A DNA stretch of 64,000 nucleotides from Gemmatimonas phototrophica (GTDB taxonomy: Bacteria; Gemmatimonadota; Gemmatimonadetes; Gemmatimonadales; Gemmatimonadaceae): the NCBI RefSeq assembly GCF_000695095.2, contig NZ_CP011454.1, forward strand, positions 2,294,001 through 2,358,000, in the 5' to 3' direction. This document shows, piece by piece, positions 1 through 64,000 of this stretch. Both the position numbers and the translations under genes were made by a program. Every line of letters begins with the position of its first letter. Positions within the stretch are counted from its first letter, which is position 1. Below the pieces are notes generated by a model. That model saw only the letters and a list, made by a program, of their open reading frames with translations, searched no databases and had not been told where the DNA came from.

Positions 1-1173
1 ATACAGCAGTTTGGCCCCATGCTTGATGATGCCGCCATGTTCCTGCGCCAATCCCGGCAGAAAGCCTGGTACATCCTCGAAGGTGACCAGCGGAATGTTG
101 AAGCAGTCGCAGAAGCGGACAAAGCGCGCGGCTTTCATGGAGGCGTTGATGTCGAGCACGCCAGCGAGCACGGCGGGTTGGTTGGCGACAATACCAACAC
201 TGTAGCCGCCGAGGTGGGCAAAACCCACGAGGATGTTGGCGGCGTAGTCGGGCTGCACTTCGTACAACAGTCCGTCGTCCACGACGCGCGTGATGACTTC
301 GCGCATGTCGTAGGGTTTGTTCGGATTGTCGGGCACCACGTCGAGCAGCGACTCCTCGCGGCGATCTCGCGGGTCGCGACCGCTGCCGCGCGGCGGATTG
401 TCCACGTTGTTGCCGGGGACATAGCGAAACAACTCGCGAATGTGCTGCAGGCAGGCGAGTTCGGAATCGCAGGCGAAATGCGCCACACCGCTGGTGCCGG
501 CGTGCGCGTCGGCCCCGCCCAATTGCTCCATGGTCACATCTTCGTGCGTCACGGTCTTCACGACATTCGGGCCGGTGACGAACATGTAGCTCGTCCCGCG
601 CACCATGTAGATGAAGTCGGTAATGGCCGGTGAATACACGGCCCCGCCGGCACATGGGCCGAGGATCGCCGAGATCTGCGGAATGACTCCCGACGCCAGC
701 GTATTCTTGAGGAAGATGTCGGCGTATCCGCCGAGCGAAACCACGCCCTCCTGAATGCGCGCGCCACCGGAATCATTCAGACCGATGATCGGGGCTCCAT
801 TGCGCATGGCGAGGTCCATGACCTTGCAGATCTTGGCCGCGTGGGCCTCGGAGAGCGAGCCGCCAAACACGGTGAAGTCCTGCGAAAACACGTACACCAG
901 GCGTCCTTCGATGCGCCCGTGCCCGGTCACCACCCCATCGCCATAGACGGGCGCCTCACCCTCAGCGAGGGATCGAGAGGTGACGAAGCGATCGATTTCC
1001 ACGAAGGAGCCGTCATCGAGCAGCACGTCCAGGCGCTCGCGGGCGGACAGTTTACCCTTGGCGTGTTGCTGGGCAATGCGGGCAGCGCCGCCACCTTGTT
1101 CCGAGGCGTCGCGGGCCACAGCGAGGCGCTCAAGCTTTTCACGCATGGCAGAAGACGGGGAGGTCTGGGTCAT
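1..1173 (-). CDS. acyl-CoA carboxylase, carboxyltransferase (beta) subunit, partial
   Basis: The first 391 residues of a biotin-dependent carboxyltransferase are visible; the reading frame runs off the left window edge, and relatives are about 510-530 aa. Such subunits carboxylate acetyl-CoA or propionyl-CoA using carboxybiotin supplied by a partner alpha subunit. The N-terminal crotonase-like half carries the family stretches [13 protein letters not shown] and [13 protein letters not shown], then [12 protein letters not shown], which forms an oxyanion site. The C-terminal half begins near KPYDMREVI. The ATG at 1173 (MTQTSPSS) is the first methionine in frame; no strong Shine-Dalgarno precedes it. 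Whether it is PccB-, AccD- or MmdA-like cannot be settled from this half. The biotin carboxylase partner is not in the window. Confidence 0.93.
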
Positions 1174-1287
1174 GCTGCCGGAAGCTAGCGAGCGATCCGG
1201 GAAAAACGAGGAGCCGACCCGAACTGGGGCCGGCTCCGGTGCTCTGCCGTAATGAACGCGGGATGAACTCCCGGGACCATCCGGTGC

Positions 1288-1695
1288 TTACGGCTTGTAA
1301 ATAATGGGGAGCGTCACTTTTACGCGCACCGGAGAGCCGTTCACTTTGGCCGGATTGAAATCGAGCTTCGTGACCACCTTCTTGGCCGCCTCGCCCAGCG
1401 CGGTCTGGGTGGCGTCCACCACCTCGACCGAGCTCGGATCCACCTTCCCCTTGGCGTCCACGACAAACTGCAGTTCGACCATTCCACCCACGCCGCGGCT
1501 CTTCAGGTCGGCCGGATACGAATCGGCAATGATACGGGCGGCGACCACCGAGCTGGCGAGCTTGGGCGGGGCCTGCACATCGGAGATGGCGTAGACCTTG
1601 TCATCCTGCGCCTGTGCTGTCGAAACGAAGGGGCCAGCCACAAAGGCGGCAGCAATCGCGGGAATGAGGGCAAGACGGAACGAAAGCGTGGACAT
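1288..1695 (-). CDS. secreted TonB-like C-terminal domain protein
   Basis: The protein has 135 aa. Residues 1-29 form a cleavable Sec signal peptide ending STAQAQ, and residues 50-135 form a TonB C-terminal fold (GVGGMVELQFVVDAKGKVDPSSVEVV, then KVTLPIIY at the end). Classical TonB is anchored by an uncleaved N-terminal helix and spans the periplasm with a proline-rich linker. Here there is no linker and the helix looks cleavable, so it may be a free periplasmic TonB-like domain rather than an energy transducer for outer-membrane receptors. GAGGA-like purines (GAGGAT) lie about 8 nt before the ATG. No ExbB/ExbD neighbour is visible and the gene appears monocistronic. The domain call is fairly secure, the role is not. 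Confidence 0.8.
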   Translation of the reverse strand: MSTLSFRLALIPAIAAAFVAGPFVSTAQAQDDKVYAISDVQAPPKLASSVVAARIIADSYPADLKSRGVGGMVELQFVVDAKGKVDPSSVEVVDATQTALGEAAKKVVTKLDFNPAKVNGSPVRVKVTLPIIYKP

Positions 1696-1719
1696 GAAGG
1701 AAGATCCTCAGGGTTCACT

Positions 1720-1748
1720 GTAATCACGGGGGGATTCCGGACAGTCAA
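1720..1748 (-). promoter_or_regulatory. weak sigma70-like promoter for the TonB-like gene
   Basis: On the minus strand TTGACT (1748-1743) is followed after 17 nt by GATTAC (1725-1720), 25 nt before the ATG at 1695. The -35 matches well and the -10 poorly. The rest of the divergent gap (1749-1996) holds no gene I can support. Confidence 0.3.
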
Positions 1749-1996
1749 CCGACCGCCGGTCATCGTTGACTGAGCCCCGAAGTCGGAACCAGCCGCGACA
1801 CAGTTTCCTCTATCGGATGGTCTCCGAAGGAGCTGAAGCATTCCTCACGGGAAGCATGTACATTGTCACACTCCCGGCACACGACGCGGATAATTGGACG
1901 TCCGGGCGCTGTTTCGGCCGAGCCTGCTGGAACGTCCTTTGCACAGCACGGTCCCATTGAACGTCCCTCAATCATCATTTGCCGCCTCCACCACCT

Positions 1997-2542
1997 ATGT
2001 CCGACTTTCTCGATCTGCATGACGACGCCGCCGCGCGGCGCGTGCTGTACTGTGTTGCCGGCCTCCTCGTTACCGTGCCCTTCGTTCAGGCTGGCGCGCA
2101 GATCTGGCCGTTGCAGCTCAGCAATATTCAGTGGCGCTTCGGGGCAGCCAACGCGTTGTCCAGCATCCTCCTGTTGCCCTTCCTGGGCCTCTCCTTGCTG
2201 ATGCTGATGGCCCGCGGCCTGGAGAGCCGTGGCCTGTCCCGGTCCATTGGGGCGGTTTCGGCGATTTTCACTCTCGGACTGCTCGGTTCGCTGGTCGTGT
2301 TCGCGCTCGACGCGCTGCAGCTTAAGACCATCGTCAGTACGCAGATGTCCGGCGCCTTCAACAGCACCGCGGTTCGGGTAGGCCTGGTCACCGTCGTGTT
2401 TTTTCTGGCCTTCGCCTTTCTCACGCTGATGAGCTTCAAGGCCCCGCGGGGCAACTCGTCGCCCGCTCGTCGTTCCTCCGCAAAGTCCGGGAAGGAAAGC
2501 AGCGAGGACGTCGGATTGATCATCGGGGTTCGCGAGGGGTAA
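1997..2542 (+). CDS. predicted integral membrane protein, unknown function
   Basis: A protein of 181 aa that I do not recognise. About four hydrophobic segments are visible, near residues 20-45 (VLYCVAGLLVTVPF), 55-80 (NALSSILLLPFLGLSLLML), 90-115 (IGAVSAIFTLGLLGSLVVF) and 130-150 (VTVVFFLAFAFLTL), followed by a basic Ser/Arg/Lys-rich cytoplasmic-type tail. The ATG at 1997 (MSDFLDLHD) is preferred; an in-frame TTG at 1979 would add six residues, mostly proline. No Shine-Dalgarno is seen before either. GATAAT at 1889-1894 could be a -10 box, but its best -35 (TTGTCA at 1863) is 20 nt away. A strong terminator follows the gene. Confidence 0.7.
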   Translation: MSDFLDLHDDAAARRVLYCVAGLLVTVPFVQAGAQIWPLQLSNIQWRFGAANALSSILLLPFLGLSLLMLMARGLESRGLSRSIGAVSAIFTLGLLGSLVVFALDALQLKTIVSTQMSGAFNSTAVRVGLVTVVFFLAFAFLTLMSFKAPRGNSSPARRSSAKSGKESSEDVGLIIGVREG

Positions 2543-2576
2543 GACTGTTGCACTAGCGCAGCGGTCTGATGTCTCG

Positions 2577-2610
2577 GCGCCTCCACTTTGCGTGGAGGCG
2601 CTTTTATGTT
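2577..2610 (+). terminator. Rho-independent terminator of the membrane-protein gene
   Basis: A perfect 10-bp stem (GCGCCTCCAC / GTGGAGGCGC) with a 5-nt loop is followed by TTTTATGTT on the plus strand, 35 nt after the stop at 2542. Confidence 0.9.
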
Positions 2611-2632
2611 GTATCCTCGCAACGGGCTAATA

Positions 2633-2666
2633 AACAGGGCCCCGACATTGCTGTCGGGGCCCTGTT
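2633..2666 (-). terminator. Rho-independent terminator of rpsA and the dap array
   Basis: A perfect 15-bp inverted repeat (arms 2633-2647 and 2652-2666, 4-nt loop) lies 20 nt past the rpsA stop. On the minus strand the stem leads into TTTATTAG. It faces the preceding terminator, insulating the two convergent units. Confidence 0.88.
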
Positions 2667-2686
2667 CCCTTTCCGGACGGTTCGGC

Positions 2687-4486
2687 TTAGAGGCCGAGTT
2701 CGTCTTCCGAGCTATGCACCTTGCTCGGCGTGTCCGGCTTGGGCGGCTGCTCTTCCGGCACCGACGTCACGGCGAGCACGATACGGCGGTGGATGGGATC
2801 CACTTCCAGTACCCGCATGACGAGGTTCATCGTTTCCCAGGCGAAGTCCGCCGGGTTGGTGACGGTGCCTTCCGGGTTCAGCTGGCTGACCGGAACGAAG
2901 CCTTCAATGTCGTTGCCGAGATCGACGACCACGCCCTTGTCCATGAGACGCACAACCTTGCCCGGGAGCTCAGTGCCGACCGGGTAGGTCTCACCGATGC
3001 GAAGCCACGGATCTTCCTCAGCCTGCTTGAGGCCGAGCGAGATGCGCTTGTTTTCGCTATCGATGTTGAGGATGACCACGTCCACGGCATCGCCCTTCTT
3101 CACGACTTCCGACGGGTGCTGGACACGCTTGGTCCAGGACATATCGGAGATGTGAATGAGGCCGTCGATCCCCGGCTCGATTTCGACGAAGGCGCCGAAC
3201 GAGGTCAGGTTGCGAACCTTGCCATTGATACGCGTGCCCACCGGGTACTTGAGCGGCAGGATGACCCACGGATCCTGCTCGGTCTGCTTCATGCCGAGCG
3301 AGATCTTCTCTTCGGTCTCGTCGACCTTGAGCACCACCGCCTCGATGGCTTCGCCGATCGACACGATCTTCGAGGGATGACGGACGTTGCGCGTCCAGCT
3401 CATCTCGGAGATGTGCACGAGGCCTTCGATGCCCGGCTCGAGCTCGATGAAGGCGCCGTAGTTCGTGATGGACACGACCTTGCCGTTCACGCGCGTACCC
3501 ACCGGGTACTTGGCCGCCACGTCCTTCCACGGATAGCTCTGGAGCTGCTTGAGGCCGAGCGAGATACGCTCGCGCTCCCAATCGATATCCAGCACCTTGA
3601 TTTCGAGCTCCATGCCGATCTGGACCATCTCGCTCGGATGCGAGATACGGCCCCACGACATGTCCGTGATGTGCAGCAGGCCGTCGACGCCGCCGAGATC
3701 GATGAACGCACCGAAGTCCGTGATGTTCTTGACAACACCCTTCCGCACCTGATCCTTCGACAGCTCCTTCATGAGCTTCTCGCGCTTGCCCGCGCGTTCG
3801 GTCTCAAGAATCACGCGGCGCGACACAACGATGTTGCGGCGACGCTTGTTGAGCTTGATGATCTTGAACTCGTACTTCTGGCCCAGGAGCTCATCGATGT
3901 TCGGCACGCGACGGAGCGCGATCTGCGAACCCGGGAGGAACGCGTCGACGCCCATGAGGTCGACGACCACGCCACCCTTGATCTTCTTGACCAGCGTCCC
4001 TTCGACCGGCATGTCGCTTTCGTAGGCCACGCGAATGCGTTCCCACACGCGCATGAAGTCGGCCTTCTTCTTGGACAGGACGACCGAGCCTTCCTGGTCC
4101 TCGAGGTGCTCGAGCAGCACTTCGACTTCGTCGCCCGCCTTGAGCTCGGGCATGTCCTTGAACTCTTCGAGCGGAATCGTGCCTTCGGACTTGAATCCGA
4201 TATCCAGCACGACGAGGTTCTCGCGAATTTCAAGAACGGTCGCCTTGACGATCTCGCCTTCTTCGATCGACGCCAGCGTGCCGTTGTACAGCTCCAACAT
4301 CCGCTCGTACTCGTCGGACGTGAACTCGTCCTCTTCGTAGAGCTCGGGGCGGCGGTTCGCCAAGGGGCGGAGCTGGCTCTTCTGCAGATCGCGCTTCTCG
4401 CGCGCCGTCAGCTTGCCATAGAGGGGCGCGTCATCTTCGGCGCCTTCGACTTCGGTGTTGAGCTCGGGGCTCAGTTCAGTGCTCAT
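2687..4486 (-). CDS. rpsA: 30S ribosomal protein S1
   Basis: A protein of 599 aa with six S1 (OB-fold) RNA-binding domains, at about residues 77-145, 163-232, 248-318, 333-405, 420-492 and 507-580. Domains 3-5 are near-repeats carrying GAF(I/V) and GLxHIxxMSW. S1 binds mRNA at the 30S platform and helps initiate translation of structured or leader-poor messages. The ATG at 4486 (MSTELSPEL) is chosen because the frame upstream overlaps promoter elements and shows no conserved residues; GGAG lies about 12 nt before it. It sits downstream of aroA-cmk, echoing the classic cmk-rpsA pair, and has its own promoter as well as likely readthrough. The acidic N-terminal extension of about 75 residues before domain 1 is low in complexity. 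Confidence 0.97.
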   Translation of the reverse strand: MSTELSPELNTEVEGAEDDAPLYGKLTAREKRDLQKSQLRPLANRRPELYEEDEFTSDEYERMLELYNGTLASIEEGEIVKATVLEIRENLVVLDIGFKSEGTIPLEEFKDMPELKAGDEVEVLLEHLEDQEGSVVLSKKKADFMRVWERIRVAYESDMPVEGTLVKKIKGGVVVDLMGVDAFLPGSQIALRRVPNIDELLGQKYEFKIIKLNKRRRNIVVSRRVILETERAGKREKLMKELSKDQVRKGVVKNITDFGAFIDLGGVDGLLHITDMSWGRISHPSEMVQIGMELEIKVLDIDWERERISLGLKQLQSYPWKDVAAKYPVGTRVNGKVVSITNYGAFIELEPGIEGLVHISEMSWTRNVRHPSKIVSIGEAIEAVVLKVDETEEKISLGMKQTEQDPWVILPLKYPVGTRINGKVRNLTSFGAFVEIEPGIDGLIHISDMSWTKRVQHPSEVVKKGDAVDVVILNIDSENKRISLGLKQAEEDPWLRIGETYPVGTELPGKVVRLMDKGVVVDLGNDIEGFVPVSQLNPEGTVTNPADFAWETMNLVMRVLEVDPIHRRIVLAVTSVPEEQPPKPDTPSKVHSSEDELGL

Positions 4487-4568
4487 ATGGTGCGGTTTCT
4501 CCAGATTCGCGGAACTACACTCGCCGCGCCGAGAAAAGGGGTAAATGACGGAAAGGCTGGAACCCCGA

Positions 4569-4597
4569 AACATAGAACGGCTTGGGGTCCTGTACAA
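4569..4597 (-). promoter_or_regulatory. sigma70-like promoter for rpsA
   Basis: TTGTAC (4597-4592) and TATGTT (4574-4569) are separated by exactly 17 nt on the minus strand, about 83 nt before the rpsA ATG. It lies in the 125-nt gap after aroA-cmk, giving rpsA independent expression. Confidence 0.6.
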
Positions 4598-4611
4598 GCC
4601 CAGCCCTCCCC

Positions 4612-6606
4612 CTACCTGCGGAGACGCTCCCGGGTGGCCCGTCCCAAGGCCACGATGCGTTCCACCTGCTCTTCCTGGGTCACCGTGGTCGTGTCGATGG
4701 TAATGGCATCGCGGGCAGGCGCGCTCTGAGTGGCGTCCTGGGCGTCCCTGGCCACCAGCGCCTCCACCTCTTCGGCAATTTCCGAATCATTGGGGCGCCG
4801 GCTCAGCCGCTGAATCAAGCGGCGGCGCGCCCGCTCCCAGGTGTCCGCCACCAGAAAGACCTTGAGTTGCGCCTTCGGGAATACCGCGGTTCCGATATCC
4901 CGGCCGTCCACGACCACGTCCACCGCCGACCCGGCGGATCGGACCTGCGAATTGACCCACTCCCGAACGGCTGGCATCGCGGCCACCCGGGACACGTTTC
5001 GGGTTACGGTGGTCCCGCGGAGTGCCTCATCCTGCTCCATCCCATCCACGAGCGGCAAGACGGAGCGGGCCGTCAGCCGCCAGGTGATCCGGTTCGCCTG
5101 CTCGAGCACGGAGGCCTCGGTCCACAGGTCGGCCGGTGCGCCCGAGGCAACCGCGAGAAAGGTGATGGCCCGGTAGAAGGCCCCGGAGTCCACATGGCGC
5201 ACATCAAGCAGCTGGGCCACCCACTGCGCCGTGGAGCTCTTGCCAGAGGCAGCCGGCCCGTCAATCGCGATGACCAGCGGCGGCGTCCCACCGCCCGGCG
5301 CCACTTCCGGCGCGGCCGGCCGACCCACCGCGACCGACAGGTCGCGCCAGAACGCGGGATACGACACCGCCACACATCCCGGGTCATCGATCGTGATGTG
5401 ATTGCCGGGCAGCGCCCCCAACACCCCGAACGCCATGGCCAGGCGGTGATCGCCGTGGGTGACCACATGCCCTCGGAGTGCAGACCGGGAGCCGACGATG
5501 CGCATCCCATCCGGAAACTCCTCGACCTCGACCCCCAGGCCCCGCAGGTTCTCCACCACGGCGCGAATGCGGTCGCTCTCCTTGACCCGCAGCTCCTGGG
5601 CGTCGGCGATACGCGTTTCACCGCGCGACCGCGCCGCCAGGCAGGCGATCATGGGGAGTTCGTCAATGCACCGCGGGATTTCCGCCCCGGAAATAGTCGT
5701 CCCACTCAGAGGTGATGGCCGAACTACCAGGGTCCCGATCCGTTCACCACCAACCATGCGCTCGTCTTCCACCCCAATGTCGGCGCCCATGCGACGCAAC
5801 ACATCGAAGGCCCCGGTGCGCGTCGGATTGAGACACACATTCTCGAGACGCAGGCGCCCCGCGTCGGCCATCGCGGCAAGCGCCGCAAAGAAGGTCGCCG
5901 ACGAGGGATCGGAGGGCACCATGACGTCGGCCGTCTGCAGCACCTGCCCGGCCGGTAAGGTGACTCCGGCGTCGCTGACAGTCAGTGCCACGCCGCGGGC
6001 CAAGAGCATGCGCTCGCTGTGGTCCCGTGACCGGACGGGTTCCTCGACGGTGACTTCCACCCCGGCGGCCAGCCCCGCCAAGAGCAGCGCCCCTTTGACC
6101 TGGGCGCTGGCATGTGTGTTTACGAACCGAATGGAGGTGAGCGGTTGCCCGGAGACGCGCATGGGCAGCCCATCGTGCCCCGGGGCGCCCTCAAACGCAA
6201 TGGTGGCCCCCATGGCCGCCAGGGGCGTCGCCACCCGCTTCATGGGGCGGCGACTCAGGCTCGCGTCTCCTTCAAAACGGGCTTCACGCCCAGCGAGGCC
6301 GGCGACCAGTCCCGCGAGCAGCCGCGTCGTCGTCCCGCTGTTCCCACAATCGAACGCTGACTCCGGCGAATGCAGCGCCGCCAACCCGCGGCCATGCACC
6401 ACGAAGTCTGCACTCAGCGCCGGAATGTCCACCCCCATGGCACGCAGCGCCCCCGCCGTGGCGTGCACGTCGGCCGACGGCAGAATGTCACGCACGCGCG
6501 TGGGGCCGTCGGCCATGGCCGCAAAGATCAGGGCGCGATGACTGATCGACTTGTCGCCGGGAGCACGAATGGTCCCCTGCACCGTCAGCGGCAGGAGCCC
6601 ACTCAC
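4612..6606 (-). CDS. aroA-cmk: fused 3-phosphoshikimate 1-carboxyvinyltransferase / cytidylate kinase
   Basis: One 664-aa frame joins two whole enzymes. The N-terminal ~425 residues are AroA (EPSP synthase, shikimate pathway: shikimate-3-phosphate plus PEP), with DKSISHRA, GNSGTTTRL, LRVKESDRI and GDHRLAMAFG. After a short Pro/Gly-rich linker (about residues 425-440) comes Cmk (CMP/dCMP to CDP/dCDP), with P-loop AIDGPAASGKSS, VDSGAFYRA, VVVDGRDIGTAVFP and a C-terminal RRPND...R helix. Both halves look intact, with no frameshift between them. The start overlaps the dapD stop by 4 nt (ATGA). Separate aroA and cmk genes are commonly adjacent upstream of rpsA; here the junction is sealed into one polypeptide. 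Confidence 0.95.
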   Translation of the reverse strand: MSGLLPLTVQGTIRAPGDKSISHRALIFAAMADGPTRVRDILPSADVHATAGALRAMGVDIPALSADFVVHGRGLAALHSPESAFDCGNSGTTTRLLAGLVAGLAGREARFEGDASLSRRPMKRVATPLAAMGATIAFEGAPGHDGLPMRVSGQPLTSIRFVNTHASAQVKGALLLAGLAAGVEVTVEEPVRSRDHSERMLLARGVALTVSDAGVTLPAGQVLQTADVMVPSDPSSATFFAALAAMADAGRLRLENVCLNPTRTGAFDVLRRMGADIGVEDERMVGGERIGTLVVRPSPLSGTTISGAEIPRCIDELPMIACLAARSRGETRIADAQELRVKESDRIRAVVENLRGLGVEVEEFPDGMRIVGSRSALRGHVVTHGDHRLAMAFGVLGALPGNHITIDDPGCVAVSYPAFWRDLSVAVGRPAAPEVAPGGGTPPLVIAIDGPAASGKSSTAQWVAQLLDVRHVDSGAFYRAITFLAVASGAPADLWTEASVLEQANRITWRLTARSVLPLVDGMEQDEALRGTTVTRNVSRVAAMPAVREWVNSQVRSAGSAVDVVVDGRDIGTAVFPKAQLKVFLVADTWERARRRLIQRLSRRPNDSEIAEEVEALVARDAQDATQSAPARDAITIDTTTVTQEEQVERIVALGRATRERLRR

Positions 6607-7454
6607 CGAAGCCAGGCCTCCAGCGCGGTGGCCGCATCGGTCTTGTCATCGCGGTACTTCACAATCACCGGCGTCTGCAACGACAACCCCTCCGCCTCAC
6701 CAAAAGCCGAGCTGACCCTGCGCGCCCCCGGCACCACCACGGCCCCTTCCGGAATCACCAATGGAGAACCGGCAGACGCCCGATGGACGGTTTCCTTGAC
6801 GAGATCGTATACCGGCGTCCCCCGCGTCAGTACGACGCCAGCGCCGAGAACGGCCTTGGTCCGCACCACGGTGCCCTCGTACACCCCGCAGTTGCCGCCG
6901 ACAATCACATCATCTTCGATCACCACCGGCGACGCGTTGATGGGCTCGAGGACACCACCAATCTGTGCCGCGGCACTCAGGTGGACTCGTTCACCAATTT
7001 GTGCGCAGCTGCCCACCAGGGCGTGAGAATCCACCATCGTGCCGCGCCCGACATACGCGCCGACATTGATGTACATAGGGGGCATGCAGACCACACTGGG
7101 GCCGAGATACGCCCCGCGCCGCACCGTTGATCCCCCGGGCACAATGCGCACCTGATGTTCCACCCGGAATTCACGGGTGGGGTACGTGTGCTTGTCGAGA
7201 AAACTGAACGGCGGCGTACTCGGCAGACTCTGCACATGACCGATGCGGAATCCCAGCAGAATGGCGCGTTTGACCCAGGGAACGGCGCGCCAGGTGCCGT
7301 CATCATCACGCCGCGCCGCACGGATCTCGCCGCGCTCCAAAAGCGCCATGGCAGTATCGAACAGCAACTGGGCATCGTGCACCAGCGGTGCGCCGCTGTC
7401 CAACAGCAGCGGATCGTTCAGACGGACTTCAAGTTCGGCGATCGAGAGGGCCAT
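6603..7454 (-). CDS. dapD: 2,3,4,5-tetrahydropyridine-2,6-dicarboxylate N-succinyltransferase
   Basis: A protein of 283 aa, a normal DapD length. It uses succinyl-CoA to succinylate tetrahydrodipicolinate in the succinylase branch of diaminopimelate/lysine synthesis. The N-terminal helical region is followed by a left-handed parallel beta-helix of hexapeptide repeats (about residues 105-235). Family stretches include MPPMYINVGAYVGRGTMVDSHALVGSCAQIG and the loop GGVLEPINASPVVIEDDVIVGGNCGVYEG. It lies between dapA (42-nt gap) and aroA-cmk (4-nt overlap), and the ATG at 7454 fits that spacing. The presence of dapD shows the organism uses acylated intermediates rather than the dehydrogenase route. 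Confidence 0.94.
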   Translation of the reverse strand: MALSIAELEVRLNDPLLLDSGAPLVHDAQLLFDTAMALLERGEIRAARRDDDGTWRAVPWVKRAILLGFRIGHVQSLPSTPPFSFLDKHTYPTREFRVEHQVRIVPGGSTVRRGAYLGPSVVCMPPMYINVGAYVGRGTMVDSHALVGSCAQIGERVHLSAAAQIGGVLEPINASPVVIEDDVIVGGNCGVYEGTVVRTKAVLGAGVVLTRGTPVYDLVKETVHRASAGSPLVIPEGAVVVPGARRVSSAFGEAEGLSLQTPVIVKYRDDKTDAATALEAWLR

Positions 7455-7496
7455 GGCGGGTCGCGGCCTAGAGAAGAGGAAAGTGAAGCGAACGAA

Positions 7497-8390
7497 TCAC
7501 GACGCCAGCAGACCGGCGCGGACGAGCACATCGCGTACGCGTGGCCGAAGCGCATCGGCCAGAGGCACTAGCGGCAAGCGCACGCGCTCCTGCATACGCC
7601 CCATCACGGCGAGCATGGCCTTGGCGGGAATCGGGTTGGATTCCACGAAGCATGCGTCAATGATTGGCGCGAGCGTGGCATCCAGCGCGCGCGCGGCGGC
7701 AAGATCGCCGCGCCACATGGCGTCGCACAGCTGAACCATCAGTGAAGGCGCCACATTGGACACGACGCTGATGATCCCATCGCCACCGTGTGCCATGAGC
7801 GATAGCGTGTACCCATCATCGCCAGACAACACGGCGAATTGCGGTGGGCGGTCACGCAGAATCGTGGTCATCTGGGCCAGGCTGCCGCTGGCTTCCTTGA
7901 CCGCCACAAACCGCGGGTCGCGTGCCAACTCCAGCGTGGTGGCCGCTTCCATGTTCACCGCGGTGCGTCCTGGCACGTTGTACAACATGATGGGCAAATC
8001 GCACGCATCTGCAATGGCGCGGAAATGGGCCAGCAACGCACGCTGTGGCGGCTTGTTATACATCGGGGTCACGTGCAACAGATGCGACGCGCCGATGCTG
8101 CGCATCTCGCGTGAGGTGGCGATCGCCCGCTGCGTATCGTTGCTGCCGGCACCGGCAATCACCGGGACTCGGCCGTTGACCTCTTCCACCGTGATCTCCA
8201 CCACGCGCCGATGCTCGGCGGACGCCAACGTCACCGCTTCGCCCGTGGAACCGCAGGGGATCAGCATGTGCACCCCGGCAGCCAACTGCCACTGGACCAG
8301 CGCGCGCAGCGCCGGCTCATCGAGCGACCCATCGGGCTGGAAGGGGGTTACCAACGCGGTCCCGCAGCCGCGGAGCGTAGTGGTCGTCAT
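7497..8390 (-). CDS. dapA: 4-hydroxy-tetrahydrodipicolinate synthase
   Basis: A 297-aa TIM-barrel aldolase condensing pyruvate with aspartate semialdehyde, the first committed step to diaminopimelate. GSTGEAVTL (substrate carboxylate binding), YNVPGRT (the Tyr of the proton relay) and VAVKEASGS (Schiff-base Lys) are all present. The start overlaps dapB by 4 nt (ATGA at 8390-8387), implying coupled translation. Length and motifs are standard; nothing is unusual. Confidence 0.96.
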   Translation of the reverse strand: MTTTTLRGCGTALVTPFQPDGSLDEPALRALVQWQLAAGVHMLIPCGSTGEAVTLASAEHRRVVEITVEEVNGRVPVIAGAGSNDTQRAIATSREMRSIGASHLLHVTPMYNKPPQRALLAHFRAIADACDLPIMLYNVPGRTAVNMEAATTLELARDPRFVAVKEASGSLAQMTTILRDRPPQFAVLSGDDGYTLSLMAHGGDGIISVVSNVAPSLMVQLCDAMWRGDLAAARALDATLAPIIDACFVESNPIPAKAMLAVMGRMQERVRLPLVPLADALRPRVRDVLVRAGLLAS

Positions 8391-9112
8391 GGCGCGTCCG
8401 TAAGGGTTGGCGAAGACGTCAGCACGTCCCGCATGGTATACACCGCCGGTTCACGCGACACGGACAACCACCGGGCAGCGGCCAGTGCCCCGTCGGCAAA
8501 GACGCGTCGATCGCGCGCCGTATGCGTCAGCGAGATCTGTTCGAAGGCCGCGTCGAGCAGCACTTCATGTGTACCCGGCACACTCCCCACGCGCACGCTG
8601 GTAATGGGCACCTCTCGACCCAATCCGGCCTCCAGACGCTCGCCAATGGCGATGCCCGTGCCAGATGGCGCATCCTTCTTGGCGGTGTGATGTGTCTCGA
8701 CAACATGCACATCAAACCCGCTGAGCTCGCGCGCCCGCCGTGCCACATCCTCGGCAAGGGCCAGGAACAACTGCACGCCAAGCGAGAAGTTCGGCGCCCA
8801 CAACGCCGACTGCCCGTTCGCCCGAACAGCGGCGTCAAGACGCGGGAGTTGCGCATTCCACCCCGTCGTGCCGATCACGACCGGACAGCCGAGGGCCAAC
8901 AGCGCCTCCGCGTTGGGGAGCGCGGTCTCCGGCGTGGTAAACTCAATGGCCACCTGTGCGCCGCCCAAGTCTGCCACGGTCAATCCACGCGCCATCTCCG
9001 GTGCATCAAGGCGGGCCACGATCTCGATGCCACGCTCCGGGGCCAGCGCATCAAGCGCGCGCCCCATGCGTCCCATGCCAACGAGGGCGACCTTGACCGC
9101 CGGAGCACTCAT
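8387..9112 (-). CDS. dapB: 4-hydroxy-tetrahydrodipicolinate reductase
   Basis: A protein of 241 aa. NAD(P)H-dependent reduction of the DapA product to tetrahydrodipicolinate. It has an N-terminal Rossmann motif GMGRMGRALD and the catalytic/substrate stretch VETHHTAKKDAPSGT with the His pair and Lys. It is slightly shorter than the E. coli enzyme (273 aa). It overlaps lysC by 4 nt upstream and dapA by 4 nt downstream. Confidence 0.96.
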   Translation of the reverse strand: MSAPAVKVALVGMGRMGRALDALAPERGIEIVARLDAPEMARGLTVADLGGAQVAIEFTTPETALPNAEALLALGCPVVIGTTGWNAQLPRLDAAVRANGQSALWAPNFSLGVQLFLALAEDVARRARELSGFDVHVVETHHTAKKDAPSGTGIAIGERLEAGLGREVPITSVRVGSVPGTHEVLLDAAFEQISLTHTARDRRVFADGALAAARWLSVSREPAVYTMRDVLTSSPTLTDAP

Positions 9113-10464
9113 GATGCGGACTCGAAGAAGGTCGCATGCAATCGCTGCATGGCCGGGATCACCTGATCGTCGTCAATGACCAGCGTGAAATTGATTCCCG
9201 TGGCGCTCAGCGAGGCCATGTGGATGGGAATGGGCCCCAGCGCGGCGATGGCCTGCGCAATGGCCAGGCTGCCATCAGAAATTCCGGCCCCGACAATGGC
9301 AATCAGGCCGGCACGCGGCGACACCGAGACATCACCAAAGGCGGCCAGATCCTGGAGGATCGAGGCCAGGTTGGTCGCATCATCGAGAGTGACGGACACG
9401 GAGACTTCCGAGGTGGTAACGACATCCACCGACGTGCGATGGGTTTCAAACACCTCAAAGACCCGCCGCAGGAAGCCGGGGGCGAGCAGCATGCGCGACG
9501 AGCGGAGCTTCACCATGGTGGTGGCGCGCTTGCCGGCAATGGCGCGTACGGGCAGGCGAGGGGCATCGAAGGCAATCATCGTCCCTTTGCCACCCGGGTT
9601 CCGTGAGTTGTACACGTACACGGGAATCCCGCGCTGCACCGCCGGTGCAATGGTGGCAGGGTGCAGGACTTTCGCGCCAAACGCCGCCAACTCCGCGGCT
9701 TCATCAAAGCTGATACGCTCAATGAGTTGTGCGGCCGGAATCACCCGCGGATCGGCGGTCAGCATGCCGTCCACGTCTGTCCAGATTTCGATGCCGGTGG
9801 CATCAATGGCGGCGCCGATCAACGAGGCCGAGTAGTCCGACCCACCACGTCCCAGTGTTGTGGTGACCCGTGAGGCCGTGGCCCCCACAAAACCACCCAT
9901 CACCGGGATCTTTCCCTGTTGCACCAGTGGCACCAGTCGCGCCTGTGCGAGCTGCCGGATCTCGTCGGTATCCGGTTCGGCCTTGGTGAAAAAGTCGTTG
10001 GTGCGCATCACGTCGCGGGCATCCACGAACACGGCCGGGTGCCCCTGATGGCGAAACGCGGCGGCCACGATCTGCGACGACAGTAGTTCGCCGATAGCCG
10101 CGACCGCATCCAGAGAGCGCGGCGTGAGATACCCGAGCGTTCGAAACGCCTCGGCCAGATGGGCCAACTCGTCGAATGTCGCACTGATGTCGAGCGACAG
10201 TTCCTCTGCCTCAGTGCTGCCACCCAGCAGCGCCTGGGCTTCGCGCTGGTGTCGATCGCGCAACTGCTCGATGAGCTGCAGTGCGGACAGGAGTTCGCCG
10301 CCGGCGGCCTTGTTGGCGATATCCAGCAGCAGATTGGTCGCCCCACCGAGCGCCGACACAATGACGACCGGCTGTTCCGACTGCTTGTTGGTAATGATCT
10401 CAACGACGCGTGAAATGGCGGCGGCATCGGCCACCGACGTGCCACCAAACTTGCAGACGATCAC
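9109..10464 (-). CDS. lysC: aspartate kinase (monofunctional)
   Basis: A protein of 451 aa. It phosphorylates aspartate, the entry step to lysine, threonine and methionine. The kinase domain opens with VCKFGGTSV and contains GRGGSDYSA; the C-terminal ~150 residues hold two ACT domains (DVVTTSEVSVSVTLDD and IAIVGAGISDGSLAIAQ), the usual site of feedback inhibition. It resembles class III, lysine-sensitive LysC-type enzymes in length and in lacking a fused homoserine dehydrogenase. Four-nt overlaps with asd and dapB place it mid-operon. Confidence 0.96.
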   Translation of the reverse strand: MIVCKFGGTSVADAAAISRVVEIITNKQSEQPVVIVSALGGATNLLLDIANKAAGGELLSALQLIEQLRDRHQREAQALLGGSTEAEELSLDISATFDELAHLAEAFRTLGYLTPRSLDAVAAIGELLSSQIVAAAFRHQGHPAVFVDARDVMRTNDFFTKAEPDTDEIRQLAQARLVPLVQQGKIPVMGGFVGATASRVTTTLGRGGSDYSASLIGAAIDATGIEIWTDVDGMLTADPRVIPAAQLIERISFDEAAELAAFGAKVLHPATIAPAVQRGIPVYVYNSRNPGGKGTMIAFDAPRLPVRAIAGKRATTMVKLRSSRMLLAPGFLRRVFEVFETHRTSVDVVTTSEVSVSVTLDDATNLASILQDLAAFGDVSVSPRAGLIAIVGAGISDGSLAIAQAIAALGPIPIHMASLSATGINFTLVIDDDQVIPAMQRLHATFFESAS

Positions 10465-11537
10465 TGGCGCGCGAGCCCCGCCAACTGCCCGGTCTTGGCC
10501 AACAGCTCCGCGTTCAGAATCGAGCCACCGGCGGCGCCGCGCACCACGTTGTGCGACATCGCCACGAGGCGCAGATCAAACAGATGATCGGCGCGGACCC
10601 GCCCCACCGTGGTGGCCATGCCGCGCCCTCGCCCGGCATCGCGACGCGGCTGCGGGCGATCGGGTTCATCGCGGATGATCAGCGAGGGCTCGGGCGCCGA
10701 CGGGAGACCGCGCACCGCTTCGTATCCCGTCCAGCCGCGCAACACCTCCAGCGCCTGCTCCGGTGTGGGCTTGGTGGCGAACGCGACGGACATGCATACG
10801 GTATGCCCATGCTCAACCGGCACCCGGTTCGCGTGCGCACTGGTCACGATGTCCGCCATCGTGATCGCGCCCTGCCGGTACGTCCCCAGCAACTTCACCA
10901 GCTCCGTTTCGATCTTCGGCTCTTCGTCGCCGATGAACGGAATCACGTTCCCAAGAATGTCGAGCGAAGCCACTCCGGGATATCCCGCACCGGACACGGC
11001 CTGCATGGTGGTGGCAAACACTTTCGTGACCGTGAATGCCTGGTGCAACGGAGCCAGTGCCGCAGCCATGACCGTGGTGGCACAGTTGGCATTCGTGACA
11101 ATGCCTCCACTCCACCCACGATTCGCGCGCTGCACCGTCAGCAGCTCCAGGTGATCACCATTGACTTCCGGAATGACGAGCGGCACATCGGCATCCATGC
11201 GATAGTTCTTCGCATTGGACAGCACCATGCGTCCCGCCCTGGCGAAGGCCGCTTCCACGTCACCGGCCACGCCGGAATCGAGCGCCGAAAAGATGATGGG
11301 GGCGGTGACCTCGTCGGGCGTGCAGTTCTTCACCGTCAACGCCGCTACCGATTCGGGCAGCGTGCCTTCAAGCCATTTCGCGGCCGACCGATACGATTTG
11401 CCCGCGCTTCGTTCCGACGCGGCGACTTCGACCAGATCAAACCAAGGGTGCGCGTCGAGGAGGCGAATGAACGCCTGTCCGACGGCGCCGGTTGCGCCAA
11501 GAACGGCGACCGGCCAGCGAGTGGCTGTGAGTGTCAT
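10461..11537 (-). CDS. asd: aspartate-semialdehyde dehydrogenase
   Basis: A protein of 358 aa. It reduces aspartyl phosphate to aspartate semialdehyde with NADPH. GATGAVGQAFI near the N-terminus is the nucleotide-binding loop; VTNANCATTVMAAAL holds the catalytic Cys; a later His lies in SAHANRVPVEHGH. The internal LDILGNVIPFIGDEEPK segment is typical of the group found in archaea and many bacteria. It overlaps the M20 gene by 4 nt and lysC by 4 nt. Confidence 0.96.
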   Translation of the reverse strand: MTLTATRWPVAVLGATGAVGQAFIRLLDAHPWFDLVEVAASERSAGKSYRSAAKWLEGTLPESVAALTVKNCTPDEVTAPIIFSALDSGVAGDVEAAFARAGRMVLSNAKNYRMDADVPLVIPEVNGDHLELLTVQRANRGWSGGIVTNANCATTVMAAALAPLHQAFTVTKVFATTMQAVSGAGYPGVASLDILGNVIPFIGDEEPKIETELVKLLGTYRQGAITMADIVTSAHANRVPVEHGHTVCMSVAFATKPTPEQALEVLRGWTGYEAVRGLPSAPEPSLIIRDEPDRPQPRRDAGRGRGMATTVGRVRADHLFDLRLVAMSHNVVRGAAGGSILNAELLAKTGQLAGLARQ

Positions 11538-12526
11538 GCGAGAAGGGTGCGAACGATGCGAACGTATGCGTCAACCGACGCGTCGAGTTCCGCCACATCG
11601 ATGTACTCGATGGGCGTATGGGCCACATGAATGGAGCCGGGCCCGAACAACAGCGGCGTCCCCCACCGATCGAGCAGCGGGATGTCGCTGGTATATGCAA
11701 CGGGTTCCACCTCGAATCCGCTAATCGTCTGAAAATGCTGCGCCGGAATGTGCGAGCCCCACACCAGCTCGGCACGATCACCTGCCCAGGCCGCGAAGGC
11801 CGCCTTGACCGGCTCCACATCGCCGACCAGGCGGATCATGATTTCCGCCTCGGCCAACCCCGGCACGATGTTCGCCTCGGTGCCGGCACGGAGGACGCCG
11901 ATGTTGTAGGTGGTCTGCCCGAGGATGGGATCACTCGGTAACGTCACGGTCCGCAGTTGCGGCAAAAGATCGAGCATCCCCTCGAGGGCACTCTCGCCGA
12001 GGTGCGCGTACGCTGAATGCGCCTCTCGCCCGCGCACACGCACAATGACGCGCTGCGCCCCCTTGCAGCCCGACGCCAGCTTGCTCTCGGTCGGCTCGCC
12101 ATTCACCAGAAAGCGACTGGTCGCCGGAAGCCGGTTGGCAGCTCGGGCACCGGGGGATCCTTTCTCTTCCCCCACGACGAAGAGCAGGTCAACACGCTCT
12201 TCTCCCTGCTCCGCGAGCCGCTGCGCGGCCACCATCATGGCCGCCGCGATCCCTTTGGCGTCGCAGGCGCCCCGCCCGTAGAGGCGATTGCCGTCGAGAC
12301 GCGGGGGGACAAAAGGCGGTACCGTATCGAGGTGAGTGGAGAGGGTGACCCCACCGCCCTTCCGCGTCGCCCAGACATTGGAGCGCGCCGGCTCCACTTC
12401 CTGCAAGGACACGTTCCATCCGCGGGCAATCAGCCAGCGGGAGACGAAATCCACCGCGTCCCGTTCACGGCCGGTGGTGGACTCGATAGACAGCAGTTCA
12501 GTGGCGAGAGCAACGGCATCAGACAT
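11534..12526 (-). CDS. dapE: M20 family deacylase, probable succinyl-diaminopimelate desuccinylase
   Basis: A 330-aa di-zinc M20 peptidase fold. Metal-ligand stretches are visible: STHLDTVPPFV (His/Asp), GRGACDAKG (bridging Asp), VVGEEKGSPGA (catalytic Glu pair), VNGEPTE and a C-terminal FGPGSIHVAHTPIEYI (last His). As first gene of an asd-lysC-dapB-dapA-dapD operon it most likely removes succinate from N-succinyl-LL-diaminopimelate. By sequence alone LysK or ArgE-type deacylases are close alternatives. The ATG at 12526 is preferred because a TATCTT box ends 6 nt before it; an in-frame GTG at 12541 would add five residues. Confidence 0.82.
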   Translation of the reverse strand: MSDAVALATELLSIESTTGRERDAVDFVSRWLIARGWNVSLQEVEPARSNVWATRKGGGVTLSTHLDTVPPFVPPRLDGNRLYGRGACDAKGIAAAMMVAAQRLAEQGEERVDLLFVVGEEKGSPGARAANRLPATSRFLVNGEPTESKLASGCKGAQRVIVRVRGREAHSAYAHLGESALEGMLDLLPQLRTVTLPSDPILGQTTYNIGVLRAGTEANIVPGLAEAEIMIRLVGDVEPVKAAFAAWAGDRAELVWGSHIPAQHFQTISGFEVEPVAYTSDIPLLDRWGTPLLFGPGSIHVAHTPIEYIDVAELDASVDAYVRIVRTLLA

Positions 12527-12532
12527 GCCGAC

Positions 12533-12538
12533 AAGATA
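12533..12538 (-). promoter_or_regulatory. -10-like box placed for a leaderless dap transcript
   Basis: TATCTT on the minus strand is separated by 6 nt (GTCGGC) from the ATG at 12526, so transcription would begin at or next to the start codon. No good -35 is visible. The same arrangement occurs before the DnaQ-like gene at 37032. Confidence 0.35.
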
Positions 12539-12607
12539 CACGCCCCACGTCGTGTAGCGCGCCCCCGCCGCCGCCGGTTTTTGCTCCGAATTTCTACGGA
12601 CGCGTGG

Positions 12608-12835
12608 TCAACTGCGAACGAGAAACTCGAGGATCACGGCGTTCAGCCGGGCATCATCCATGTCGTCGTCCCAACCGGGCGCCACCAGCGCGATGACTCG
12701 ATGTGCACCGGAGTTGCACTCAATCGCCACCGTGTCGGGCGCCATGGTGGCCGCGACTTCACGTTGATCTACCGGTACTTCAGGAAGTTCGAGGCAAATC
12801 CAGGTGGTGCCCTGCGAATCCGACACGGTGCGCAC
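12608..12835 (-). CDS. small conserved-looking protein, unknown function
   Basis: A 75-aa acidic protein that I cannot name. It has regular hydrophobic alternation (TWICLELPEV, TVAIECNSGAHRVIALVAPGWDD) suggesting a small beta-rich fold and no signal peptide. The GTG at 12835 is preferred because GGAG lies 5 nt before it. An ATG at 12913 would add an Arg/His-rich leader and begins exactly at the edge of the 58-bp repeat. It lies between the decayed tRNA-Leu element and the dap operon. If the element inserted upstream of it, the original promoter may have been displaced. Confidence 0.6.
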   Translation of the reverse strand: MRTVSDSQGTTWICLELPEVPVDQREVAATMAPDTVAIECNSGAHRVIALVAPGWDDDMDDARLNAVILEFLVRS

Positions 12836-12911
12836 CGCAGCTCCGACGAAAGGGATGAAAAAACAGTGGTGCGTGGCTCGACGGCGGCGATACCGACGTG
12901 GCCGTGCGTCC

Positions 12912-12969
12912 ATACCCGGAGCGGGACTCGAACCCGCACATCCTCGCGGATAAGGGATTTTAAGTCCCT
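12912..12969. repeat. distal attachment-site copy, 58-bp direct repeat of the tRNA-Leu 3' part
   Basis: Identical over 58 bp to 15649-15706. It covers the anticodon stem-loop, variable arm, T arm and acceptor 3' strand of tRNA-Leu(TAA), but lacks the 5' half, so it is not a functional tRNA. Such partial copies mark the far end of elements inserted into tRNA 3' ends. Confidence 0.92.
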
Positions 12970-13108
12970 TTTCAATAGACGCGGGACCGGTCTTCAGTTA
13001 TCCGCACCGAGTAGAAAACGAGAATACCCACAATCTGCATCGGGCGCCATCGACCCCGAACGAAGCCCGTACATCCCCCGAGGCGTCACCCGAGGTTATA
13101 GACGGGGC

Positions 13109-13339
13109 ATGTCGCGCGTCCGTATCGACGACGCCGGGTGCTGGATCCGGCACGAGGCTAAGAATAGCCAAGGGTATGGCTCGATTCGCGTCGGAGGCCG
13201 GAAAGGCCGTTCCGTCTTGGTGCACCAGGTCATCGCCGAGTCGCGATACGGCGCCATCCCATCAGATCGCATGGTTTGCCACACCTGCGAAGTCCGTACA
13301 CGCCGAAGCCGCATATACTCTCCGATAAAAGGGCGGTGA
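13109..13339 (+). pseudogene. HNH endonuclease fragment, frameshifted
   Basis: Residues from ATG 13109 read as the front of an HNH homing-type nuclease: DDAGCWIRHEAKNSQGYG, then VLVHQVIAESRYG and MVCHTCEVR, which carries the first zinc-Cys pair and the His of the fold. Intact relatives continue with a C-x-NPxHL-type motif. Here the frame diverges after CHTCEVR to a short basic tail. In the neighbouring frame TPKPHILS-like codons appear, so a small indel near 13290-13300 is likely. The open frame extends upstream of 13109 without a good start. The stop overlaps the arm of the next terminator. Presumed inactive. Confidence 0.65.
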
Positions 13340-13363
13340 CATCACGCTGATATCACCGCCCTT
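13325..13363 (-). terminator. Rho-independent terminator of the exported-protein pair
   Basis: A perfect 11-bp stem (arms 13329-13339 and 13353-13363) runs on the minus strand into TTTTATC, 17 nt after the stop at 13381. Confidence 0.85.
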
Positions 13364-13380
13364 GGGAAACCGAGGCCTGA

Positions 13381-13842
13381 CTACCGCTTCGTCGGCATGG
13401 GACTTAAGTCGCTGCGAAGCACCTTGCGGCTCAGTACGCGCTGTCCGTCTGGGCTCACAGTAAGACGGAAAAGTTCAATTCCCATCATACCAGGTTCGAT
13501 GTTGTTGAGCTCAAGCCTGACATCAATAAACTGCGTGCCCGCCGAGTCTTGGAGCGGACTCACTCTGAAGAAACGCCCCGTCATCGGACGCGACTTCGAT
13601 AACGAGCTCTTGAATTGCGCATAAGCGGCGTTGCCATGGGACTTGCAGGCCACACTCGTGTCCGCACGAAAACACTGGGGACGTGGTACGAAACTGTACG
13701 ACGACAGTTCCGAACCGAAACTCTCGATTACGGCGCGCACGAGCGCAGGAGAGGGTGTGGACTTTTTCCCCGATGGTTGTGCGTGCGACACACTGGCGCA
13801 AGCCAACAGCAGAGCCGAAAGCTGGAAACAAAGAGTTCGCAT
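13381..13842 (-). CDS. secreted protein of unknown function (element cargo)
   Basis: A protein of 153 aa. Residues 1-21 form a Sec signal peptide (MRTLCFQLSALLLACASVSHA, likely cut before QPSG). The mature part is small and basic, with two Cys (PQCF, VACK) that could form a disulfide and a beta-rich C-terminal half (FIDVRLELNNIEPGMMGIELFRL). I recognise no family. The ATG at 13842 is chosen because it begins the signal peptide; the open frame upstream reads through the neighbouring gene in another frame. The gap to the upstream lipoprotein gene is 34 nt and both lie between one promoter and one terminator, so they probably form a two-gene operon. Less GC-biased than its chromosomal neighbours. 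Confidence 0.72.
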   Translation of the reverse strand: MRTLCFQLSALLLACASVSHAQPSGKKSTPSPALVRAVIESFGSELSSYSFVPRPQCFRADTSVACKSHGNAAYAQFKSSLSKSRPMTGRFFRVSPLQDSAGTQFIDVRLELNNIEPGMMGIELFRLTVSPDGQRVLSRKVLRSDLSPMPTKR

Positions 13843-13876
13843 GGCTGGGATTGGTAGAGGGAGCCGCGCGTTCGAC

Positions 13877-14641
13877 TTACCGGCTGCAGTTTGGCGCCTG
13901 AGCATAGATTTGCGTATGTAAGTAGTTTCCAAGGTGCCCTGCCTCATGGCGTGCGATTTGAACGAACTCCGCGTCTGTTGGAGTGTATCCGCTTTTCCGT
14001 TTCCCGCTAAGCACGACCTGTTGTGCCGCATACTGGGTTCTTCCGAGTGATTCAGTCGTGTCATCCACCATAAACCAAGTTGATGACTTGTATATGGCAA
14101 ATTGCTGGGCGGCGTTGTACAGCGCATAACCACTCCGAAAGCAGTATTCGCCAGTGTTCGAGTTCATCATTCGTAGCGCAGTGGCCATGATTGAGTCACG
14201 AAGTGCTCCTTGAACGGGGGTAAGGATGCACGTCGAAGATCCGGGTGGATCGCAGTGGGTGATTAGTTGCTGAATCGTTGGTTGTGGCTCCCCCCCGCCA
14301 CCGCAGTCTACCGTGCACGTTGAACCACCGCCCTCAGAACCTCCACATGGCATACCCGGATTACACGAGCCGTCATCGCCGGGGGTTGGAGCCTCAGGGT
14401 CCTCCGGGAAGTAATCGTCGCATTGCGGTTGCGACGGATCTTCCTCGCACGGCTGATCGTACCACTCGCATGGCCAATAGTAGGTTCCTGTAGACGTGAC
14501 TGTGTGGGTGCAAGACCAAGACGCTCGTGGAGACAACGATACCTCTGCATCGGCCGGCGCGGTGGGGTTTTCGCCACACGCAGTTGTGATGGATAGAACT
14601 AGCATACACAACGTCAATGATACTCTTCGAAGCAAAAACAT
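13877..14641 (-). CDS. lipoprotein with HExxH zinc-metalloprotease motif (element cargo)
   Basis: A protein of 254 aa. The N-terminus is a lipoprotein signal (SLTLCMLVLSITTAC, Cys at about 22). Next comes a long Pro/Gly/Asp/Cys-rich spacer (residues 45-125) with many Cys pairs (e.g. DPSQPQCDD, CNPGMPCGG, CTVDCGGGG). The C-terminal ~100 residues include IARHEAGHLGNYLH, an HExxH followed by a third His six residues later, the pattern of a zinc-metalloprotease active site. The spacing HExxHx5H differs from the metzincin HExxHxxGxxH. The protein ends soon after the motif, so the fold is compact. Good promoter (14689-14717) and GGAGGA Shine-Dalgarno at 14648-14643. Proteolytic activity and substrate are unproven. 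Confidence 0.78.
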   Translation of the reverse strand: MFLLRRVSLTLCMLVLSITTACGENPTAPADAEVSLSPRASWSCTHTVTSTGTYYWPCEWYDQPCEEDPSQPQCDDYFPEDPEAPTPGDDGSCNPGMPCGGSEGGGSTCTVDCGGGGEPQPTIQQLITHCDPPGSSTCILTPVQGALRDSIMATALRMMNSNTGEYCFRSGYALYNAAQQFAIYKSSTWFMVDDTTESLGRTQYAAQQVVLSGKRKSGYTPTDAEFVQIARHEAGHLGNYLHTQIYAQAPNCSR

Positions 14642-14688
14642 ATTCCTCCGATCTGGACTATTACAATTCGCGCCATTTGCGCGAAGCC

Positions 14689-14717
14689 ACGATATGAAGC
14701 GGTACAGAAGTCGTCAA
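14689..14717 (-). promoter_or_regulatory. sigma70-like promoter of the lipoprotein/secreted-protein operon
   Basis: TTGACG (14717-14712), 17-nt spacer, TATCGT (14694-14689) on the minus strand, about 48 nt before the ATG, within an AT-rich stretch. One of the best promoter matches in the window. Confidence 0.65.
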
Positions 14718-15002
14718 TAGAAACCTTGTGCAGATTTTTTCCGCTGAGTGCCTGCATCGCAGTTCTGTTTAGTTTCGACTGACCGGTCTATACCATGTTT
14801 AGCACGCCCCTTATTGTTTGTTCGCATGCAGCACGCCGTTGAGTGCGAGGACGCCGACGCCGACGTCACGGTGGTAGAAGACACGAGCACACACGTGTTG
14901 GCCGCGATCACGTGCACGTCGGCGTTGCGGGAGCGACTCGCGGCGCGGAAGGCGCCGGAGCCGGTGGCTGAGCGTGTGCCGGGCGAAGAGGGCTGATCGT
15001 CC

Positions 15003-15176
15003 ATGTCCAAGCCCGCCGTCGTGCGCTACATCGCCGCACTCTCCCCCACCGAAAGCGGACGCCTCCTCAATGCGCACGAGGTGAGCGACAGCGTGTTCGG
15101 TGGGCAGGTGAGCAAGAAGTGGGTATGTGCCAAACCTGGGCACTATTGTCACGTGGTCGGGCGGATAGTGCTCTAG
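15003..15176 (+). pseudogene. excisionase/AlpA-like DNA-binding protein, truncated
   Basis: A 57-aa frame begins MSKPAVVRYIAAL and contains LLNAHEVSDSVFGGQVSKKWV, which resembles the winged-helix DNA-binding motif of MerR/AlpA-type excisionases (LLxxxEVAxxxxxxxxxVxRWI). The expected continuation (a basic wing then an acidic tryptophan-bearing helix) is missing; the frame instead ends in an unrelated tail. Its place next to the integrase remnant and the tRNA fits an xis gene. Assignment rests on motif resemblance only. Confidence 0.45.
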
Positions 15177-15186
15177 ATACGTAGGC

Positions 15187-15479
15187 GAAATCCGCGCATG
15201 GGTGGGATCTTTGCAACAGGTGGCGTCCGGAGTTAGCGAGCTTCGGTTGCATGACATCGTGCGCCTGTTCGGACAGACCGCCGCTGACGAGAACGTCTCC
15301 GCGGTGCATAAACACGCACAAATGCGACATTGCGACCCGCGCATGACCGGCCGGTACAAGATGCCTGCGCAAGCACGCCAGGCGGCTGAAGCAGTCGCCC
15401 GTCGGCTTGGCATCGTAAAGCCGACGAAAAAAAGCCCGCGAAGGGCGATGGACTTAATCTGGGGACTATTGTGCCCTAA
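15187..15479 (+). pseudogene. tyrosine integrase C-terminal remnant
   Basis: The translated stretch LRLHDIVRLFG ... MRHCDPRMTGRY matches the C-terminal catalytic part of tyrosine recombinases (normally LHDLRHTF ... LMRHxDPRMTxRY). The catalytic His-x-x-Arg is disturbed, the Tyr is kept, and the rest of the protein is absent. After the Tyr the frame continues RQAAEAVARRLG; a shift near 15425-15440 would restore an ending read as GDGLNLGTIVP with a stop at 15477. It abuts the tRNA-Leu copy, as integrases usually do. Certainly non-functional as it stands. Confidence 0.6.
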
Positions 15480-15648
15480 CTGCCAGCGAACGACCCAATG
15501 CCGGGGGCCGACCGATCTGGCCATCGCGAGCTCGCTCACGCTCAGTGAGGTCCAAATGAATGTAGCCCGTCCACCATTTCAGGGGATACGTCCCCTGAAT
15601 CCTCCCCCGACCGCGACAGACTGAGTCGGGGGCGAGGATCGCAAGTCT

Positions 15649-15706
15649 ATACCCGGAGCGGGACTCGAACCCGCACATCCTCGCGGATAAGGGATTTTAA
15701 GTCCCT
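15649..15706. repeat. proximal attachment-site copy inside tRNA-Leu
   Basis: Identical to 12912-12969 over 58 bp, and forms the 3' portion of the intact tRNA-Leu gene. Identity stops at the 5' end of the anticodon stem, consistent with crossover in the anticodon-loop region. Confidence 0.92.
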
Positions 15707-15733
15707 CGCGTCTACCGGTTTCGCCATCCGGGT
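15650..15733 (-). tRNA. tRNA-Leu(TAA)
   Basis: 84 nt with a seven-pair acceptor stem (ACCCGGA/TCCGGGT), anticodon stem AGGGA/TCCCT around loop CTTAAAA (anticodon TAA), a long variable arm as in class II tRNAs, and GGTTCGAGTCC in the T arm. The 3' CCA is not encoded. It is the insertion target of the neighbouring element. Confidence 0.95.
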
Positions 15734-15778
15734 GTTGTGCACCACCACGTGCACCGTCCAACGCCGACCGACAGGCGC

Positions 15779-15807
15779 AGCTTACTCCGTTGGCCCGCCA
15801 AACGCAA
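15779..15807 (-). promoter_or_regulatory. possible promoter of tRNA-Leu
   Basis: TTGCGT (15807-15802), 17 nt, TAAGCT (15784-15779) on the minus strand, 46 nt before the tRNA. It just touches the tRNA-Gly terminator. Moderate match only. Confidence 0.35.
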
Positions 15808-15834
15808 AACGGGAGCGCCAGAGCGCTCCCGTTT
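15806..15834 (-). terminator. Rho-independent terminator of tRNA-Gly
   Basis: Perfect 11-bp stem (AAACGGGAGCG / CGCTCCCGTTT) with a 6-nt loop; on the minus strand it ends in GTTTTGCGTTT, 37 nt past tRNA-Gly. Confidence 0.75.
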
Positions 15835-15870
15835 GCCAACACACCACCGTTCCGGCATAACGCCGAAGAG

Positions 15871-15943
15871 AGCGGGAAACGGGACTCGAACCCGCGACCC
15901 CAACCTTGGCAAGGTTGTGCTCTACCAACTGAGCTATTCCCGC
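15871..15943 (-). tRNA. tRNA-Gly(GCC)
   Basis: 73 nt. Acceptor stem GCGGGAA/TTCCCGC, D arm TAGCTCAGTTGGTAGAGCA, anticodon stem CAACC/GGTTG with loop TTGCCAA (anticodon GCC), T arm CGGGTTCGAGTCCCG. No encoded CCA. Confidence 0.96.
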
Positions 15944-15975
15944 GTCTACCGACCACCGCGTCGGCAACGGACAGG

Positions 15976-16004
15976 ATTCTAGCCAGCCCGAGCCCCCCGG
16001 ACAA
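15976..16004 (-). promoter_or_regulatory. strong sigma70-like promoter of tRNA-Gly
   Basis: TTGTCC (16004-15999), exactly 17 nt, TAGAAT (15981-15976) on the minus strand, 32 nt before the tRNA 5' end. Confidence 0.65.
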
Positions 16005-16015
16005 GCACCCCCGGG

Positions 16016-17833
16016 CTAATCCCGCAACCCCAGCGCGTGAGAGGCGTACCAGAGCGTATGCGCCAGAAGTCCGGCCAGCGCCGCATCACCGCCGTTCCCA
16101 CAGCCCCGACCATCGGCGTCTACCACCTCCGCCGCGATGCCACCATCGAGCGGTGCCCGGCGAAGCCAGCCCATGACTTCCTGTGCCTCGGGACCCAGGA
16201 GTCGGGCCACCTGCAGCAACAGCGGATTGACGGACGTCAACTCGACGGCAGTGGCCCGCACGGTGCGCCGGAAAAGGGAATCATCACGATCCAGCGCATC
16301 ATAGAGGGGCAGCCACAGCAAGGAACCGGCGGCGTCGTCGTGGAGTGCCGCCCCGCCTACCAGATCTACCGCGGTGGCCAGCCGGGCCTTTTCGCCCCGC
16401 TCGACAGCGAAGTGCCGGCGGATGGCCGCACGAACGGCGGCCGGATCTTCCACGGCAGCCGCCGCCTCCTCATCCAGCGTGCGCCGGAACACATCCAGCG
16501 CCATGGCGACGGCGGCATTCCCATGCAGCGTGAATGGGAAGGGCGCCGGTGCTCCCGATGCCGTAACTTCGGTGGAATACAGCGGGATGCGTTCATCACG
16601 TCGCGCCACGATGTCGTCGTGGCTCAGATACAGCGTATCGGCGACCACGGGATCTTCCACCAGCTGATCGTCCCCCGTGTCGCGGATGTACCGGTCGGTG
16701 GCGATGGCGAAGGCGGCCGGCCCCTCTACCGCGAAGCCCGGCTGAAAGAGCGTGCCGTCGAAATAATGGACTCCCTGCCCCGGCGCATATCCGTGGAGTT
16801 CACAGGCTCGGACCAGCAACTCGCGCGCAAGGCCCGTATCCGCCAGCTGAATCGCCGGCAAGGTCCACATGAGTGCTTCCCAATCGCGCACCGTGCACCC
16901 AATACCATGCCACGGCGCCCGTGAGCGCATGAGATAATAGTGCGCATCATCGAGACCGCGTCCGACCGCATAGAAATACGCAAAGAGCAGGTTGCGGTTC
17001 AGCAACCGGTCGATGTTTTCATTGCCGGTGGTTTGCTCAAGGGCGGTCAGCGCTTCCCGGGTGGCCGTCAGCAGCGATCGCCATCCACGGCGCCTGAGGA
17101 CACTCACCGTCGCCTGCGCACCGTCACGCTCCGGCCCGACCGCGATGTAAAACGCGGTCTGCACGGCCTTTCCGGCCGGCGCCGTTACGGTGCGGCGCAA
17201 GGCAAACGTGCGCGGCTCGCGCGAAGCGCCCTCGGCCACCTCTACCGTGGCTGGTCCATCACAGCCAATCGCCACGGCCACCATGCCGGGAATCGCGGCT
17301 CCCTCGAGCAGGACGACCTCGTCGTCTCCCCGGCTGGCCACATGCTCATCATCGAACGGGCGCGCAGTGCGCACCCGTTGCTGGCGATGCCCAAGGGTCC
17401 CCTCCATGGCCAACTCAATGGCGACATCGACCGTCCCACGATTCTCCACGGCCAATGTGTAGACGGCGCCCGCCATGTCGGCGTCCCGGCCATACGGGGC
17501 AAAGATTGTCCCACGCACGACGAGCGAACCCACGGTGCACGTAAAGGTGGGTAACCAACCATTCGCCCGTTCCCACGCGATCCCCTCGGCCGCGAGCGCC
17601 CGCACTTCTCCCCCCACCCGCAGCACCGGCCCCATCAAGGGTGCACCGTGCCCGCTCACAAAATCGGGGGCCCCCGCCACCTCAATGGCCGCGCGCGCGC
17701 CGCGGTGCAGCACGCCGAGCGCATGTATGGCCCCGTCCATGGGGTTGATACACGGAATGGTGAGCCAGTGATTACCGGTCAGCTGCCAGGGAACGGACGG
17801 AATGGGACGCATGGGGACCAAGGCGTCGCGCAT
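16016..17833 (-). CDS. six-hairpin glycosidase-like protein
   Basis: A protein of 605 aa without a signal peptide. The first ~230 residues are beta-rich (repeated VxxLAVENRGTVDVAIELAMEGTLG-like sandwich strands). The rest is helical with GIGCTVRDWEALMWTLPAIQLADTGLARELL and YAPGQGVHYFDGTLFQPGFA, the pattern of an alpha/alpha six-hairpin toroid as in glycogen-debranching, GH15- and GH63-type enzymes. Asp/Glu pairs in VRDWE and GVHYFDG are candidate active-site residues. I cannot name a GH family or substrate. Start taken as the ATG at 17833; the ATG at 17812 (MRPIPSVPW) is equally plausible. The nearest same-strand neighbour downstream is tRNA-Gly; it appears monocistronic. The 196 nt between this gene and the divergent next one hold nothing clear. 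Confidence 0.55.
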   Translation of the reverse strand: MRDALVPMRPIPSVPWQLTGNHWLTIPCINPMDGAIHALGVLHRGARAAIEVAGAPDFVSGHGAPLMGPVLRVGGEVRALAAEGIAWERANGWLPTFTCTVGSLVVRGTIFAPYGRDADMAGAVYTLAVENRGTVDVAIELAMEGTLGHRQQRVRTARPFDDEHVASRGDDEVVLLEGAAIPGMVAVAIGCDGPATVEVAEGASREPRTFALRRTVTAPAGKAVQTAFYIAVGPERDGAQATVSVLRRRGWRSLLTATREALTALEQTTGNENIDRLLNRNLLFAYFYAVGRGLDDAHYYLMRSRAPWHGIGCTVRDWEALMWTLPAIQLADTGLARELLVRACELHGYAPGQGVHYFDGTLFQPGFAVEGPAAFAIATDRYIRDTGDDQLVEDPVVADTLYLSHDDIVARRDERIPLYSTEVTASGAPAPFPFTLHGNAAVAMALDVFRRTLDEEAAAAVEDPAAVRAAIRRHFAVERGEKARLATAVDLVGGAALHDDAAGSLLWLPLYDALDRDDSLFRRTVRATAVELTSVNPLLLQVARLLGPEAQEVMGWLRRAPLDGGIAAEVVDADGRGCGNGGDAALAGLLAHTLWYASHALGLRD

Positions 17834-18030
17834 GGACCGCGACGCGGAATCTGGAGTATCCCAGCATCAGACGCCGCCGCTTCGTTGACGGGCACTCCGT
17901 GCCGGGCTAAGGTGCGAAGCACACGGCGGTAATCTAGCCGGTTTTACCATGTCAACCTGACGTGCACTTGATATCCAGCTCGCTCTTGCCAATCCGGCGG
18001 ATGCTTTTTTCAAGGGAAACCTCCTCCCTG

Positions 18031-19692
18031 ATGCCCCAGCGCATGCTACGCTGCCCGCTGGGGTGGGCGTGGCGCCTGGGCGCGGCGCTGTGCTTTCCTC
18101 TTGCTGCAGCCCAGGGGCAAAGCGTGAGCGGCGTTGGAGACGATGCGATCCCCATTCCGCGCGGTGGCTTCCGTATCCAGGTGGGCGGGCTCTGGAACGA
18201 CTATCGGGAGGTCTACTCCCCCGGCGCAGGCAAACAGGCACTGCTCCGCGGTCTCGCCACCGAGAACCTCGGGGTCAACCTTATGCCCCAGCTCTCGGAC
18301 GCGCAGGCGGGCATCCGCGCCTTGACGGGAAACAGCAGTTTTGCCTTGTCACTCGGCCCTCTTGAATCGGCCGGTGAAGTGCGTCAGAGTATCGCACCGT
18401 TCGCCCTCGACTACGGGGTAAGTCGACGGCTCTCTCTGCGCGCAGTAGTGCCGTACGTCGAATCCCGCGATGTGAGCCAGTTGATCCTCAACCGCAACGG
18501 CACCGCCGCCAACGTGGGACGCAACCCCGCCCTGGGCACCGCGGGTCAACAGGCCCGTGCCGCCAACGCGGCGCTGCTCGGTCAGATTGATGCGGCACGG
18601 ACTGCGCTGACGGCGGAAATTTCGCGCTGTGCCAATGTGAGCGCGACCGGGTGTGATGCCATTCGGGCCAACCCGGCCGGCGCACAAACGCTCGTGACAC
18701 GGGCGAGCCAAACCCGATCATCACTGGCCACGGTGTACGGCGATGGTGACGCGGCTGGCGCGCCGGTGGTACCCATTTCCGGCTCCTCACTGCACGCCGC
18801 CGTCGTCTCCACAGTCGGAGCGCTGCGAACGGACTTTGGCGCCTACGGCATTACGAGCATCGCTGCCGCGGCACAGCCGCAACCAGCCGTGACCATTTTC
18901 GGGCCTGGCAGCATTGGCTCGATTACCAGTGACACGTTCAACGTGGGCTACGCACGTCTCGGCGATACCCGCCGGGCCGGAATTGGCGACATCGACCTCA
19001 CCGCCACGTATCTCCTCTTCGACAGCTTCAACGCTGATCAGGTGAAGCGCGTGCTGTCGCCGGCACGCGGTCTGCGCAGCAATCTGACGGTTGGATGGCG
19101 CTTCGGCACGGCGGGGGCAGACCGGGCGGAAGATGCGTTTGACGTACCCATTGGCGAAGGGGCGAACGCTCTGCTGGTGCGCAGCACGACCGACGTCCTG
19201 TTCAATAGGTGGGCGTGGATGAGCGCAACGGTGCGTGCCGTGAAGCCCTTCGGTGATCGAATCGCCGTCGTGGTGCCGTTCCGCGATGAGACGTCCCTGC
19301 TGTCGTCGCCGGTGGACATCGTCAGTGCCGCACGCACGCTCGGCACCCGTCTTGAGTTCGAAGTGGCCCCACGAATGGCGATCGGTCAGTTCTTCGGACT
19401 TTCGGCGTCGTATCTGGTTCGGCACTGGGGCGCGGACGTCTTCGACACGGAGCGCGCCGAGTCGTCAGCGTCGCTGACGGAGCCGTTCACAACGCCGTCG
19501 CGGACGTTCAGCGCCGCCGCTGTTGGGGTGACCTTCTCCACGCTCAACAGCTACGTGCGCGGTCGTTCGCGATTTCCTGCCGAAGTGGTTTACACGCATA
19601 CCACGCCGCTCGGTGCGTCCGGCGGATTTGTCCCCGTGGTCTCCAGCGACCGGCTTGAACTGCGGATTTACACGGGCTTCCCGCGGCGCTGA
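18031..19692 (+). CDS. predicted outer-membrane or secreted beta-rich protein, unknown
   Basis: A protein of 553 aa. Residues 1-26 form a signal peptide (MPQRMLRCPLGWAW then LGAALCFPLAAAQG). The mature chain is Gly/Ala/Ser-rich and contains alternating beta-strand-like segments with aromatic ends (IGDIDLTATYLLFDSF, SNLTVGWRFGT, MAIGQFFGLSASYLVRHWG), ending LELRIYTGFPRR. A C-terminal aromatic near the end and the strand pattern suggest an outer-membrane beta-barrel, with a helical insert near residues 160-245. The ATG at 18031 starts the signal sequence; upstream in-frame starts would bury it. The 3' end overlaps the convergent recN by 25 nt. No family recognised. Confidence 0.62.
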   Translation: MPQRMLRCPLGWAWRLGAALCFPLAAAQGQSVSGVGDDAIPIPRGGFRIQVGGLWNDYREVYSPGAGKQALLRGLATENLGVNLMPQLSDAQAGIRALTGNSSFALSLGPLESAGEVRQSIAPFALDYGVSRRLSLRAVVPYVESRDVSQLILNRNGTAANVGRNPALGTAGQQARAANAALLGQIDAARTALTAEISRCANVSATGCDAIRANPAGAQTLVTRASQTRSSLATVYGDGDAAGAPVVPISGSSLHAAVVSTVGALRTDFGAYGITSIAAAAQPQPAVTIFGPGSIGSITSDTFNVGYARLGDTRRAGIGDIDLTATYLLFDSFNADQVKRVLSPARGLRSNLTVGWRFGTAGADRAEDAFDVPIGEGANALLVRSTTDVLFNRWAWMSATVRAVKPFGDRIAVVVPFRDETSLLSSPVDIVSAARTLGTRLEFEVAPRMAIGQFFGLSASYLVRHWGADVFDTERAESSASLTEPFTTPSRTFSAAAVGVTFSTLNSYVRGRSRFPAEVVYTHTTPLGASGGFVPVVSSDRLELRIYTGFPRR

Positions 19693-21410
19693 GCCGGCCG
19701 CCGTCCACCGGCCTCGGTCTCGCCGGTGCTGGTGGTGCTCACCATCTCGACGCCGCGCGCGATGAGTTCGCGCGCGTGTGCACGACTGACTTCGCGATCC
19801 GCATCCCCGCCGAGCATCCGGGCAATCTCCACCACTCGCGCATCATCGGTCACGACCGTGGTATCCGACGTGGTAACGGTGCCCACCGCGCTCTTGTGGA
19901 CGACAATGTGATGGTGCGCCCGCGCGGCGATCTGGGCGAGATGCGAAATGGCCAACACCTGATGATGCGAGGCCACGCGTCGCATGAGCGCCCCAACTTG
20001 CCAGGCCACCGCGCCGCCGACGCCAGCATCCACCTCGTCGAACACGAGCGTCGGGACCTGCTGCAGCTGGGCCAGAACGGTGCTCAGGGCCAGCATGACA
20101 CGGGAGAGCTCGCCTCCCGACGCAATGCGCGACAACGGACGCACATCACTTCCGGCATTCAAGGACGCGACAAACGACACGGATTCGGCACCAGCCACCC
20201 CCACCTGATCCAGCGGAATCAGCTGCACCGCCACGCGCCCTTCCTGCATCCCGAGCTCCGGCAACAAGGCTGACACGGCTCGAGAAAACTCCGCCGCGCC
20301 ACTCTGTCGTAGTCGGGTCAGCTCCGCGGCCGCCTCAGACAACGCCCCCTCAGCGGTGGCACGCGCACCGGCAATGGCCGCCAGATCAAGCGCACCGCCA
20401 TCGACCAATTCGAGCTCGGCGCGCGCACTCGCCCCCGTGGCAAGTACGTCTGACATGGTGGGACCGTACTTCCGCATGAGCCCGAGCAGCTGATCCCGTC
20501 GGCGTTCAAGGGTGCGCAACCGCGAGGGATCGGCCTCCACCGTTTCGGCATAATGTTCCAACTCGGTGGACAATTCATCCAGGGCATACACCGCCGCATC
20601 AAAGCCAGCCTGAAGACGCTCCAGCTCCGGATCGATGCGGGTTAGCGAAGTGAGTGCACGACGCACCGTCGCCAAGCGGGTGAGCGCGGCGCGATCATCG
20701 CCGGTAATCGCCGCCGCTGCCTGCGCGGCCAACCCTTGCAGTTCTTCGGCGTGCGACAGCCGACGGATATCGCCGTCGAGCGAATCGTCTTCGCCCACCA
20801 CAGGGGCAACATCCTCAATTTCCCGCACCACGTACCGCAGGTAGTCGGACCGACGTGCGGCGTCCTGGCGGCGTTGTTCGAGCTCGCGTTCACGGGCCCG
20901 CAAGGCCATCAATTGCGAGTACGCCTCACTCACGCGCTCACGCGCCTCAGCGGCCTGCACGTACGCATCAAGTACGTCGCGTTGGTGCTCGGCATCCACC
21001 AGCTGACGCGAGTCGTGCTGTCCGTGCACACTCACCAGACACGCACCGATTTCCGCCAGCACGGCGGCTGTTACTGGTGACCCATTAATCCAGGCGCGCG
21101 ACCTGCCGTTGCTACCGACCTCCCGCTTGAGGACGAGCAGTTCATCGTCCGCCTCGATACCGCGTTCGTCCAACAGCGCACGGAGTTGGGTCTGACGACG
21201 GAAATCAAAAACCCCTTCTACCGTAGCCTTCTCGCTGCCGCTCCGCACACGATCGGCCGCAGTGCGCTCCCCCAGCAACATGCCGAGCGCACCAATGATG
21301 AGCGATTTTCCCGCGCCCGTTTCGCCGGTCAGCACGTTCAACCCCTCCGCCAGCGGGAGCGTGACCGCGTCAATGACGGCGACGTTTCGAATGCGCAATT
21401 CAACGAGCAT
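19668..21410 (-). CDS. recN: DNA repair protein RecN
   Basis: A 580-aa SMC-like ATPase acting early in double-strand-break repair. The Walker A motif GETGAGKS is at about residue 30, the signature SGGELSRVMLAL and Walker B TLVFDEVDAGVGG are in the C-terminal lobe, and a long coiled coil lies between (about residues 150-370). The ATG at 21410 (MLVELRIRN) matches the conserved family N-terminus. The gap to nadK upstream is 28 nt; nadK-recN neighbours are common. The last 25 nt overlap the convergent gene, and the C-terminal tail (GETEAGGRRPAQRRGKPV) is a poorly conserved extension. Confidence 0.96.
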   Translation of the reverse strand: MLVELRIRNVAVIDAVTLPLAEGLNVLTGETGAGKSLIIGALGMLLGERTAADRVRSGSEKATVEGVFDFRRQTQLRALLDERGIEADDELLVLKREVGSNGRSRAWINGSPVTAAVLAEIGACLVSVHGQHDSRQLVDAEHQRDVLDAYVQAAEARERVSEAYSQLMALRARERELEQRRQDAARRSDYLRYVVREIEDVAPVVGEDDSLDGDIRRLSHAEELQGLAAQAAAAITGDDRAALTRLATVRRALTSLTRIDPELERLQAGFDAAVYALDELSTELEHYAETVEADPSRLRTLERRRDQLLGLMRKYGPTMSDVLATGASARAELELVDGGALDLAAIAGARATAEGALSEAAAELTRLRQSGAAEFSRAVSALLPELGMQEGRVAVQLIPLDQVGVAGAESVSFVASLNAGSDVRPLSRIASGGELSRVMLALSTVLAQLQQVPTLVFDEVDAGVGGAVAWQVGALMRRVASHHQVLAISHLAQIAARAHHHIVVHKSAVGTVTTSDTTVVTDDARVVEIARMLGGDADREVSRAHARELIARGVEMVSTTSTGETEAGGRRPAQRRGKPV

Positions 21411-21438
21411 CGGCGTTACCGATGAGAGTCGGAACGAA

Positions 21439-22311
21439 TCAGATGGCGGCGTCGCCGTCGCGCTCGGACAGACCTCCCCATCCCAGCTTCCGGCGCAGTC
21501 GAGTAAAGAACGTCGTGCCGGGGAAGCGCACGATCTGCACCGAGCTGCGGGCCCGCCGCACCACGAGCGTTTCTCCGCCCGTGAAGGTAGTGCCAACCTG
21601 ACCGTCGATCGTTACCAAAAGTTCTTCGGGACCATCATCGGCACGCACCTTCACTTCCACCTGCGGAGGCAGCACCAACGGGCGCATGGCCAACGTGTGG
21701 GGCGATACGGGGGTGAGCACGATGCTCTCCACCGTCGGCACCACGATCGGACCACCAGCAGAAAGCGAATACCCCGTTGAACCGGTTGGCGTGGAGACCA
21801 CCAAACCATCGGCAGAGTACGACCCGATGGGCTCGTCGTCCACAAACACGGTGAAGCGCACGACCCGCGCAAACCCGCCTTTGTGCAACACCACATCGTT
21901 CAGGGATCGCCACGCGCAGCGTTCGTTTCCGTCGCGGTCCAAGGCGCAGGATTCAAGCGCCATACGGGCTTCGGACACAAAGTCCCCGCGCGCAAACCGC
22001 CGCACCCCTTCTTCGAAGTCCGTGGCGCTACTGCTGGTGAGAAATCCCAGTCGCCCAAGGTTGATGCCGAGAATCGGCACGTTGTGTCCGTCGAGCCAAC
22101 GGGCACCACGCAGCAGCGTGCCATCTCCCCCCAACGTGAAGAGCGCCTGCACCGTGTCTGGTGCACCAAGTCGCTCTCCCCCTTCCGCGATGTCCCACAG
22201 CTCATCCTCGAATGCGAGCGTTAGCCCGAGCGAAGGCGCTACGTCCAGCAGCGTCCCGAGGATGGCCGGCAAACCGACATAGCCACGATGTCCAATGATC
22301 CCGACGCGCAT
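21439..22311 (-). CDS. nadK: NAD kinase
   Basis: A protein of 290 aa. It phosphorylates NAD+ to NADP+. LGGDGTLLRGAR near residue 62 is the GGDG phosphate-binding loop, and SADGLVVSTPTGSTGYSLSAGGP is the second conserved region. The ATG at 22311 overlaps the dxs stop by 1 nt (TGATG), which decides the start and implies coupling. NADPH demand of the neighbouring isoprenoid genes makes the location sensible. Confidence 0.95.
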   Translation of the reverse strand: MRVGIIGHRGYVGLPAILGTLLDVAPSLGLTLAFEDELWDIAEGGERLGAPDTVQALFTLGGDGTLLRGARWLDGHNVPILGINLGRLGFLTSSSATDFEEGVRRFARGDFVSEARMALESCALDRDGNERCAWRSLNDVVLHKGGFARVVRFTVFVDDEPIGSYSADGLVVSTPTGSTGYSLSAGGPIVVPTVESIVLTPVSPHTLAMRPLVLPPQVEVKVRADDGPEELLVTIDGQVGTTFTGGETLVVRRARSSVQIVRFPGTTFFTRLRRKLGWGGLSERDGDAAI

Positions 22312-24209
22312 CAACCGGCGAGTGCTTCAGACTCGTGCAACGCACGCACCCGATCGGCAATGCCCGCCGCATCGAGCCCGAGAGACGCCAACTGCTTCTT
22401 GCGTGGCGCCGCGTACACGATTTTGTCCGGCACACCATGTACAGCCGTGCGCACCTGTGGCGACTGGCGATGAATGATGGAGCTGATGAACGCCCCGAAT
22501 CCGTTCATGGCCACGCCCTCCTCCACCGTGAGGATGTGCGTGTGATCGGCAAGAATGGCCGCGAGCGTGACCTCGTCGTAGGGCTTCATGTAGCGGCAAT
22601 TCACCACCGTCACATCGAAGCCTTCCGCAGCCAATGCTTCGGCGGCGGCAACGGACGGGCCGACCATGGTGCCGACGGCGAGTATGGCCATCTCCTTGCC
22701 TTTGCGCAGCACTTCCCACGTGGCGTACGGCGTGGCGGGAATCTCGGACATCGCGGCCGGCACGTCAGGCGACGTATCACGGGGATAACGCAGGGAAAAC
22801 GGACCGTCGGTGTGCTCCACCGCCGCACGCAACAAGCCCAGCATCTCTGTGCCATCCTTGGGCGCCGTAACCGTCATGTTCGGTACGGTGAGCATGTACG
22901 GGATGTCGTACAGGCCCATGTGCGTTTCGCCATCTTCGCCAACCAGACCAGCACGATCCATGGCAAAAATCACGGGCAGTTTCTGCAATGCAGCATCGTG
23001 AATGATGTTGTCGTAGGCACGCTGCAGAAACGTCGAGTAAATCGTCACGATCGGGCGTACACCGCGCGTGGCAAGCCCCGAGGCAAACGTGACACCGTGT
23101 CCTTCGGCAATACCGACGTCAAAAAACCGATCGGGAAACGCTTTGGCAAACGCTGCGGTGCCCGTGCCCCCAGGCATGGCGGCGGTGATGACAGCCACGT
23201 CACGACGCTCGGCGCCAATCTCCGCGAGCCCCTTGCCGTACACGGCCGTGTAGGCGGGGTTGCCCGTGGACACCGTGATCTGCTTGCCGGTTGCCGGGTC
23301 GTGGCCAGGCGGCAACGCGTGCCACTTCTCACCGTGTTCGCCGGCGGGAAACCCACGGCCCTTCTGCGTAATGACATGCACGAGGCGTGGCGTATTCATC
23401 TCACGCACCGCCGCGAACGTATCCATTAGCGCATCGATGTCGTGCCCGTCGATGGGGCCGAAATACCGGAAGCCCAGCTCCTCGAACAACACACCCGGCG
23501 TGAGGAACGACTTGACGCTTTCCTCCCACTTCCGGAGCAGTGTCCCCGCCGACTGGAACGGCTGCGGCGCGCTGTCCACCAGATCGCCAATGCGCGAACG
23601 CAACCGATTGTACAGCGGGTTACGCTGAATGCTGGTGAGGTACTTGTGCATCGCCCCCACATTCGGCGCGATGGACATCTCATTGTCGTTGAGGACGACA
23701 ATGATGTCTCGATCGGAATGTCCCGCGTTGTTGAGCCCTTCGTACGCCAGACCGGAGCCGAGCGAACCGTCGCCGATGACGGCGACGGCCTTGAACGATT
23801 CGCCCATCACGTCGCGTCCCGCGGCCATCCCGAGAGCCGCCGAGATGGCGGTGGCGGCATGGCCAGCGCCGAACGTGTCGTACTCGCTCTCCGTGCGCTT
23901 GAGGAAGCCGGACAACCCGCCCTCCTGACGCAGCGTCTCCATGCGATCGTTGCGACCCGTCAGCAACTTGTGCGGATACCCCTGATGACCGACGTCCCAG
24001 ACGATCTGATCGGCGGGCGTCTCAAAGACCGCGTGCAGGGCGACGGTGAGTTCCACCACGCCCAACCCGGCGCCGATGTGGCCGCCGGTACGCGAACACA
24101 CATCGATCAGACGCTCACGGATGTCCTGCGAGAGCGTGCGCAGCTCCTCACGGGAGAGGCGGCGGACGTCGGCGGGGGACTTGATGCCTTCGAGGATGGA
24201 CATGGACAT
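22311..24209 (-). CDS. dxs: 1-deoxy-D-xylulose-5-phosphate synthase
   Basis: A protein of 632 aa. Thiamine-diphosphate enzyme joining pyruvate and glyceraldehyde 3-phosphate, the first step of the MEP isoprenoid pathway. It has VGHQGYPHKLLTGR, the TPP motif GDGSLGSGLAYEGLNNAG, the Glu-bearing pyrimidine region FAKAFPDRFFDVGIAEGH and DRAGLVGEDGETHMGLYD. It follows ispA by 69 nt, forming an isoprenoid pair, and is coupled to nadK. An ATG two codons in (24203) is an alternative start. Confidence 0.97.
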   Translation of the reverse strand: MSMSILEGIKSPADVRRLSREELRTLSQDIRERLIDVCSRTGGHIGAGLGVVELTVALHAVFETPADQIVWDVGHQGYPHKLLTGRNDRMETLRQEGGLSGFLKRTESEYDTFGAGHAATAISAALGMAAGRDVMGESFKAVAVIGDGSLGSGLAYEGLNNAGHSDRDIIVVLNDNEMSIAPNVGAMHKYLTSIQRNPLYNRLRSRIGDLVDSAPQPFQSAGTLLRKWEESVKSFLTPGVLFEELGFRYFGPIDGHDIDALMDTFAAVREMNTPRLVHVITQKGRGFPAGEHGEKWHALPPGHDPATGKQITVSTGNPAYTAVYGKGLAEIGAERRDVAVITAAMPGGTGTAAFAKAFPDRFFDVGIAEGHGVTFASGLATRGVRPIVTIYSTFLQRAYDNIIHDAALQKLPVIFAMDRAGLVGEDGETHMGLYDIPYMLTVPNMTVTAPKDGTEMLGLLRAAVEHTDGPFSLRYPRDTSPDVPAAMSEIPATPYATWEVLRKGKEMAILAVGTMVGPSVAAAEALAAEGFDVTVVNCRYMKPYDEVTLAAILADHTHILTVEEGVAMNGFGAFISSIIHRQSPQVRTAVHGVPDKIVYAAPRKKQLASLGLDAAGIADRVRALHESEALAG

Positions 24210-24278
24210 ATCGGGAAGAATGCGGAGACCGCGTTCGAACGAGAAGACAACTCGGGAATTCGCGACGGGGACACCGTC

Positions 24279-25199
24279 TCAGGACCGGCGCTCCACGATG
24301 TAGCGCGCCAACTGCTCGAGGGTGGGGGTCAGCAACCCCTCCTCCTGCAGTGCCGCACACCCGTCTTCCACCAACGCAACAGCGCGCTCAATCGCTCCCT
24401 CGACCCCAAGAAGCGCTGGATACGTGCTCTTGTTCAGGTCGAGGTCGCGGGCCGCCGTCTTTCCAAGTTGGTCGGTGGTGGAGGTAATATCGAGGACATC
24501 ATCCGCAATCTGGAATGCCAGGCCAATGGAGGCACCGTAGCGGGCGAGCGCAATGCGACGCGATTCCGTTGCACCCGCGGCCCTCGCCCCAAGGGTCACC
24601 GACGCCATGATCAACGCCCCGGTCTTGAGCCGGTGCACCCGCTCGAGCGCTTCCAGGGTCAGCTGGACCCCCTCCCCTTCGAGGTCGAGCAATTGCCCAC
24701 CGATCATGCCACCGGCCCCGGATGCATCCATGAGGTCACGCACGATGTCTGCGGCCACCAAATCGGACAATCCCATGGCCTTTGAGGCATGCCAGGCACT
24801 CCGGGCCGCCAGGGGCACCATGGCCAGACCAGCCGCGGTCGCCACCGGCACGCCGTAGACCCGATGGACCGTTGGACGCCCACGGCGCACATCGTCGTCG
24901 TCCATGCACGGCAGATCGTCGTGCACGAGCGAATAGGCGTGCACCACTTCCACCGATGCGGCGAGATCGAGCGCCACCCCCGTCCCGCCGCATGCCCGGT
25001 AGGCCTCGAGCAGCAGAATGGCTCGCAACCGCTTCCCTTCTCCGAGCAAGGCATAGCGGATGGCCTCCGCCGTGAGCGGGGCGACGTCGCCGAGCCAGCG
25101 CGCACAAAAGCCGTCGAGCGCGCGCTGCACCGCCACGCGTTCACTCGCGAAGGTCCGCGCCGTGTCTTCCGTCATCGCCGACGTGCTGGACACAGGCAT
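24279..25199 (-). CDS. ispA: polyprenyl (geranyl/farnesyl) diphosphate synthase
   Basis: A protein of 306 aa. Chain-length elongation of isoprenoid diphosphates. The first aspartate-rich motif is DDLPCMDDDDVRRGRP, with the two-residue insertion (DDxxxxD) typical of bacterial farnesyl synthases; the second is FQIADDVLDITST. LGEGKRLRAILLLE is the N-terminal binding region. The start lies 3 nt past the xseB stop. The xseB-ispA-dxs order is a classic cluster. Exact product length (C10, C15 or C20) cannot be read from sequence alone. Confidence 0.94.
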   Translation of the reverse strand: MPVSSTSAMTEDTARTFASERVAVQRALDGFCARWLGDVAPLTAEAIRYALLGEGKRLRAILLLEAYRACGGTGVALDLAASVEVVHAYSLVHDDLPCMDDDDVRRGRPTVHRVYGVPVATAAGLAMVPLAARSAWHASKAMGLSDLVAADIVRDLMDASGAGGMIGGQLLDLEGEGVQLTLEALERVHRLKTGALIMASVTLGARAAGATESRRIALARYGASIGLAFQIADDVLDITSTTDQLGKTAARDLDLNKSTYPALLGVEGAIERAVALVEDGCAALQEEGLLTPTLEQLARYIVERRS

Positions 25200-25202
25200 C
25201 GA

Positions 25203-25424
25203 TCAGGCTCCCAACTCAACCACGGAGAATGACCCGTCCACCGCCTCAACCAGCTGCTGGACGCGTGCATCGACCGTCTTGAGCGATGCGCCCGCGGTCC
25301 GCAGGTGGGCGATCCCCTCCTCAAACAACTTGAGCGCCTGTTCAAGATCCAAATCGTTGCGCTCAAGAATGCGCACGATCTCCTCGAGGCGGTTCAACGC
25401 CTGCTCGAAGGTCATCTCGGTCAT
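25203..25424 (-). CDS. xseB: exodeoxyribonuclease VII small subunit
   Basis: A protein of 73 aa. TFEQALNRLEEIVRILERND followed by LDLEQALKLFEEGIAHLR is the canonical two-helix XseB fold. It binds the large subunit to make the single-strand-specific exonuclease VII. The ATG at 25424 overlaps the xseA stop by 4 nt (ATGA), fixing the start. Confidence 0.95.
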   Translation of the reverse strand: MTEMTFEQALNRLEEIVRILERNDLDLEQALKLFEEGIAHLRTAGASLKTVDARVQQLVEAVDGSFSVVELGA

Positions 25425-26677
25425 GTGCGCTCCGTCTGAGGCGTGTCGTCCATGCTGGGCTCGGCCGATCCAATCATGCCATCGGGCAGTGGGCGGTGGT
25501 CGCCCGCTGTCGCAGCTACGATGCCGTCGCGCAGCCACAAATCGAACGGCGCGCCGGCAGGTAACTGCTTCCAACTGGACAAAGTAGCGCCCCCGGGCGT
25601 TCGCGCCACCGCAAACCCTCGGGCGAGTGTGCTCAGAGGCGACAGGGCCTGCAATTGCCCGGCGACCAACTCCACGCGCGCCCGGCGTCGCTCCACGACA
25701 CGCTGGGCCGCGACCCCGAGGCGTTTCTGCACCTGGGTGAGCGACGCGATGGCGCGGTCTTCCCGACGCTTGGCGGCGGCGGCGAGACGCTTCCCGAGGG
25801 CGTCAACGCGTGCAATTACCTCGCGGCGTGACGGCACCGCCAATTCCGCCGCGGCAGAAGGCGTGGCCGCACGCACATCAGCCACCAGGTCGCAGATGCT
25901 CACGTCCACCTCGTGGCCTACGGCGGAGACCGTCGGGATGGGACAACCTGCCAAGGCCCGGGCTACCCGCTCGTCGTTGAAGGCCCACAGATCCTCCCGC
26001 GAGCCTCCCCCACGGCCAATGATGAGCAGGTCGGCATCATTCCACCGCGCCAGCTTACCAATGGCCGCCACCAGCGATTCCGGGGCGCCCTCGCCCTGTA
26101 CCTTGGCTGGAATGATCACCAGTTCCACATCCGCACTGCGGCTACGGGCCACCGTAATGATGTCGTGCATGGCCGCGCCGTCCGGGCTGGTAATCACGGC
26201 AATCCGCCGCGGAAACGCCGGCAGCGGCCGTTTCCGCGAGGGATCGAGTAACCCGTCCTTTTCGAGCCGCAGCCGCGTCTGCTCGAGCGCTTTTCGCCAG
26301 AGTCCATCGCCAGCGGCTTCGAGTGCCCGTACAGAGAACTGCAGATCGCCTCGCACCGGCCAGACCGTCATCTGCCCAAGCGCCAGGACCTGCATCCCTT
26401 CATCAGGGGGAGCCGGAATGCGCTTGGCCGCAGAGCTCCAAATGACGCAGTTGATCTGCGCCTCGGCATCGCGGAGCGAGAAGTACCAGTGCCCGTTACG
26501 GTGTGCCTTGAAGTTGGTGACCTCGCCCCGCACCCACAGCGGAGGGAAGGCCCCTTCAATCAGATCCTTGGCGGCAGACGTCAAGGTATGCACCGCAATG
26601 GCCGCCTCGGGTGTGCTGCCCGGCGACTCGTCGGCAGGCACCGACGGCCCGTACCCGCTGGTGCGACGCGATGCCAT
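25421..26677 (-). CDS. xseA: exodeoxyribonuclease VII large subunit
   Basis: A protein of 418 aa. N-terminal OB fold (PLWVRGEVTNFKAHRNGHWYF, about residues 38-130), catalytic core with RIAVITSPDGAAMHDII and GRGGGSREDLWAFNDE, and a helical C-terminus with a Leu/Arg-rich coiled region. The ATG at 26677 (MASRRTSGYG) is 13 nt past the folD stop; upstream codons in this frame belong to the folD region. Co-expressed with xseB. Confidence 0.94.
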   Translation of the reverse strand: MASRRTSGYGPSVPADESPGSTPEAAIAVHTLTSAAKDLIEGAFPPLWVRGEVTNFKAHRNGHWYFSLRDAEAQINCVIWSSAAKRIPAPPDEGMQVLALGQMTVWPVRGDLQFSVRALEAAGDGLWRKALEQTRLRLEKDGLLDPSRKRPLPAFPRRIAVITSPDGAAMHDIITVARSRSADVELVIIPAKVQGEGAPESLVAAIGKLARWNDADLLIIGRGGGSREDLWAFNDERVARALAGCPIPTVSAVGHEVDVSICDLVADVRAATPSAAAELAVPSRREVIARVDALGKRLAAAAKRREDRAIASLTQVQKRLGVAAQRVVERRRARVELVAGQLQALSPLSTLARGFAVARTPGGATLSSWKQLPAGAPFDLWLRDGIVAATAGDHRPLPDGMIGSAEPSMDDTPQTERT

Positions 26678-26690
26678 GGTCAGCGCGGCG

Positions 26691-27587
26691 TCAGCGTGCG
26701 GCAACCGCGAGTGTGCGCTCGGCAGCCCGCACCGTGTTGCGCAACAACATCGCAATGGTCATCGGGCCCACCCCGCCCGGCACAGGGGTGATCTTCGATG
26801 CCACGTGCACGGCGCTTTCAAAGTGCACGTCCCCGCACAACCTCGTGCCTTTGGCCTTGGTCGCATCCGGCTTGGTGTTCATCCCGACATCGATGACCAC
26901 GGCACCCGGCTTGATCATGTCGCCCGTGATCATCTCGGCGCGGCCAATGGCGGCAATCAGGATGTCGGCGCGGCGTGTATGAAATGCCAGGTCTTTGGTG
27001 CGGCTGTGGCAAATGGTCACGGTGGCGTCGCCACCGGCGCGCCCCTGCACCAGCAACGCCGCCATCGGCTTACCCACAATGTTGCTCCGCCCAACGATTA
27101 CCGCTTCCGCACCACGCGTATCCACGCCGCTGCGCACGAGCAATTCAATCACACCGGCCGGAGTACACGACACGAAGCCATCCGTGTGGCCGATGAGCAG
27201 CTTGCCCACATTCACCGGATGAAAACCATCGACATCCTTTTCAGGCAGGATGTGGCGGATAACGGTGTCCGGATCGATGTGCGAGGGGAGCGGCATCTGC
27301 ACGAGGATGCCGTGCACACTCGGATCGACGTTCAACCGCTCCACCACCGTCAACAATTCCGCCTGCGTGGTGGAGGCGGGCAAGCGAAGGGTTTCCCCCT
27401 GCATGCCGGCCGCCTTCGAGGCCTTCTCCTTGGCGCCCACATACGTGGCGCTCGCCGCATCATCACCAACCAGGACGACAGTCAGTCCGGGGATGATGCC
27501 ATGTGCCGCAAGGCGGGTCACGTCCGCCGCCACTTCGTGGCGGATGGTTTCCGCAATCGCCTTCCCGTCAATCAACTCAGCGCGCAA
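26691..27587 (-). CDS. folD: methylenetetrahydrofolate dehydrogenase / methenyl-THF cyclohydrolase
   Basis: A 298-aa bifunctional folate C1 enzyme. It has [20 protein letters not shown] with the catalytic Lys, the segment [15 protein letters not shown], and the Rossmann stretch [16 protein letters not shown]. The end [14 protein letters not shown] is diagnostic. The likely start is TTG at 27587 (read [11 protein letters not shown]), overlapping the rny stop by 11 nt; there is no ATG or GTG nearby in frame. Confidence 0.94.
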
Positions 27588-29163
27588 AGTCCACCGCCCG
27601 GCTTTCACGGATGACCACGACCTTGATCTGGCCGGGGTACTGCAACTCGGATTCGATACGACGGGCAATCTCCTCGGACAGCGCCGTCATCCGCACGTCG
27701 TCTACCTGCTCTGGCGTCACCACCACGCGCACTTCGCGTCCGGCCTGAATGGCAAAGACACGCTCAACGCCGCGGTAGCTCGAGGCGATTTTCTCCAATC
27801 CTTCCAACCGCTTGACGTACGTTTCAAACGCTTCACGACGCGCCCCAGGGCGCGATCCGGAAATGCTGTCACCAGCCTGGACCAACACGGAGACTTCACT
27901 CTCGTGCGGCACGTCATCATGGTGCGCGGCAATGCAGTTCACCACCAACGGATTCTCGCCGTATTTGGTGGCCACTTCCACGCCGAGCTGTACATGGGTG
28001 CCTTCGTGCTCATGAGTCAGCACCTTGCCAATGTCGTGCAACAGGGCGCCGCGTTTGGCGAGTGCCACATCGAGCCCGAGTTCCGCCGCCATCATGCCCG
28101 CCAGCCACGCCACTTCCTTGGAATGGGCGAGGATGTTCTGCCCATAGCTGGTACGCCAGCGCATGCGGCCAATGAGCTTGATCAGCTCCGGATGGAGCCC
28201 CGTGACCCCCACATCATATGCAGCCTGCTCACCGGTTTCGATGATGGCCGCATCCACTTCCTTGCGTGCCTTGGCTACGACTTCTTCGATGCGCCCCGGA
28301 TGAATCCGGCCATCACTGACCAGCTTCTCGAGCGCGAGTCGCGCCGTTTCGCGTCGGACCGGGTCAAAACAGGAGACGACAACCGTGTCCGGCGTGTCGT
28401 CAATAATGACATCGACGCCAGTGGCGAGTTCGAACGCCCGAATGTTGCGCCCCTCTCGCCCAATGATCCGCCCCTTCATTTCGTCGTTGGGCAATGACAC
28501 CGCCGAGACGGTGCTCTCCGCCGTTGTTTCGGCAGCCACCCGTTGCACCGCCAGCGCCACGATCTTCTTGGCCTCACGCTCGGCGTTGCGTTTGGCACTC
28601 TCACGGATTTCCCGCAGACGGCTGGACGCATCAGCGAGCGCTTCGTCTTCCAGACGGCGTACCAGCTCGGCCTTCGCCTGATCGGCACTCAGCCCAGCCA
28701 ACTGCTCGAGTTTCCGACGTTCTTCAGCGATGAGCTTTTCCAGCTCCTGCTCACGACCACCAGCGGCCTGTTCCCGAACGCCGAGTTCCTTGCCCCGCCG
28801 CTGCAACTCCTGCTCGCGACCTTCCAGTGACTCGCGGGCGCGATCCAGCTGCGTCTCACGATCGACAACGCGCTTCTCTTCGCGTTCAACCTCGATGCGG
28901 CGTTGGCGCACATCCTGCTCGTGATTTTCGCGCAGCAGAAGAATCTCTTCCTTGCCGGCCACCACGGCGCCTTTCCGGATGTTCTCTGCTTCACGACGTG
29001 CTTCATCCAGCACCCGTGCCGCCGTTTCTTCCGCCGTTGCCTTGGCCCGCTGCTGTGCAGCAAGCTCGATCGTGCGTCCGGACTTCCGTCCCAGCACGAA
29101 GGCAATGACGGCCGCGATAACACCCACGGCGCCAACAAGCGCCGCAAGGGAAATGTCACCCAT
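27577..29163 (-). CDS. rny: ribonuclease Y
   Basis: A 528-aa membrane-anchored endoribonuclease for mRNA turnover. An N-terminal transmembrane helix (residues 5-25, [17 protein letters not shown]) is followed by a highly charged coiled coil (about 35-200), a KH domain ([17 protein letters not shown], about 215-280) and an HD domain with HDIGK and [10 protein letters not shown]. The ATG at 29163 is preceded by TATAGATCCCC, a possible -10 5 nt before the start, rather than by a Shine-Dalgarno. It follows a 195-nt gap holding the 6S-RNA-like segment. Confidence 0.96.
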
Positions 29164-29204
29164 GGGGATCTATACTCCACCGCGCCGAACGCGGGTTGGA
29201 TCGT

Positions 29205-29336
29205 GAGCCGCAAGATCTATTGGTCGGACAGTCACGGCACGCGCGTGGGACGAAACGCGTACCGCGCCACCCGGCGCGCGCGCGTCACTCCCCACAGCAG
29301 CCCTGCCAACGACCGTCTGAAAAGAACGTACGGCTC
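29205..29336 (-). ncRNA. candidate 6S RNA (ssrS-like)
   Basis: The 195-nt zapA-rny gap can fold on the minus strand into one long rod. GAGCCG (29336-29331) pairs with CGGCTC (29210-29205). Further in, GGTCG/CGACC, CAG/CTG and GTGGG/CCCAC flank an asymmetric internal bubble (about 7 and 13 nt) and a GC-rich apical hairpin (CGCGCC GGGT GGCGCG). A rod with a central bubble mimicking an open promoter is the hallmark of 6S RNA, and location next to zapA is common for it. No promoter was found; a GGGGCCGC hairpin at 29344-29370 overlapping the zapA stop lies just upstream. Structure was reasoned by eye only. Confidence 0.4.
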
Positions 29337-29358
29337 GACGGAAGGGGCCGCAACGGGG

Positions 29359-29670
29359 TTACGCGGCCCCGAGGTCCTCGCCCCGTTTCGCGGGGGGCAG
29401 CAAGGGACGAATGTCGGCCGCCAACTGTTTGATGTCCGCGGTCAGCTCTTCCATCGCCATCCGTTCCCGGAACAGATCGTCGGTGATCTGGAGCGCCGCC
29501 AGAATGGCGGCCTTTTGCGTTTCCATGGTGGCGCTACCGTTGAGGATCGCCTTGATAGTCTTGTCCACATGGTCGGCGACGGCCTTGGTATGCTCCTGGG
29601 AAGCCTCGGTGCGCAGCGTGTACTCCTCGCCCATGATGCGCACTTTCACGACGGTCCGCTGATCCATCAT
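29359..29670 (-). CDS. zapA: cell division protein ZapA-like
   Basis: A protein of 103 aa. ZapA promotes FtsZ protofilament bundling at the division ring. The N-terminal beta-hairpin region (VVKVRIMGEEYTLRTEASQEHTKAVADHVD) and following helix (METQKAAILAALQITDDLFRER) match the family. The start overlaps the upstream coiled-coil gene (ATGATG at 29670); the ATG one codon later is also possible. Confidence 0.88.
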   Translation of the reverse strand: MMDQRTVVKVRIMGEEYTLRTEASQEHTKAVADHVDKTIKAILNGSATMETQKAAILAALQITDDLFRERMAMEELTADIKQLAADIRPLLPPAKRGEDLGAA

Positions 29671-30107
29671 CGCTCCGCCCCCTGTCCAATTTGCTGCCGC
29701 AGAAAACGGACCCGTTCCGTGAGCTGGGTGGTCTTCTCTCGGGCTTCCTGGAGGCGCGCGCGCAACCGCTCGTTCTCACGCGCCAGCTCCTGGTCCATGG
29801 CTTCAGGAGTCGCCTTGGCCGATACCTCCTGAAACGCGGCTTGTACCCGGACGACATCCGCCCGGGCCGCCGCCAGCTGCGCCTCCACCGTGCGCGCCTG
29901 AATCAGCGCCGAATCACGGGACTGCTGGGTATCCTCTACCTGCTGGCGGACTTCATCGAGTTTGCCCGTCATCCCGGCAAGGATCTGCTCGAGCTCTCGC
30001 GAACGCGCCTCCGCGGCGAGCGCCCGCCGCCGAAATCCGGCCAGCTGGTCACTCAGATTGCGGACGAGCGTGTCAAGCTCGCGAAAAGCCGAGGTCTCAG
30101 GTCGCAC
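29667..30107 (-). CDS. coiled-coil protein of unknown function between pheT and zapA
   Basis: A 146-aa protein, almost wholly helical with heptad-like Leu/Ala/Val spacing and many Glu/Arg/Gln (RELEQILAGMTGKLDEVRQQ, ENERLRARLQEAREKTTQL). No signal or membrane segment. The GTG at 30107 is used because the pheT stop lies 11 nt inside. The overlap with zapA suggests a role in division, perhaps a ZapB-like partner, but this is inference from position; coiled coils align poorly and I claim no family. Confidence 0.7.
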   Translation of the reverse strand: MRPETSAFRELDTLVRNLSDQLAGFRRRALAAEARSRELEQILAGMTGKLDEVRQQVEDTQQSRDSALIQARTVEAQLAAARADVVRVQAAFQEVSAKATPEAMDQELARENERLRARLQEAREKTTQLTERVRFLRQQIGQGAER

Positions 30108-32532
30108 GAGGACGGATACCCAGTTCCTTGTCGAGAAGCTCCAGGAGGCGGGATCGGCGCCCCTCAATCTCCTTGTCCCGGAGGGTGCGCTCCGGGTGTC
30201 GCCACGTCAACCGCCAGGCCAGACTCCGCACCCCATCCGGAACACCGGGGCCCCGGAATTCGTCGAACAGCTGAACACGTTCCAGCAGCTCGCCGCCGCC
30301 GGTCCGCAGCGCGGACTCCACGGTCGAGGCCGCTATGCCGTCAGGGACCAGGAGAGCCAGGTCGAACTCCGCCGCCGGCGTTGTAGGGAGCGGAACAAAA
30401 CGAACGGCCCTGGTGGCTCCCGACTCACGATCCGCCGGCGCATGGGCGTGCGCGCGGGGCTCGGCGATGTCCTGCGAGGAGATCTCCCCCAGGGTCACTT
30501 CCACCCCCCAGGCGTCTGTTGCCCAAACCGGCTTGTCCAGCGCCACGGCCTCCACCCGTCCGACCACCCCTACCTCAGGCACCGTGATCGTCCACAGCAC
30601 GGGCACGGAAGCGCCAACGAGCTGCACGGGGCGCCCGGGGAAAGCCGACGCCGCAATGCGCTCGGCCAGCTCCTTGGCATCCCACATATCGAAGACGGGA
30701 GGATTGGGCTCCGTAAAGTGCGCCGGGCGACGTGCCCCCATGATGAGCGCGCCCACCCGCACTTCCTCGAGGGGCAATCGACCGGCCCGGGGCGTGAACA
30801 CGTTGCCGATTTCGAACAGCCGCAGGTTGCCCTGCATGTGCGAGAGGTTGTATTCCGCACGGCGCGCGAGCGTATCCAAGATCGACCCGCGGAGAAACGG
30901 TTCATCCTCCGCGAGCGGATTGCGCACGCGAGGCGTGTCGTCGCCGCCCGACGCGGTAAAGGGCATTGGACGCGTTTCCGCGAGTCCCACGCCGACCAGC
31001 GCATCGCGCACCCGACGTGACGCCAGATGGAGCGGATGGTCGGGCGCAGATCCCGGACGGAACGGGCGCAGCTCATCGGGGAGCGCATCAAATCCGACCA
31101 GGCGCGCGACCTCTTCAATGAGATCGACCTCCAGCAAGAGATCATGACGCCACGTGGGTGCCTGCACCGCCAACGCCTCTCCCTGGGTCGATACGACGCA
31201 TCCCAACGACTCCAGACGACGGACGATCTCGTCCACCGGGATTGCCACTCCCAACAGGCGCGCCAGACGCGCTGGCCGAAGCATGACCGGAGCGCGGCTG
31301 GCGGGTGCCGAGCCAACGTCGAGGACTTCCACCACCGTCCCACCGGCGACCTGCGTAATGAGTGCCGCCGCCATGCGGGCTACCTCGGCCGTATTACCGG
31401 CGTCGATCCCACGTTCGTAGCGATAGCTGGCATCGGTGTTCAGCCCCACGGTCTTGCGCACGCGCCGCACGAAGCGCGCGTCAAACACCGCCACTTCCAA
31501 CAGAATGTCGGTGGTATCCGTGGTGACTTCGCTGTGCAGCCCACCCATGACCCCAGCCAGGGCCACTGGAGAAGCCCCGTCACAGATGCAGGTGGTCCCG
31601 GCGACCAGCGGGCGTTCCGTCCCGTCCAGCGTGACGATCCGCTCGCCCTCGCGCGTTTGGCGCACCACAATGGCCCGGCTCTCGAGTTTGGCCAGGTCGA
31701 ACGCGTGTACCGGCTGCCCCAACCCATGCAGGACATAATTGGTCGCATCGACCACGTTGCTGATGCTCCGCGCCCCAATTGCATCCAGTCGCTTTTGCAG
31801 CCACTCGGGACTGGGCCCTACCTGCACCCCCTTGATGACCACCGCCACGTAGCGAGGGCAGCTCTGGGGGTCCGCCAGGGTCACAGAGGCATGCGTGCCC
31901 TGCACCATCGTGGCGCCGCACAGCGTATCACCCAAAACCGGTGGTGCCTGCAGATCCGCTGGCAGGGCCCGAAGCGGCGTGTTCGTGAGCGCACTGATCT
32001 CCCGCGCCAGTCCGACGTGTGACAACAGGTCGGGGCGATTCGGCAGCACATCAAGATCGAGGCGTGCATCGCCCACCGGCAGCACCTCAAGAATGGGCGT
32101 CCCCGGCGGAACGTTGGTCTCGAGGGTCAGGATGCCGTTGTGCTCTTCACCCAGGCCCAACTCGCGCGCCGAACAGAGCATGCCGTTCGACGTCTCGCCG
32201 CGGATCTTGCGCTTCTCGATCTTGAGGCCACCCGGCATCACGGTACCGGTGCGGGCAAACGGATACTTGTTGCCGGCCACCACGTTGGGGGCCCCGCACA
32301 CGACATCGAGCAGCGTTCCACTGCCGTCGTCAACTTTCGTCACCCAGAGGTGATCGGAGTTCGGATGCCGCGCGGCTTCCACCACCTGCGCCACAACGAA
32401 CGAGGACAGATGGGCGCCAAGCGTCTCGATGTTGTCGAGGGTCACGCAATGGCGACTGAGCGCCTCACCAATGTCCTGCGCGGAGTGCGTGTGCGGAACG
32501 AACTGTTTGAGCCACTCGTGCGAGACGATCAT
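30097..32532 (-). CDS. pheT: phenylalanine-tRNA ligase beta subunit
   Basis: A protein of 811 aa, full length. Domains in order: an N-terminal EMAP-like tRNA-binding domain (about 40-150, FVVAQVVEAARHPNSDHL), B3/B4 editing region (about 210-400), B5 helix-turn-helix region (about 400-480), the catalytic-like core and the C-terminal ferredoxin-like anticodon domain (about 715-811, SLAWRLTWRHPERTL). It forms an alpha2-beta2 enzyme with PheS, which overlaps it by 4 nt upstream. Confidence 0.97.
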   Translation of the reverse strand: MIVSHEWLKQFVPHTHSAQDIGEALSRHCVTLDNIETLGAHLSSFVVAQVVEAARHPNSDHLWVTKVDDGSGTLLDVVCGAPNVVAGNKYPFARTGTVMPGGLKIEKRKIRGETSNGMLCSARELGLGEEHNGILTLETNVPPGTPILEVLPVGDARLDLDVLPNRPDLLSHVGLAREISALTNTPLRALPADLQAPPVLGDTLCGATMVQGTHASVTLADPQSCPRYVAVVIKGVQVGPSPEWLQKRLDAIGARSISNVVDATNYVLHGLGQPVHAFDLAKLESRAIVVRQTREGERIVTLDGTERPLVAGTTCICDGASPVALAGVMGGLHSEVTTDTTDILLEVAVFDARFVRRVRKTVGLNTDASYRYERGIDAGNTAEVARMAAALITQVAGGTVVEVLDVGSAPASRAPVMLRPARLARLLGVAIPVDEIVRRLESLGCVVSTQGEALAVQAPTWRHDLLLEVDLIEEVARLVGFDALPDELRPFRPGSAPDHPLHLASRRVRDALVGVGLAETRPMPFTASGGDDTPRVRNPLAEDEPFLRGSILDTLARRAEYNLSHMQGNLRLFEIGNVFTPRAGRLPLEEVRVGALIMGARRPAHFTEPNPPVFDMWDAKELAERIAASAFPGRPVQLVGASVPVLWTITVPEVGVVGRVEAVALDKPVWATDAWGVEVTLGEISSQDIAEPRAHAHAPADRESGATRAVRFVPLPTTPAAEFDLALLVPDGIAASTVESALRTGGGELLERVQLFDEFRGPGVPDGVRSLAWRLTWRHPERTLRDKEIEGRRSRLLELLDKELGIRPRAT

Positions 32533-33539
32533 CGAGCGAACTGCTCCAGGAAACGGACGTCGGAATCGTAGAGAACGCGGATGTCGTTGACGCCATAACG
32601 GGACATGGCGATGCGGGCGGGGCCCATGCCGAAGGCCCAGCCCGTGTACTTCTCACTATCGAGTCCGGCGGCTTCGATCACGTTGGGATGCACCATGCCG
32701 CACCCCAGAATCTCCACCCACCGCAGCCCCTTCCCGTCTCCCAGATCGACCTCGACGTCCATTTGGGCGCCCGGTTCGACGAAGGGGAAATACGAGGGCC
32801 CAAAGCGCACGCGACGCGACGAGCCATAGAAGCGACGCGCAAACTCGGCCAGCGTCGCCTTGAGATCCACGAAGCTGATGTCTTCGTCCACCGCCAATCC
32901 TTCCAGCTGCATGAACGCCGGGGCGTGGGTGGCGTCGAAGAAATCGCGCCGATACACCTGCCCCGGTGCGAGCACACGCACCGGCGGCGCAAAGCGCTGC
33001 AACGTGCGGACCTGTACGGGCGAAGTGTGCGTCCGCAGCAGCGTGTCGTCGCCCAGATACAGCGTATCGTGCAACTCCATGGCCGGGTGATCGGCGGGGA
33101 AGTTGAGGGCCCCGAAATTGTACCATTCCGTTTCCGCTTCCGGCCCGAGGGCAATCGTGAAGCCCAGCTCGCGGAAGATTTCGCAGATCTCGTCGATGAC
33201 GAGGGTGACCGGATGCAACGACCCCCGCCACGACTGACGCGCGGGCATGCTGGCATCAAACGCCGCCGGGCCGGCCGCGGCGCCTTGCCGCGCCCCAAAG
33301 GCCTCAAGGGCGTCCTGAATGGACGTCTTGAGGGTATTGAATGCCCCGCCAGCGGTTCGCCGATCCTCGGGCGGCAGCGCGCGCAACGCGCCCTGAAGCG
33401 CGGCAAGCCGCTCGTCCTTGAGCGCGTTCAGCTGGCCCTTGGCGACATCAAGCCGGGTGGCCGGGTCGAGCCCGTCCAACAGCGCACGGCATTCGAGCGC
33501 GAGCGCATCGGCTTGCGCGAGATAATCGGAGAGGATCAC
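32529..33539 (-). CDS. pheS: phenylalanine-tRNA ligase alpha subunit
   Basis: A 336-aa class II synthetase. N-terminal coiled coil (about 1-85), then motif regions VIDEICEIFRELGFTIALGPE, ALNFPADHPAMELHDT, TSPVQVRTL (motif 2 area) and the C-terminal motif 3 GWAFGMGPARIAM. GTG at 33539 gives a family-length protein; upstream codons in frame fall in the intergenic hairpin and are not conserved-looking. Followed by pheT with an ATGA overlap. Confidence 0.95.
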   Translation of the reverse strand: MILSDYLAQADALALECRALLDGLDPATRLDVAKGQLNALKDERLAALQGALRALPPEDRRTAGGAFNTLKTSIQDALEAFGARQGAAAGPAAFDASMPARQSWRGSLHPVTLVIDEICEIFRELGFTIALGPEAETEWYNFGALNFPADHPAMELHDTLYLGDDTLLRTHTSPVQVRTLQRFAPPVRVLAPGQVYRRDFFDATHAPAFMQLEGLAVDEDISFVDLKATLAEFARRFYGSSRRVRFGPSYFPFVEPGAQMDVEVDLGDGKGLRWVEILGCGMVHPNVIEAAGLDSEKYTGWAFGMGPARIAMSRYGVNDIRVLYDSDVRFLEQFAR

Positions 33540-33565
33540 GAGAGGAATCGGAAACGGGAGCACGA

Positions 33566-33593
33566 AGGGCCGGCATCTTTCGACGCCGGCCCT
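33566..33593 (-). promoter_or_regulatory. stable hairpin in the rplT-pheS gap
   Basis: Arms AGGGCCGGC (33566-33574) and GCCGGCCCT (33585-33593) form a perfect 9-bp stem about 30 nt before pheS. No T-run follows on the minus strand, so it is not a plain terminator; it may modulate readthrough or mRNA stability. Confidence 0.3.
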
Positions 33594-33649
33594 CGCAACA
33601 TAACCACTGCCGGTGGCCGCGTGGCGGCACCACCGCAACACGGCCGACC

Positions 33650-34021
33650 TTACGCGGCCGCTTTCGCTTCGAGGGCCTTGCGCGCCTGTTCGGCAATGGC
33701 GGCAAAGGCTTCGGGCTCACGGATGGCGAGATCGGAAAGCACCTTGCGGTCGATCTCGAGGCCAGCCGCATGCAGCCCGTTGATGAACGCGCTGTACGAC
33801 ATGTCGTGCAGGCGCGCCGCGGCGTTGATACGCACGATCCAGAGGCGACGAAAGTCGCGCTTCTTGTTCTTGCGGTCGCGGTACGCGTAGCGCCAGCCGC
33901 GCTCCACGGTTTCCTTGGCAGCCTTCCACAGCTTGGAGCGGCCACCGAAGGCGCCCTTGGCATGCTTGAGGATCTGCTTTTTACGCTTCAGGCGAACAAC
34001 GTTTGATTTTACGCGTGGCAT
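33650..34021 (-). CDS. rplT: 50S ribosomal protein L20
   Basis: A 123-aa basic protein: [22 protein letters not shown] at the N-terminus and [18 protein letters not shown] further in are L20 signatures. It binds 23S rRNA early in assembly and in several bacteria represses its own infC-rpmI-rplT operon. ATG at 34021, 12 nt after rpmI. Confidence 0.97.
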
Positions 34022-34033
34022 AGTAGGAGATCC

Positions 34034-34231
34034 TCAGGCAAGAATGAGACGCTTGATTCGCTTCGCTTCGCCGTTGGTCTCGACGATGGCGGGGCGGCGG
34101 AGATTACGCTTCCGCTTGCTGTCCTTCTTGGTCAGGATGTGGCTCTTGTAGGCCTTCAGACGCCGCACCTTCCCCGATCCCGTCACGGAGAAGCGCTTCT
34201 TGGCGCCGCTGTGGGTCTTCATCTTCGGCAT
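34034..34231 (-). CDS. rpmI: 50S ribosomal protein L35
   Basis: A 65-aa basic protein starting [21 protein letters not shown], the L35 consensus. Middle gene of the infC-rpmI-rplT operon, with 79 nt between infC and its start. Confidence 0.96.
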
Positions 34232-34310
34232 GTTTTACTCACGTCAGCGGTCAACCACCCCGATGTGGGGCGGCCTTTTGTCAGATCACGCGCCAATCAC
34301 CGAATGGTGT

Positions 34311-34829
34311 TCACTTGGGCGCGAGGATCATCGTCATCGATTTTCCTTCCATCGTTGGCGCACTCTCGACTTTGGCCAGATCGGCGAGCTGCTGCGAGAC
34401 CCGCTCCACCACCGCACGCCCCAACTCGGGGTGAGCAATCTGGCGGCCGCGGAACATCAGCGTCACCTTGACCTTGTTGCCTTCTTCGAGGAACTGCCGG
34501 GCATGGCGGGTCTTCGTATCGAAGTCGTGATCGTCGATCCCAGGGCGGTACTTGACCTCCTTGAGATGAATCACGTGCTGCTTCTTCTTCGCGAGTCGGG
34601 CTTGCTTGGCCTGTTCGAACTTGAACTTGCCGTAGTCCATGATGCGGACCACGGGAGGCCGTGCAGCCGCCGCCACTTCTACGAGATCGAGACCAAGCTC
34701 CACCGCCATGGACAATGCTGCGTCCACTTCGAGGATGCCAAGCTGGCTGCCGTCAGCGCCGATCACGCGAACGGGACTGATCCGGATCTGCCGGTTCACC
34801 CGTGGCGGACGCTTCGTCGAATCCTGAAT
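34311..34829 (-). CDS. infC: translation initiation factor IF-3, AUU start
   Basis: A 172-aa protein with the usual two lobes: N-domain (RVNRQIRISPVRVIGADGSQ, LDLVEVAAAARPPVVRIMDYGKFKFE) and C-domain (HLKEVKYRPGIDDHDFDTK, KVTLMFRGRQIAHPELG). No ATG, GTG or TTG lies at the right place. ATT at 34829, with GGAG (34841-34838) 8 nt upstream, gives the family length and N-terminus. AUU is the known IF-3 start codon in many bacteria and underlies self-regulation through codon discrimination. A terminator-like hairpin lies about 15 nt upstream of the GGAG. The start is inferred, the identity is certain. Confidence 0.94.
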   Translation of the reverse strand: MQDSTKRPPRVNRQIRISPVRVIGADGSQLGILEVDAALSMAVELGLDLVEVAAAARPPVVRIMDYGKFKFEQAKQARLAKKKQHVIHLKEVKYRPGIDDHDFDTKTRHARQFLEEGNKVKVTLMFRGRQIAHPELGRAVVERVSQQLADLAKVESAPTMEGKSMTMILAPK

Positions 34830-34843
34830 AGTGCGTACTCCGG

Positions 34844-34885
34844 TAGAAGAAACAGAAAACGCGGACCCCTGTGAGGAGCCCGCGT
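34844..34885 (-). terminator. terminator-like attenuator in the infC leader
   Basis: An 11-bp stem with two GU pairs (arms 34885-34875 and 34869-34859, 5-nt loop) runs into TTTTCTGTTTCTTCT on the minus strand, ending just before the infC Shine-Dalgarno. As there is no gene between the infC promoter and this site, it would act on infC itself. Confidence 0.65.
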
Positions 34886-35097
34886 CGCATACGGCACACG
34901 CCCTCTGACACACGCACAAGTGCGCGCACGGCAAGGGCTGCCGATCCGATGGACTCCTGCAGCACGCCTTGGAGGACAAATCCTCGCGCAAGGGCCGAAG
35001 GGTGGGACGGGCATCGATGTCCGTCCACTTCTCGATTGTAGCCGGACAAGCCCTCCGGGCCGACCGTAAAACCACCACAAACACCTACAACACGATA

Positions 35098-35125
35098 AAC
35101 CTAGACAACCACCGGCCAACGTCAA
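35098..35125 (-). promoter_or_regulatory. candidate promoter of the infC-rpmI-rplT-pheST array
   Basis: TTGACG (35125-35120), 16 nt, TAGGTT (35103-35098) on the minus strand. This gives a leader of roughly 260 nt before infC; nothing coding was seen in it. Confidence 0.45.
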
Positions 35126-35137
35126 CCCCCGTTGGCC
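35114..35137. repeat. inverted repeat over the infC -35 region
   Basis: GGCCAACG and CGTTGGCC form an 8-bp perfect inverted repeat with an 8-nt spacer that contains most of the TTGACG element, 12 nt downstream of the MBL gene stop. It could be an operator, or a hairpin ending the upstream transcript, though it lacks a T-run. Confidence 0.4.
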
Positions 35138-35149
35138 TGCCCGTGGCCC

Positions 35150-36046
35150 CTATTCGGCCAGACGGTAGCCCTTGCCGTCGTGCGCCACCCGCCCAAATCC
35201 CACCTGCGCGTCATGTTCGAACATGAGAAGCCATTCTTCCCTGACCGCCTCCGCCAGCAGCGCCCGCTTGGATTCCAAGGTGACCAGCGGCTCCACGTCA
35301 TAGCCCATGATCCAGGGGAGCGGCAAATGGTGGGTCGTGGGCACGACATCGCCCAGAAAACAGAGCGTTTCTCCGGCGGACCGAACCAAAACGCTCTGAT
35401 GATGCGGCGTGTGGCCAGGGGTTGGCCGTACGATGATCCCCGGGACGATCTCCCGCTCCCCCTCCACAAAATCGAACCGGTCGGCCGCCACGATGGGGGC
35501 CCAGTTTGGCGGGAAGTAACTCGCGGTGGTTCGCTCATTGGGCGTTTCGGCATAGGCCCGTTCGCCCGCCTGCACGACATACCGAGCGTTGGGAAACGCC
35601 GAGATCACCTCACCCGTTGGCGTCCGCCACGTGTTGCCGCCGGCATGGTCAAAATGCAGGTGAGTGTTGATGACCATTTTGATGTCGTCCGGCGTAAACC
35701 CGGCGGCGCGAATGCCGTCTTCCAGCGCCGTGCGGTCGTCGTGACCACGATTCTCAATGGCATAGATGTCATGGAACTTCGGGGTCTCCTTGTTGCCGGC
35801 CCCGGTATCCACCAGAATAAGCCCGTCGTCGTGCTCCACCAGCAGACACCGCATCCCGAGCGGAATGCGGTTTTTCTCGTCCGCGGCCAGCCGCCGCGAC
35901 CACAACGTCTTCGGCACCACGCCAAACATGGCGCCGCCGTCCAGTTGCTGACCTCCCGCCTGAATGGCGTGAATTCGCAGCCGACCCAGCTGACGGGTCT
36001 CGTGCAAAGGCTGCGGAAACGGGTACGACGCATACATGTCGGTCAC
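35150..36046 (-). CDS. MBL-fold metallo-hydrolase
   Basis: A 298-aa metallo-beta-lactamase fold. INTHLHFDHAGGN is the HxHxDH zinc motif; further ligands are in PTPGHTPHHQS and FLGDVVPTTHHL. No signal peptide, so cytoplasmic. The family includes lactonases, thioesterases and many others; LVDTGAGNKETPKFHDIY resembles the N-terminal part of quorum-quenching-lactonase-like proteins, but substrate cannot be assigned. The start overlaps the DnaQ-like gene by 4 nt. Confidence 0.85.
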   Translation of the reverse strand: MTDMYASYPFPQPLHETRQLGRLRIHAIQAGGQQLDGGAMFGVVPKTLWSRRLAADEKNRIPLGMRCLLVEHDDGLILVDTGAGNKETPKFHDIYAIENRGHDDRTALEDGIRAAGFTPDDIKMVINTHLHFDHAGGNTWRTPTGEVISAFPNARYVVQAGERAYAETPNERTTASYFPPNWAPIVAADRFDFVEGEREIVPGIIVRPTPGHTPHHQSVLVRSAGETLCFLGDVVPTTHHLPLPWIMGYDVEPLVTLESKRALLAEAVREEWLLMFEHDAQVGFGRVAHDGKGYRLAE

Positions 36047-37032
36047 GCGGGATCGTCCTCAATAGCTGGGAGTGGAAACGCCCGACGCCGGCGGTCACTG
36101 GCCGTGGTGCGGCGTTGCTTGGCCGATGGATTCAGGCGAGCATCCAGTTCGGCCCAGGTGCTCACCCCCTCCCCCTCGGCCACCTGCAGCATCCGACACA
36201 ACGCTTTGGCGGTGGCTACGGCATCGCCGCCCGCCCGGTGGCGCCCCTCGATGTCGATGCCGAAGTACCGGGTCACATGGTCGAGCGACCTTCGGGGCAG
36301 TTGCGGGAGCAAGGCCTTGGCCATCCGCACGGTACACAACCGCGGCCCGGACAGCTCATGGCCGGCGGCCCGGCGGAGCTCCTCGCTCACAAAACGCCAA
36401 TCAAATGCGGCATTGTGAGCCGCGAAGACCGCGCCACGCAGGTGCTCTACCACCTGATCAGCGATGTGACGGAAGCTGGGCTGGTCGCGCACCATTTCCC
36501 ACGTGATCTGGGTGAGCGCCATGATGTACGGCGGAATAGGCCGCTCGGGATTGACCAGCTGACTGTAGACGTCAGTGACCTCCCCGCCCCGGACCTGCGC
36601 GATGGCGATTTCCGTGATGCGGTCCCCACTCGCCGCCTGGCCCCCGGTGGTTTCGACGTCCACGACGGCAAAGGCAATGTCGCGCAGCCGTGGACTGTTC
36701 TCCGGGGCCCGCCCACTCCCGGTGCCACGCTTCGTTGTGCTCCCGACCTGGGCAGGCAACGGGACAGCCAAGCCCTCAGCGACGCCCTCGGCCAATGCCC
36801 AATGCCCACTAGGCAGACAGACAAACTCCGGGTGGCTGCCGAGCAGCGCGTGCGCCATCCGTTCGGCGGCATCGCCCTGCAGACGATCAACCTGGCACAC
36901 GTCGCGCATGAGCGTCACGGCGTCGAGCGGCCCGGCCGTCAGGCGACGAAGCGCGCGCCCCGACAACGTGGTCGGTCGCGGGGTCGCAGCGGTACCGAAG
37001 GGGCGCGGGGCGCCAGGGAAAGGTCCAGACAC
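36043..37032 (-). CDS. DnaQ-like 3'-5' exonuclease (DEDDh)
   Basis: A protein of 329 aa. An N-terminal ~110-residue region without recognised motifs (it may be a winged-helix-like module, LTAGPLDAVTLMRDVCQ) precedes an exonuclease domain: FAVVDVETTGG (Exo I), AAHNAAFDWRFV (Exo II) and HRAGGDAVATA (Exo III with DEDDh His). It could be the proofreading epsilon subunit of DNA polymerase III or a stand-alone repair/RNase-T-like exonuclease; the extra N-terminus argues against plain epsilon. GTG at 37032 sits 6 nt after a TATCTT box. Divergent from rex, with the Rex operator between. Confidence 0.82.
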   Translation of the reverse strand: MSGPFPGAPRPFGTAATPRPTTLSGRALRRLTAGPLDAVTLMRDVCQVDRLQGDAAERMAHALLGSHPEFVCLPSGHWALAEGVAEGLAVPLPAQVGSTTKRGTGSGRAPENSPRLRDIAFAVVDVETTGGQAASGDRITEIAIAQVRGGEVTDVYSQLVNPERPIPPYIMALTQITWEMVRDQPSFRHIADQVVEHLRGAVFAAHNAAFDWRFVSEELRRAAGHELSGPRLCTVRMAKALLPQLPRRSLDHVTRYFGIDIEGRHRAGGDAVATAKALCRMLQVAEGEGVSTWAELDARLNPSAKQRRTTASDRRRRAFPLPAIEDDPA

Positions 37033-37038
37033 AGTTCT

Positions 37039-37044
37039 AAGATA
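37039..37044 (-). promoter_or_regulatory. -10-like box placed for a leaderless DnaQ-like transcript
   Basis: TATCTT on the minus strand, then AGAACT, then the GTG start. Same hexamer and spacing as before the M20 gene at 12526. No convincing -35. Confidence 0.35.
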
Positions 37045-37105
37045 GCAGCAGGTATGACACCCCCGCTGGTGCTGCCGCGGTCACCCTCCTAGCTTACCAA
37101 AGTCT

Positions 37106-37123
37106 TTGTGAAGAATTTCACAA
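37106..37123. promoter_or_regulatory. Rex operator
   Basis: TTGTGAAGAATTTCACAA is a perfect match to the known Rex consensus (TTGTGAA, 4 nt, TTCACAA). It ends 16 nt before the rex GTG, so rex is probably autorepressed and released when NADH/NAD+ rises. It is also 74 nt from the divergent exonuclease start. Confidence 0.92.
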
Positions 37124-37139
37124 GCCCAAACACGACGAC

Positions 37140-37784
37140 GTGAAACGCATCGCCGACTCTACCGTTCGCCGGCTGTCCATGTACCTCCGCTACCTGGAGG
37201 ATCTGGACACGCGCGGCCAGCAAACCGCTTCCAGTGACGAACTGGCCCATCTTTGTGGGACCACGCCGGCACAGGTCCGAAAAGATCTTTCCTTTTTCGG
37301 ATCCTTCGGGAAGCGAGGCCTCGGCTATCCCGTCCACGAACTGACCGCCCACCTGCGCGAGATCCTCGGACTGCAGCGTGAATGGAAGGTCATCATCATT
37401 GGCGCCGGGAAGATCGGCGCCGCCCTGGCCAACTATCGTGGGTTCCGCCAGCGCGGGTTCAAGGTGGCCGGCGTCTACGACAATGACCCCCTCAAGGTGG
37501 GACAACCCTGGGGCGAGGCCATTGTTCGTCGGATGGAGGACATTGAAGCGGATCTCACGCGTGAGGACGCGCCGATTGCCGTGCTCGCCATCCCAGCCGA
37601 AGGAGCGCAGCAGGTGGTGGACCGCCTTGTTGCCGCCGGCGTCCGTGCCATCCTGAACTTTGCCCCCACGCAAATTACCGTGCCGCCGCACGTGAACCTC
37701 AAAAGCGTGAACATGGCGATGGAACTGGAGGGGCTGTCCTTCGCCCTTACCAACCCCGGATATCTCGACGAAGGGGTGGCCTGA
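37140..37784 (+). CDS. rex: redox-sensing transcriptional repressor Rex
   Basis: A 214-aa protein. N-terminal winged helix (about 1-75: STVRRLSMYLRYLEDL, AHLCGTTPAQVRKDLSFFGSFGKRGLGY) and a Rossmann NADH-sensing domain with VIIIGAGKIGAALANY (about 83), ending in the domain-swapped helix FALTNPGYLD. GTG at 37140 begins the conserved N-terminus; no Shine-Dalgarno. Rex usually represses fermentative and respiratory genes under high NAD+/NADH. Monocistronic, convergent with rsmA 22 nt on. Confidence 0.97.
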   Translation: MKRIADSTVRRLSMYLRYLEDLDTRGQQTASSDELAHLCGTTPAQVRKDLSFFGSFGKRGLGYPVHELTAHLREILGLQREWKVIIIGAGKIGAALANYRGFRQRGFKVAGVYDNDPLKVGQPWGEAIVRRMEDIEADLTREDAPIAVLAIPAEGAQQVVDRLVAAGVRAILNFAPTQITVPPHVNLKSVNMAMELEGLSFALTNPGYLDEGVA

Positions 37785-37805
37785 CGTCGGCGCTGCCCTC
37801 CTCCG

Positions 37806-38696
37806 TTACTGGAGGGCGCGCACGAGTCTGGCGAAATCCGCCGGCGACAATGTTTCCGGCCGAGCCTCCGGGTTGAGCCCACAGGACGTCACGATGTCCA
37901 GCGCGCGTTCCGCATCGAGCGACGCGACGGTGCGAACGACCCGCACCAACTGTTTCCGCCGAAGTCCAAAGGCCGCCAGCACAAAACTGCGGAAGCGGGG
38001 CTCCAGCTCCGGTTCGATCACCGCCTCCGGTCGAGGAGTCACCCGCACCACGGCGCTGTCTACCGCGGGCGGAGGATTGAAGGAACCGGGGGGCACCTTT
38101 CGAATGAATTCGACGTTCACCACGGCCTGCAAATTGACACTCAGCGCGCCGTAGGTCTTGTCCCCCGGGGGCGCAGCCATCCGGTCGGCCACTTCCTTCT
38201 GTACCAAATAGACAGCGACGTCAGGGCGAGGTAACTCCAACGCATGGAATATGATAGGCGTTGTAATGTAATACGGAACATTACCTGCCAGCACGTACGA
38301 ACCGCCGGCCAACTCCGCCAGATTCGTCGTCAGGACATCCGCCTCCACAATCTGCACCTGCGACTTGTCGGCATACCGTGCCCGAAGGTGCTGCACCAAA
38401 TCGCGGTCCACTTCGACCGCCACCACCCTCTGGGCTTTCGCGACCAGACGATCCGTGAGTGCTCCGCGACCGGGGCCGATTTCCACCACGGTGCGCTGCG
38501 ACAGATCGCCCAACGCGTCCACAATACTGTCGAGCACCCGGGTATCGCCTAGAAAGTGCTGACCGAAACGTTTCCGGGGACCGGGGAGCCGGTCGGCCTG
38601 TCGCGGTGGCCGGGAGACGCTGGCCTTGCTGTTGGCACCGCTGTTCGCAACGCTACGGTTGCCGCCCCGTCCACTTCCGAATGGTCCGTGTTTCAT
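37806..38696 (-). CDS. rsmA: 16S rRNA (adenine1518-N6/adenine1519-N6)-dimethyltransferase
   Basis: A protein of 296 aa (KsgA). RKRFGQHFLGDTRVLDSIV is the RNA-contacting N-terminal segment, VVEIGPGRGALTDRL the SAM motif and LAGNVPYYITTPII the catalytic NxPY motif. A Ser/Arg/Pro-rich 40-residue N-terminal extension precedes the core and looks disordered. Last gene of the 13-kb array that starts at rpsU; 7 nt from the upstream phosphatase gene. Confidence 0.96.
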   Translation of the reverse strand: MKHGPFGSGRGGNRSVANSGANSKASVSRPPRQADRLPGPRKRFGQHFLGDTRVLDSIVDALGDLSQRTVVEIGPGRGALTDRLVAKAQRVVAVEVDRDLVQHLRARYADKSQVQIVEADVLTTNLAELAGGSYVLAGNVPYYITTPIIFHALELPRPDVAVYLVQKEVADRMAAPPGDKTYGALSVNLQAVVNVEFIRKVPPGSFNPPPAVDSAVVRVTPRPEAVIEPELEPRFRSFVLAAFGLRRKQLVRVVRTVASLDAERALDIVTSCGLNPEARPETLSPADFARLVRALQ

Positions 38697-38703
38697 GAAT
38701 GCC

Positions 38704-40338
38704 TCATGGTCGGTCTACCACAACCACAGTGCAGTCATCGCGCAGTGGGGTGCGGCCAACGTGTGCCGATAATTGCTGGAACAGGGCGTCGAGTATGGCA
38801 TCGGGCGTTTCCCCGTGGGTCATGGTGCGGAGTGTGTCCAGAATGGCCGGCTCCGTCAGCCGGTTATCGCGGGCATCCCTCGCATCGACCACCCCATCGG
38901 TGATGAAGACCAACCGGCTTCCCGGCTTCCAGGTCATGACACACTCTTCGATGGTGTCGTCGCACCACCCCAGGGGCGGGGCCACTGCAGCCAACCGCGT
39001 CCATTGTCCGTCGGCCGTTACGACAAACGCGTGCGGATGCCCGGCATTGGCAAAACGCAGTTCGCCGGCCCGCGCATCGATGACGGCATAGCACATGGAG
39101 ATGGACATCTCCGTGCTTTCGAGTTCATCGCGGAGGCTGCGGTGCACCGCCTCGAGGGCAATGGACGGGTCGAAGGCAGCCTGGACATGAATGCCCGCCG
39201 CGCTCAACGCGAGCGCCATGATCAGGGCCGATTGATACCCATGCCCGGAGACGTCTCCAATCAGCACGCCGGTACGGTCTCGATCGAGGCGTGCCAGCAG
39301 GAAGAAATCCCCCCCAACACTCTCGGCCGGAACCACCCGGGCGGCCGCTCGAGCTTCCGGCTGAACCACACGGGGATTGGGCAACAGCTTGAGCTGCAAT
39401 TCGTTGGCCAATTGCATTTCACGCGCCATCTGCTGACGTTCGACCGCTGCGCGCACCAGACTTGCATTATGCATCGCGGTGCCGATCTGTGTGCTCACCG
39501 CAACGGCGAGCTTCCGATCGCCAGCGCTGAATGGCGCCCCCCCTTCCCGGCCGCCGAGCACCAGTACGCCGAGCGGAAGAGCCACCCCCTCAGCGCCCCG
39601 TCGAGTGGGAACGGCGAACGTCCCGGTGATGCCCACGCCACTGCTGGGGCGGGTAATGGCGACGGCCAATAACGGGGCGCCGCGCCCGGATAGCACAGGA
39701 TCGGCGAAAACGGCAGCCGAACCGTCTTCCGTACACGCACTGCCCGACCGGAACGCCCGCACGGCCACATGCTCGTGGCGATCCAGAGAAACCGGTTCGT
39801 AGGTGATGTCTCTCAGACCCATTGAAGCAATGGGGGTGAGAAGCCCCTGCGGGCGATTGGTCTGCAGAAATACCGCGCGTTTGGCCCCCACCGTTGTGGC
39901 CAGCTCGACCAGCAACGTGTCGGCCACGTCCTCCACCGAGGTGGTGCCCCCCAGCAGTTCTCCAATTGCATACAGGAGATTGATTTCCTCGTATCGCTCT
40001 GCCAACTCACGAGTGGCCCCATCGCGCTCACGGGTCAGTCGGCGGACCACCGGCAGCAGGCGACCAAGCAGCCGGTCGGCATCAGCAGCATGACCCGGTT
40101 CGACAAAAAGCCACCCAACGCTGTCACCGGTGGTCACCAGCTGAGCGTGAAGTGCCTGCGAACGAGCCCAGGTGGCCACATCCCACGCACTGGCGCCCGC
40201 TTCTGTCCGTGCCGCGAAGCCGGACGAAGAGGCGCCAAGTAGCGAGGGAATAACTGCCCCTTCCCGTCGCTCCCAGATGGCGGCCTCTCGCCCGGTGGCC
40301 TCAAGAAATGCGGCCAGAAGGGCGGTGACCTCGGTCAT
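38704..40338 (-). CDS. GAF-domain PP2C-type (SpoIIE/RsbU-like) phosphatase
   Basis: A 544-aa protein. The N-terminal ~110 residues are unassigned, a GAF-like sensor follows (about 120-290, RYEEINLLYAIGELLGGTTSVEDVADTLL), then a coiled linker (EMQLANELQLKLLPN) and a SpoIIE-type PP2C domain with GGDFFLLARLDRDRTGVLIGDVSGHG and a late LRDDCTVVVVD. Such phosphatases dephosphorylate STAS antagonists, freeing an anti-sigma kinase to change partner. ATG 40338 overlaps the upstream kinase stop by 4 nt. No transmembrane segment, so the signal is cytosolic. Confidence 0.9.
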   Translation of the reverse strand: MTEVTALLAAFLEATGREAAIWERREGAVIPSLLGASSSGFAARTEAGASAWDVATWARSQALHAQLVTTGDSVGWLFVEPGHAADADRLLGRLLPVVRRLTRERDGATRELAERYEEINLLYAIGELLGGTTSVEDVADTLLVELATTVGAKRAVFLQTNRPQGLLTPIASMGLRDITYEPVSLDRHEHVAVRAFRSGSACTEDGSAAVFADPVLSGRGAPLLAVAITRPSSGVGITGTFAVPTRRGAEGVALPLGVLVLGGREGGAPFSAGDRKLAVAVSTQIGTAMHNASLVRAAVERQQMAREMQLANELQLKLLPNPRVVQPEARAAARVVPAESVGGDFFLLARLDRDRTGVLIGDVSGHGYQSALIMALALSAAGIHVQAAFDPSIALEAVHRSLRDELESTEMSISMCYAVIDARAGELRFANAGHPHAFVVTADGQWTRLAAVAPPLGWCDDTIEECVMTWKPGSRLVFITDGVVDARDARDNRLTEPAILDTLRTMTHGETPDAILDALFQQLSAHVGRTPLRDDCTVVVVDRP

Positions 40339-40859
40339 GCCTTGTGCAGGATGAGGCGGAGGAGATGGCCGGCCTCCAGACATTCACTGACCACCTCATC
40401 CATCAACTGACGCATGAGGAAGATGCCGCGCCCGTCCTCACGTTCCAGCCAGTCAGGATCGTCCGGGGTGCGCTGCTCGACCGTCACATCAAAGCCTTGG
40501 CCTTCGTCGGTGACGTCCACCACCATGCGTTCGCTGTTCACGACAGCCAGCACCACCACCGTCCGCGACACGACATTGCGGTTGCCCTGAAGGATCGCGT
40601 TGGCGAGTGCTTCCGTGATGGCGACCGGGACGTTGAGCCGGCACTGTCGTGGCGAGAAGCCCGCCGCGGCGCACAGCGCCACGATGTCCTCCACCACCGG
40701 TCCGATGCACTGCAGGTCAGAAACCAGCACCCACCGTTTCGACACGTGCGTCACCGTCGCCTCCGGGGCGATCTCCGCCAGAAAGGCCCGCGCCGCGACG
40801 GTCTCTCCTCGCGCCACTGTCCGAGGGGACGCCCCCCGCTGACCAATGCGCGTGGCCAC
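40335..40859 (-). CDS. anti-sigma-factor-type serine kinase (RsbW/SpoIIAB-like HATPase)
   Basis: About 174 aa with a GHKL ATPase fold: N-box ITEALANAILQGN, G1 DVTDEGQGFDV and G2-like DGRGIFLMRQLMDEV. RsbW-type proteins bind and phosphorylate STAS antagonists and may hold a sigma factor. The start is uncertain: GTG 40859 lies 4 nt after the STAS stop, while ATG 40898 would overlap that gene by 35 nt and add an Arg-rich leader. No sigma factor is encoded nearby, so the output partner is unknown. Confidence 0.88.
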   Translation of the reverse strand: MATRIGQRGASPRTVARGETVAARAFLAEIAPEATVTHVSKRWVLVSDLQCIGPVVEDIVALCAAAGFSPRQCRLNVPVAITEALANAILQGNRNVVSRTVVVLAVVNSERMVVDVTDEGQGFDVTVEQRTPDDPDWLEREDGRGIFLMRQLMDEVVSECLEAGHLLRLILHKA

Positions 40860-40863
40860 AGAC

Positions 40864-41196
40864 TTAGCGGGCCGCGAGCGCGTCGGCGCGCGTGGCATAG
40901 AGAGGGAAGAGCGCATCCAGGCGCGTGAGTTCGAACAAGGTGCGCAGATCTTCATTCAATCCCACCAAGCGCAGATCGCCGCCGGCGTCCCGCAGTCGCC
41001 GGCTCAGCGACACCAGAGCGCCGAGCCCAGAGCTATCGATGTACCCGGAGGTGGTGAAATCCACCACGACCAGACGGGCCCCCTGCTCGACCGCGTCGAG
41101 AATGGTCTGCTTGAACTCCTGCCGATTGGTGACCACCAACTGACCGTCCACCGTGACGATCGCGATGTCGTCCATGCGTTCCAGCGAGAAGCTCAT
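40864..41196 (-). CDS. STAS-domain anti-sigma factor antagonist (RsbV/SpoIIAA-like)
   Basis: A 110-aa single STAS domain. Phosphorylatable Ser is in the conserved VDFTTSGYIDSSGLGALVSL. It should switch the adjacent kinase when dephosphorylated by the adjacent PP2C protein. 7 nt after pta, so probably co-transcribed with the metabolic genes upstream. Confidence 0.93.
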   Translation of the reverse strand: MSFSLERMDDIAIVTVDGQLVVTNRQEFKQTILDAVEQGARLVVVDFTTSGYIDSSGLGALVSLSRRLRDAGGDLRLVGLNEDLRTLFELTRLDALFPLYATRADALAAR

Positions 41197-41203
41197 ACTG
41201 TGC

Positions 41204-42229
41204 TCAGAGTCCGGGGGTCAGGTCAGGCCGGGCGGCGGCCTGCAGGGCGGTGATTGCCGCAACATGTGCAATGTCGTCGGCAGTTGCCCCGCGGGACAAG
41301 TCACTGCACGGTTTCGCGAGCCCCTGTAGAATGGGGCCAATCGCCGTGCCGTGGGCCAAGCGCTGTGTGAGCTTGTAGGCAATGTTGCCCGCGTCCAGCG
41401 ACGGAAACACGAGAATGTTGGCAATCCCGGCGGCGGGCTCCCCCGGCGCCTTCCGGCGAGCCAGCTCCGGAATGAGCGCGGCATCCACCTGAAGTTCCCC
41501 CGACACGATCAATAAGGGCGCCTCTTCGCGCACGATGGCGACGGCTTCCCGGACCTTGCTCACCGAGGGGCCATCGGCGCTGCCCATTGAGCTGTAGGAG
41601 AGGAAGGCCACCCGTGGCTCATCCCCCACGATGCGACGACGGTCAGCGGCGGCGGCCAGGGCGATGTCCGCCAGTTGCCGTGCGGTGGGATCGGGGACCA
41701 CCGCACAGTCGGTGTACGTCAGGACTTCGGCCTCGTTTCCACGGAAGGGCGGTACGATGAGATAAAACGACGAGGATACCGTTTTGACGCCGGGGGCTGC
41801 CCCAATGGTCCAGATGGCGGCCCGCAACACATCGGCCGTGGTATGGACCGCACCCGCGACGCAGCCATCGGCCTCACCTAGCGCCACCAGGCTATCGGCA
41901 AAGTACAGCGGGTCTCTGGCCAATCGCTCGGCGTCATCCCGCGTGAGCCCCTTGCTTCCACGACGGGCGAGCAGATGCTCGACGATCTGCGGCAGCCGCG
42001 GATCCTCCAGCGGGTCAATCAGCGTGCCTCCCGATGGCACAACACCGGTCGGAGCATCCCCGCGTCTGACCAGCACGGGGTGTACCGACCCCTGCTTTTG
42101 CAGACGCAGAACGGCCGAGACCGTACGCGGGTCGGTGGCTTCGGGAAACAGAATGGTCCGCCGAGTGGCACTGGCCCGCTCATGCAGCGAATCAAGAAAC
42201 GATGTGGTGGCGGCGCTGTCCTGACTCAT
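41204..42229 (-). CDS. pta: phosphate acetyltransferase
   Basis: A 341-aa protein, matching the short single-domain Pta. Interconverts acetyl-CoA and acetyl phosphate. TRRTILFPEATDPRTVSAV at the N-terminus, GCVAGAVHTTADVLRAA, YTDCAVVPDPTARQLADIA and FPSLDAGNIAYKLTQRLAHGTAIGPILQG are signatures. A phosphate butyryltransferase is a weaker alternative. ATGA overlap with coaD; no acetate kinase in the window. Confidence 0.93.
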   Translation of the reverse strand: MSQDSAATTSFLDSLHERASATRRTILFPEATDPRTVSAVLRLQKQGSVHPVLVRRGDAPTGVVPSGGTLIDPLEDPRLPQIVEHLLARRGSKGLTRDDAERLARDPLYFADSLVALGEADGCVAGAVHTTADVLRAAIWTIGAAPGVKTVSSSFYLIVPPFRGNEAEVLTYTDCAVVPDPTARQLADIALAAAADRRRIVGDEPRVAFLSYSSMGSADGPSVSKVREAVAIVREEAPLLIVSGELQVDAALIPELARRKAPGEPAAGIANILVFPSLDAGNIAYKLTQRLAHGTAIGPILQGLAKPCSDLSRGATADDIAHVAAITALQAAARPDLTPGL

Positions 42230-42789
42230 GTGGACGTGCCTCCGCTCGCTGCAGCTTGCTCCCGGTATCGTGCCACCAGCGCCTTCCCCACCACCGGATG
42301 AACCAACCCGGATACGTCGCCGCCAAACTTGGCCACTTCGCGGACCATACTGGAGCTGATGTACGTGGTATCGAGCGAAGGCGTCATGAAGACCGTCTCG
42401 AGATCCGGGTACAGGTGGCGGTTCATCAAGGCGATCTGAAACTCGTACTCGAAATCACTCACGGCCCGCAATCCACGAACGTTGACGCGGGCGCCCAGCG
42501 TCCGAGCAAACTCCACGAGGAGCCCCTTGAAGGACCGGACCTCGATGCGCGGATCCCCGTTGGTACACTCGTGAATGAACGCCATGCGCTCCTCAACCGA
42601 AAAGAGGGGCTGCTTGTTCATGTTGTTCGCCACTGCCACGATCAGATGGTCGGCAAACGTCAGCGTACGCCTGATGAGGTCTTCGTGCCCATGCGTAATG
42701 GGATCGAACGACCCCGCGTAGAGGGCGACAAGCGGGCCACTTGGGCGAACAGCGTTGAGAACGATCGCGGGAGCCGGATCAGGCGTCAC
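42226..42789 (-). CDS. coaD: phosphopantetheine adenylyltransferase
   Basis: A 187-aa protein. AMP transfer to 4'-phosphopantetheine, penultimate step of CoA synthesis. YAGSFDPITHGHEDLIRR has the nucleotidyltransferase HxGH-type motif and YISSSMVREVAKFGGDVSGLV the second motif. It has a non-core N-terminal leader of about 20 residues (TPDPAPAIVLNAVRPSGP), so a later start is possible, but ATG 42789 overlaps rsmD by 4 nt. rsmD-coaD is a very common pair. Confidence 0.96.
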   Translation of the reverse strand: MTPDPAPAIVLNAVRPSGPLVALYAGSFDPITHGHEDLIRRTLTFADHLIVAVANNMNKQPLFSVEERMAFIHECTNGDPRIEVRSFKGLLVEFARTLGARVNVRGLRAVSDFEYEFQIALMNRHLYPDLETVFMTPSLDTTYISSSMVREVAKFGGDVSGLVHPVVGKALVARYREQAAASGGTST

Positions 42790-43307
42790 AACGAGGTACG
42801 GAAGAAGGTCAGGGCCGTGGTGCCATACCGACGGGTTTCGCCAATCGCAGGAAGTGCGACTGCCGACGAATGTTCAACGGCAAACACGGCCGCGAAAGGG
42901 ACCTCGAGCCATTGTTGCGCCAACTGGTGAGCAATGTCGGTCCCATAGGGAGGATCCGCAAAGGCCACATCGTAGGCGCCGGCGGGAAGTGTCTGGACAA
43001 ACCGCACGGCCTCGTCGCGGTGGATCCTGGCGCCTTCGTGTCCTCCCAACCCTTCGAGATTGGCCTGCAGGACTTTCACGACCTTGAGCGATTGCTCAAC
43101 AAAGTCACATTCGGCCGCGCCGCGGGAGAGACTTTCCAACCCCAGCGCTCCACTGCCGGCGCACAGATCAAGCACCCGCGCGTCCGGAAGAATGGGGTGC
43201 ACAATGCTCATCCACGATTCACGAACGCGATCGCCGGTGGGACGAACCTGGTCGCCCGGAGGAGCCTGTATCCGTCGCCCTTTCCAGCGACCGGAGATGA
43301 TGCGCAT
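42786..43307 (-). CDS. rsmD: 16S rRNA (guanine966-N2)-methyltransferase
   Basis: A 173-aa protein. MRIISGRWKGRRIQAP is the usual RsmD start, VLDLCAGSGALGLESLSRG the SAM site and VAFADPPYGTD the DPPY catalytic motif. 3 nt after recJ. Confidence 0.95.
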   Translation of the reverse strand: MRIISGRWKGRRIQAPPGDQVRPTGDRVRESWMSIVHPILPDARVLDLCAGSGALGLESLSRGAAECDFVEQSLKVVKVLQANLEGLGGHEGARIHRDEAVRFVQTLPAGAYDVAFADPPYGTDIAHQLAQQWLEVPFAAVFAVEHSSAVALPAIGETRRYGTTALTFFRTSL

Positions 43308-43310
43308 CGA

Positions 43311-45074
43311 TTACTCCTCCGGGTGGCGGACATCGGCCACCCGCAGCTGAAGGCGTGAAACACCGCGGTACTCATCCCGCTCCAACTTGAAGGCCAGATC
43401 GAGCGACCTGGTCACGTCCAACTGGGCCGCGCGCGAGGCAAGCCCCCACCCAATCGCCTCCACCTCTCCATGACCGGCGTCTATCGCCAGCTTGAGGCCA
43501 TCGGCGCCCACCTTGCGCGGCGCCCGCGCAAGTCGAGCCCCGGTGGCCCGGAACAACGGGGCCGGATTACCAATACCGAACGGCTCAAAATGACGGACCA
43601 ACTTCTCCAGTGCTTCGCCCACCTGCTCCATTGGCACCTCCAGATCCACTCGTAACATCGGGACGAGGTCCTCAGCAGACAGGCGTGCACGTGCCACCTC
43701 GTCGAACCGCTCAACAAAGGCCGGGAGCTGTCGGGCGTCCATCGTCAGTCCGGCGGCGGCGCGGTGCCCCCCGTAGCGCTGGAACAGCGGGGCACATTCT
43801 CCCAGAGCGCTGTGCAAGTCAAAAGCACCGATGGAGCGCCCAGACCCCTTCCCGACCCCTTGCTCAACGGCCACCAGAACAGCCGGTCGTGCCGTCGCCT
43901 CCACGATTCGCGACGCGACAATCCCAATGACCCCGGCATGCCACCCCTGCTGGTGTAACACATGCGCATACCGATCGCGCATGTCCGGCTGTTCGACTTG
44001 CCGCATCGCCTGATCCAGCACGGCACGATCGAGTTCCTGCCGGGCCCGATTCAGTTCCTCCAGCTCGCGCGCGATGATATTCGCCTCCTCTTCCCGTTCG
44101 GCAAGCAACAGCTTGAGCCCCAGCTTGGCGTCGGCAATGCGACCAGCAGCATTCAGCCGAGGTGCCAGCACGAATCCCACCCGTCCGGCGGTGAGCGGCT
44201 TGCCTTCCAGTCCGGAGGAACGAATCAGTGCGCGCAATCCCGGATGCGTTGTTTCCGCCAGCAACTTGAGCCCATAGCGGACCAGTACGCGATTTTCCCC
44301 GCGCAACGGCGCGACGTCTGCAATCGTGGCCAACGCCACGAGATCCAGTTGACGATGGGCGAGGGCGGGCGATCCCCCCAAGGCGTCGCACAGCGCCAGC
44401 GACAGTTTGTACGCCACGCCGACCGCGGCCAGGTCTTTGTCCGCGGAGGCGCAGGACGGGTGCCGGGGATTGCAGATGGCGTACGCTGCGGGCAGCGTGT
44501 GCCCCGGCAGGTGGTGGTCGGTGACGATCACGTCCACCCCCGCAAGCATGAGCTCCTGCACCGGCTGCAACGCACTGGTGCCGCAGTCACAGGTAACGAC
44601 CAGCGTTGCCTGGGCCTGACGCGCCGCGGCCACGCCCGCCGCCCCGAGATCGTACCCATCGGTGAGACGATTGGGCACAAAGGGCACTACATGCTGCGCT
44701 CCGAGTCCGCGCAACACCCGGGTGAGCAACGCCGTTGACGACATGCCGTCAACATCGTAGTCGCCGTGGACGAAAATCACTTCCTGGCGTCGCACAGCAT
44801 CCGCGATTCGGGCAACAGCGCGCGGGGCGTCGTGCAACTGCGACGTAGGCTCCACATGCTCCAGCCGTGGCCGCAGGAACCGCTTGGCCGCCTCCGGCGT
44901 CTCGTAGCCCCGCGACGCCAGGAGCCGGCACACTTCGAGGGGGAGGAGCAGATCGCGTTGGAGGCCCTCCACGACGTGCGCTGACGGCAACGGCACAGGA
45001 ACCCAACGCGCCGCTGGGCGGAGCGCGGGAGAGGAGGAGCCGGCAGGCGCAGCAACGGTGGCGGGGGGAGTCAC
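43311..45074 (-). CDS. recJ: single-stranded-DNA exonuclease RecJ
   Basis: A 587-aa 5'-3' ssDNA exonuclease of the DHH family, used in RecF-pathway recombination and repair. Conserved metal motifs are VHGDYDVDGMSSTALL, VTCDCGTSA and VIVTDHHLPG; DHHA1 domain with GRSIGAFDLHSALGECAPLFQRYGGHRAAAGLTM; OB domain near the C-terminus. Start GTG at 45074, with GGTG-rich rather than AGG-rich upstream sequence; the N-terminal 40 residues are Pro/Ala-rich. A 79-nt gap separates it from the zinc-ribbon gene. Confidence 0.96.
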   Translation of the reverse strand: MTPPATVAAPAGSSSPALRPAARWVPVPLPSAHVVEGLQRDLLLPLEVCRLLASRGYETPEAAKRFLRPRLEHVEPTSQLHDAPRAVARIADAVRRQEVIFVHGDYDVDGMSSTALLTRVLRGLGAQHVVPFVPNRLTDGYDLGAAGVAAARQAQATLVVTCDCGTSALQPVQELMLAGVDVIVTDHHLPGHTLPAAYAICNPRHPSCASADKDLAAVGVAYKLSLALCDALGGSPALAHRQLDLVALATIADVAPLRGENRVLVRYGLKLLAETTHPGLRALIRSSGLEGKPLTAGRVGFVLAPRLNAAGRIADAKLGLKLLLAEREEEANIIARELEELNRARQELDRAVLDQAMRQVEQPDMRDRYAHVLHQQGWHAGVIGIVASRIVEATARPAVLVAVEQGVGKGSGRSIGAFDLHSALGECAPLFQRYGGHRAAAGLTMDARQLPAFVERFDEVARARLSAEDLVPMLRVDLEVPMEQVGEALEKLVRHFEPFGIGNPAPLFRATGARLARAPRKVGADGLKLAIDAGHGEVEAIGWGLASRAAQLDVTRSLDLAFKLERDEYRGVSRLQLRVADVRHPEE

Positions 45075-45153
45075 CTTGGCAATCTATGGCAGGTGCTGTT
45101 CAGAAGGCACCCAATGGCCCGCAGCCGCCCCGGCCTGCCGCAACGCGCCTGCC

Positions 45154-45867
45154 TTACGCCCCGCTCTGGTGAAACAGCAACACGCCGCACCCTTCGCAGG
45201 GCTCAATCACGGAGCCCGTCGAGAATGCCGGACGACGTTGCAGCGGAATGGCGGTGTCGCAGGCACTGCAATAAAAGTCCCGTAATTCGATCAGCGCCGC
45301 CGATTGACGCCGCGCGGCGATGCGATCGTACTTCGACAGCAAGCCGAGCCCCACGCCGGCGGCGGACAGCTGCCGCTTCACCCTGGCCGTCGCCAGCTCC
45401 GCATCGATTGCCGCAAGAGTGGCCTCCATCTCGGAGCGCGCAGCCCCCTGTTCATGACTGATTTGGGCCAGAACTTCGCGATGCGCGGCGAGTGCCGTGC
45501 GCAAATCACCAATGCGACGCGAAATGACCAGCGCTTCGCTCTCGCCGTCGGCCAGGGCGCGCTTGGTTGATTCGACCTGCGAGGCCGCGGCAGTGGCCTC
45601 ACGCAACTTTTCCGCGTTGTTCAACACACTGACGTACTTCTCGTGCAAGGTCCGCGTCTCCGCGAGCCGCGCCTCAAGTACACGCTGACGCGTCAACTCG
45701 CGCTCCAGTGATGCCTCGGTCCGCGCCACCTCCTCCACGGCCCGCTTCTGCGTGGCGTCCAACAAGGCCATCTTGGGCGCCAACGCCGATCGCCGTGCGT
45801 CGATTTCCCGAATCACCACGTCGTCGGCCTGGACCGCCAGTAACGCTTGCAGTTCTCTGTTTACCAC
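45154..45867 (-). CDS. coiled-coil protein with C-terminal zinc ribbon
   Basis: A 237-aa protein. Residues 15-175 form long antiparallel-type coiled helices rich in Glu, Ala and Arg. The C-terminus carries FYCSACDTAIPLQ and EPCEGCGVLLF, two CxxC pairs forming a zinc ribbon. It matches the layout of the HP0958/DUF164-type family, thought to bind nucleic acid; exact role unknown. 4 nt after dnaG. Confidence 0.85.
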   Translation of the reverse strand: MVNRELQALLAVQADDVVIREIDARRSALAPKMALLDATQKRAVEEVARTEASLERELTRQRVLEARLAETRTLHEKYVSVLNNAEKLREATAAASQVESTKRALADGESEALVISRRIGDLRTALAAHREVLAQISHEQGAARSEMEATLAAIDAELATARVKRQLSAAGVGLGLLSKYDRIAARRQSAALIELRDFYCSACDTAIPLQRRPAFSTGSVIEPCEGCGVLLFHQSGA

Positions 45868-45871
45868 TGTG

Positions 45872-47836
45872 TCATCCCTGTCCCCGTGACCTTCCGCGTG
45901 GTGACCGAATGGGCACCAGGCGACGAATCTCTGCTTCGAGCTCCAACCGTTCCCGCATCAACGCATCCTGCTCCTCACGCGTTGCCGTCCGCAACGCTTC
46001 GAGGATTTCGTTGATCCGCGTCTCCAGGACGCGCGCATCGAGCTTGCCGAGCGTGAGGCCGATGTCGGCCGCACCCGCTTCGTATCCACCGGCGTCGGTC
46101 AGCTCACGCAGCACGTTCAGCGTGTCAGACGACAGGCGCTCGGCAATCTGCTCGAGGTCGTCCTCCAGCGGCGCGTGCAACAACGTGTCAAACAGCTCCC
46201 GGTAGCGGGGCTCACGAAACGCGTCCGGCGGATGCCGTTCGGCAACGCGTTCGGCCACTCCGCGATCCACCAACATGGCCCGAACCAAAGCGCGCTCCAC
46301 CGGCTCATCACGGCGGGGACGCGGTGGCACGTTGGTGGCCTGCCACTCCGGTCCCTGCTTGTAACCCTTTTTGCGGCCTGGTGTCCACGGCTTCCGTTGT
46401 TCGGACGCCGGCGGTGGGAGAGGGGCTGGCTCGGCCTGCTCCCCGTACTCATCCATCGTGGGCGGAGGCCCATCAAAGGAGGGAGGTCCGTCTCCCGGAT
46501 GGTGCCCGCTGGTGGGTGCCCCACCACGCGCCGTCGTCCGACGAAGGCCGGACTCAGGCAATGCATCCGCTTCCGCCGACAAGGTGGCCTTGTCCACATG
46601 CGTGGCATCCGACAAACGCGCCAGGTACATGTCGCGCGTGAGAGCCTCACGCGCCGCACGAATGGTTGGCAGCAGCTTGTCGATCGCCGTGCGGCGATGA
46701 CGCAGGTCGGCAAACCACCCCCGCCGCTCGAGCAACTGGACCTGGCGATCGAACAGGTCAATCGCATTCCCCAATTGCGATTCCATGGCGGCCCGGCCAT
46801 GGGCCTGTACATACGTGTCAGGATCTTCGCCTTCGGGCAGCGACACCACATGCACGGTGGCTTTCGCGCGCAACAGCTCCAGCCCGGAACGGAAGGTGGC
46901 CTTCTGTCCGGCTTCGTCGCTGTCGTACAACAGGAACACGCTGCTCGTATAGCGCACCAGCAGTTGGGCCTGCTCCTCCGTCAACGCGGTGCCCAGCGGC
47001 GCAACCACCTCTTCTATCCCGGCCAACGACAGGCGAATAGCGTCGAGATAGCCTTCCACCACAATGGCCCGGGAGACCCGCCGCATGGCCTGCTTGGCTG
47101 TGTGCAAGCCGTAGAGGGTGCGCCGCTTCTGAAAGACCGACGATTCCGGGCTGTTGAGGTACTTGGGTTGGTCATCACCCATCGCGCGGCCTCCAAAGCC
47201 CACCGAGCGCCCCAACTCATCAAGAATGGGGAACATGATGCGGCCCCGAAATCGCACCCGCGGCTCCGGGTCACCTTCGCGCACCACGAGAATGCCTGCC
47301 TCGAGCTGACGGGCATCATCAACGCCCAGCGAGTGGAGATACCGCCGGAGCAGTTGTCCGTCGCGCGGCGCAAAGCCCAGCCCGAACTTCTGCCACGCAT
47401 GCGGATCCAGCGCGCGCGACGTGAGGTATTCGCGCGCCTGTCTGCCCACCTCATGATCGAGCAACTGCTGCTGAAACCACTCGGCAGCCGCAGCGAGTGC
47501 TTCAAAGTTTGGCGCGTTGGGATCCGGCGCCTGCTGACGGCGTGGCGCATCGATGACCTCGACGCCCACCTTTTCCCCAATCAGCTTGACGGCCGCCGGC
47601 CAGTCGAGCCCAAGACGCTTACGCACAAACGTGAAGACATCACCGCTTTCATGGCAGACGAAACAGTGATAACTGCCGTGCGCCGGTGAGACCGAGAAGT
47701 TGGCGTTCTTGCCCTGATGAAATGGACAGGGACCACGCCACGTCCCGCCGGATCGCTTGAGCGGCACGTACTCGCTGATGATCTCGACGATGTCCGCCGC
47801 GAGGCGTACACGTTCGACGGTTTCGTCAGCAATCAC
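45872..47836 (-). CDS. dnaG: DNA primase
   Basis: A 654-aa protein. CHC2 zinc finger near residues 37-62 (CPFHQG ... YHCFVC), then the primase core with RIMFPILDELGRSVGFGGRAMGD and KYLNSPESSVFQK, a Toprim domain with VVEGYLDAI and SVFLLYDSDEAGQKA, and a helicase-binding C-terminal helical domain. A long Pro/Gly-rich linker (about residues 425-510) separates core and C-domain. Together with rpsU upstream it recalls the rpsU-dnaG-rpoD macromolecular synthesis operon, with mutS2 inserted and no rpoD. Confidence 0.97.
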   Translation of the reverse strand: MIADETVERVRLAADIVEIISEYVPLKRSGGTWRGPCPFHQGKNANFSVSPAHGSYHCFVCHESGDVFTFVRKRLGLDWPAAVKLIGEKVGVEVIDAPRRQQAPDPNAPNFEALAAAAEWFQQQLLDHEVGRQAREYLTSRALDPHAWQKFGLGFAPRDGQLLRRYLHSLGVDDARQLEAGILVVREGDPEPRVRFRGRIMFPILDELGRSVGFGGRAMGDDQPKYLNSPESSVFQKRRTLYGLHTAKQAMRRVSRAIVVEGYLDAIRLSLAGIEEVVAPLGTALTEEQAQLLVRYTSSVFLLYDSDEAGQKATFRSGLELLRAKATVHVVSLPEGEDPDTYVQAHGRAAMESQLGNAIDLFDRQVQLLERRGWFADLRHRRTAIDKLLPTIRAAREALTRDMYLARLSDATHVDKATLSAEADALPESGLRRTTARGGAPTSGHHPGDGPPSFDGPPPTMDEYGEQAEPAPLPPPASEQRKPWTPGRKKGYKQGPEWQATNVPPRPRRDEPVERALVRAMLVDRGVAERVAERHPPDAFREPRYRELFDTLLHAPLEDDLEQIAERLSSDTLNVLRELTDAGGYEAGAADIGLTLGKLDARVLETRINEILEALRTATREEQDALMRERLELEAEIRRLVPIRSPRGRSRGQG

Positions 47837-47886
47837 GAGAGCACACGCTCACACGCACAGGGGCCCATAGGCTGAATCAACTGCCG

Positions 47887-50349
47887 TCAGCTCAGTTCTG
47901 CCACCGTCACACCGGCCCCACCTTCGTTCCAGGCGCCAAGCCGGAACCCCGTGACCCGTGTGTCCTTCTTCAGCATCTCCCCTACCCGTGCGCGCAACGC
48001 CCCCGTTCCCTTCCCGTGGATAATCCGCAACTCGCGCAGGTCATTCCGCACGGCCGCATCCAGCGCCTGCAGGACGAGGTCATCCATTTCGTCCACGCGC
48101 ATGCCACGCACATCCACCTCACGCACCGGCTCCACTTCGACCATGTCTCCAGACAGGGTCAGCTTGAACGCGGGGGGCGGTGCGGCCTTCGTTCGCGACA
48201 ATGATGCGAGCGGCACGGTGACCGTCAGCGAGCCCACCACCACCCGGACATCGTTGCCGCGCACCGACACGATGCGCCCCACCTTGTCACCCAGCGTGGA
48301 GACCAGCACGGTATCGCCTTCGGCCAATGGCGCCACGCGTGCTGGCGCGACGCCGGGTGTCCGTTGCGCGGTTGCGGGAGTCGTGTCCGTGGGCCTGCCT
48401 TGCTGCTTCTGAGTGACACGAGCGCGTTCCTTGGCGGCGCGCTGCTCGACGGCCTCCACGGCTTGCCCTTGCACGGCGGCGGCCTCTTCGACAGACCGTC
48501 TGGCGGCGCGCGCCGCCTCATCAAACGCGACCGATTGTTCAGCAGCGCGTGCCCGCACGTCGGCAATGGCACGCTCCACCTGCCCGCGCGCTTCCAGCAG
48601 ATACTTGCGCGCCTCCTGCCGAGCCACGCGCTCCGCATCACGCTCGCGTTCACGCACCTTGAGTTCGCGGTCGGTCACGGTAGCCACCCGCGACCGCATC
48701 TTCTCCTGCTCGCGATCCATGAGCTGTTCGCGCGTCGTCAACGCCGCCTCTCGGGCTTCGACGTCGGCGAGCAGGACCGCCATGTCCCGTTCCCCGTGTG
48801 GCAGGCGCTCTTCCGCCCGGGCAATGACCTCTTCCGACAGCTGCAAGCGTCGCGCGATACTCAAGCCATAGCTTCGGCCCGGAACGCCCTTGAGTAACCG
48901 ATACGTGGGCGCCAACTGCACGGCATCAAACTGCAGTGATGCATTCACGACACCGGGCACTTCAGTGGCCAGCAACTTGAGCTGACCGAGGTGCGTGGTG
49001 GAGAGCGTCAGTGTGCCGCGACGCGTGAGCGTTTCCAGAATGGACCCACCCAGCGCGGCGCCCTCGGCCGGATCCGTCCCCGAGCCCAGTTCGTCAATGA
49101 GTACCAGAGCATTGGCCGTGGCCGAGCGGAGAATCTCTCCGAGATTTTTGAGATGCGCACTGAACGTGGACAGACTCGCCTCGATGCTCTGCTCATCACC
49201 GACATCGGCGAACACGTCATCAAACACGGGCAGACAGCTGGTTGCCCCGACCGGCGCCGGCACCCCCGCCTGCGCCATCATGCACAGCAAGCCGATGGCC
49301 TTGAGCAGCACGGTCTTGCCGCCGGTGTTGGGACCGGAAACCAGCAGGGTGCGTTCGTCGGGAGCCAACGCCAAGTCAAAGGGCACGACCGTGGTCCCCT
49401 TGGCGAGCAGCAGCGGGTGACGGCCATCGACAATAGCCATGCCATTGGACGGTTCACCGAATGTCAGTGCGCCACAATTGGCCTCAAGGCTGTAGCGCGC
49501 GCGGGCGTACAGACTGTCGAGTGCCACCAAGGCATCGAAGGCACCGACAATGGCATCGTGATAGGGATGCAACTGCTCGGTGAGGGCACGCAGCACCCGC
49601 TCGACTTCCCGCTGTTCTTCCAGCTCGAGTTCGCGTACCCGATTGCCGAACTCCACGGCAGCGGGCGGTTCGACAAAAATGGTGGCGCCGGTTCCGGAAC
49701 TGTCGTGCACAATGCCGCCTACGTAGCCTTTGGCTTCGCGGCGCATTGGAATGACCCATCGCCCATTACGCATGGTCACGGACAGATCGCTGACCTGATG
49801 ATGGGACTCGAGCTTTCCCATCTCGCGCTCCAGCAAACGCACGAGTTCCCCTTCCGTCTGTCGCAATTCCTTGCGCACGCGACGCAGTGTGGGGGACGCA
49901 TCATCGCGTACGGTGCCATCCTCACTGATGGCCCGCGTAATGGCCTCTTCCTGCGCACGCAGGTCCACCAGCCCCTGTGCGTACGCCGCGAGGAACGCGA
50001 GCGTGATGGAGGGTCGGCGCGGGTCACGCAAGGCGTCGCGCATGCGCCGCGAGGAACGGAGCAACATGGCTCCCTGCAGCAGCTCCAGCGCGGTCCAGGT
50101 AAGCCCTTCGATGCGCAACCGCTTGAGCGGTTCGCCGAGCTCCGGGATGGGCTCTGTCGGCCAGCCGAGATCGCTCAGAATGAGCGAGCGCACCGCGTTG
50201 ACGCGGGCATGCTCTGCCTCAATCCACTCGCGATCGACCCGCGGCACGAGGGAGCGTACGGCGGCGGCCCCTGGGGCCGACGACGCCCGTCCGGCCACGT
50301 GGGCCAACAGGCGGGGAAACTCGAGAATGCCGAGCGCGTGCGCGTTCAT
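47887..50349 (-). CDS. mutS2: endonuclease MutS2
   Basis: An 820-aa MutS family protein. Clamp/lever helices up to about 300, ATPase domain with Walker A GPNTGGKTVLLKAIG and Walker B VLIDELGSGTDPAEGAALGG, then a long coiled coil (about 510-680) and a C-terminal Smr endonuclease domain (VREVDVRGMRVDEMDD, LRIIHGKGTGALR). It lacks the mismatch-recognition domain, as expected. MutS2 acts on branched recombination structures and, in some bacteria, on collided ribosomes. ATG at 50349 (MNAHALGILEFPRLL) is chosen; an in-frame TTG at 50373 is possible. Confidence 0.96.
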   Translation of the reverse strand: MNAHALGILEFPRLLAHVAGRASSAPGAAAVRSLVPRVDREWIEAEHARVNAVRSLILSDLGWPTEPIPELGEPLKRLRIEGLTWTALELLQGAMLLRSSRRMRDALRDPRRPSITLAFLAAYAQGLVDLRAQEEAITRAISEDGTVRDDASPTLRRVRKELRQTEGELVRLLEREMGKLESHHQVSDLSVTMRNGRWVIPMRREAKGYVGGIVHDSSGTGATIFVEPPAAVEFGNRVRELELEEQREVERVLRALTEQLHPYHDAIVGAFDALVALDSLYARARYSLEANCGALTFGEPSNGMAIVDGRHPLLLAKGTTVVPFDLALAPDERTLLVSGPNTGGKTVLLKAIGLLCMMAQAGVPAPVGATSCLPVFDDVFADVGDEQSIEASLSTFSAHLKNLGEILRSATANALVLIDELGSGTDPAEGAALGGSILETLTRRGTLTLSTTHLGQLKLLATEVPGVVNASLQFDAVQLAPTYRLLKGVPGRSYGLSIARRLQLSEEVIARAEERLPHGERDMAVLLADVEAREAALTTREQLMDREQEKMRSRVATVTDRELKVRERERDAERVARQEARKYLLEARGQVERAIADVRARAAEQSVAFDEAARAARRSVEEAAAVQGQAVEAVEQRAAKERARVTQKQQGRPTDTTPATAQRTPGVAPARVAPLAEGDTVLVSTLGDKVGRIVSVRGNDVRVVVGSLTVTVPLASLSRTKAAPPPAFKLTLSGDMVEVEPVREVDVRGMRVDEMDDLVLQALDAAVRNDLRELRIIHGKGTGALRARVGEMLKKDTRVTGFRLGAWNEGGAGVTVAELS

Positions 50350-50382
50350 GAAGTCCGGCTTGGTAGCCGGCAACCGCCGGCG

Positions 50383-50847
50383 TTACGCGCGCGCGAGCTC
50401 CTCGCGCGCAATGGCGTTGATCACGCTGCCGTCCACACGCCCCTTGAAGGCCGGCATGACGCGGGCCATGACGGCGCCGATGTTGGCAGCTCCTCCGGCG
50501 ATGGCGGATTGCACAGCCGCCCGGAGTTCGGCCGGATCCACCTGCGCGGGCAGGTACACTTCAAGCAGGACCACTTCCTGTTGTTCTTTGTCCTGCAGGT
50601 CGCTTCGCCCAGCCTTGGCATACATCTCAACCGACTCGCGGCGCTTCTTGATGCCTTTGCGAATCACGTCGATGACGTCGTCGTCGGTCAGCTCCCGACG
50701 CAGCTCAATTTCGCGATTCTTGACCTCTGACACGATCATGCCGAGGAGCATCACGCGATCCTTCTGCTGCTCCCGTCGGGCGGCCGCCTGATCACCCTGC
50801 AACCGCGCCAGCAGCGTATTGCCGCTGGCGTCCACGGGACTGCTCAC
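50383..50847 (-). CDS. yqeY: GatB/YqeY domain protein
   Basis: A 154-aa protein. Two helical bundles typical of Yqe[39 protein letters not shown], then [18 protein letters not shown] and [24 protein letters not shown]. The domain resembles the GatB tRNA-binding tail; a free-standing function is not settled. ATGA overlap with rpsU, a frequent neighbour. Confidence 0.93.
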
Positions 50848-51032
50848 CCGTTCCGGGTGCGGCGATTCTTACGGACGGCCGCGTTCATCTTGCGCTTGCG
50901 GCGCTCCGACGGCTTTTCGTAATGACGATGCTTGCGCAGGTCGGAGAGGATACCGGCCTTTTCGCACTTCTTCTTGAAGCGCTTGAGCGCACGCTCGAAG
51001 TTTTCGTCCTCGTGGATAATGACTTCCGACAA
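50844..51032 (-). CDS. rpsU: 30S ribosomal protein S21, TTG start
   Basis: A 62-aa basic protein ([38 protein letters not shown]), the S21 consensus. The only start that restores the conserved N-terminus (read [10 protein letters not shown]) is TTG at 51032, with GAGG 6 nt upstream. First gene of the rpsU-to-rsmA array; leader of about 140 nt carries a 9-bp inverted repeat. Confidence 0.95.
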
Positions 51033-51049
51033 ACTGAACCTCGGTTGTG

Positions 51050-51069
51050 TTCGCGATCAGGATCGCGAA
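51050..51069. repeat. perfect inverted repeat in the rpsU leader
   Basis: TTCGCGATC AG GATCGCGAA, 9-bp arms with a 2-nt centre, 18 nt upstream of the rpsU start. It is more likely a protein-binding palindrome than an RNA hairpin, as the 2-nt centre would force two pairs open. It lies about 105 nt downstream of the predicted transcription start. Confidence 0.55.
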
Positions 51070-51180
51070 ATGTGCTGGGGAATTAACGGAGAGCGAAAGG
51101 AGACCCCAAAGGCAGGCCATCCGACCTCACCGGACAGGTACGGAAAAACAAGACAAGGACCCATGGCGGGCCAGCCCATA

Positions 51181-51209
51181 ATGTTAGGCATCCCCACCCC
51201 ACCGGTCAA
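51181..51209 (-). promoter_or_regulatory. strong sigma70-like promoter of the rpsU array
   Basis: TTGACC (51209-51204), exactly 17 nt, TAACAT (51186-51181) on the minus strand, in the 232-nt gap between the HIT gene and rpsU. Confidence 0.68.
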
Positions 51210-51264
51210 GGACTCCGGTGCCAACTAATTGACGATCTGGTGGGCGTTTAGCCCCAGTGTGCCA

Positions 51265-51606
51265 TCACCCCGGGGGCCACGCCATGGAACGCCCCCCCAA
51301 CACATGCAGGTGGAGGTGGGGCACCGTCTGCCCGCCGTCGGCCCCAATATTGGTCACCACCCGGTATCCCCCCGCGACCAGCCCCTCCGCCGACGCGACG
51401 TCCGCCGCCAGCACCATCATGGCGCCCAGCTCGGCGGCATCGGTGGCCTCGGCCAACGACGTCACGTGCCGGCGGGGGATCACCAGAACATGCACCGGGG
51501 CCTTTGGATGCAGATCCCGGAACGCCAGCGCCTGCTCGTTGTGCGCCACGATGGTCGCGGGAGTGCTCCCCGCCACGATGCGGCAGAAGATACAGGATTC
51601 GTTCAT
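51265..51606 (-). CDS. HIT family protein (HinT-like)
   Basis: A 113-aa protein. CIFCRIVAG at the N-terminus and the histidine triad TVPHLHLHVLGGR near the end define a HIT nucleotide hydrolase, probably acting on adenosine phosphoramidates. Overlaps rsmE by 4 nt and ends its array. Confidence 0.94.
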   Translation of the reverse strand: MNESCIFCRIVAGSTPATIVAHNEQALAFRDLHPKAPVHVLVIPRRHVTSLAEATDAAELGAMMVLAADVASAEGLVAGGYRVVTNIGADGGQTVPHLHLHVLGGRSMAWPPG

Positions 51607-52400
51607 GCGCCCTCCGGCCGGTCGGCGGCAGGATCAAGGTGAGGAGCCCACTGCCGGCCAAAGGCGGTCCGGGCCATGGAAAGGGCCGCGATGGCGGCCG
51701 TCTCAAAGCGCAGAATGGTCGGCCCCAGGCTGACCCGCCGAAACCCGGCGCCTTCGAGCTGAGCCAGCTCATCCCGTTCGAGGCCGCCTTCGGGGCCGAC
51801 CGCGATGACCAGCGGTTGCCCGAGGACGGCGGCGTCCGGTCCCACCAGCGGCGCGCCGGCTGGGTCGAGCACCACCCGATCCCCAGGGGGGGCTGCGAGC
51901 ACGGCCCGTTCCAGATTGGCCTCGGGAAACGGCTGTGGCAGCCAGGCCCCTTCTGATTGTGCTAGTGCCCCTTCCATCCGCGCCCGGACCTTGGCCTGGA
52001 AACTCACCCCTTCTCCCCGAGGTGATACACTGCGCGACCGACGCCACAACACCGGTCGCCAGCTCGTCGCGCCCAACTCAGAGGCCTTTTCCGCCAACCA
52101 GAGCATGCGATCCCGGTCGGCCACCGGGACCAGCAGGTGGACCGGGGGCAACGGAAGGACCCGTTCCACCGCCGTGACCTCCACCTGCGCCTGTGACTTG
52201 GTCAGGAGGACCAGTTGTCCGGCGCCAATGCCTCCCTGCCCGTCCCGCAGCCCCACCACGGCTCCGGCGCCAAGCCGAAGCACGCGAATGTGCCGCACTG
52301 CGGCATCATCCAGCATGACGGTGCTACCGACGTCAAAGGACGCCGCCGTGACGAACTGCGGCCGACCAGCGGCTACGCCTTCGCGATCGACACCGACCAC
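51603..52400 (-). CDS. rsmE: 16S rRNA (uracil1498-N3)-methyltransferase
   Basis: A 265-aa SPOUT methyltransferase. N-terminal PUA-like domain (AAVRHIRVLRLGAGAVVGLRDG) and knotted SAM domain with LVIAVGPEGGLERDEL and VSLGPTILRFETAAIAAL. GTG at 52400 overlaps prmA by 28 nt; no closer start exists in frame, so the first residues are uncertain. prmA-rsmE adjacency is common. Confidence 0.94.
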   Translation of the reverse strand: MVGVDREGVAAGRPQFVTAASFDVGSTVMLDDAAVRHIRVLRLGAGAVVGLRDGQGGIGAGQLVLLTKSQAQVEVTAVERVLPLPPVHLLVPVADRDRMLWLAEKASELGATSWRPVLWRRSRSVSPRGEGVSFQAKVRARMEGALAQSEGAWLPQPFPEANLERAVLAAPPGDRVVLDPAGAPLVGPDAAVLGQPLVIAVGPEGGLERDELAQLEGAGFRRVSLGPTILRFETAAIAALSMARTAFGRQWAPHLDPAADRPEGA

Positions 52401-53230
52401 CAGATGTCCTCCGCGTCTTCTTCCAGAATCGTCCAGCCGTGCACCGACAGCACCTCGATCATCGTGGGACGCTCCTCGAGAAGGATGCCACTGAGAATCG
52501 CACTGCCGCCTTCGCGCAATGAGGCGCCGATGACCGGCATCAATTCGATGAGCACCGAGGAGATGATGTTGGCGAGGATGATGTCCACTGGAGCGACCAG
52601 CGGCAGCACGGCCCCGGCATCGGCCTCAAACACATGCACCTGCCCGGCCACCCCATTGCGCTGAACGTTCTGTTCGGCGTCGGGGATCGCATCGCCGTCC
52701 AACTCGATGGCATACACACGTGCCGCACCGAGCTTGGCCGCCGCAATCGCCAGCACCGCGCTGCCGGCTCCCAGGTCGGCGACGACCTGCCCAGCGGCAA
52801 GGCGATTGGGGAGCAGGCGGACCACGCCGCGGGTCGTGGGATGCTCGCCAGTCCCAAACGCCATTCCGGGCTCAATCACGATCGTGACGGCGGGATCCAT
52901 CCCCTCCGCCAACCAGGGCGGCGTCACGGTCAATGGTCCCAGCTGGTGGGAGGTAATGCGCGATTTCCACGCCTCACTCCAGTCGACGTCGGGAACCGGA
53001 GCGGTTTCAATCACCGCCTGCTCGTCGGCCTCGGTCACGATCCGATGAACGGCCTCCAGATCAGTACCCGGGGGAAAGTGCGTCACCAACGAGGTGCCGT
53101 CCTCGTGTACCCCTTGTGCCCCGGCCTCGAACAACGCGGCCATACACGCCTCGCGAGCACCGCTCGCGCGGTCTGGCCGCACCCGCACACTGATCCACTT
53201 CTCCGTGGGGCCCCGCAAGGAATCAGGCAC
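52373..53230 (-). CDS. prmA: ribosomal protein L11 methyltransferase
   Basis: A 285-aa protein. N-terminal substrate-recognition domain ([23 protein letters not shown]), then a methyltransferase domain with [40 protein letters not shown] and [15 protein letters not shown] (NxxxxxL/I pattern of PrmA). Overlaps dnaJ by 8 nt. Confidence 0.95.
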
Positions 53231-54356
53231 CCAGCGCTTCCTTCATCTTGGACCAGAATCCCTTTTCCCGGCGGTCCGGCGCCTGGCCCTGCATGGTGCC
53301 CAACCGCTCGATGAGTTGCTTCTCCTCACCCTCCACGGTCTGGGGGGTCCACAGCTGCACCTTGATATGCAGATCACCGGTGCCGGATGCATTGACCCGC
53401 GGAAGCCCTCGCCCACGCAGGTGAAAGACCGTACCACTTTGGGTACCTGCCGGCACGCGGAGTGACAACTCACCGGTGAGCCCGGGAACCGTGACATCCG
53501 CGCCGAACACCAGTTGCGAGTAGGTGACCAGCGTTTCGCAGAACAGATCTTCGCCGTCCCGGTCAAACCGTTCATCGTCGTCCACCTCGAAGACCACCAG
53601 CACATCGCCACGCGTACCGCCGCGGGGACCAATGTTACCCGCACCACGCAGCGTCATGTACTGACCAGTGGCGACGCCAGGTGGGACCTGGATCTTGAGC
53701 GTCCGTTCGGCCCGCGTCCGCCCCTCGCCACGGCACTTCTTGCAGGGCGATGACACCACCACGCCTTCACCCGCGCAGGTGGGGCATGGTGCCACCGATA
53801 CGAACTGACCGAAAAACGAGCGCTGGGCGCGCCGCACTTCTCCAGCGCCTCCACAGGTTCCGCAACTCTGGGGCTTCGTCCCGGGCTCGGCGCCCGATCC
53901 TTCACATTTGTCGCAGGCTTCCAGCACCTTGAGCACGACGGTTTTTTCCACGCCAGTCGCGACTTCCGTCAGCGTGAGGGGTAACGGCAGCTTGATGTCG
54001 GACCCGCTGCGTGGACCCGATCGACGACCGCCGGCCGCGGCCCCAAACAGATCACCAAAACCGCCGAAATCACGCATGAAGATGTTCAGCGCATCGGACA
54101 GATCCACGTGCTCGTAGGCGGATTGCCCACCACCACCACGCAATCCGGCCTCCCCGTAGCGATCGTAAGCGGCGCGCTTCTGCGGGTCACGAAGCACATC
54201 GTACGCCTCCGTGATCGTTTTGAACTTCTCTTCGGCTTCCTTCGAACCGCCGTTACGGTCGGGGTGCCACTGCATCGCAAGGCGACGATACGCCTTTTTG
54301 ATGTCGTCATCGGACGCGTCGCGCGGTACGCTGAGGACCGCGTAAAAGTCAGCCAT
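53223..54356 (-). CDS. dnaJ: chaperone protein DnaJ
   Basis: A 377-aa type I J-protein. J-domain with HPD in [11 protein letters not shown] (about residue 33), a short Gly-rich segment, and zinc domain with four repeats: [32 protein letters not shown]. The C-terminal substrate domains follow. Stimulates DnaK ATPase. Sits after hrcA with a 133-nt gap; neither grpE nor dnaK is in the window. Confidence 0.97.
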
Positions 54357-54489
54357 AAGAATCTGATGCGAGTGCTACGAATGCCTGGGAACCCGCGCCC
54401 ATGGTGCAGCAGGGCGCAGGGACGCTGAAGGAAGCTGGAAAGCTAACGCAGCCGGGGCCCTCGGGGGGACCCGGATGCATCGTGGAGCG

Positions 54490-55548
54490 CTAGCAGAGCA
54501 GGTCAGAGACCAGCCGAGACGTGTGTTCCACGAGGGCAATCACCTTGTCGTAGGGCATGCGGGTGGGGCCGATGACCCCGATGACGCCACTCAGGCTCCC
54601 GACCTGGTATTCCGCCGTGACGACCGTGAACGGCTCAAGACGGGGGTCGCCGTGCTCATTGCCAATGGTGATGGAAATCCCCGGGCCGCCGGACCGGGCG
54701 CCCAGCAAAGTCCCCAACTGCTGGCGGGTTTCCGTCAGTTCAATCAGCTGCCGCAACCGCTCGCCACTGGCAAACTCCGGCTTGTCGGCCAGCAACGACG
54801 GCTGTCCGAGCACCACCGTATCGAGGGGGTCGGTCGCCGCCCGTCCAAACACCTGCTCCCCTTCCTGCACAAAGATGTTCAGCAGCTCCGCCGCTTCCGG
54901 CGTGGTGGCAACATCGCGCAGGCGCGATGCCAACGAGGTGCGCACCTGATCGAGCGTCAGCCCGGCCAGCCGCTCGTTCAGGACAATGGTCACCCCAATC
55001 AACGCTTCGTCGGCAATGATCCCGGGCACTTCCACAAAAATCGTACGGACGGCGCCGCCGCTGAGACTGAGCACCATGAGCAGCCGATCGGACGAGACAC
55101 GAACCAGCTCCACCTGCCGCAACGTGGCGCGGTCGAGGCGGGGGCCAAGCGCAACCCCCAGCTCCTGGGTAAGCACCCCCAGCGACTGCGCGGCCCGCCG
55201 CAAAATGGTTTCGATGGCCGAGCCCCCGCCCTGAATGTCGGCCTCCAGGCGACGGCGATCCTCGCCCGAAAGGGGATCGACCCGGATCAGTGAATCGACA
55301 TACGTCCGGTACGCCTTATCGGTAGGGATGCGCCCTGCGGAGGTGTGCGGATGGAAGAGAAATCCCTTTTCTTCGAGATCACTCATGGTGTTTCGAATCG
55401 TGGCGGGCGAGATGCCGAGGCCGAAGCGACGAGACAGCGTGCGCGAGCCGGCGGGTTCCGCCGTTGCGACATAGCTGTGAATCACCGCCTCCAGTACCTG
55501 CCGCTCCCGCTCGGAGAGCTCTCCGCCGTGCACCATGTCGCGTCCCAT
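54490..55548 (-). CDS. hrcA: heat-inducible transcription repressor HrcA
   Basis: A 352-aa protein. N-terminal winged helix (LSERERQVLEAVIHSYVATAEPAGS, ISPATIRNTMSDLEEKGFL, HTSAGRIPTDKAYRTYV) followed by a GAF-like inserted domain. Represses genes carrying CIRCE operators. 10 nt after hemW; hemW-hrcA is a frequent neighbour pair. ATG 55548 or the ATG four codons on are both possible. Confidence 0.96.
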   Translation of the reverse strand: MGRDMVHGGELSERERQVLEAVIHSYVATAEPAGSRTLSRRFGLGISPATIRNTMSDLEEKGFLFHPHTSAGRIPTDKAYRTYVDSLIRVDPLSGEDRRRLEADIQGGGSAIETILRRAAQSLGVLTQELGVALGPRLDRATLRQVELVRVSSDRLLMVLSLSGGAVRTIFVEVPGIIADEALIGVTIVLNERLAGLTLDQVRTSLASRLRDVATTPEAAELLNIFVQEGEQVFGRAATDPLDTVVLGQPSLLADKPEFASGERLRQLIELTETRQQLGTLLGARSGGPGISITIGNEHGDPRLEPFTVVTAEYQVGSLSGVIGVIGPTRMPYDKVIALVEHTSRLVSDLLC

Positions 55549-55558
55549 GAGTGGTAGC

Positions 55559-56740
55559 CTACGAACCGCTGCGAAACGCTGTCAAGTCTGCGGCCAGTGC
55601 ATCAAGCCGCATCCACCCCTGTGCCGTACACACAACCCGGCGTGCATCGGCGTCGCGGTGGACGGTGATCCACCCGGCCCGTTCCCACTCGGCCATGTGC
55701 GCCAGTTCACACTCGCTCACGAAAAGCCCGTCATGGGTCCGCAGTCCAAGATACACTCCCTCGGCGATCCGGTTCTCGTCGGTCAGCACTTCCTCACCGC
55801 CCACCGGATCCTGCAAGTCACGCACGGCGCGATCCCAGGCGGCGTATGCCTCCACGTTCCAGCGCCGCGCTACGCCATCGTAGCCGTGCGCTGACGGCCC
55901 CAGTCCAAGGTACGGAACGCCGCGCCAGTAGGCGCTGTTGTGCCGGGCGCGTCGTCCCGGACGCGCAAAATTTGACACTTCGTAGTGCTCGAACCCCGCC
56001 GCCTGTAACCGCTCATGGGCGGCCAGGAACTCCCGTTCGTACCGCTCCTCGGAGGCTTCGGATTCCTGCCCACGCGCATGCCACCGCCCGAGAGGCGTGT
56101 GCGGTTCCACGGTCAGGCCGTAGAGTGAAACATGATCCGGCTGGAGAGCAATCACCCGCTCAAGATCCACGTTCCACTGACGCGCCAGTCGATCCGGTGT
56201 GGCAAAAATGAGATCGAGGGAGAACGCGTCAATGCCGCCGGCACGCGCGGCAGCGATGGCCCGCTCAGCACCCGCCGCATCGTGTACCCGGTGCATCCAC
56301 GACAACACCAGGTCATCAAAACTCTGCACACCGATACTCAAGCGATTGATGCCAGCCTCGCGCCACGCCTCAACCGCCGAAGGGGTAATGTCTTCGGGAT
56401 TGGCTTCCAGTGTGACTTCGGCGTTATCCGCGAGCATAACGTGTTGACGCAGCGCATCCAGCATCGCCTGCACGCCATCCGGGCCCAGACGCGACGGTGT
56501 CCCACCGCCGAAATACAAGGTGCTCAACGGTCCGGTCACGTCCTGCACCTGGCGGATGCTACACTCGCGATGAATGGCGGCCGCGTATTCCCGCCATGGC
56601 ACCTGTCGCCGGACGGCGATCGAGAAATCGCAATAGCTGCACCGGCGCGCACAAAACGGGACGTGCACATACAAATGTTCGTAGCGGGACGACAACGCCT
56701 GCAACGGTACGCGGAGTGGTTTCCTGGAGTCCGCGTTCAT
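55559..56740 (-). CDS. hemW: HemW-like radical SAM protein
   Basis: A 393-aa protein. YVHVPFCARRCSYCDFSI contains the Cx3Cx2C iron-sulfur motif with a third Cys partner, LYFGGGTPSRL the SAM segment and GVQSFDDLVLSWMHRVHD a family stretch. Long called oxygen-independent coproporphyrinogen III oxidase, HemW is now viewed as a heme chaperone; true HemN is longer and its N-terminal extra residues are absent here. ATGA overlap with dprA. Confidence 0.93.
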   Translation of the reverse strand: MNADSRKPLRVPLQALSSRYEHLYVHVPFCARRCSYCDFSIAVRRQVPWREYAAAIHRECSIRQVQDVTGPLSTLYFGGGTPSRLGPDGVQAMLDALRQHVMLADNAEVTLEANPEDITPSAVEAWREAGINRLSIGVQSFDDLVLSWMHRVHDAAGAERAIAAARAGGIDAFSLDLIFATPDRLARQWNVDLERVIALQPDHVSLYGLTVEPHTPLGRWHARGQESEASEERYEREFLAAHERLQAAGFEHYEVSNFARPGRRARHNSAYWRGVPYLGLGPSAHGYDGVARRWNVEAYAAWDRAVRDLQDPVGGEEVLTDENRIAEGVYLGLRTHDGLFVSECELAHMAEWERAGWITVHRDADARRVVCTAQGWMRLDALAADLTAFRSGS

Positions 56741-57642
56741 CCGAGTCCAACAGCGGGGCGCGGCTGTCCGGCCGCATCGAAGGTCACCAGCCCATCAATT
56801 TCGAGTAACGCCAGAATGGACGAGATCTGACGAGGCGACAATGCGGTGTGGCGTGCCATGGCGTTCACGTCGGTGACGCCATGCTGCAAGGCGTCCCAGC
56901 ACAGGGCCGCATCCCCTTCCAGGCAAATGCCAACCGACGGAGACGCGGACATGCGCAAGAGAGCGAGCACATCGTCTGGCTGACACACCGGTTCTGCATG
57001 GTGGAGCTTGAGGAGCGCGTTGCTCCCCCGTCCGTTTGGCGAGTCGATGGGGTGCGGCACTACCGCCAGCGTACGGCCAAGCTCTTGCGCGTAGCGCGCC
57101 GTATTCAAGGCACCACTGCTCTCGGGCGCCTCTACCACCACGGTGATGTCGGCTAATGCGGCAATCAGCCGGTTTCGCAGCGGGAACGAGCCCCCGTGCC
57201 CGGTGTCCCCCGGGCCCAGTTCACTCATCACGAGACCATCGCGGGCAATGCGTTCCTGCAGGGTGCGATGAGCACGCGGGTAGTACTGATCGATACCGGT
57301 GCCGAGGACAGCAACCGTCCGCCCGTGGGCATCGAGGGCGGCCTCATGCGCCGCCGCATCAATCCCGCGGGCCAGTCCGCTCACCACGCAGACGCCGGCG
57401 CGGGCGCACGCGGTGCTGATTGCCTTCGCCACCCGCAAGCCGTAGCCAGTGGCAAGCCGCGTACCGACAATGGCCACCGCCGGTGGCTCCCCGATGGCCA
57501 TGGTACCGCGTACCCATAACTGGCGTGGTGCCTGCGCGAGGTCACGTAATCGCGCGGGATACCCCTGGTCGTCGGGCGTGAGGCAGCGCGCGTCGCTGGA
57601 ACCGGCGCCCGCGTGGTCGTAATCAGGGGAGAAGCTGGGCAT
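56737..57642 (-). CDS. dprA: DNA-processing protein DprA
   Basis: A 301-aa protein. Rossmann-fold core with AIVGTRLATGYG, CVVSGLARGIDAAAHEAAL, AVLGTGIDQYYPRAH and FPLRNRLIAALADITVVVEA. C-terminal winged-helix region (about 240-295). Loads RecA on incoming single strands in natural transformation. Overlaps the obg 3' end by 20 nt, so its start is tight to the upstream gene. Confidence 0.95.
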   Translation of the reverse strand: MPSFSPDYDHAGAGSSDARCLTPDDQGYPARLRDLAQAPRQLWVRGTMAIGEPPAVAIVGTRLATGYGLRVAKAISTACARAGVCVVSGLARGIDAAAHEAALDAHGRTVAVLGTGIDQYYPRAHRTLQERIARDGLVMSELGPGDTGHGGSFPLRNRLIAALADITVVVEAPESSGALNTARYAQELGRTLAVVPHPIDSPNGRGSNALLKLHHAEPVCQPDDVLALLRMSASPSVGICLEGDAALCWDALQHGVTDVNAMARHTALSPRQISSILALLEIDGLVTFDAAGQPRPAVGLG

Positions 57643-58645
57643 CCTGCTCCGGCTTCAGCGCTTCGGCACGCATGGCCAGAATCTGGCGCCACCAGCCGTC
57701 CAGCATGGTATCGAGCCCCATGCGTCCCGCACCGCTGATGGCATACATCGCGAAGGCACCCTTGGCGTCGATTTCCGGGATATAGTGCTCGCCCAGCAAG
57801 TCGAGCTTGGAGAACACCACGCAGAACGGCTTCTTCGCCAGTTCGTCAGAGTACGCGGCAATTTCGTGGCGCAGCTGATCGAATTCCGCTTGCCAGTCGA
57901 GGGCATCAATGGGGATGAGGAACGCAAGCAGGCGGGTGCGTTCAATGTGCCGCAGGAACTGCAACCCGAGCCCCTTTCCTTCGTGGGCGCCTTCAATGAT
58001 GCCGGGAATATCGGCGACCACGAACGAGCGGTGGTCGCTGAGCGGCACCACGCCGAGGTTTGGTGACAGGGTGGTGAACGGATAGTCGCCGATCTTCGGG
58101 CGCGCGGCGGAAATCACCGACAGCAAGGTGCTCTTCCCCGCGTTTGGCTGGCCGACGAGTCCGACATCGGCAATGAGCTTGAGTTCAAACTCCAGCTTGC
58201 GAACCTGCCCGTCTTCCCCGGGCTGCCATTCGCGAGGCGCCTGGTGGGTGGCGGTCACGAAGAACGCATTGCCTTTGCCACCACGACCGCCCTTGGCGAC
58301 GGTGAGCAGATCGCCGTGCTCCATGACTTCGCCAACCAGTTCACCGGAATCGGCGTCACGGATGATCGTGCCCGGAGGCACAGGCATGACGATGTCTTCG
58401 CCGGAACGACCGGTCCGGTTCGAGCCTTCTCCGTGCTGTCCGCGCTCCGCCTTCCACGCATCCCGATAGGTGTAATCGAGCAACGTGGTGAGGTTGCGGT
58501 CGGCTTGCACGATAACGTCGCCGCCGCGCCCACCGTCGCCACCATCCGGCCCGCCCATGGCCACATACTTTTCGCGGCGGAACGAGGTCTGGCCGGAGCC
58601 ACCGGTGCCGGCTTCTACTTTTACGAGTACGCGATCGACGAACAT
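57623..58645 (-). CDS. obg: GTPase Obg
   Basis: A 340-aa protein. Glycine-rich Obg domain (about 1-158; DGGDGGRGGDVIVQAD, GRGGKGNAFF), then G domain with GQPNAGKSTLLSVIS, DIPGIIEGAHEGKGLGLQFL and SKLDLL. Essential ribosome-assembly GTPase. The ATG at 58645 (MFVDRVLVKVEAGTGG) is the family start. No C-terminal OCT domain; the chain ends soon after the G domain. Confidence 0.97.
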   Translation of the reverse strand: MFVDRVLVKVEAGTGGSGQTSFRREKYVAMGGPDGGDGGRGGDVIVQADRNLTTLLDYTYRDAWKAERGQHGEGSNRTGRSGEDIVMPVPPGTIIRDADSGELVGEVMEHGDLLTVAKGGRGGKGNAFFVTATHQAPREWQPGEDGQVRKLEFELKLIADVGLVGQPNAGKSTLLSVISAARPKIGDYPFTTLSPNLGVVPLSDHRSFVVADIPGIIEGAHEGKGLGLQFLRHIERTRLLAFLIPIDALDWQAEFDQLRHEIAAYSDELAKKPFCVVFSKLDLLGEHYIPEIDAKGAFAMYAISGAGRMGLDTMLDGWWRQILAMRAEALKPEQDAQLLP

Positions 58646-58673
58646 AAGACGCTCTAGACTCTCTTGAAGAAAT

Positions 58674-59360
58674 TCACTTCCCGAGCACGCGCGCCCAGAG
58701 CCCCTGATAGCGACGAACATCATCGGCATCGAGGAGGGGCGCGACGACGTCCAACGCGGCGGTGACCGTCCTTTCCGACGCCCCCGCGTGTAACGCCCCG
58801 TGCAAATGGGAATGCAGCTGACGATCCTGCTTGGCAATGGCACAGGCGGCCACCACACACAACTCCCGCCGGGCCAGATCCAGCGGCGCCCGGGACAACA
58901 CCTTTCCGTACCCTTCTTCCACCATCCAGCGGTCGAGCGCCGGGTGCAGATCGTGAATATTCACACGGAGCCGATCGTAGAACCGTCCGTATACGGTGGC
59001 ACACGTGGCTTCGCCCTTTGCCTGCCGCTCCTGCGGGTCGTCCACTCCGAACGCATCCTGTGCCGGTGCCTTCGACCCACTGATACGGCGCCATTCACGC
59101 GCGGAGTTGAGGGCCCGAGGAAAACCGGCAAAGAGATACGTCTGCAGGATGACCTCTTCCACCCAGACGGTCCGCACTGTGCCAGCGGCATCGGTCAGCG
59201 CGGCGCGCATCTGCGCCTCACTGCCGCCCGCCAGCACCGCAGCGAGATAGACCAACGCAGCCGTCTCCACATCCAACGATGACAGAATAGCGTCAGGCGC
59301 CGTCGGTACTGTCATCGATTCGTCGGCCGTTGGTTCCTGCGAACGCACGTGGTCACTCAT
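58674..59360 (-). CDS. carboxymuconolactone-decarboxylase-like (AhpD fold) protein
   Basis: A 228-aa protein. Two CMD-like helical regions: residues 35-95 (AALVYLAAVLAGGSEAQMR, EVILQTYLFAGFP) and 120-215 (YGRFYDRLRVNIHDLHPALDRW, LDLARRELCVVAACAIAKQ, QLHSHLHGALHAGAS). The AhpD catalytic CxxC is absent (CVVAAC has its cysteines five apart), so peroxidase-type chemistry is unlikely. Function unknown. ATGA overlap with the asparaginase gene. Confidence 0.75.
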   Translation of the reverse strand: MSDHVRSQEPTADESMTVPTAPDAILSSLDVETAALVYLAAVLAGGSEAQMRAALTDAAGTVRTVWVEEVILQTYLFAGFPRALNSAREWRRISGSKAPAQDAFGVDDPQERQAKGEATCATVYGRFYDRLRVNIHDLHPALDRWMVEEGYGKVLSRAPLDLARRELCVVAACAIAKQDRQLHSHLHGALHAGASERTVTAALDVVAPLLDADDVRRYQGLWARVLGK

Positions 59361-60466
59361 GCCGGAAATTCCATCCGATCGCCGACATCGGCACGGCCAA
59401 CCCGCACGACGCCCACCGGCTCGCCCCGCGTATTGCGCACCGCTCGCTGCATGTGTTCTCGCAGGGCGTCAGGCAATGGCGACGGGAGCGCGTCGTAGGC
59501 GGCCAGCAGTGCCAACACCGCGGGATACTGCGCACGGGGGGCGCCGTCCTCCACTTTGAGCGCAAAGCCGATTCCCCGATCGACGATCGCAAACGTGTGC
59601 ACGCCTTCCGCGCCAATTTTGCAAAGCACATTCCCACCGCACGCTTCCATCAGCACGGTGTCGAACCGATCGGTCCCACCGACCAGAAACGGATGCGCCG
59701 TCATGGCGCTCACGACGCGGCGACTGGCGGCATCTCCCTCCGCGGCAGCGCGGACCAGCCGCGCGTACGACAGCGCCATGTTGGCCAGCGGGAGAGAGAA
59801 CACGGAGACGCCACAGCCATCGACTCCAACACCGATGGCGGTCGGATCCACCCCACTCCATTGCGCCACGGCCGACAGGCAGTCCTGCTGTACCGCATGC
59901 ATGGGACGTTCGTACCCTACCGTAGACGCTCCCGTTTGCGCCGCACGCGCCAGCATCGCCGCATGCTTCCCCGAGCAGTTGTTGTGCAGACGGGTGAGAC
60001 GTTGCCCGGTCTCCCGGGCCAGGCGGGCGCCACGACTGGCCAGTGGCTCGTGCGGGCCACAGGCGAGATCGCCTTCCTCGAGGCCAAGCCGTGCGAGCAT
60101 GCGCGTGGCCACCTCCACATGCTCCGGCTCACCGCCGTGCGACGCGCAGGCCAAAGCGAGCTCTTCCACTCCCCACCCGAGGGACTCAAAACCGCCGCTC
60201 CGCAGCAGCGGCATGACCTGAAATGGTTTGGCGCACGAGCGCCACCACACTTGCAGCTCGGGGTCGCGAGCGGCATCCAACAGCACGCCATCGGCGGACA
60301 CGACCGCGGCGTGCACGCGATGCAGCGACTCGACCGTCCCCCCACGTGAGACCACCACGTCGAGGCTGCGCGTCTGGGAAGGCGGGCCGAACCCATTGCC
60401 CACATGGTGCGCAGCGGGCAGGTTGGCACCGCTCGTCGGCTTGGCGAAAGAGTCAGGAATCCACAC
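59357..60466 (-). CDS. L-asparaginase II-type (Rhizobium etli type) hydrolase
   Basis: About 369 aa. RLHNNCSGKHAAML is the family stretch with the catalytic Ser-x-x-Lys; LQVWWRSCAKPFQVMPLL and GVDGCGVSVFSLPLANMALSYARL are also typical. Hydrolyses asparagine to aspartate, and belongs to the beta-lactamase-fold asparaginases, not the classic AnsA/AnsB fold. Start uncertain: GTG 60466, TTG 60472 or a GTG further in; about 35 leading residues are not core. Confidence 0.88.
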   Translation of the reverse strand: MWIPDSFAKPTSGANLPAAHHVGNGFGPPSQTRSLDVVVSRGGTVESLHRVHAAVVSADGVLLDAARDPELQVWWRSCAKPFQVMPLLRSGGFESLGWGVEELALACASHGGEPEHVEVATRMLARLGLEEGDLACGPHEPLASRGARLARETGQRLTRLHNNCSGKHAAMLARAAQTGASTVGYERPMHAVQQDCLSAVAQWSGVDPTAIGVGVDGCGVSVFSLPLANMALSYARLVRAAAEGDAASRRVVSAMTAHPFLVGGTDRFDTVLMEACGGNVLCKIGAEGVHTFAIVDRGIGFALKVEDGAPRAQYPAVLALLAAYDALPSPLPDALREHMQRAVRNTRGEPVGVVRVGRADVGDRMEFPA

Positions 60467-60531
60467 CCGCAAAAGATAACCCGGCCGAGCCAGTCACCGG
60501 CTTCCCGGCGGTCAAAAACCCGGGGCGCGGC

Positions 60532-61476
60532 CTATTTCCGTGCCGCCAGCACCACGCCGGTCAGCACCAGGGCCCCGCCGACGATCGTGCCCCACCCTGG
60601 GACCTCGGCAATTCCTGGCAGCAGGGCCGCCAGGAGGGTCGCGCCAATGGGCTCCCCCAGAGTGGTGAGGTTCACGATAAAGGCTGGCAGGTGGCCCAAC
60701 GCCCAGATCATCCCGGTGTGCCCCAGCAACATGGGACCCAGCGCCAGCCCGGCGAAAATGGCCATTTCACGTGGCGGCTGAGGTGTGAGGGGCTTGCCCG
60801 CGAGCTGCGTGAGCACGAGACAGACGACGAACGCGGCACCGTAGACGAGCGCCACGTAGGGCCATAATCCCAGATGCTGCCGGATACGGCGACCGATCAG
60901 GTAATAGCCTGCGGCGCTTACCCCACCCAACAACGCCAGGGCATTGCCAAACAAGGCTCGGGAGCTGCCGCTACCGCCAGTCCCCAGTAACGCCGGCCCA
61001 ATGGCAGCCACTCCTCCCGGGACATCGGCCACGCCAACCACCAAGGCTCCCACAACCGCCAACACGATGCCCAGCCATTGCCCACGTGACGGCGACTCAT
61101 GGAGCCACAGCACACTCACGATGGCAATGATGACCGGCTGCAGATTTACCAGCGACACGGACGCGGCCACCGTCGTATAGCGGAGCGACGCGTTCCATGA
61201 CCAGAAGTGAATGGCCAGCATGACACCGGCCCCGAGCGCAAACAGATACTCGCGACGATCAAGGCTGCGCCACTCCCGCCACCCGCCACCGACCGCCAGG
61301 GCCGCCGCCACGATGATCATCGAGAAACCGAGCCGCCACGTCGCAATGACGAGAGGATCAGCGGCGGACAGGCGAATCAGCGGAGCGGCGAACGAAATAC
61401 CCACGACCGACACCGCCAGCACCAGCAGGGGCGATGTCCGTGCGCGAGCGGCGGGAACGGCGTCGGGGGATGTCAT
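60532..61476 (-). CDS. EamA/DMT-superfamily transporter
   Basis: A 314-aa protein with about ten hydrophobic helices in two EamA halves. PLVIATWRLGFSMIIVAAAL, LVNLQPVIIAIVSVLWLHE and a C-terminal LTTLGEPIGATLLAALLPG with GWGTIVGGALVLTGVVLAA match the family (metabolite exporters). Substrate unknown. ATG 61476 is used; in-frame GTG and TTG lie just upstream. Divergent from the heptose kinase gene with only 34 nt between. Confidence 0.88.
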   Translation of the reverse strand: MTSPDAVPAARARTSPLLVLAVSVVGISFAAPLIRLSAADPLVIATWRLGFSMIIVAAALAVGGGWREWRSLDRREYLFALGAGVMLAIHFWSWNASLRYTTVAASVSLVNLQPVIIAIVSVLWLHESPSRGQWLGIVLAVVGALVVGVADVPGGVAAIGPALLGTGGSGSSRALFGNALALLGGVSAAGYYLIGRRIRQHLGLWPYVALVYGAAFVVCLVLTQLAGKPLTPQPPREMAIFAGLALGPMLLGHTGMIWALGHLPAFIVNLTTLGEPIGATLLAALLPGIAEVPGWGTIVGGALVLTGVVLAARK

Positions 61477-61498
61477 CACGATCAAGCTACTGATTGTT

Positions 61499-61504
61499 TA
61501 GCTT
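61499..61504 (+). promoter_or_regulatory. -10-like box placed for a leaderless heptose-kinase transcript
   Basis: TAGCTT ends 6 nt before the ATG at 61511. The divergent gap is only 34 nt, too short for a leader with a normal promoter. No -35 is recognisable. Confidence 0.3.
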
Positions 61505-61510
61505 TAGCGC

Positions 61511-62521
61511 ATGACGCCAATCATCACTCGCGCCCGGCTCGAGGCGCTTCTGACGGCCGCACGCGATCAGCATGTGGTCATCGTGGGCGATGCCATGCTC
61601 GACGTGTACCTCCGCGGCGATGTGGACCGTATCTCGCCGGAAGCGCCGGTGCCCGTCGTTCGCGTCCGCGATCGTAAACTGGCACTGGGCGGGGCGGCCA
61701 ACGTGGCGCAGAACGTCGCGGCCCTTGGCGCCGGCTGCGATCTGGTGGCAGTGGTCGGCCATGACGCGGCCGGTTCAACACTGCGGGACCATCTCGATGC
61801 CGGCGGCATGCAATCCCGGTCGCTGGTCACCGTGGCTCGTCCGACAACCACCAAGACGCGCGTCATGGCCAGATCGCAGCAACTGGTTCGGTTTGACGAA
61901 GAAGACGACGCCGATCTTGACGCCACCGATGTGGAACGTGTACTGGCGGCCATCGAACGGACCTTGCCGCAGGCCACTGCCCTCGTCTTCGAGGACTACA
62001 ACAAGGGCGTGCTGGTTCCGGCGGTCATCGAAGGGGCCATCGCGTTGGCACGCAGCCGCTCGTTGCCCATCGTGGTCGATCCGAAATTCCGGAATTTCTT
62101 CGCCTACCGGGGCGCGACCGTCTTCAAACCGAATCGGCGTGAACTGGAGAGTGCCCTCGGCGCGGCGGTGGACCTCGATCACCCCGCGGCGCTGCCGGAA
62201 ACGTTCGCGCGGCTGGGCGTCGAACACCTGCTGCTCACGCTTGGCGAACGCGGGATGGCGTTGGTGTCAGCCGACGGCGTCGTGCATCGGGTCCCAACGA
62301 CAGCACGCGAGGTGTACGATGTGGTCGGTGCGGGCGACACCGTCACCGCCTATCTGGCCACCATGCTGGCTGCCGGGGCGAACACGCTTGAGGCAGCCAT
62401 CGTGGCCAACTACGCCGCAGGGGTGGAAGTCGGCAAACTCGGCGCCGCCACGGTGTCCCCGGACGAAGTACTCGAAGCCTATGATGCGCATCATGCGGAT
62501 GGGGCTTTGTTGTCCGCCTAG
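61511..62521 (+). CDS. rfaE1: D-glycero-beta-D-manno-heptose-7-phosphate kinase
   Basis: A 336-aa PfkB-family sugar kinase equivalent to the N-terminal half of HldE. HVVIVGDAMLDVYLRGDVDRISPEAPVPV and GGAANVAQNVAALGA are the substrate side; LVFEDYNKGVL and VYDVVGAGDTVTA hold the catalytic Asp. It phosphorylates heptose 7-phosphate at C1 for LPS core synthesis. The adenylyltransferase half is absent, so a separate RfaE2 is expected elsewhere. Presence implies an LPS-type outer membrane. Confidence 0.92.
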   Translation: MTPIITRARLEALLTAARDQHVVIVGDAMLDVYLRGDVDRISPEAPVPVVRVRDRKLALGGAANVAQNVAALGAGCDLVAVVGHDAAGSTLRDHLDAGGMQSRSLVTVARPTTTKTRVMARSQQLVRFDEEDDADLDATDVERVLAAIERTLPQATALVFEDYNKGVLVPAVIEGAIALARSRSLPIVVDPKFRNFFAYRGATVFKPNRRELESALGAAVDLDHPAALPETFARLGVEHLLLTLGERGMALVSADGVVHRVPTTAREVYDVVGAGDTVTAYLATMLAAGANTLEAAIVANYAAGVEVGKLGAATVSPDEVLEAYDAHHADGALLSA

Positions 62522-62613
62522 CGACAACGGGGGGCGAAAGGGACTGGCGCCAGTGCGCCCATCGCCCGAAACTACAGTGGTGCAGTGAACGGTCGTGGTC
62601 ACATGACCGGTAC

Positions 62614-62687
62614 GGTCCGGTAGCTTAGTCGGTTAAAGCAGTCGACTCATAATCGATCGATCGTGGGTTCAAGTCCCACCCGGACCA
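62614..62687 (+). tRNA. tRNA with CAT anticodon (probably Ile2, lysidine-modified)
   Basis: 74 nt. Acceptor GGTCCGG/CCGGACC, anticodon stem GTCGA/TCGAT with loop CTCATAA (anticodon CAT), T arm GTGGGTTCAAGTCCCAC. The GCAGTCGACTCATAATCGAT stretch resembles tRNA-Ile(CAT) that TilS converts to read AUA; elongator tRNA-Met is the alternative. The initiator is excluded by the first base pair. No encoded CCA. Confidence 0.88.
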
Positions 62688-62689
62688 TT

Positions 62690-62730
62690 CGCGCCCCGAC
62701 CCCAGCGGTTGGGGCGCGTTTTTTCTCTGT
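62690..62730 (+). terminator. Rho-independent terminator after tRNA-CAT
   Basis: A 12-bp stem with one GU pair (CGCGCCCCGACC / GGTTGGGGCGCG) followed by TTTTTT, 2 nt after the tRNA. Confidence 0.9.
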
Positions 62731-62818
62731 TTTGCGGGCGGGGGCTTCCCACACCCGAGTTGCACCGTTACGTTTTCGATCCGTCAGGTGCTGGTCGCCT
62801 GCGGCGAAACATGGTGTC

Positions 62819-62892
62819 GGGCGCGTAGCTCAGCTGGTTAGAGCGCTGCTTTCACACAGCAGAGGTCCGGGGTTCGAGTCCCTGCGCGCCCA
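62819..62892 (+). tRNA. tRNA-Val(CAC)
   Basis: 74 nt. Acceptor GGGCGCG/CGCGCCC, D arm TAGCTCAGCTGGTTAGAGC, anticodon stem CTGCT/AGCAG with loop TTCACAC (anticodon CAC), T arm CGGGGTTCGAGTCCCTG. No encoded CCA. Confidence 0.95.
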
Positions 62893-62897
62893 TACGG

Positions 62898-62930
62898 AAC
62901 GGCCGGTGATCTGACGATCACCGGCCGTTT
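62898..62930 (+). terminator. Rho-independent terminator after tRNA-Val
   Basis: Perfect 14-bp stem (arms 62898-62911 and 62916-62929) with a 4-nt loop and short TTT tail. It also lies 31 nt beyond the convergent hflX stop and may end both. Confidence 0.75.
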
Positions 62931-62960
62931 GCGTTGTGCCCACCAGCAAGCCCGCGCGAT

Positions 62961-64000
62961 TTATGGCAACGGGACAGCAGCGACGTTAGGGGACGTGGAA
63001 CGCGTGACCCCCTGCGTAACGATGACCCGCACCCCGGACTGCCGAAGCCGTCCAATCGTGCGTTCGTCGAGCCGCGCGCGAAGCACGATGACATCGTCGT
63101 CGGCGCGCTGATCCAGCACCTCTCCATCCCGATGCACTTCGGCGATCAGTCGCCCATTGGCGGCCGGGATATGGACCTCGAGAATGGGGCGCTGATTGCG
63201 CATGCTGTGCAACAACGTCGCCTTGAGGCCGTCGAGCCCACCCGGCTCCAGGGCAGACACGAACAGCGAATTCGGCATCAGATTGGCCACGCGCTCGCGA
63301 ACCGACGAGGCATCCTCGGCGGATATCGCATCCATCTTGTTCATCACGTAGGTGAGTGGTCGCTCGGACAATCCCAGGTCATTCAGGACGCCGTCCACGA
63401 CGTCACGTTGTTCCTCCCACGCCGGATGACTGGAGTCGATCACGTGCAACAGCAGATCCGCTTCGCGAGCTTCTGAAAGTGTGGCCCGGAATGATGCCAC
63501 CAGATGGTGAGGCAACTTGCGAATGAAACCCACGGTATCCGTCAACAACACCGTATAGCCATCACCGACTTCCACTTCACGCGTCAATGGATCGAGCGTG
63601 GCAAACAGTCGATCTTCGACAAACACATCGGAATCGTTGGCCATGCTGCGCAGGATGGACGATTTCCCGGCGTTGGTGTACCCGACCAGCGCCACCCGGA
63701 AATGAGTGTGCCGCCCCTGGCGCTGCACCTCGCGCGCCCGCTCGACGTCGGCCAGTCGTTCTTTGAGAATGCGGATGCGATGCTGAATGAGTCGGCGATC
63801 CGTTTCCAGCTGCGTTTCACCTGGACCACGCATACCGATACCACCTCGCATCTTCTCAAGGTGGGTCCACATCCGCGTGAGGCGAGGCAACAGGTACTCC
63901 AGCTGCGCCAACTCCACCTGCATTCTCGCTTCGTTCGAGCGGGCCCGCGTGGCAAAGATGTCGAGAATGAGCTCGGCACGATCCATCACGCGCGTATTGA
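62961..64000 (-). CDS. hflX: GTPase HflX, partial (N-terminus outside the window)
   Basis: 346 residues of the C-terminal part are visible; the frame continues through the right window edge (codons reading NTRVMDRAELILDIF), so the annotated start is off-window. GMRGPGETQLETDRRLI is the HflX linker signature, VALVGYTNAGKSSILRSM the P-loop, LLTDTVGFIRKLPHHLVASF the G3 region and YVMNKMDAI the NKxD motif. HflX rescues or splits ribosomes under stress. Missing only the N-terminal part of the glycine-rich domain. Confidence 0.95.
   Translation of the reverse strand, partial: NTRVMDRAELILDIFATRARSNEARMQVELAQLEYLLPRLTRMWTHLEKMRGGIGMRGPGETQLETDRRLIQHRIRILKERLADVERAREVQRQGRHTHFRVALVGYTNAGKSSILRSMANDSDVFVEDRLFATLDPLTREVEVGDGYTVLLTDTVGFIRKLPHHLVASFRATLSEAREADLLLHVIDSSHPAWEEQRDVVDGVLNDLGLSERPLTYVMNKMDAISAEDASSVRERVANLMPNSLFVSALEPGGLDGLKATLLHSMRNQRPILEVHIPAANGRLIAEVHRDGEVLDQRADDDVIVLRARLDERTIGRLRQSGVRVIVTQGVTRSTSPNVAAVPLP

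Follow-up and report, generated by a model that had tools for sequence, protein, structure and literature searches.

A probable decayed prophage in tRNA-Leu(TAA) of Gemmatimonas phototrophica, reduced to a stub with two intact exported-protein genes

The Gemmatimonas phototrophica window, by which we mean the whole stretch of 64,000 nucleotides analysed (2,294,001–2,358,000 of the 4.72-Mb single-contig genome), holds an island at 12970–15644 between an intact tRNA-Leu(TAA) gene and a displaced copy of the 3′ part of that gene. The features of the locus, in window coordinates, are as follows.

12608–12835, minus strand: host gene; in relatives with the empty site, homologues 55–87% identical come directly after tRNA-Leu
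12908–12969, minus strand: distal att repeat (attR side), a displaced 3′ fragment of tRNA-Leu(TAA), from the repeat search
13109–13297, plus strand: truncated remnant of a phage-type HNH endonuclease near attR, from a PHROG match
13329–13363, minus strand: terminator-like hairpin after exp1 (16 bp, folding z = −4.87)
13381–13842, minus strand: exp1, open reading frame for a predicted secreted protein of 153 aa
13877–14641, minus strand: exp2, open reading frame for a predicted lipoprotein of 254 aa
14717–14689, minus strand: weak sigma-70-like promoter match before exp2 (9/12)
14825–14996, plus strand: C-terminal tail (last 56 residues) of a RecT-like single-stranded-DNA annealing protein, from sequence identity to a RecT of the genus
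15003–15176, plus strand: remnant of a small gene (its start) between the RecT tail and the integrase, from a weak match (E = 0.009)
15202–15447, plus strand: C-terminal remnant of a tyrosine recombinase, about 70 of about 375 aa (E down to 8.8e-8)
15645–15706, minus strand: tRNA-proximal att repeat (attL side), running from the anticodon arm to the 3′ end, from the repeat search and alignment
15650–15733, minus strand: intact tRNA-Leu(TAA), from ARAGORN and alignment with relatives

The two direct repeats agree at 61 of 62 positions and, because the lone mismatch lies at 12911/15648, share a perfect core of 58 bp (12912–12969 and 15649–15706). A sequence-only reading of this DNA had proposed a small genomic island bounded by perfect 58-bp repeats at 12912–15733, and the alignment bears out both the repeats and the coordinates. 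In the tRNA sense, the distal copy matches the last 57 positions of tRNA-Leu at 57 of 57; the first 27 positions match at 6 of 27, which is chance level, and the similarity ends where the anticodon stem begins on its 5′ side. The distal copy is therefore a 3′ fragment rather than a second tRNA, and it lacks the 5′ 27 nt; that reading had described it as missing the 5′ half. The intact tRNA-Leu was presumably rebuilt at attL, its 5′ part being chromosomal and its 3′ 57 nt element-borne. It is adjoined by tRNA-Gly(GCC) at 15870–15943 (ARAGORN).

A tRNA 3′ fragment displaced to the 3′ side, with its orientation kept, is the signature of a tDNA-borne island according to Islander (PMC4383910). Like the Islander islands, the locus combines a regenerated, full-length tRNA with its cognate 3′ fragment in that orientation and on that side, contains integrase sequence, and exceeds the 2-kb length filter; its repeat starts at the anticodon arm, as in the anticodon-centred site class A of that study. 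Unlike those islands, most of the element has been deleted and the integrase is a remnant: the interval holds the C-terminal part of a tyrosine integrase alone, which a strict open-reading-frame filter would reject.

We compared the tRNA-Leu/tRNA-Gly segment, the proteins of the flanking genes and larger regions with 60 relatives, the close ones among which belong to the same genus. About 21 congeneric Gemmatimonas genomes carry tRNA-Gly, tRNA-Leu and then a homologue of the 12608–12835 gene and/or an argE/dapE-like gene, which is the empty site that had been predicted (a single tRNA-Leu, then the 12608 gene). No second tRNA-Leu copy was present at the 17 empty-site loci tested, and the window flanks, when joined at the repeat, are colinear with the empty site of one congener (G018) over 250 nt at 77%. 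The island is absent from all 60 relatives, the RecT tail alone finding a match elsewhere. The distal repeat might instead be a decayed duplication of the tRNA gene, as the near identity of the two copies could suggest, but the match breaks off abruptly at the anticodon stem, the sequence across the joined flanks agrees with the empty site and a foreign integrase scrap sits at the expected end. Given the empty sites and the abrupt loss of the 5′ part in the distal copy, we rejected duplication, which we consider extremely improbable. Relatives without an empty site and a duplicated tRNA gene, the two outcomes that would speak against insertion, were thus both looked for and not found; the empty sites, the lack of a second tRNA-Leu copy and the colinear joined flanks together exclude them.

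The integrase remnant reads into the intact tRNA-Leu. Part of the frame at 15202–15624 aligns at 31–44% identity to about the last 60 aa of tyrosine recombinases from Gemmatimonadota, most of which have frames of 370–490 aa; it is their RLHDLRHCFGQWA...RHxxPxMTRRY to which it aligns. In the C-terminal motifs the remnant keeps its His and Tyr; HDLRH (HxLRH) of the relatives reads HDIVR, so that a catalytic arginine is gone in addition to the N-terminal three quarters. With these parts absent, the stub cannot be excised by its own integrase. The proposal that an integrase remnant abuts the intact tRNA is thereby confirmed, and the footprint of a tyrosine-recombinase element, which the same reading had recognized, stands on the repeat and tRNA geometry, the empty sites and the integrase scrap. 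The remnant is bracketed by two copies of a 15-nt direct repeat, CTGGGSACTATTGTS, at 15136–15150 and 15459–15473 on the plus strand, and the sequence occurs nowhere else in the 4.7-Mb genome. The pair may be arm-type sites of the integrase or the scar of a duplication.

Immediately upstream of the integrase remnant lie further scraps in the same orientation. The small-gene remnant is possibly an excisionase or helix–turn–helix protein, an identity left uncertain by its single weak match. The RecT tail is 73% identical in amino acids and 76% in nucleotides to the end of a RecT encoded on a 48.6-kb contig (C25, JAAVWC010000025.1; L082/L087) of the metagenome-assembled genome Gemmatimonas sp. UKL202c (G006). 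The full protein there matches RecT families strongly (PF03837, E = 3.3e-35; phrog_148, E = 1.2e-62). At the DNA level the match starts abruptly at 14825, which is a deletion end. A RecT profile scan of genome_contigs recovered, besides the UKL202c contig, just a single distant RecT from Campylobacteraceae, and IMG/VR scans with the RecT tail and with RecT found no relatives. One further match to the tail (G005:C47) was rejected as fortuitous: it covers 40 bp of an unrelated gene region. At the other end of the island, the HNH remnant matches phrog_826 (E = 4.8e-14) and phrog_1872 (E = 3.7e-13) up to residue 63–64, its match to PF13392 being sub-threshold.

The UKL202c contig encodes a RecE-like exonuclease, RecT, an integrase, a head scaffold protein, a major head protein, a minor tail protein and a tape-measure protein; the head, tail and tape-measure genes identify it as a tailed phage. 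It also carries a DNA methyltransferase and an SbcC-like gene. As in the window, RecT is followed by the integrase in this phage, which differs in its type of integrase, in its structural genes and in lacking a tRNA over the part tested (L082).

Intact elements occupy the same tRNA gene elsewhere in the genus. In G001 (L064), the order is RecT (14225–14956), intact integrase (15204–16397) and tRNA-Leu(TAA) (16402–16487), the integrase (PF00589) abutting the tRNA 3′ end and reading towards it; RecT, SbcC-like, SSB and HNH genes and a weak RecE/YqaJ relative lie upstream. G021 (L065) has an integrase and a RecE-like exonuclease at the same tRNA-Leu(TAA). Its integrase is 42.6% identical to that of G001 and matches phrog_1 (E = 2.6e-28), with a Pfam score slightly below the cut-off. 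Both elements share with the window the tRNA gene and an integrase directed towards the tRNA 3′ end, and in G001 RecT adjoins the integrase, so that the order and orientation of RecT, integrase and tRNA-Leu equal those of the window remnants. Unlike the window remnant, the G001 and G021 integrases are intact, and they are not closely related to it; exp1 and exp2 were not found in either element. Since intact integrases lie at this tRNA in both genomes, phage-like elements have repeatedly used tRNA-Leu(TAA) as an attachment site in Gemmatimonas, a genus with little-described phages.

Between the att sites, the island thus holds a phage-type RecT tail, an HNH remnant and an integrase remnant, the make-up of a defective prophage. 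The island ORFs tested gave no match to structural, packaging or lysis families, and we therefore speak of a remnant and not of a complete prophage. Some integrative conjugative elements, too, carry RecT, HNH and integrase genes, and a decayed element of that or another non-phage kind would leave an identical att anatomy. No structural phage gene is left in the window, the integrase of the UKL202c RecT phage is not of the window's type, and the relatives of the window integrase mostly adjoin other tRNAs (tRNA-Lys, tRNA-Met and tRNA-Leu(CAA)). Against such an origin, the RecT tail closely resembles the RecT of a Gemmatimonas tailed phage, the HNH remnant best matches phage families and recombination genes (RecE/RecT and SSB) are present in the same-site elements of G001 and G021; we judge a non-phage island to be improbable. 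An element inserted site-specifically at tRNA-Leu with repair of the tRNA and was then deleted to a stub, its integrase being destroyed. There is strong support for a temperate phage as the inserted element, and the island is very probably a decayed prophage.

The tyrosine recombinase of a temperate phage would have inserted it into the segment of tRNA-Leu(TAA) from the anticodon arm to the 3′ end. Because its attP would have carried the same 57 nt, the tRNA was rebuilt at one end and the original 3′ fragment displaced to the far end, as the repeat and the empty sites show. Internal deletions then took away almost the whole element; what persists is the ends of the integrase and RecT and a broken HNH nuclease, while an oppositely oriented two-gene unit for exported proteins survived as intact open reading frames. 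The heavy deletion put forward in the sequence-only reading is supported, with scraps of three to four virus genes remaining; the phage identity, the intact same-site elements and the finding that the passenger genes lack relatives go beyond it.

The composition and codon use of the island are foreign. Its GC is 0.579, against 0.649 and 0.660 in the flanks, and within it exp1 and exp2 (0.561 and 0.545) differ from the RecT scrap (0.70) and from the host (0.65). GC3 of the two exported ORFs is 0.63 and 0.55 versus 0.71–0.79 in large flanking genes, and their codon adaptation to the flanking genes is 0.53 and 0.49 (0.67–0.76 for the flanks).

Of the passenger genes exp2 and exp1, both antisense to the phage scraps, the second lies 34 bp downstream of the first. 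A simple estimate puts the chance of open frames of such length, given the composition, at 3e-5 and 0.003. Both proteins start with predicted export signals read from the sequence, in agreement with the earlier suggestion that two exported-protein genes were kept. The signal of exp2 ends in a lipobox-like ...ITTAC and is accompanied by a Cys/Gly-rich linker and, near the C-terminus, by HEAGHLGNYLH, which we take to fit the extended zincin pattern HExxHxx(G/N)xxH. No Pfam, PHROG, NCBIfam or PDB family matched a protease domain in exp2, and a single-sequence fold was uninformative (pLDDT 38.6), so the putative metalloprotease has the motif and no recognisable catalytic domain. No relatives of exp1 or exp2 were found in 248 relatives or in the genome_contigs and viral_contigs scans, and none of exp2 in 395 genomes of the phylum; weak matches were rejected on inspection as chance or low-complexity Gly/Cys. 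PADLOC assigned neither to a defence family. The pair had also been credited with its own promoter and terminator. The hairpin is strong (z = −4.9), although a strict terminator scan did not list it because only four T follow on the minus strand; the promoter is weak and at chance level, since 1.2 such 9/12 sites are expected.

Morons, as defined in PMC7380047, are likewise separate gene units of different GC and opposite orientation with a terminator-like hairpin, and by this analogy exp2-exp1 may be moron-like cargo of the prophage; a moron would further have its own promoter and independent regulation, be expressed in the lysogen and benefit the host. As the genes were found in no phage or genome searched, their arrival with the phage is something we infer. 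Their GC, unlike that of both host and RecT scrap, and their antisense orientation to all phage scraps would also suit genes that came in by an insertion of their own, or as an older island pair already resident at this tRNA, and were enclosed by the att sites of another element; no repeats bound the pair inside the island, no transposase was recognised there, and such differences in composition are usual for morons too. We regard this separate origin as possible but doubtful. Returning to cargo of the prophage, the pair may have outlived the phage because it is useful or may simply not yet have decayed. It is rather unlikely, on present evidence, that exp2-exp1 is a phage-delivered unit kept by selection, with a zincin-motif surface lipoprotein and a secreted partner of undescribed families; such a unit might, for example, exclude other phages at the surface or act on the envelope.

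A tRNA-integrated phage that has decayed to a stub is a known kind of locus and textbook biology, and the island would be a neat, small case in which the passenger genes are all that survives whole; these genes, without known relatives, are the exception.

Other variation at the site was seen among the congeners. A ~1.3-kb insert with a long ORF lies between tRNA-Leu and the 12608-gene homologue in G020 (L055, 3710–5016); it has no tRNA repeat and was rejected as an instance of the window element. In G001, G004 and G021, tRNA-Gly and tRNA-Leu are ~4.3 kb apart (L052, 5500–9700; L053, 5300–9700; L054, 5600–10000), and in G001 a response regulator with an HD domain and a large hybrid sensor kinase are encoded in the gap.

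Follow-up and report, generated by a model that had tools for sequence, protein, structure and literature searches.

An orphan two-gene unit for exported-type proteins in a prophage remnant of Gemmatimonas phototrophica

Introduction

Among the closest described systems is a phage-derived gene pair of Listeria, which encodes Mtz, a secreted metzincin, and Tim, a TIMP-like lipoprotein. Mtz-Tim is reported to change the cell wall and to make cells more sensitive to lysis by phages, an effect that apparently follows cleavage of Tim by Mtz (PMC8235301). The same report gives the metzincin signature as HExxHxxGxxH/D, with Gly at the eighth position, together with a Met-turn (PMC8235301). For temperate phages of Streptococcus, the lipoprotein Ltp is reported to be involved in superinfection exclusion (PMC3952083).

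Here we analysed a stretch of 64,000 nucleotides from Gemmatimonas phototrophica (NZ_CP011454.1, positions 2,294,001 to 2,358,000; hereafter the window), in which two genes, A and B, lie within the remnant of a prophage. The pair resembles Mtz-Tim of Listeria monocytogenes in that adjacent genes of a phage remnant encode exported proteins, one with an HExxH motif and one a lipoprotein (PMC8235301). However, in Mtz-Tim the protease is secreted and its partner is the lipoprotein, whereas the HExxH protein A is itself the lipoprotein. Mtz carries HExxHxxGxxH/D and a Met-turn, whereas A has Asn in place of Gly and no Met-turn, and Mtz-Tim is associated with a CI/Cro-like switch, whereas no repressor genes were seen in the element that holds A and B (PMC8235301). 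By analogy, the pair could be a counterpart of Mtz-Tim in which the protease is the anchored member. With the Ltp-type superinfection-exclusion lipoproteins, A shares the property of being a prophage-encoded lipoprotein (PMC3952083), but it showed no sequence match to this type in PHROGs or PADLOC.

Results

A prophage remnant at tRNA-Leu(UAA)

An element of 2,737 bp lies in the 3' end of tRNA-Leu(UAA), and all of its identifiable phage genes are broken. The element and its borders comprise the following features:

12908-12969, no strand, outer att repeat, a displaced copy of the 3' end of tRNA-Leu (62-nt direct repeat)
13100-13300, plus strand, truncated phage HNH endonuclease gene (profile matches)
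14825-14996, plus strand, 3' end of a phage recT gene (DNA identity to an intact recT in the congener G006)
15003-15173, plus strand, 57-aa remnant flanked by the recT and integrase tails (open frame)
15229-15408, plus strand, C-terminal piece of a tyrosine recombinase (integrase), 43% identical to L060
15645-15706, no strand, inner att repeat, within the functional tRNA-Leu(UAA) gene, repeat partner of 12908-12969
15650-15733, minus strand, functional tRNA-Leu(UAA) (tRNA gene call)

The two att copies are 2,737 bases apart and identical at 61 of 62 positions, with the lone difference falling outside the called tRNA gene. The HNH piece matched PHROG 826 (E = 3.6e-14) and eight other HNH/endonuclease PHROGs (E up to 0.072), and its match to Pfam HNH_3 (E = 0.0061) fell short of the Pfam cut-off; the frame continues to 13336 without the remainder of the domain. 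The recT tail has 76% nucleotide identity with the end of an intact gene in G006 (L073:7504-7678), the product of which matches Pfam RecT (E = 1.9e-35). The integrase tail, in which the LHDLRH box is changed to LHDIVR, resembles a 398-aa frame (L060) with a Pfam Phage_integrase match (E = 9.5e-12). From its position and appearance, we take the 57-aa remnant to be what is left of an excisionase or another DNA-binding protein; it had no match in Pfam or PHROGs, and neither this remnant nor the recT tail had a viral relative in IMG/VR. With phage recombination and integrase genes (recT tail, HNH and integrase tail) inside one insertion, attachment-site repeats at its ends and an empty site in relatives, the element is a prophage remnant that has lost nearly the whole phage genome. 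An earlier reading of this DNA, made from sequence only, had described a decayed element with broken mobility genes and A and B as its only intact genes. This description is borne out, as A and B are the only whole frames left among truncated pieces, and the element can now be identified as a former prophage.

We compared the insertion site with 29 other genomes of the genus. In 21 of them the site is empty, with the left flank and tRNA-Leu at most 300 bp apart; in six it was not resolved (G001, G003, G007, G012, G017 and G028). One congener (G020) carries an unrelated 1.3-kb insert at the site, and in another (G021) an open 378-aa integrase frame (L054:879-2106; Pfam E = 9.8e-6, marginally under the cut-off) abuts the same tRNA-Leu, with the left flank not seen there. 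Because G021 has another integrase gene at the same tRNA, tRNA-Leu(UAA) is a site that is used repeatedly, and it is occupied by a dead prophage in the window, an integrase frame in G021 and an unrelated insert in G020. Gene A was found in none of the 29 congeners, nor was the DNA of the element, save for pieces of the recT tail in two. No cargo resembling A and B was seen in the prophage stretch of G006, in the stretch of G021 by the same tRNA or in the insert of G020.

Two further observations concern these relatives. The G006 stretch (L073:5555-9749) is itself prophage-like, with genes for a YqaJ exonuclease, RecT and an integrase, and its recT end is the one that matches the remnant in the window. 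Additionally, tRNA-Leu and tRNA-Gly are separated by about 4.4 kb in G021, G004 and G001 (L054, L055 and L056) and by about 60-190 bp in most other congeners; read by eye, this stretch of G021 encodes sensor-kinase- and response-regulator-like proteins.

A two-gene unit on the opposite strand

Genes A and B form a unit at 13381-14641 on the minus strand, between the HNH and recT pieces and opposite to the phage genes:

13329-13363, minus strand, hairpin terminator of the unit, followed by a short U run
13381-13842, minus strand, gene B, 153-aa exported-type protein (ORF and Cys positions)
13877-14641, minus strand, gene A, 254-aa lipoprotein-type protein (ORF, lipobox and Shine-Dalgarno)
14689-14717, minus strand, candidate sigma-70-like promoter (TTGACG-17-TATCGT), well placed upstream of the unit

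The start of gene A is preceded by GGAGGAAT, and a Shine-Dalgarno, GGAGG, lies before the gene. Its product begins with an Arg-Arg n-region and a hydrophobic stretch, followed by the lipobox TTA-C22. This combination of signal peptide and lipobox Cys identifies a lipoprotein under a permissive pattern, and TTA-C22 departs at -3 from the stricter L-[AS]-[GA]-C consensus. Eight of the 14 Cys of A fall at residues 44-113, in a linker rich in Asp, Glu, Pro and Gly that leads into a C-terminal domain ending with RHEAGHLGNYLHTQIYAQAPNCSR. The string HEAGHLGNYLH occupies residues 232-242, with HEAGH at 232-236 of 254 and the third His at 242. Gene B starts 34 bases past the stop of A, with no Shine-Dalgarno visible before it, and its product has a signal peptide at about residues 1-22 and four Cys, two of them in the mature part (Cys57 and Cys66). 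The two ORFs, the lipobox, Cys-rich spacer and terminal HEAGHLGNYLH of A, and the small secreted-type character of B were thus found as the sequence-only reading had given them.

The overall G+C content is 0.545 for A and 0.561 for B, versus 0.61-0.67 for native genes. By codon position it is flat in A (0.545/0.541/0.549) and intermediate in B (0.545/0.506/0.63), compared with a third-position G+C of 0.745-0.838 for native genes in the window.

The same reading had considered promoter, Shine-Dalgarno and terminator all intact, which holds in part. The terminator hairpin after gene B has 16-nt arms that are 94% complementary, and the folded 55-nt stretch reaches -30.3 kcal/mol (z = -6.55); it was not listed by a simple consensus scan, which demands more T. 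Together with the Shine-Dalgarno of A, this signal stands, but no Shine-Dalgarno is visible before B, and the promoter was not confirmed, as shuffles of the region gave 1.4 +/- 1.2 such sites and the candidate at 14717-14689 is therefore no more frequent than chance.

Searches for relatives of A and B

Gene A had no homologue among 100 relatives; besides A itself, the one match was a low-complexity stretch that is out of frame (L002, E = 1e-4) and was rejected on its reading frames. The last 135 residues of A, searched against 395 genomes of the phylum at E up to 5, gave matches in 138 genomes, its own included. We assessed 19 non-own loci among the matches listed (L005-L023), of which L005, L015, L008, L014, L016 and L022 were read in frame and the remainder were judged from alignments alone, and accepted no homologue of this C-terminal part among the matches listed. 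Of the loci read in frame, some were unrelated frames, one was an FtsH-like protein, and the others were larger putative peptidases that have nothing but the HEAGH region in common with A. Two others had tblastn E-values in the 1e-4 to 1e-5 range in a tiny database: L006, judged from its alignment, lacks HExxH, and L013 contains stops and looks like ribosomal protein L13. For gene B, the single match in the 395 genomes was B itself. Neither gene was found in GTDB contigs, IMG/VR, phages or plasmids, bar one phage match for B with E = 0.6, where the contig scans depend on exact matches to short peptide patterns and overlook relatives that are distant. Further, A and B had no accepted match in Pfam, NCBIfam, PHROGs, PADLOC or PDB sequences. 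The search of other genomes that had been proposed as a check has thus been carried out, and it returned no homologue in the collections searched, which is one half of the outcome that the sequence-only reading had named as speaking against it.

Partial resemblances of A were restricted to short segments. Residues 185-222 (13976-14089) matched ribosomal protein L13 (NCBIfam TIGR01066, E = 0.0097) with 15.7 bits against a cut-off of 93, and comparison with the organism's own rplM gave no significant DNA match and a protein E-value of 0.004. FtsH (M41) aligned briefly over the HEAGH helix (L008, 48% over 31 aa), as did putative peptidases of 350-420 aa from the phylum with HEAGHAINY (L014, L016 and L022, RHExGHAxNY). 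All these FtsH and HEAGHAINY alignments cover the motif region only, and the proteins continue for well over 100 residues past the motif, whereas A ends 18 residues past HEAGH. The L13 and FtsH likenesses overlap within A, therefore descent from both is impossible, and we treated both as chance. In the organism's own genome, a DNA pattern for HEAxH occurred at 63 places, versus 32 for the reversed control; among the 30 of the 63 that were read by eye, none save A is a small exported protein whose motif lies at the C-terminus. Literature searches on prophages of Gemmatimonas phototrophica and Gemmatimonadetes listed nothing on the locus by title or start of the abstract, which is not proof of its being undescribed.

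Motif and predicted structure

In residue shuffles of mature A, HExxH arose in 0.49% and HExxHxxxxxH in 0.0035%. The latter string is therefore unusual, but it had been noticed before it was tested. No significant match of A to a peptidase family was obtained in Pfam, NCBIfam, PHROGs or PDB (phmmer). HEAGHLGNYLH has Asn where the metzincin signature requires Gly, and the 12 residues after His242 contain no Met, Glu or Asp, hence neither a Met-turn nor a third ligand downstream, besides His242 itself. Judged by these residues, a zinc site in A, if there is one, must be completed by His242 or by a residue upstream.

Structure prediction, likewise proposed as a check, gave low-confidence models, with a mean pLDDT of 38.6 for A from its single sequence and of 55.8 for B. 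According to the weak model of B, the signal peptide is followed by one helix and six strands. Its fold searches reached a best E of 0.36 in Foldseek and a VIA Z of at most 5.6, under the tool's meaningful level, with hits scattered among NTF2-like, StART-like, cystatin-like and DUF2874/BLIP-like chains. A VirB8-, TIMP- or BLIP-like fold is possible for B in this model, at a Z of at most 5.6. As no family match, homologue or confident fold was obtained, it is the HExxHxxxxxH string that carries the protease idea. We consider zinc binding by A conceivable, at somewhat less than an even chance, its being a peptidase doubtful, and a role of B as partner of such a protease unlikely.

Competing explanations

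One alternative is that A and B yield no functional protein and are relics or frames open by chance. This would agree with the lack of homologues found, with the flat codon-position G+C of A and with a frame of 255 codons from stop to stop that runs antisense to the integrase tail (14814-15578, minus strand), because of which long frames evidently can arise here without coding. Dinucleotide shuffles of the element point the same way, since 57 of 400 contained a frame of at least 200 aa. However, only one of the 400 had such a frame with a lipobox and none had one with both lipobox and Shine-Dalgarno, under a rule set after A had been seen, and the unit combines signal peptides in both consecutive genes with a terminator, a lipobox and a Shine-Dalgarno, which argues against chance. 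We therefore regard this explanation as quite improbable, and A and B as probably real, acquired genes. If so, A might be a non-enzymatic prophage lipoprotein that blocks superinfection, with B as a periplasmic helper or unrelated and the HExxH fortuitous. That lipoproteins carried by temperate phages can act in this way is known from Ltp (PMC3952083), and A matches no protease family; but it resembles none of the PHROG or PADLOC models, and the rarity of HExxHxxxxxH in shuffles speaks against a fortuitous string. We regard the superinfection block, too, as improbable.

The sequence-only reading had taken intactness to suggest selection and had named, as one hypothesis, a surface protease with a secreted substrate or inhibitor; the explanation that follows from it is a selected operon kept for host benefit. 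Both frames, the terminator and the Shine-Dalgarno of A are indeed intact, and Mtz-Tim provides an example of this kind (PMC8235301). Against the protease stands that A has no family match, homologue or confident fold, and against selection that intactness is compatible with youth, given att repeats identical at 61 of 62 positions, and that neither A nor the element (recT-tail pieces aside) occurs in any of the 29 congeners. In simulations with indels set at a tenth of the substitution rate, both frames survived neutrally with frequencies of 0.54, 0.28, 0.13, 0.02 and 0.002 at 0.5, 1, 1.6, 3 and 5% divergence, so that the att divergence of 1/62 (1.6%) corresponds to about 0.13. As one difference in 62 cannot separate the simulated ages, the dating is too loose for a decision on selection; the remnant may be young, and gene conversion could have kept the att repeats similar. 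Both frames may plausibly have survived under neutrality, the step from intact to selected is not supported, and we judge the selected operon distinctly unlikely.

Discussion

Phage 'moron' cargo is often oriented against the phage genes. Phage cargo would agree with the position of A and B, with the terminator that the unit has for itself and with a G+C content below that of native genes; the status is assigned by position only, because no homologue of either gene was present in any phage or prophage searched. We give about even chances to the reading that A and B are accessory cargo of the prophage, with no mechanism attached. That they belonged to the original phage rather than arriving later seems fairly likely to us, and a later insertion of the pair into the element is possible.

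A temperate phage entered the 3' end of tRNA-Leu(UAA), and of its genome no more than 2,737 bp are left. Under the prophage-cargo reading, A and B would be accessory ('moron') genes in this remnant, with their own terminator and opposite to the remaining phage genes. A would be an exported protein with a lipid anchor at Cys22, the Cys-rich linker keeping the C-terminal helical domain off the membrane, and would act as an envelope protein of lysogenic conversion, while B would be released to the periplasm or outside. As mechanism we propose that the C-terminal HExxHxxxxxH helix of A would bind zinc and cut an envelope protein, with B as its partner, either substrate or inhibitor. In its fullest form, this would amount to a new phage-encoded envelope system, in which a minimal zinc peptidase, anchored as a lipoprotein and bearing its motif in the final helix (HExxHxxNxxH, no Met-turn), and a secreted beta-rich partner were retained by the host after the death of the phage; we consider this form highly improbable.

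We read A and B as an orphan pair of exported cargo genes left in a prophage that has decayed. The finding is real, if modest, and does not amount to a demonstrated metalloprotease system. With nothing similar in the collections searched, A and B look like ordinary virus cargo. The main lesson of the case is that frames which have stayed intact give little evidence of selection when the prophage remnant around them may be young. Phage-borne accessory genes are a route by which prophages change the surface and the phage resistance of their hosts. If A were a peptidase, it would represent a very small membrane-anchored type of zincin without known relatives.
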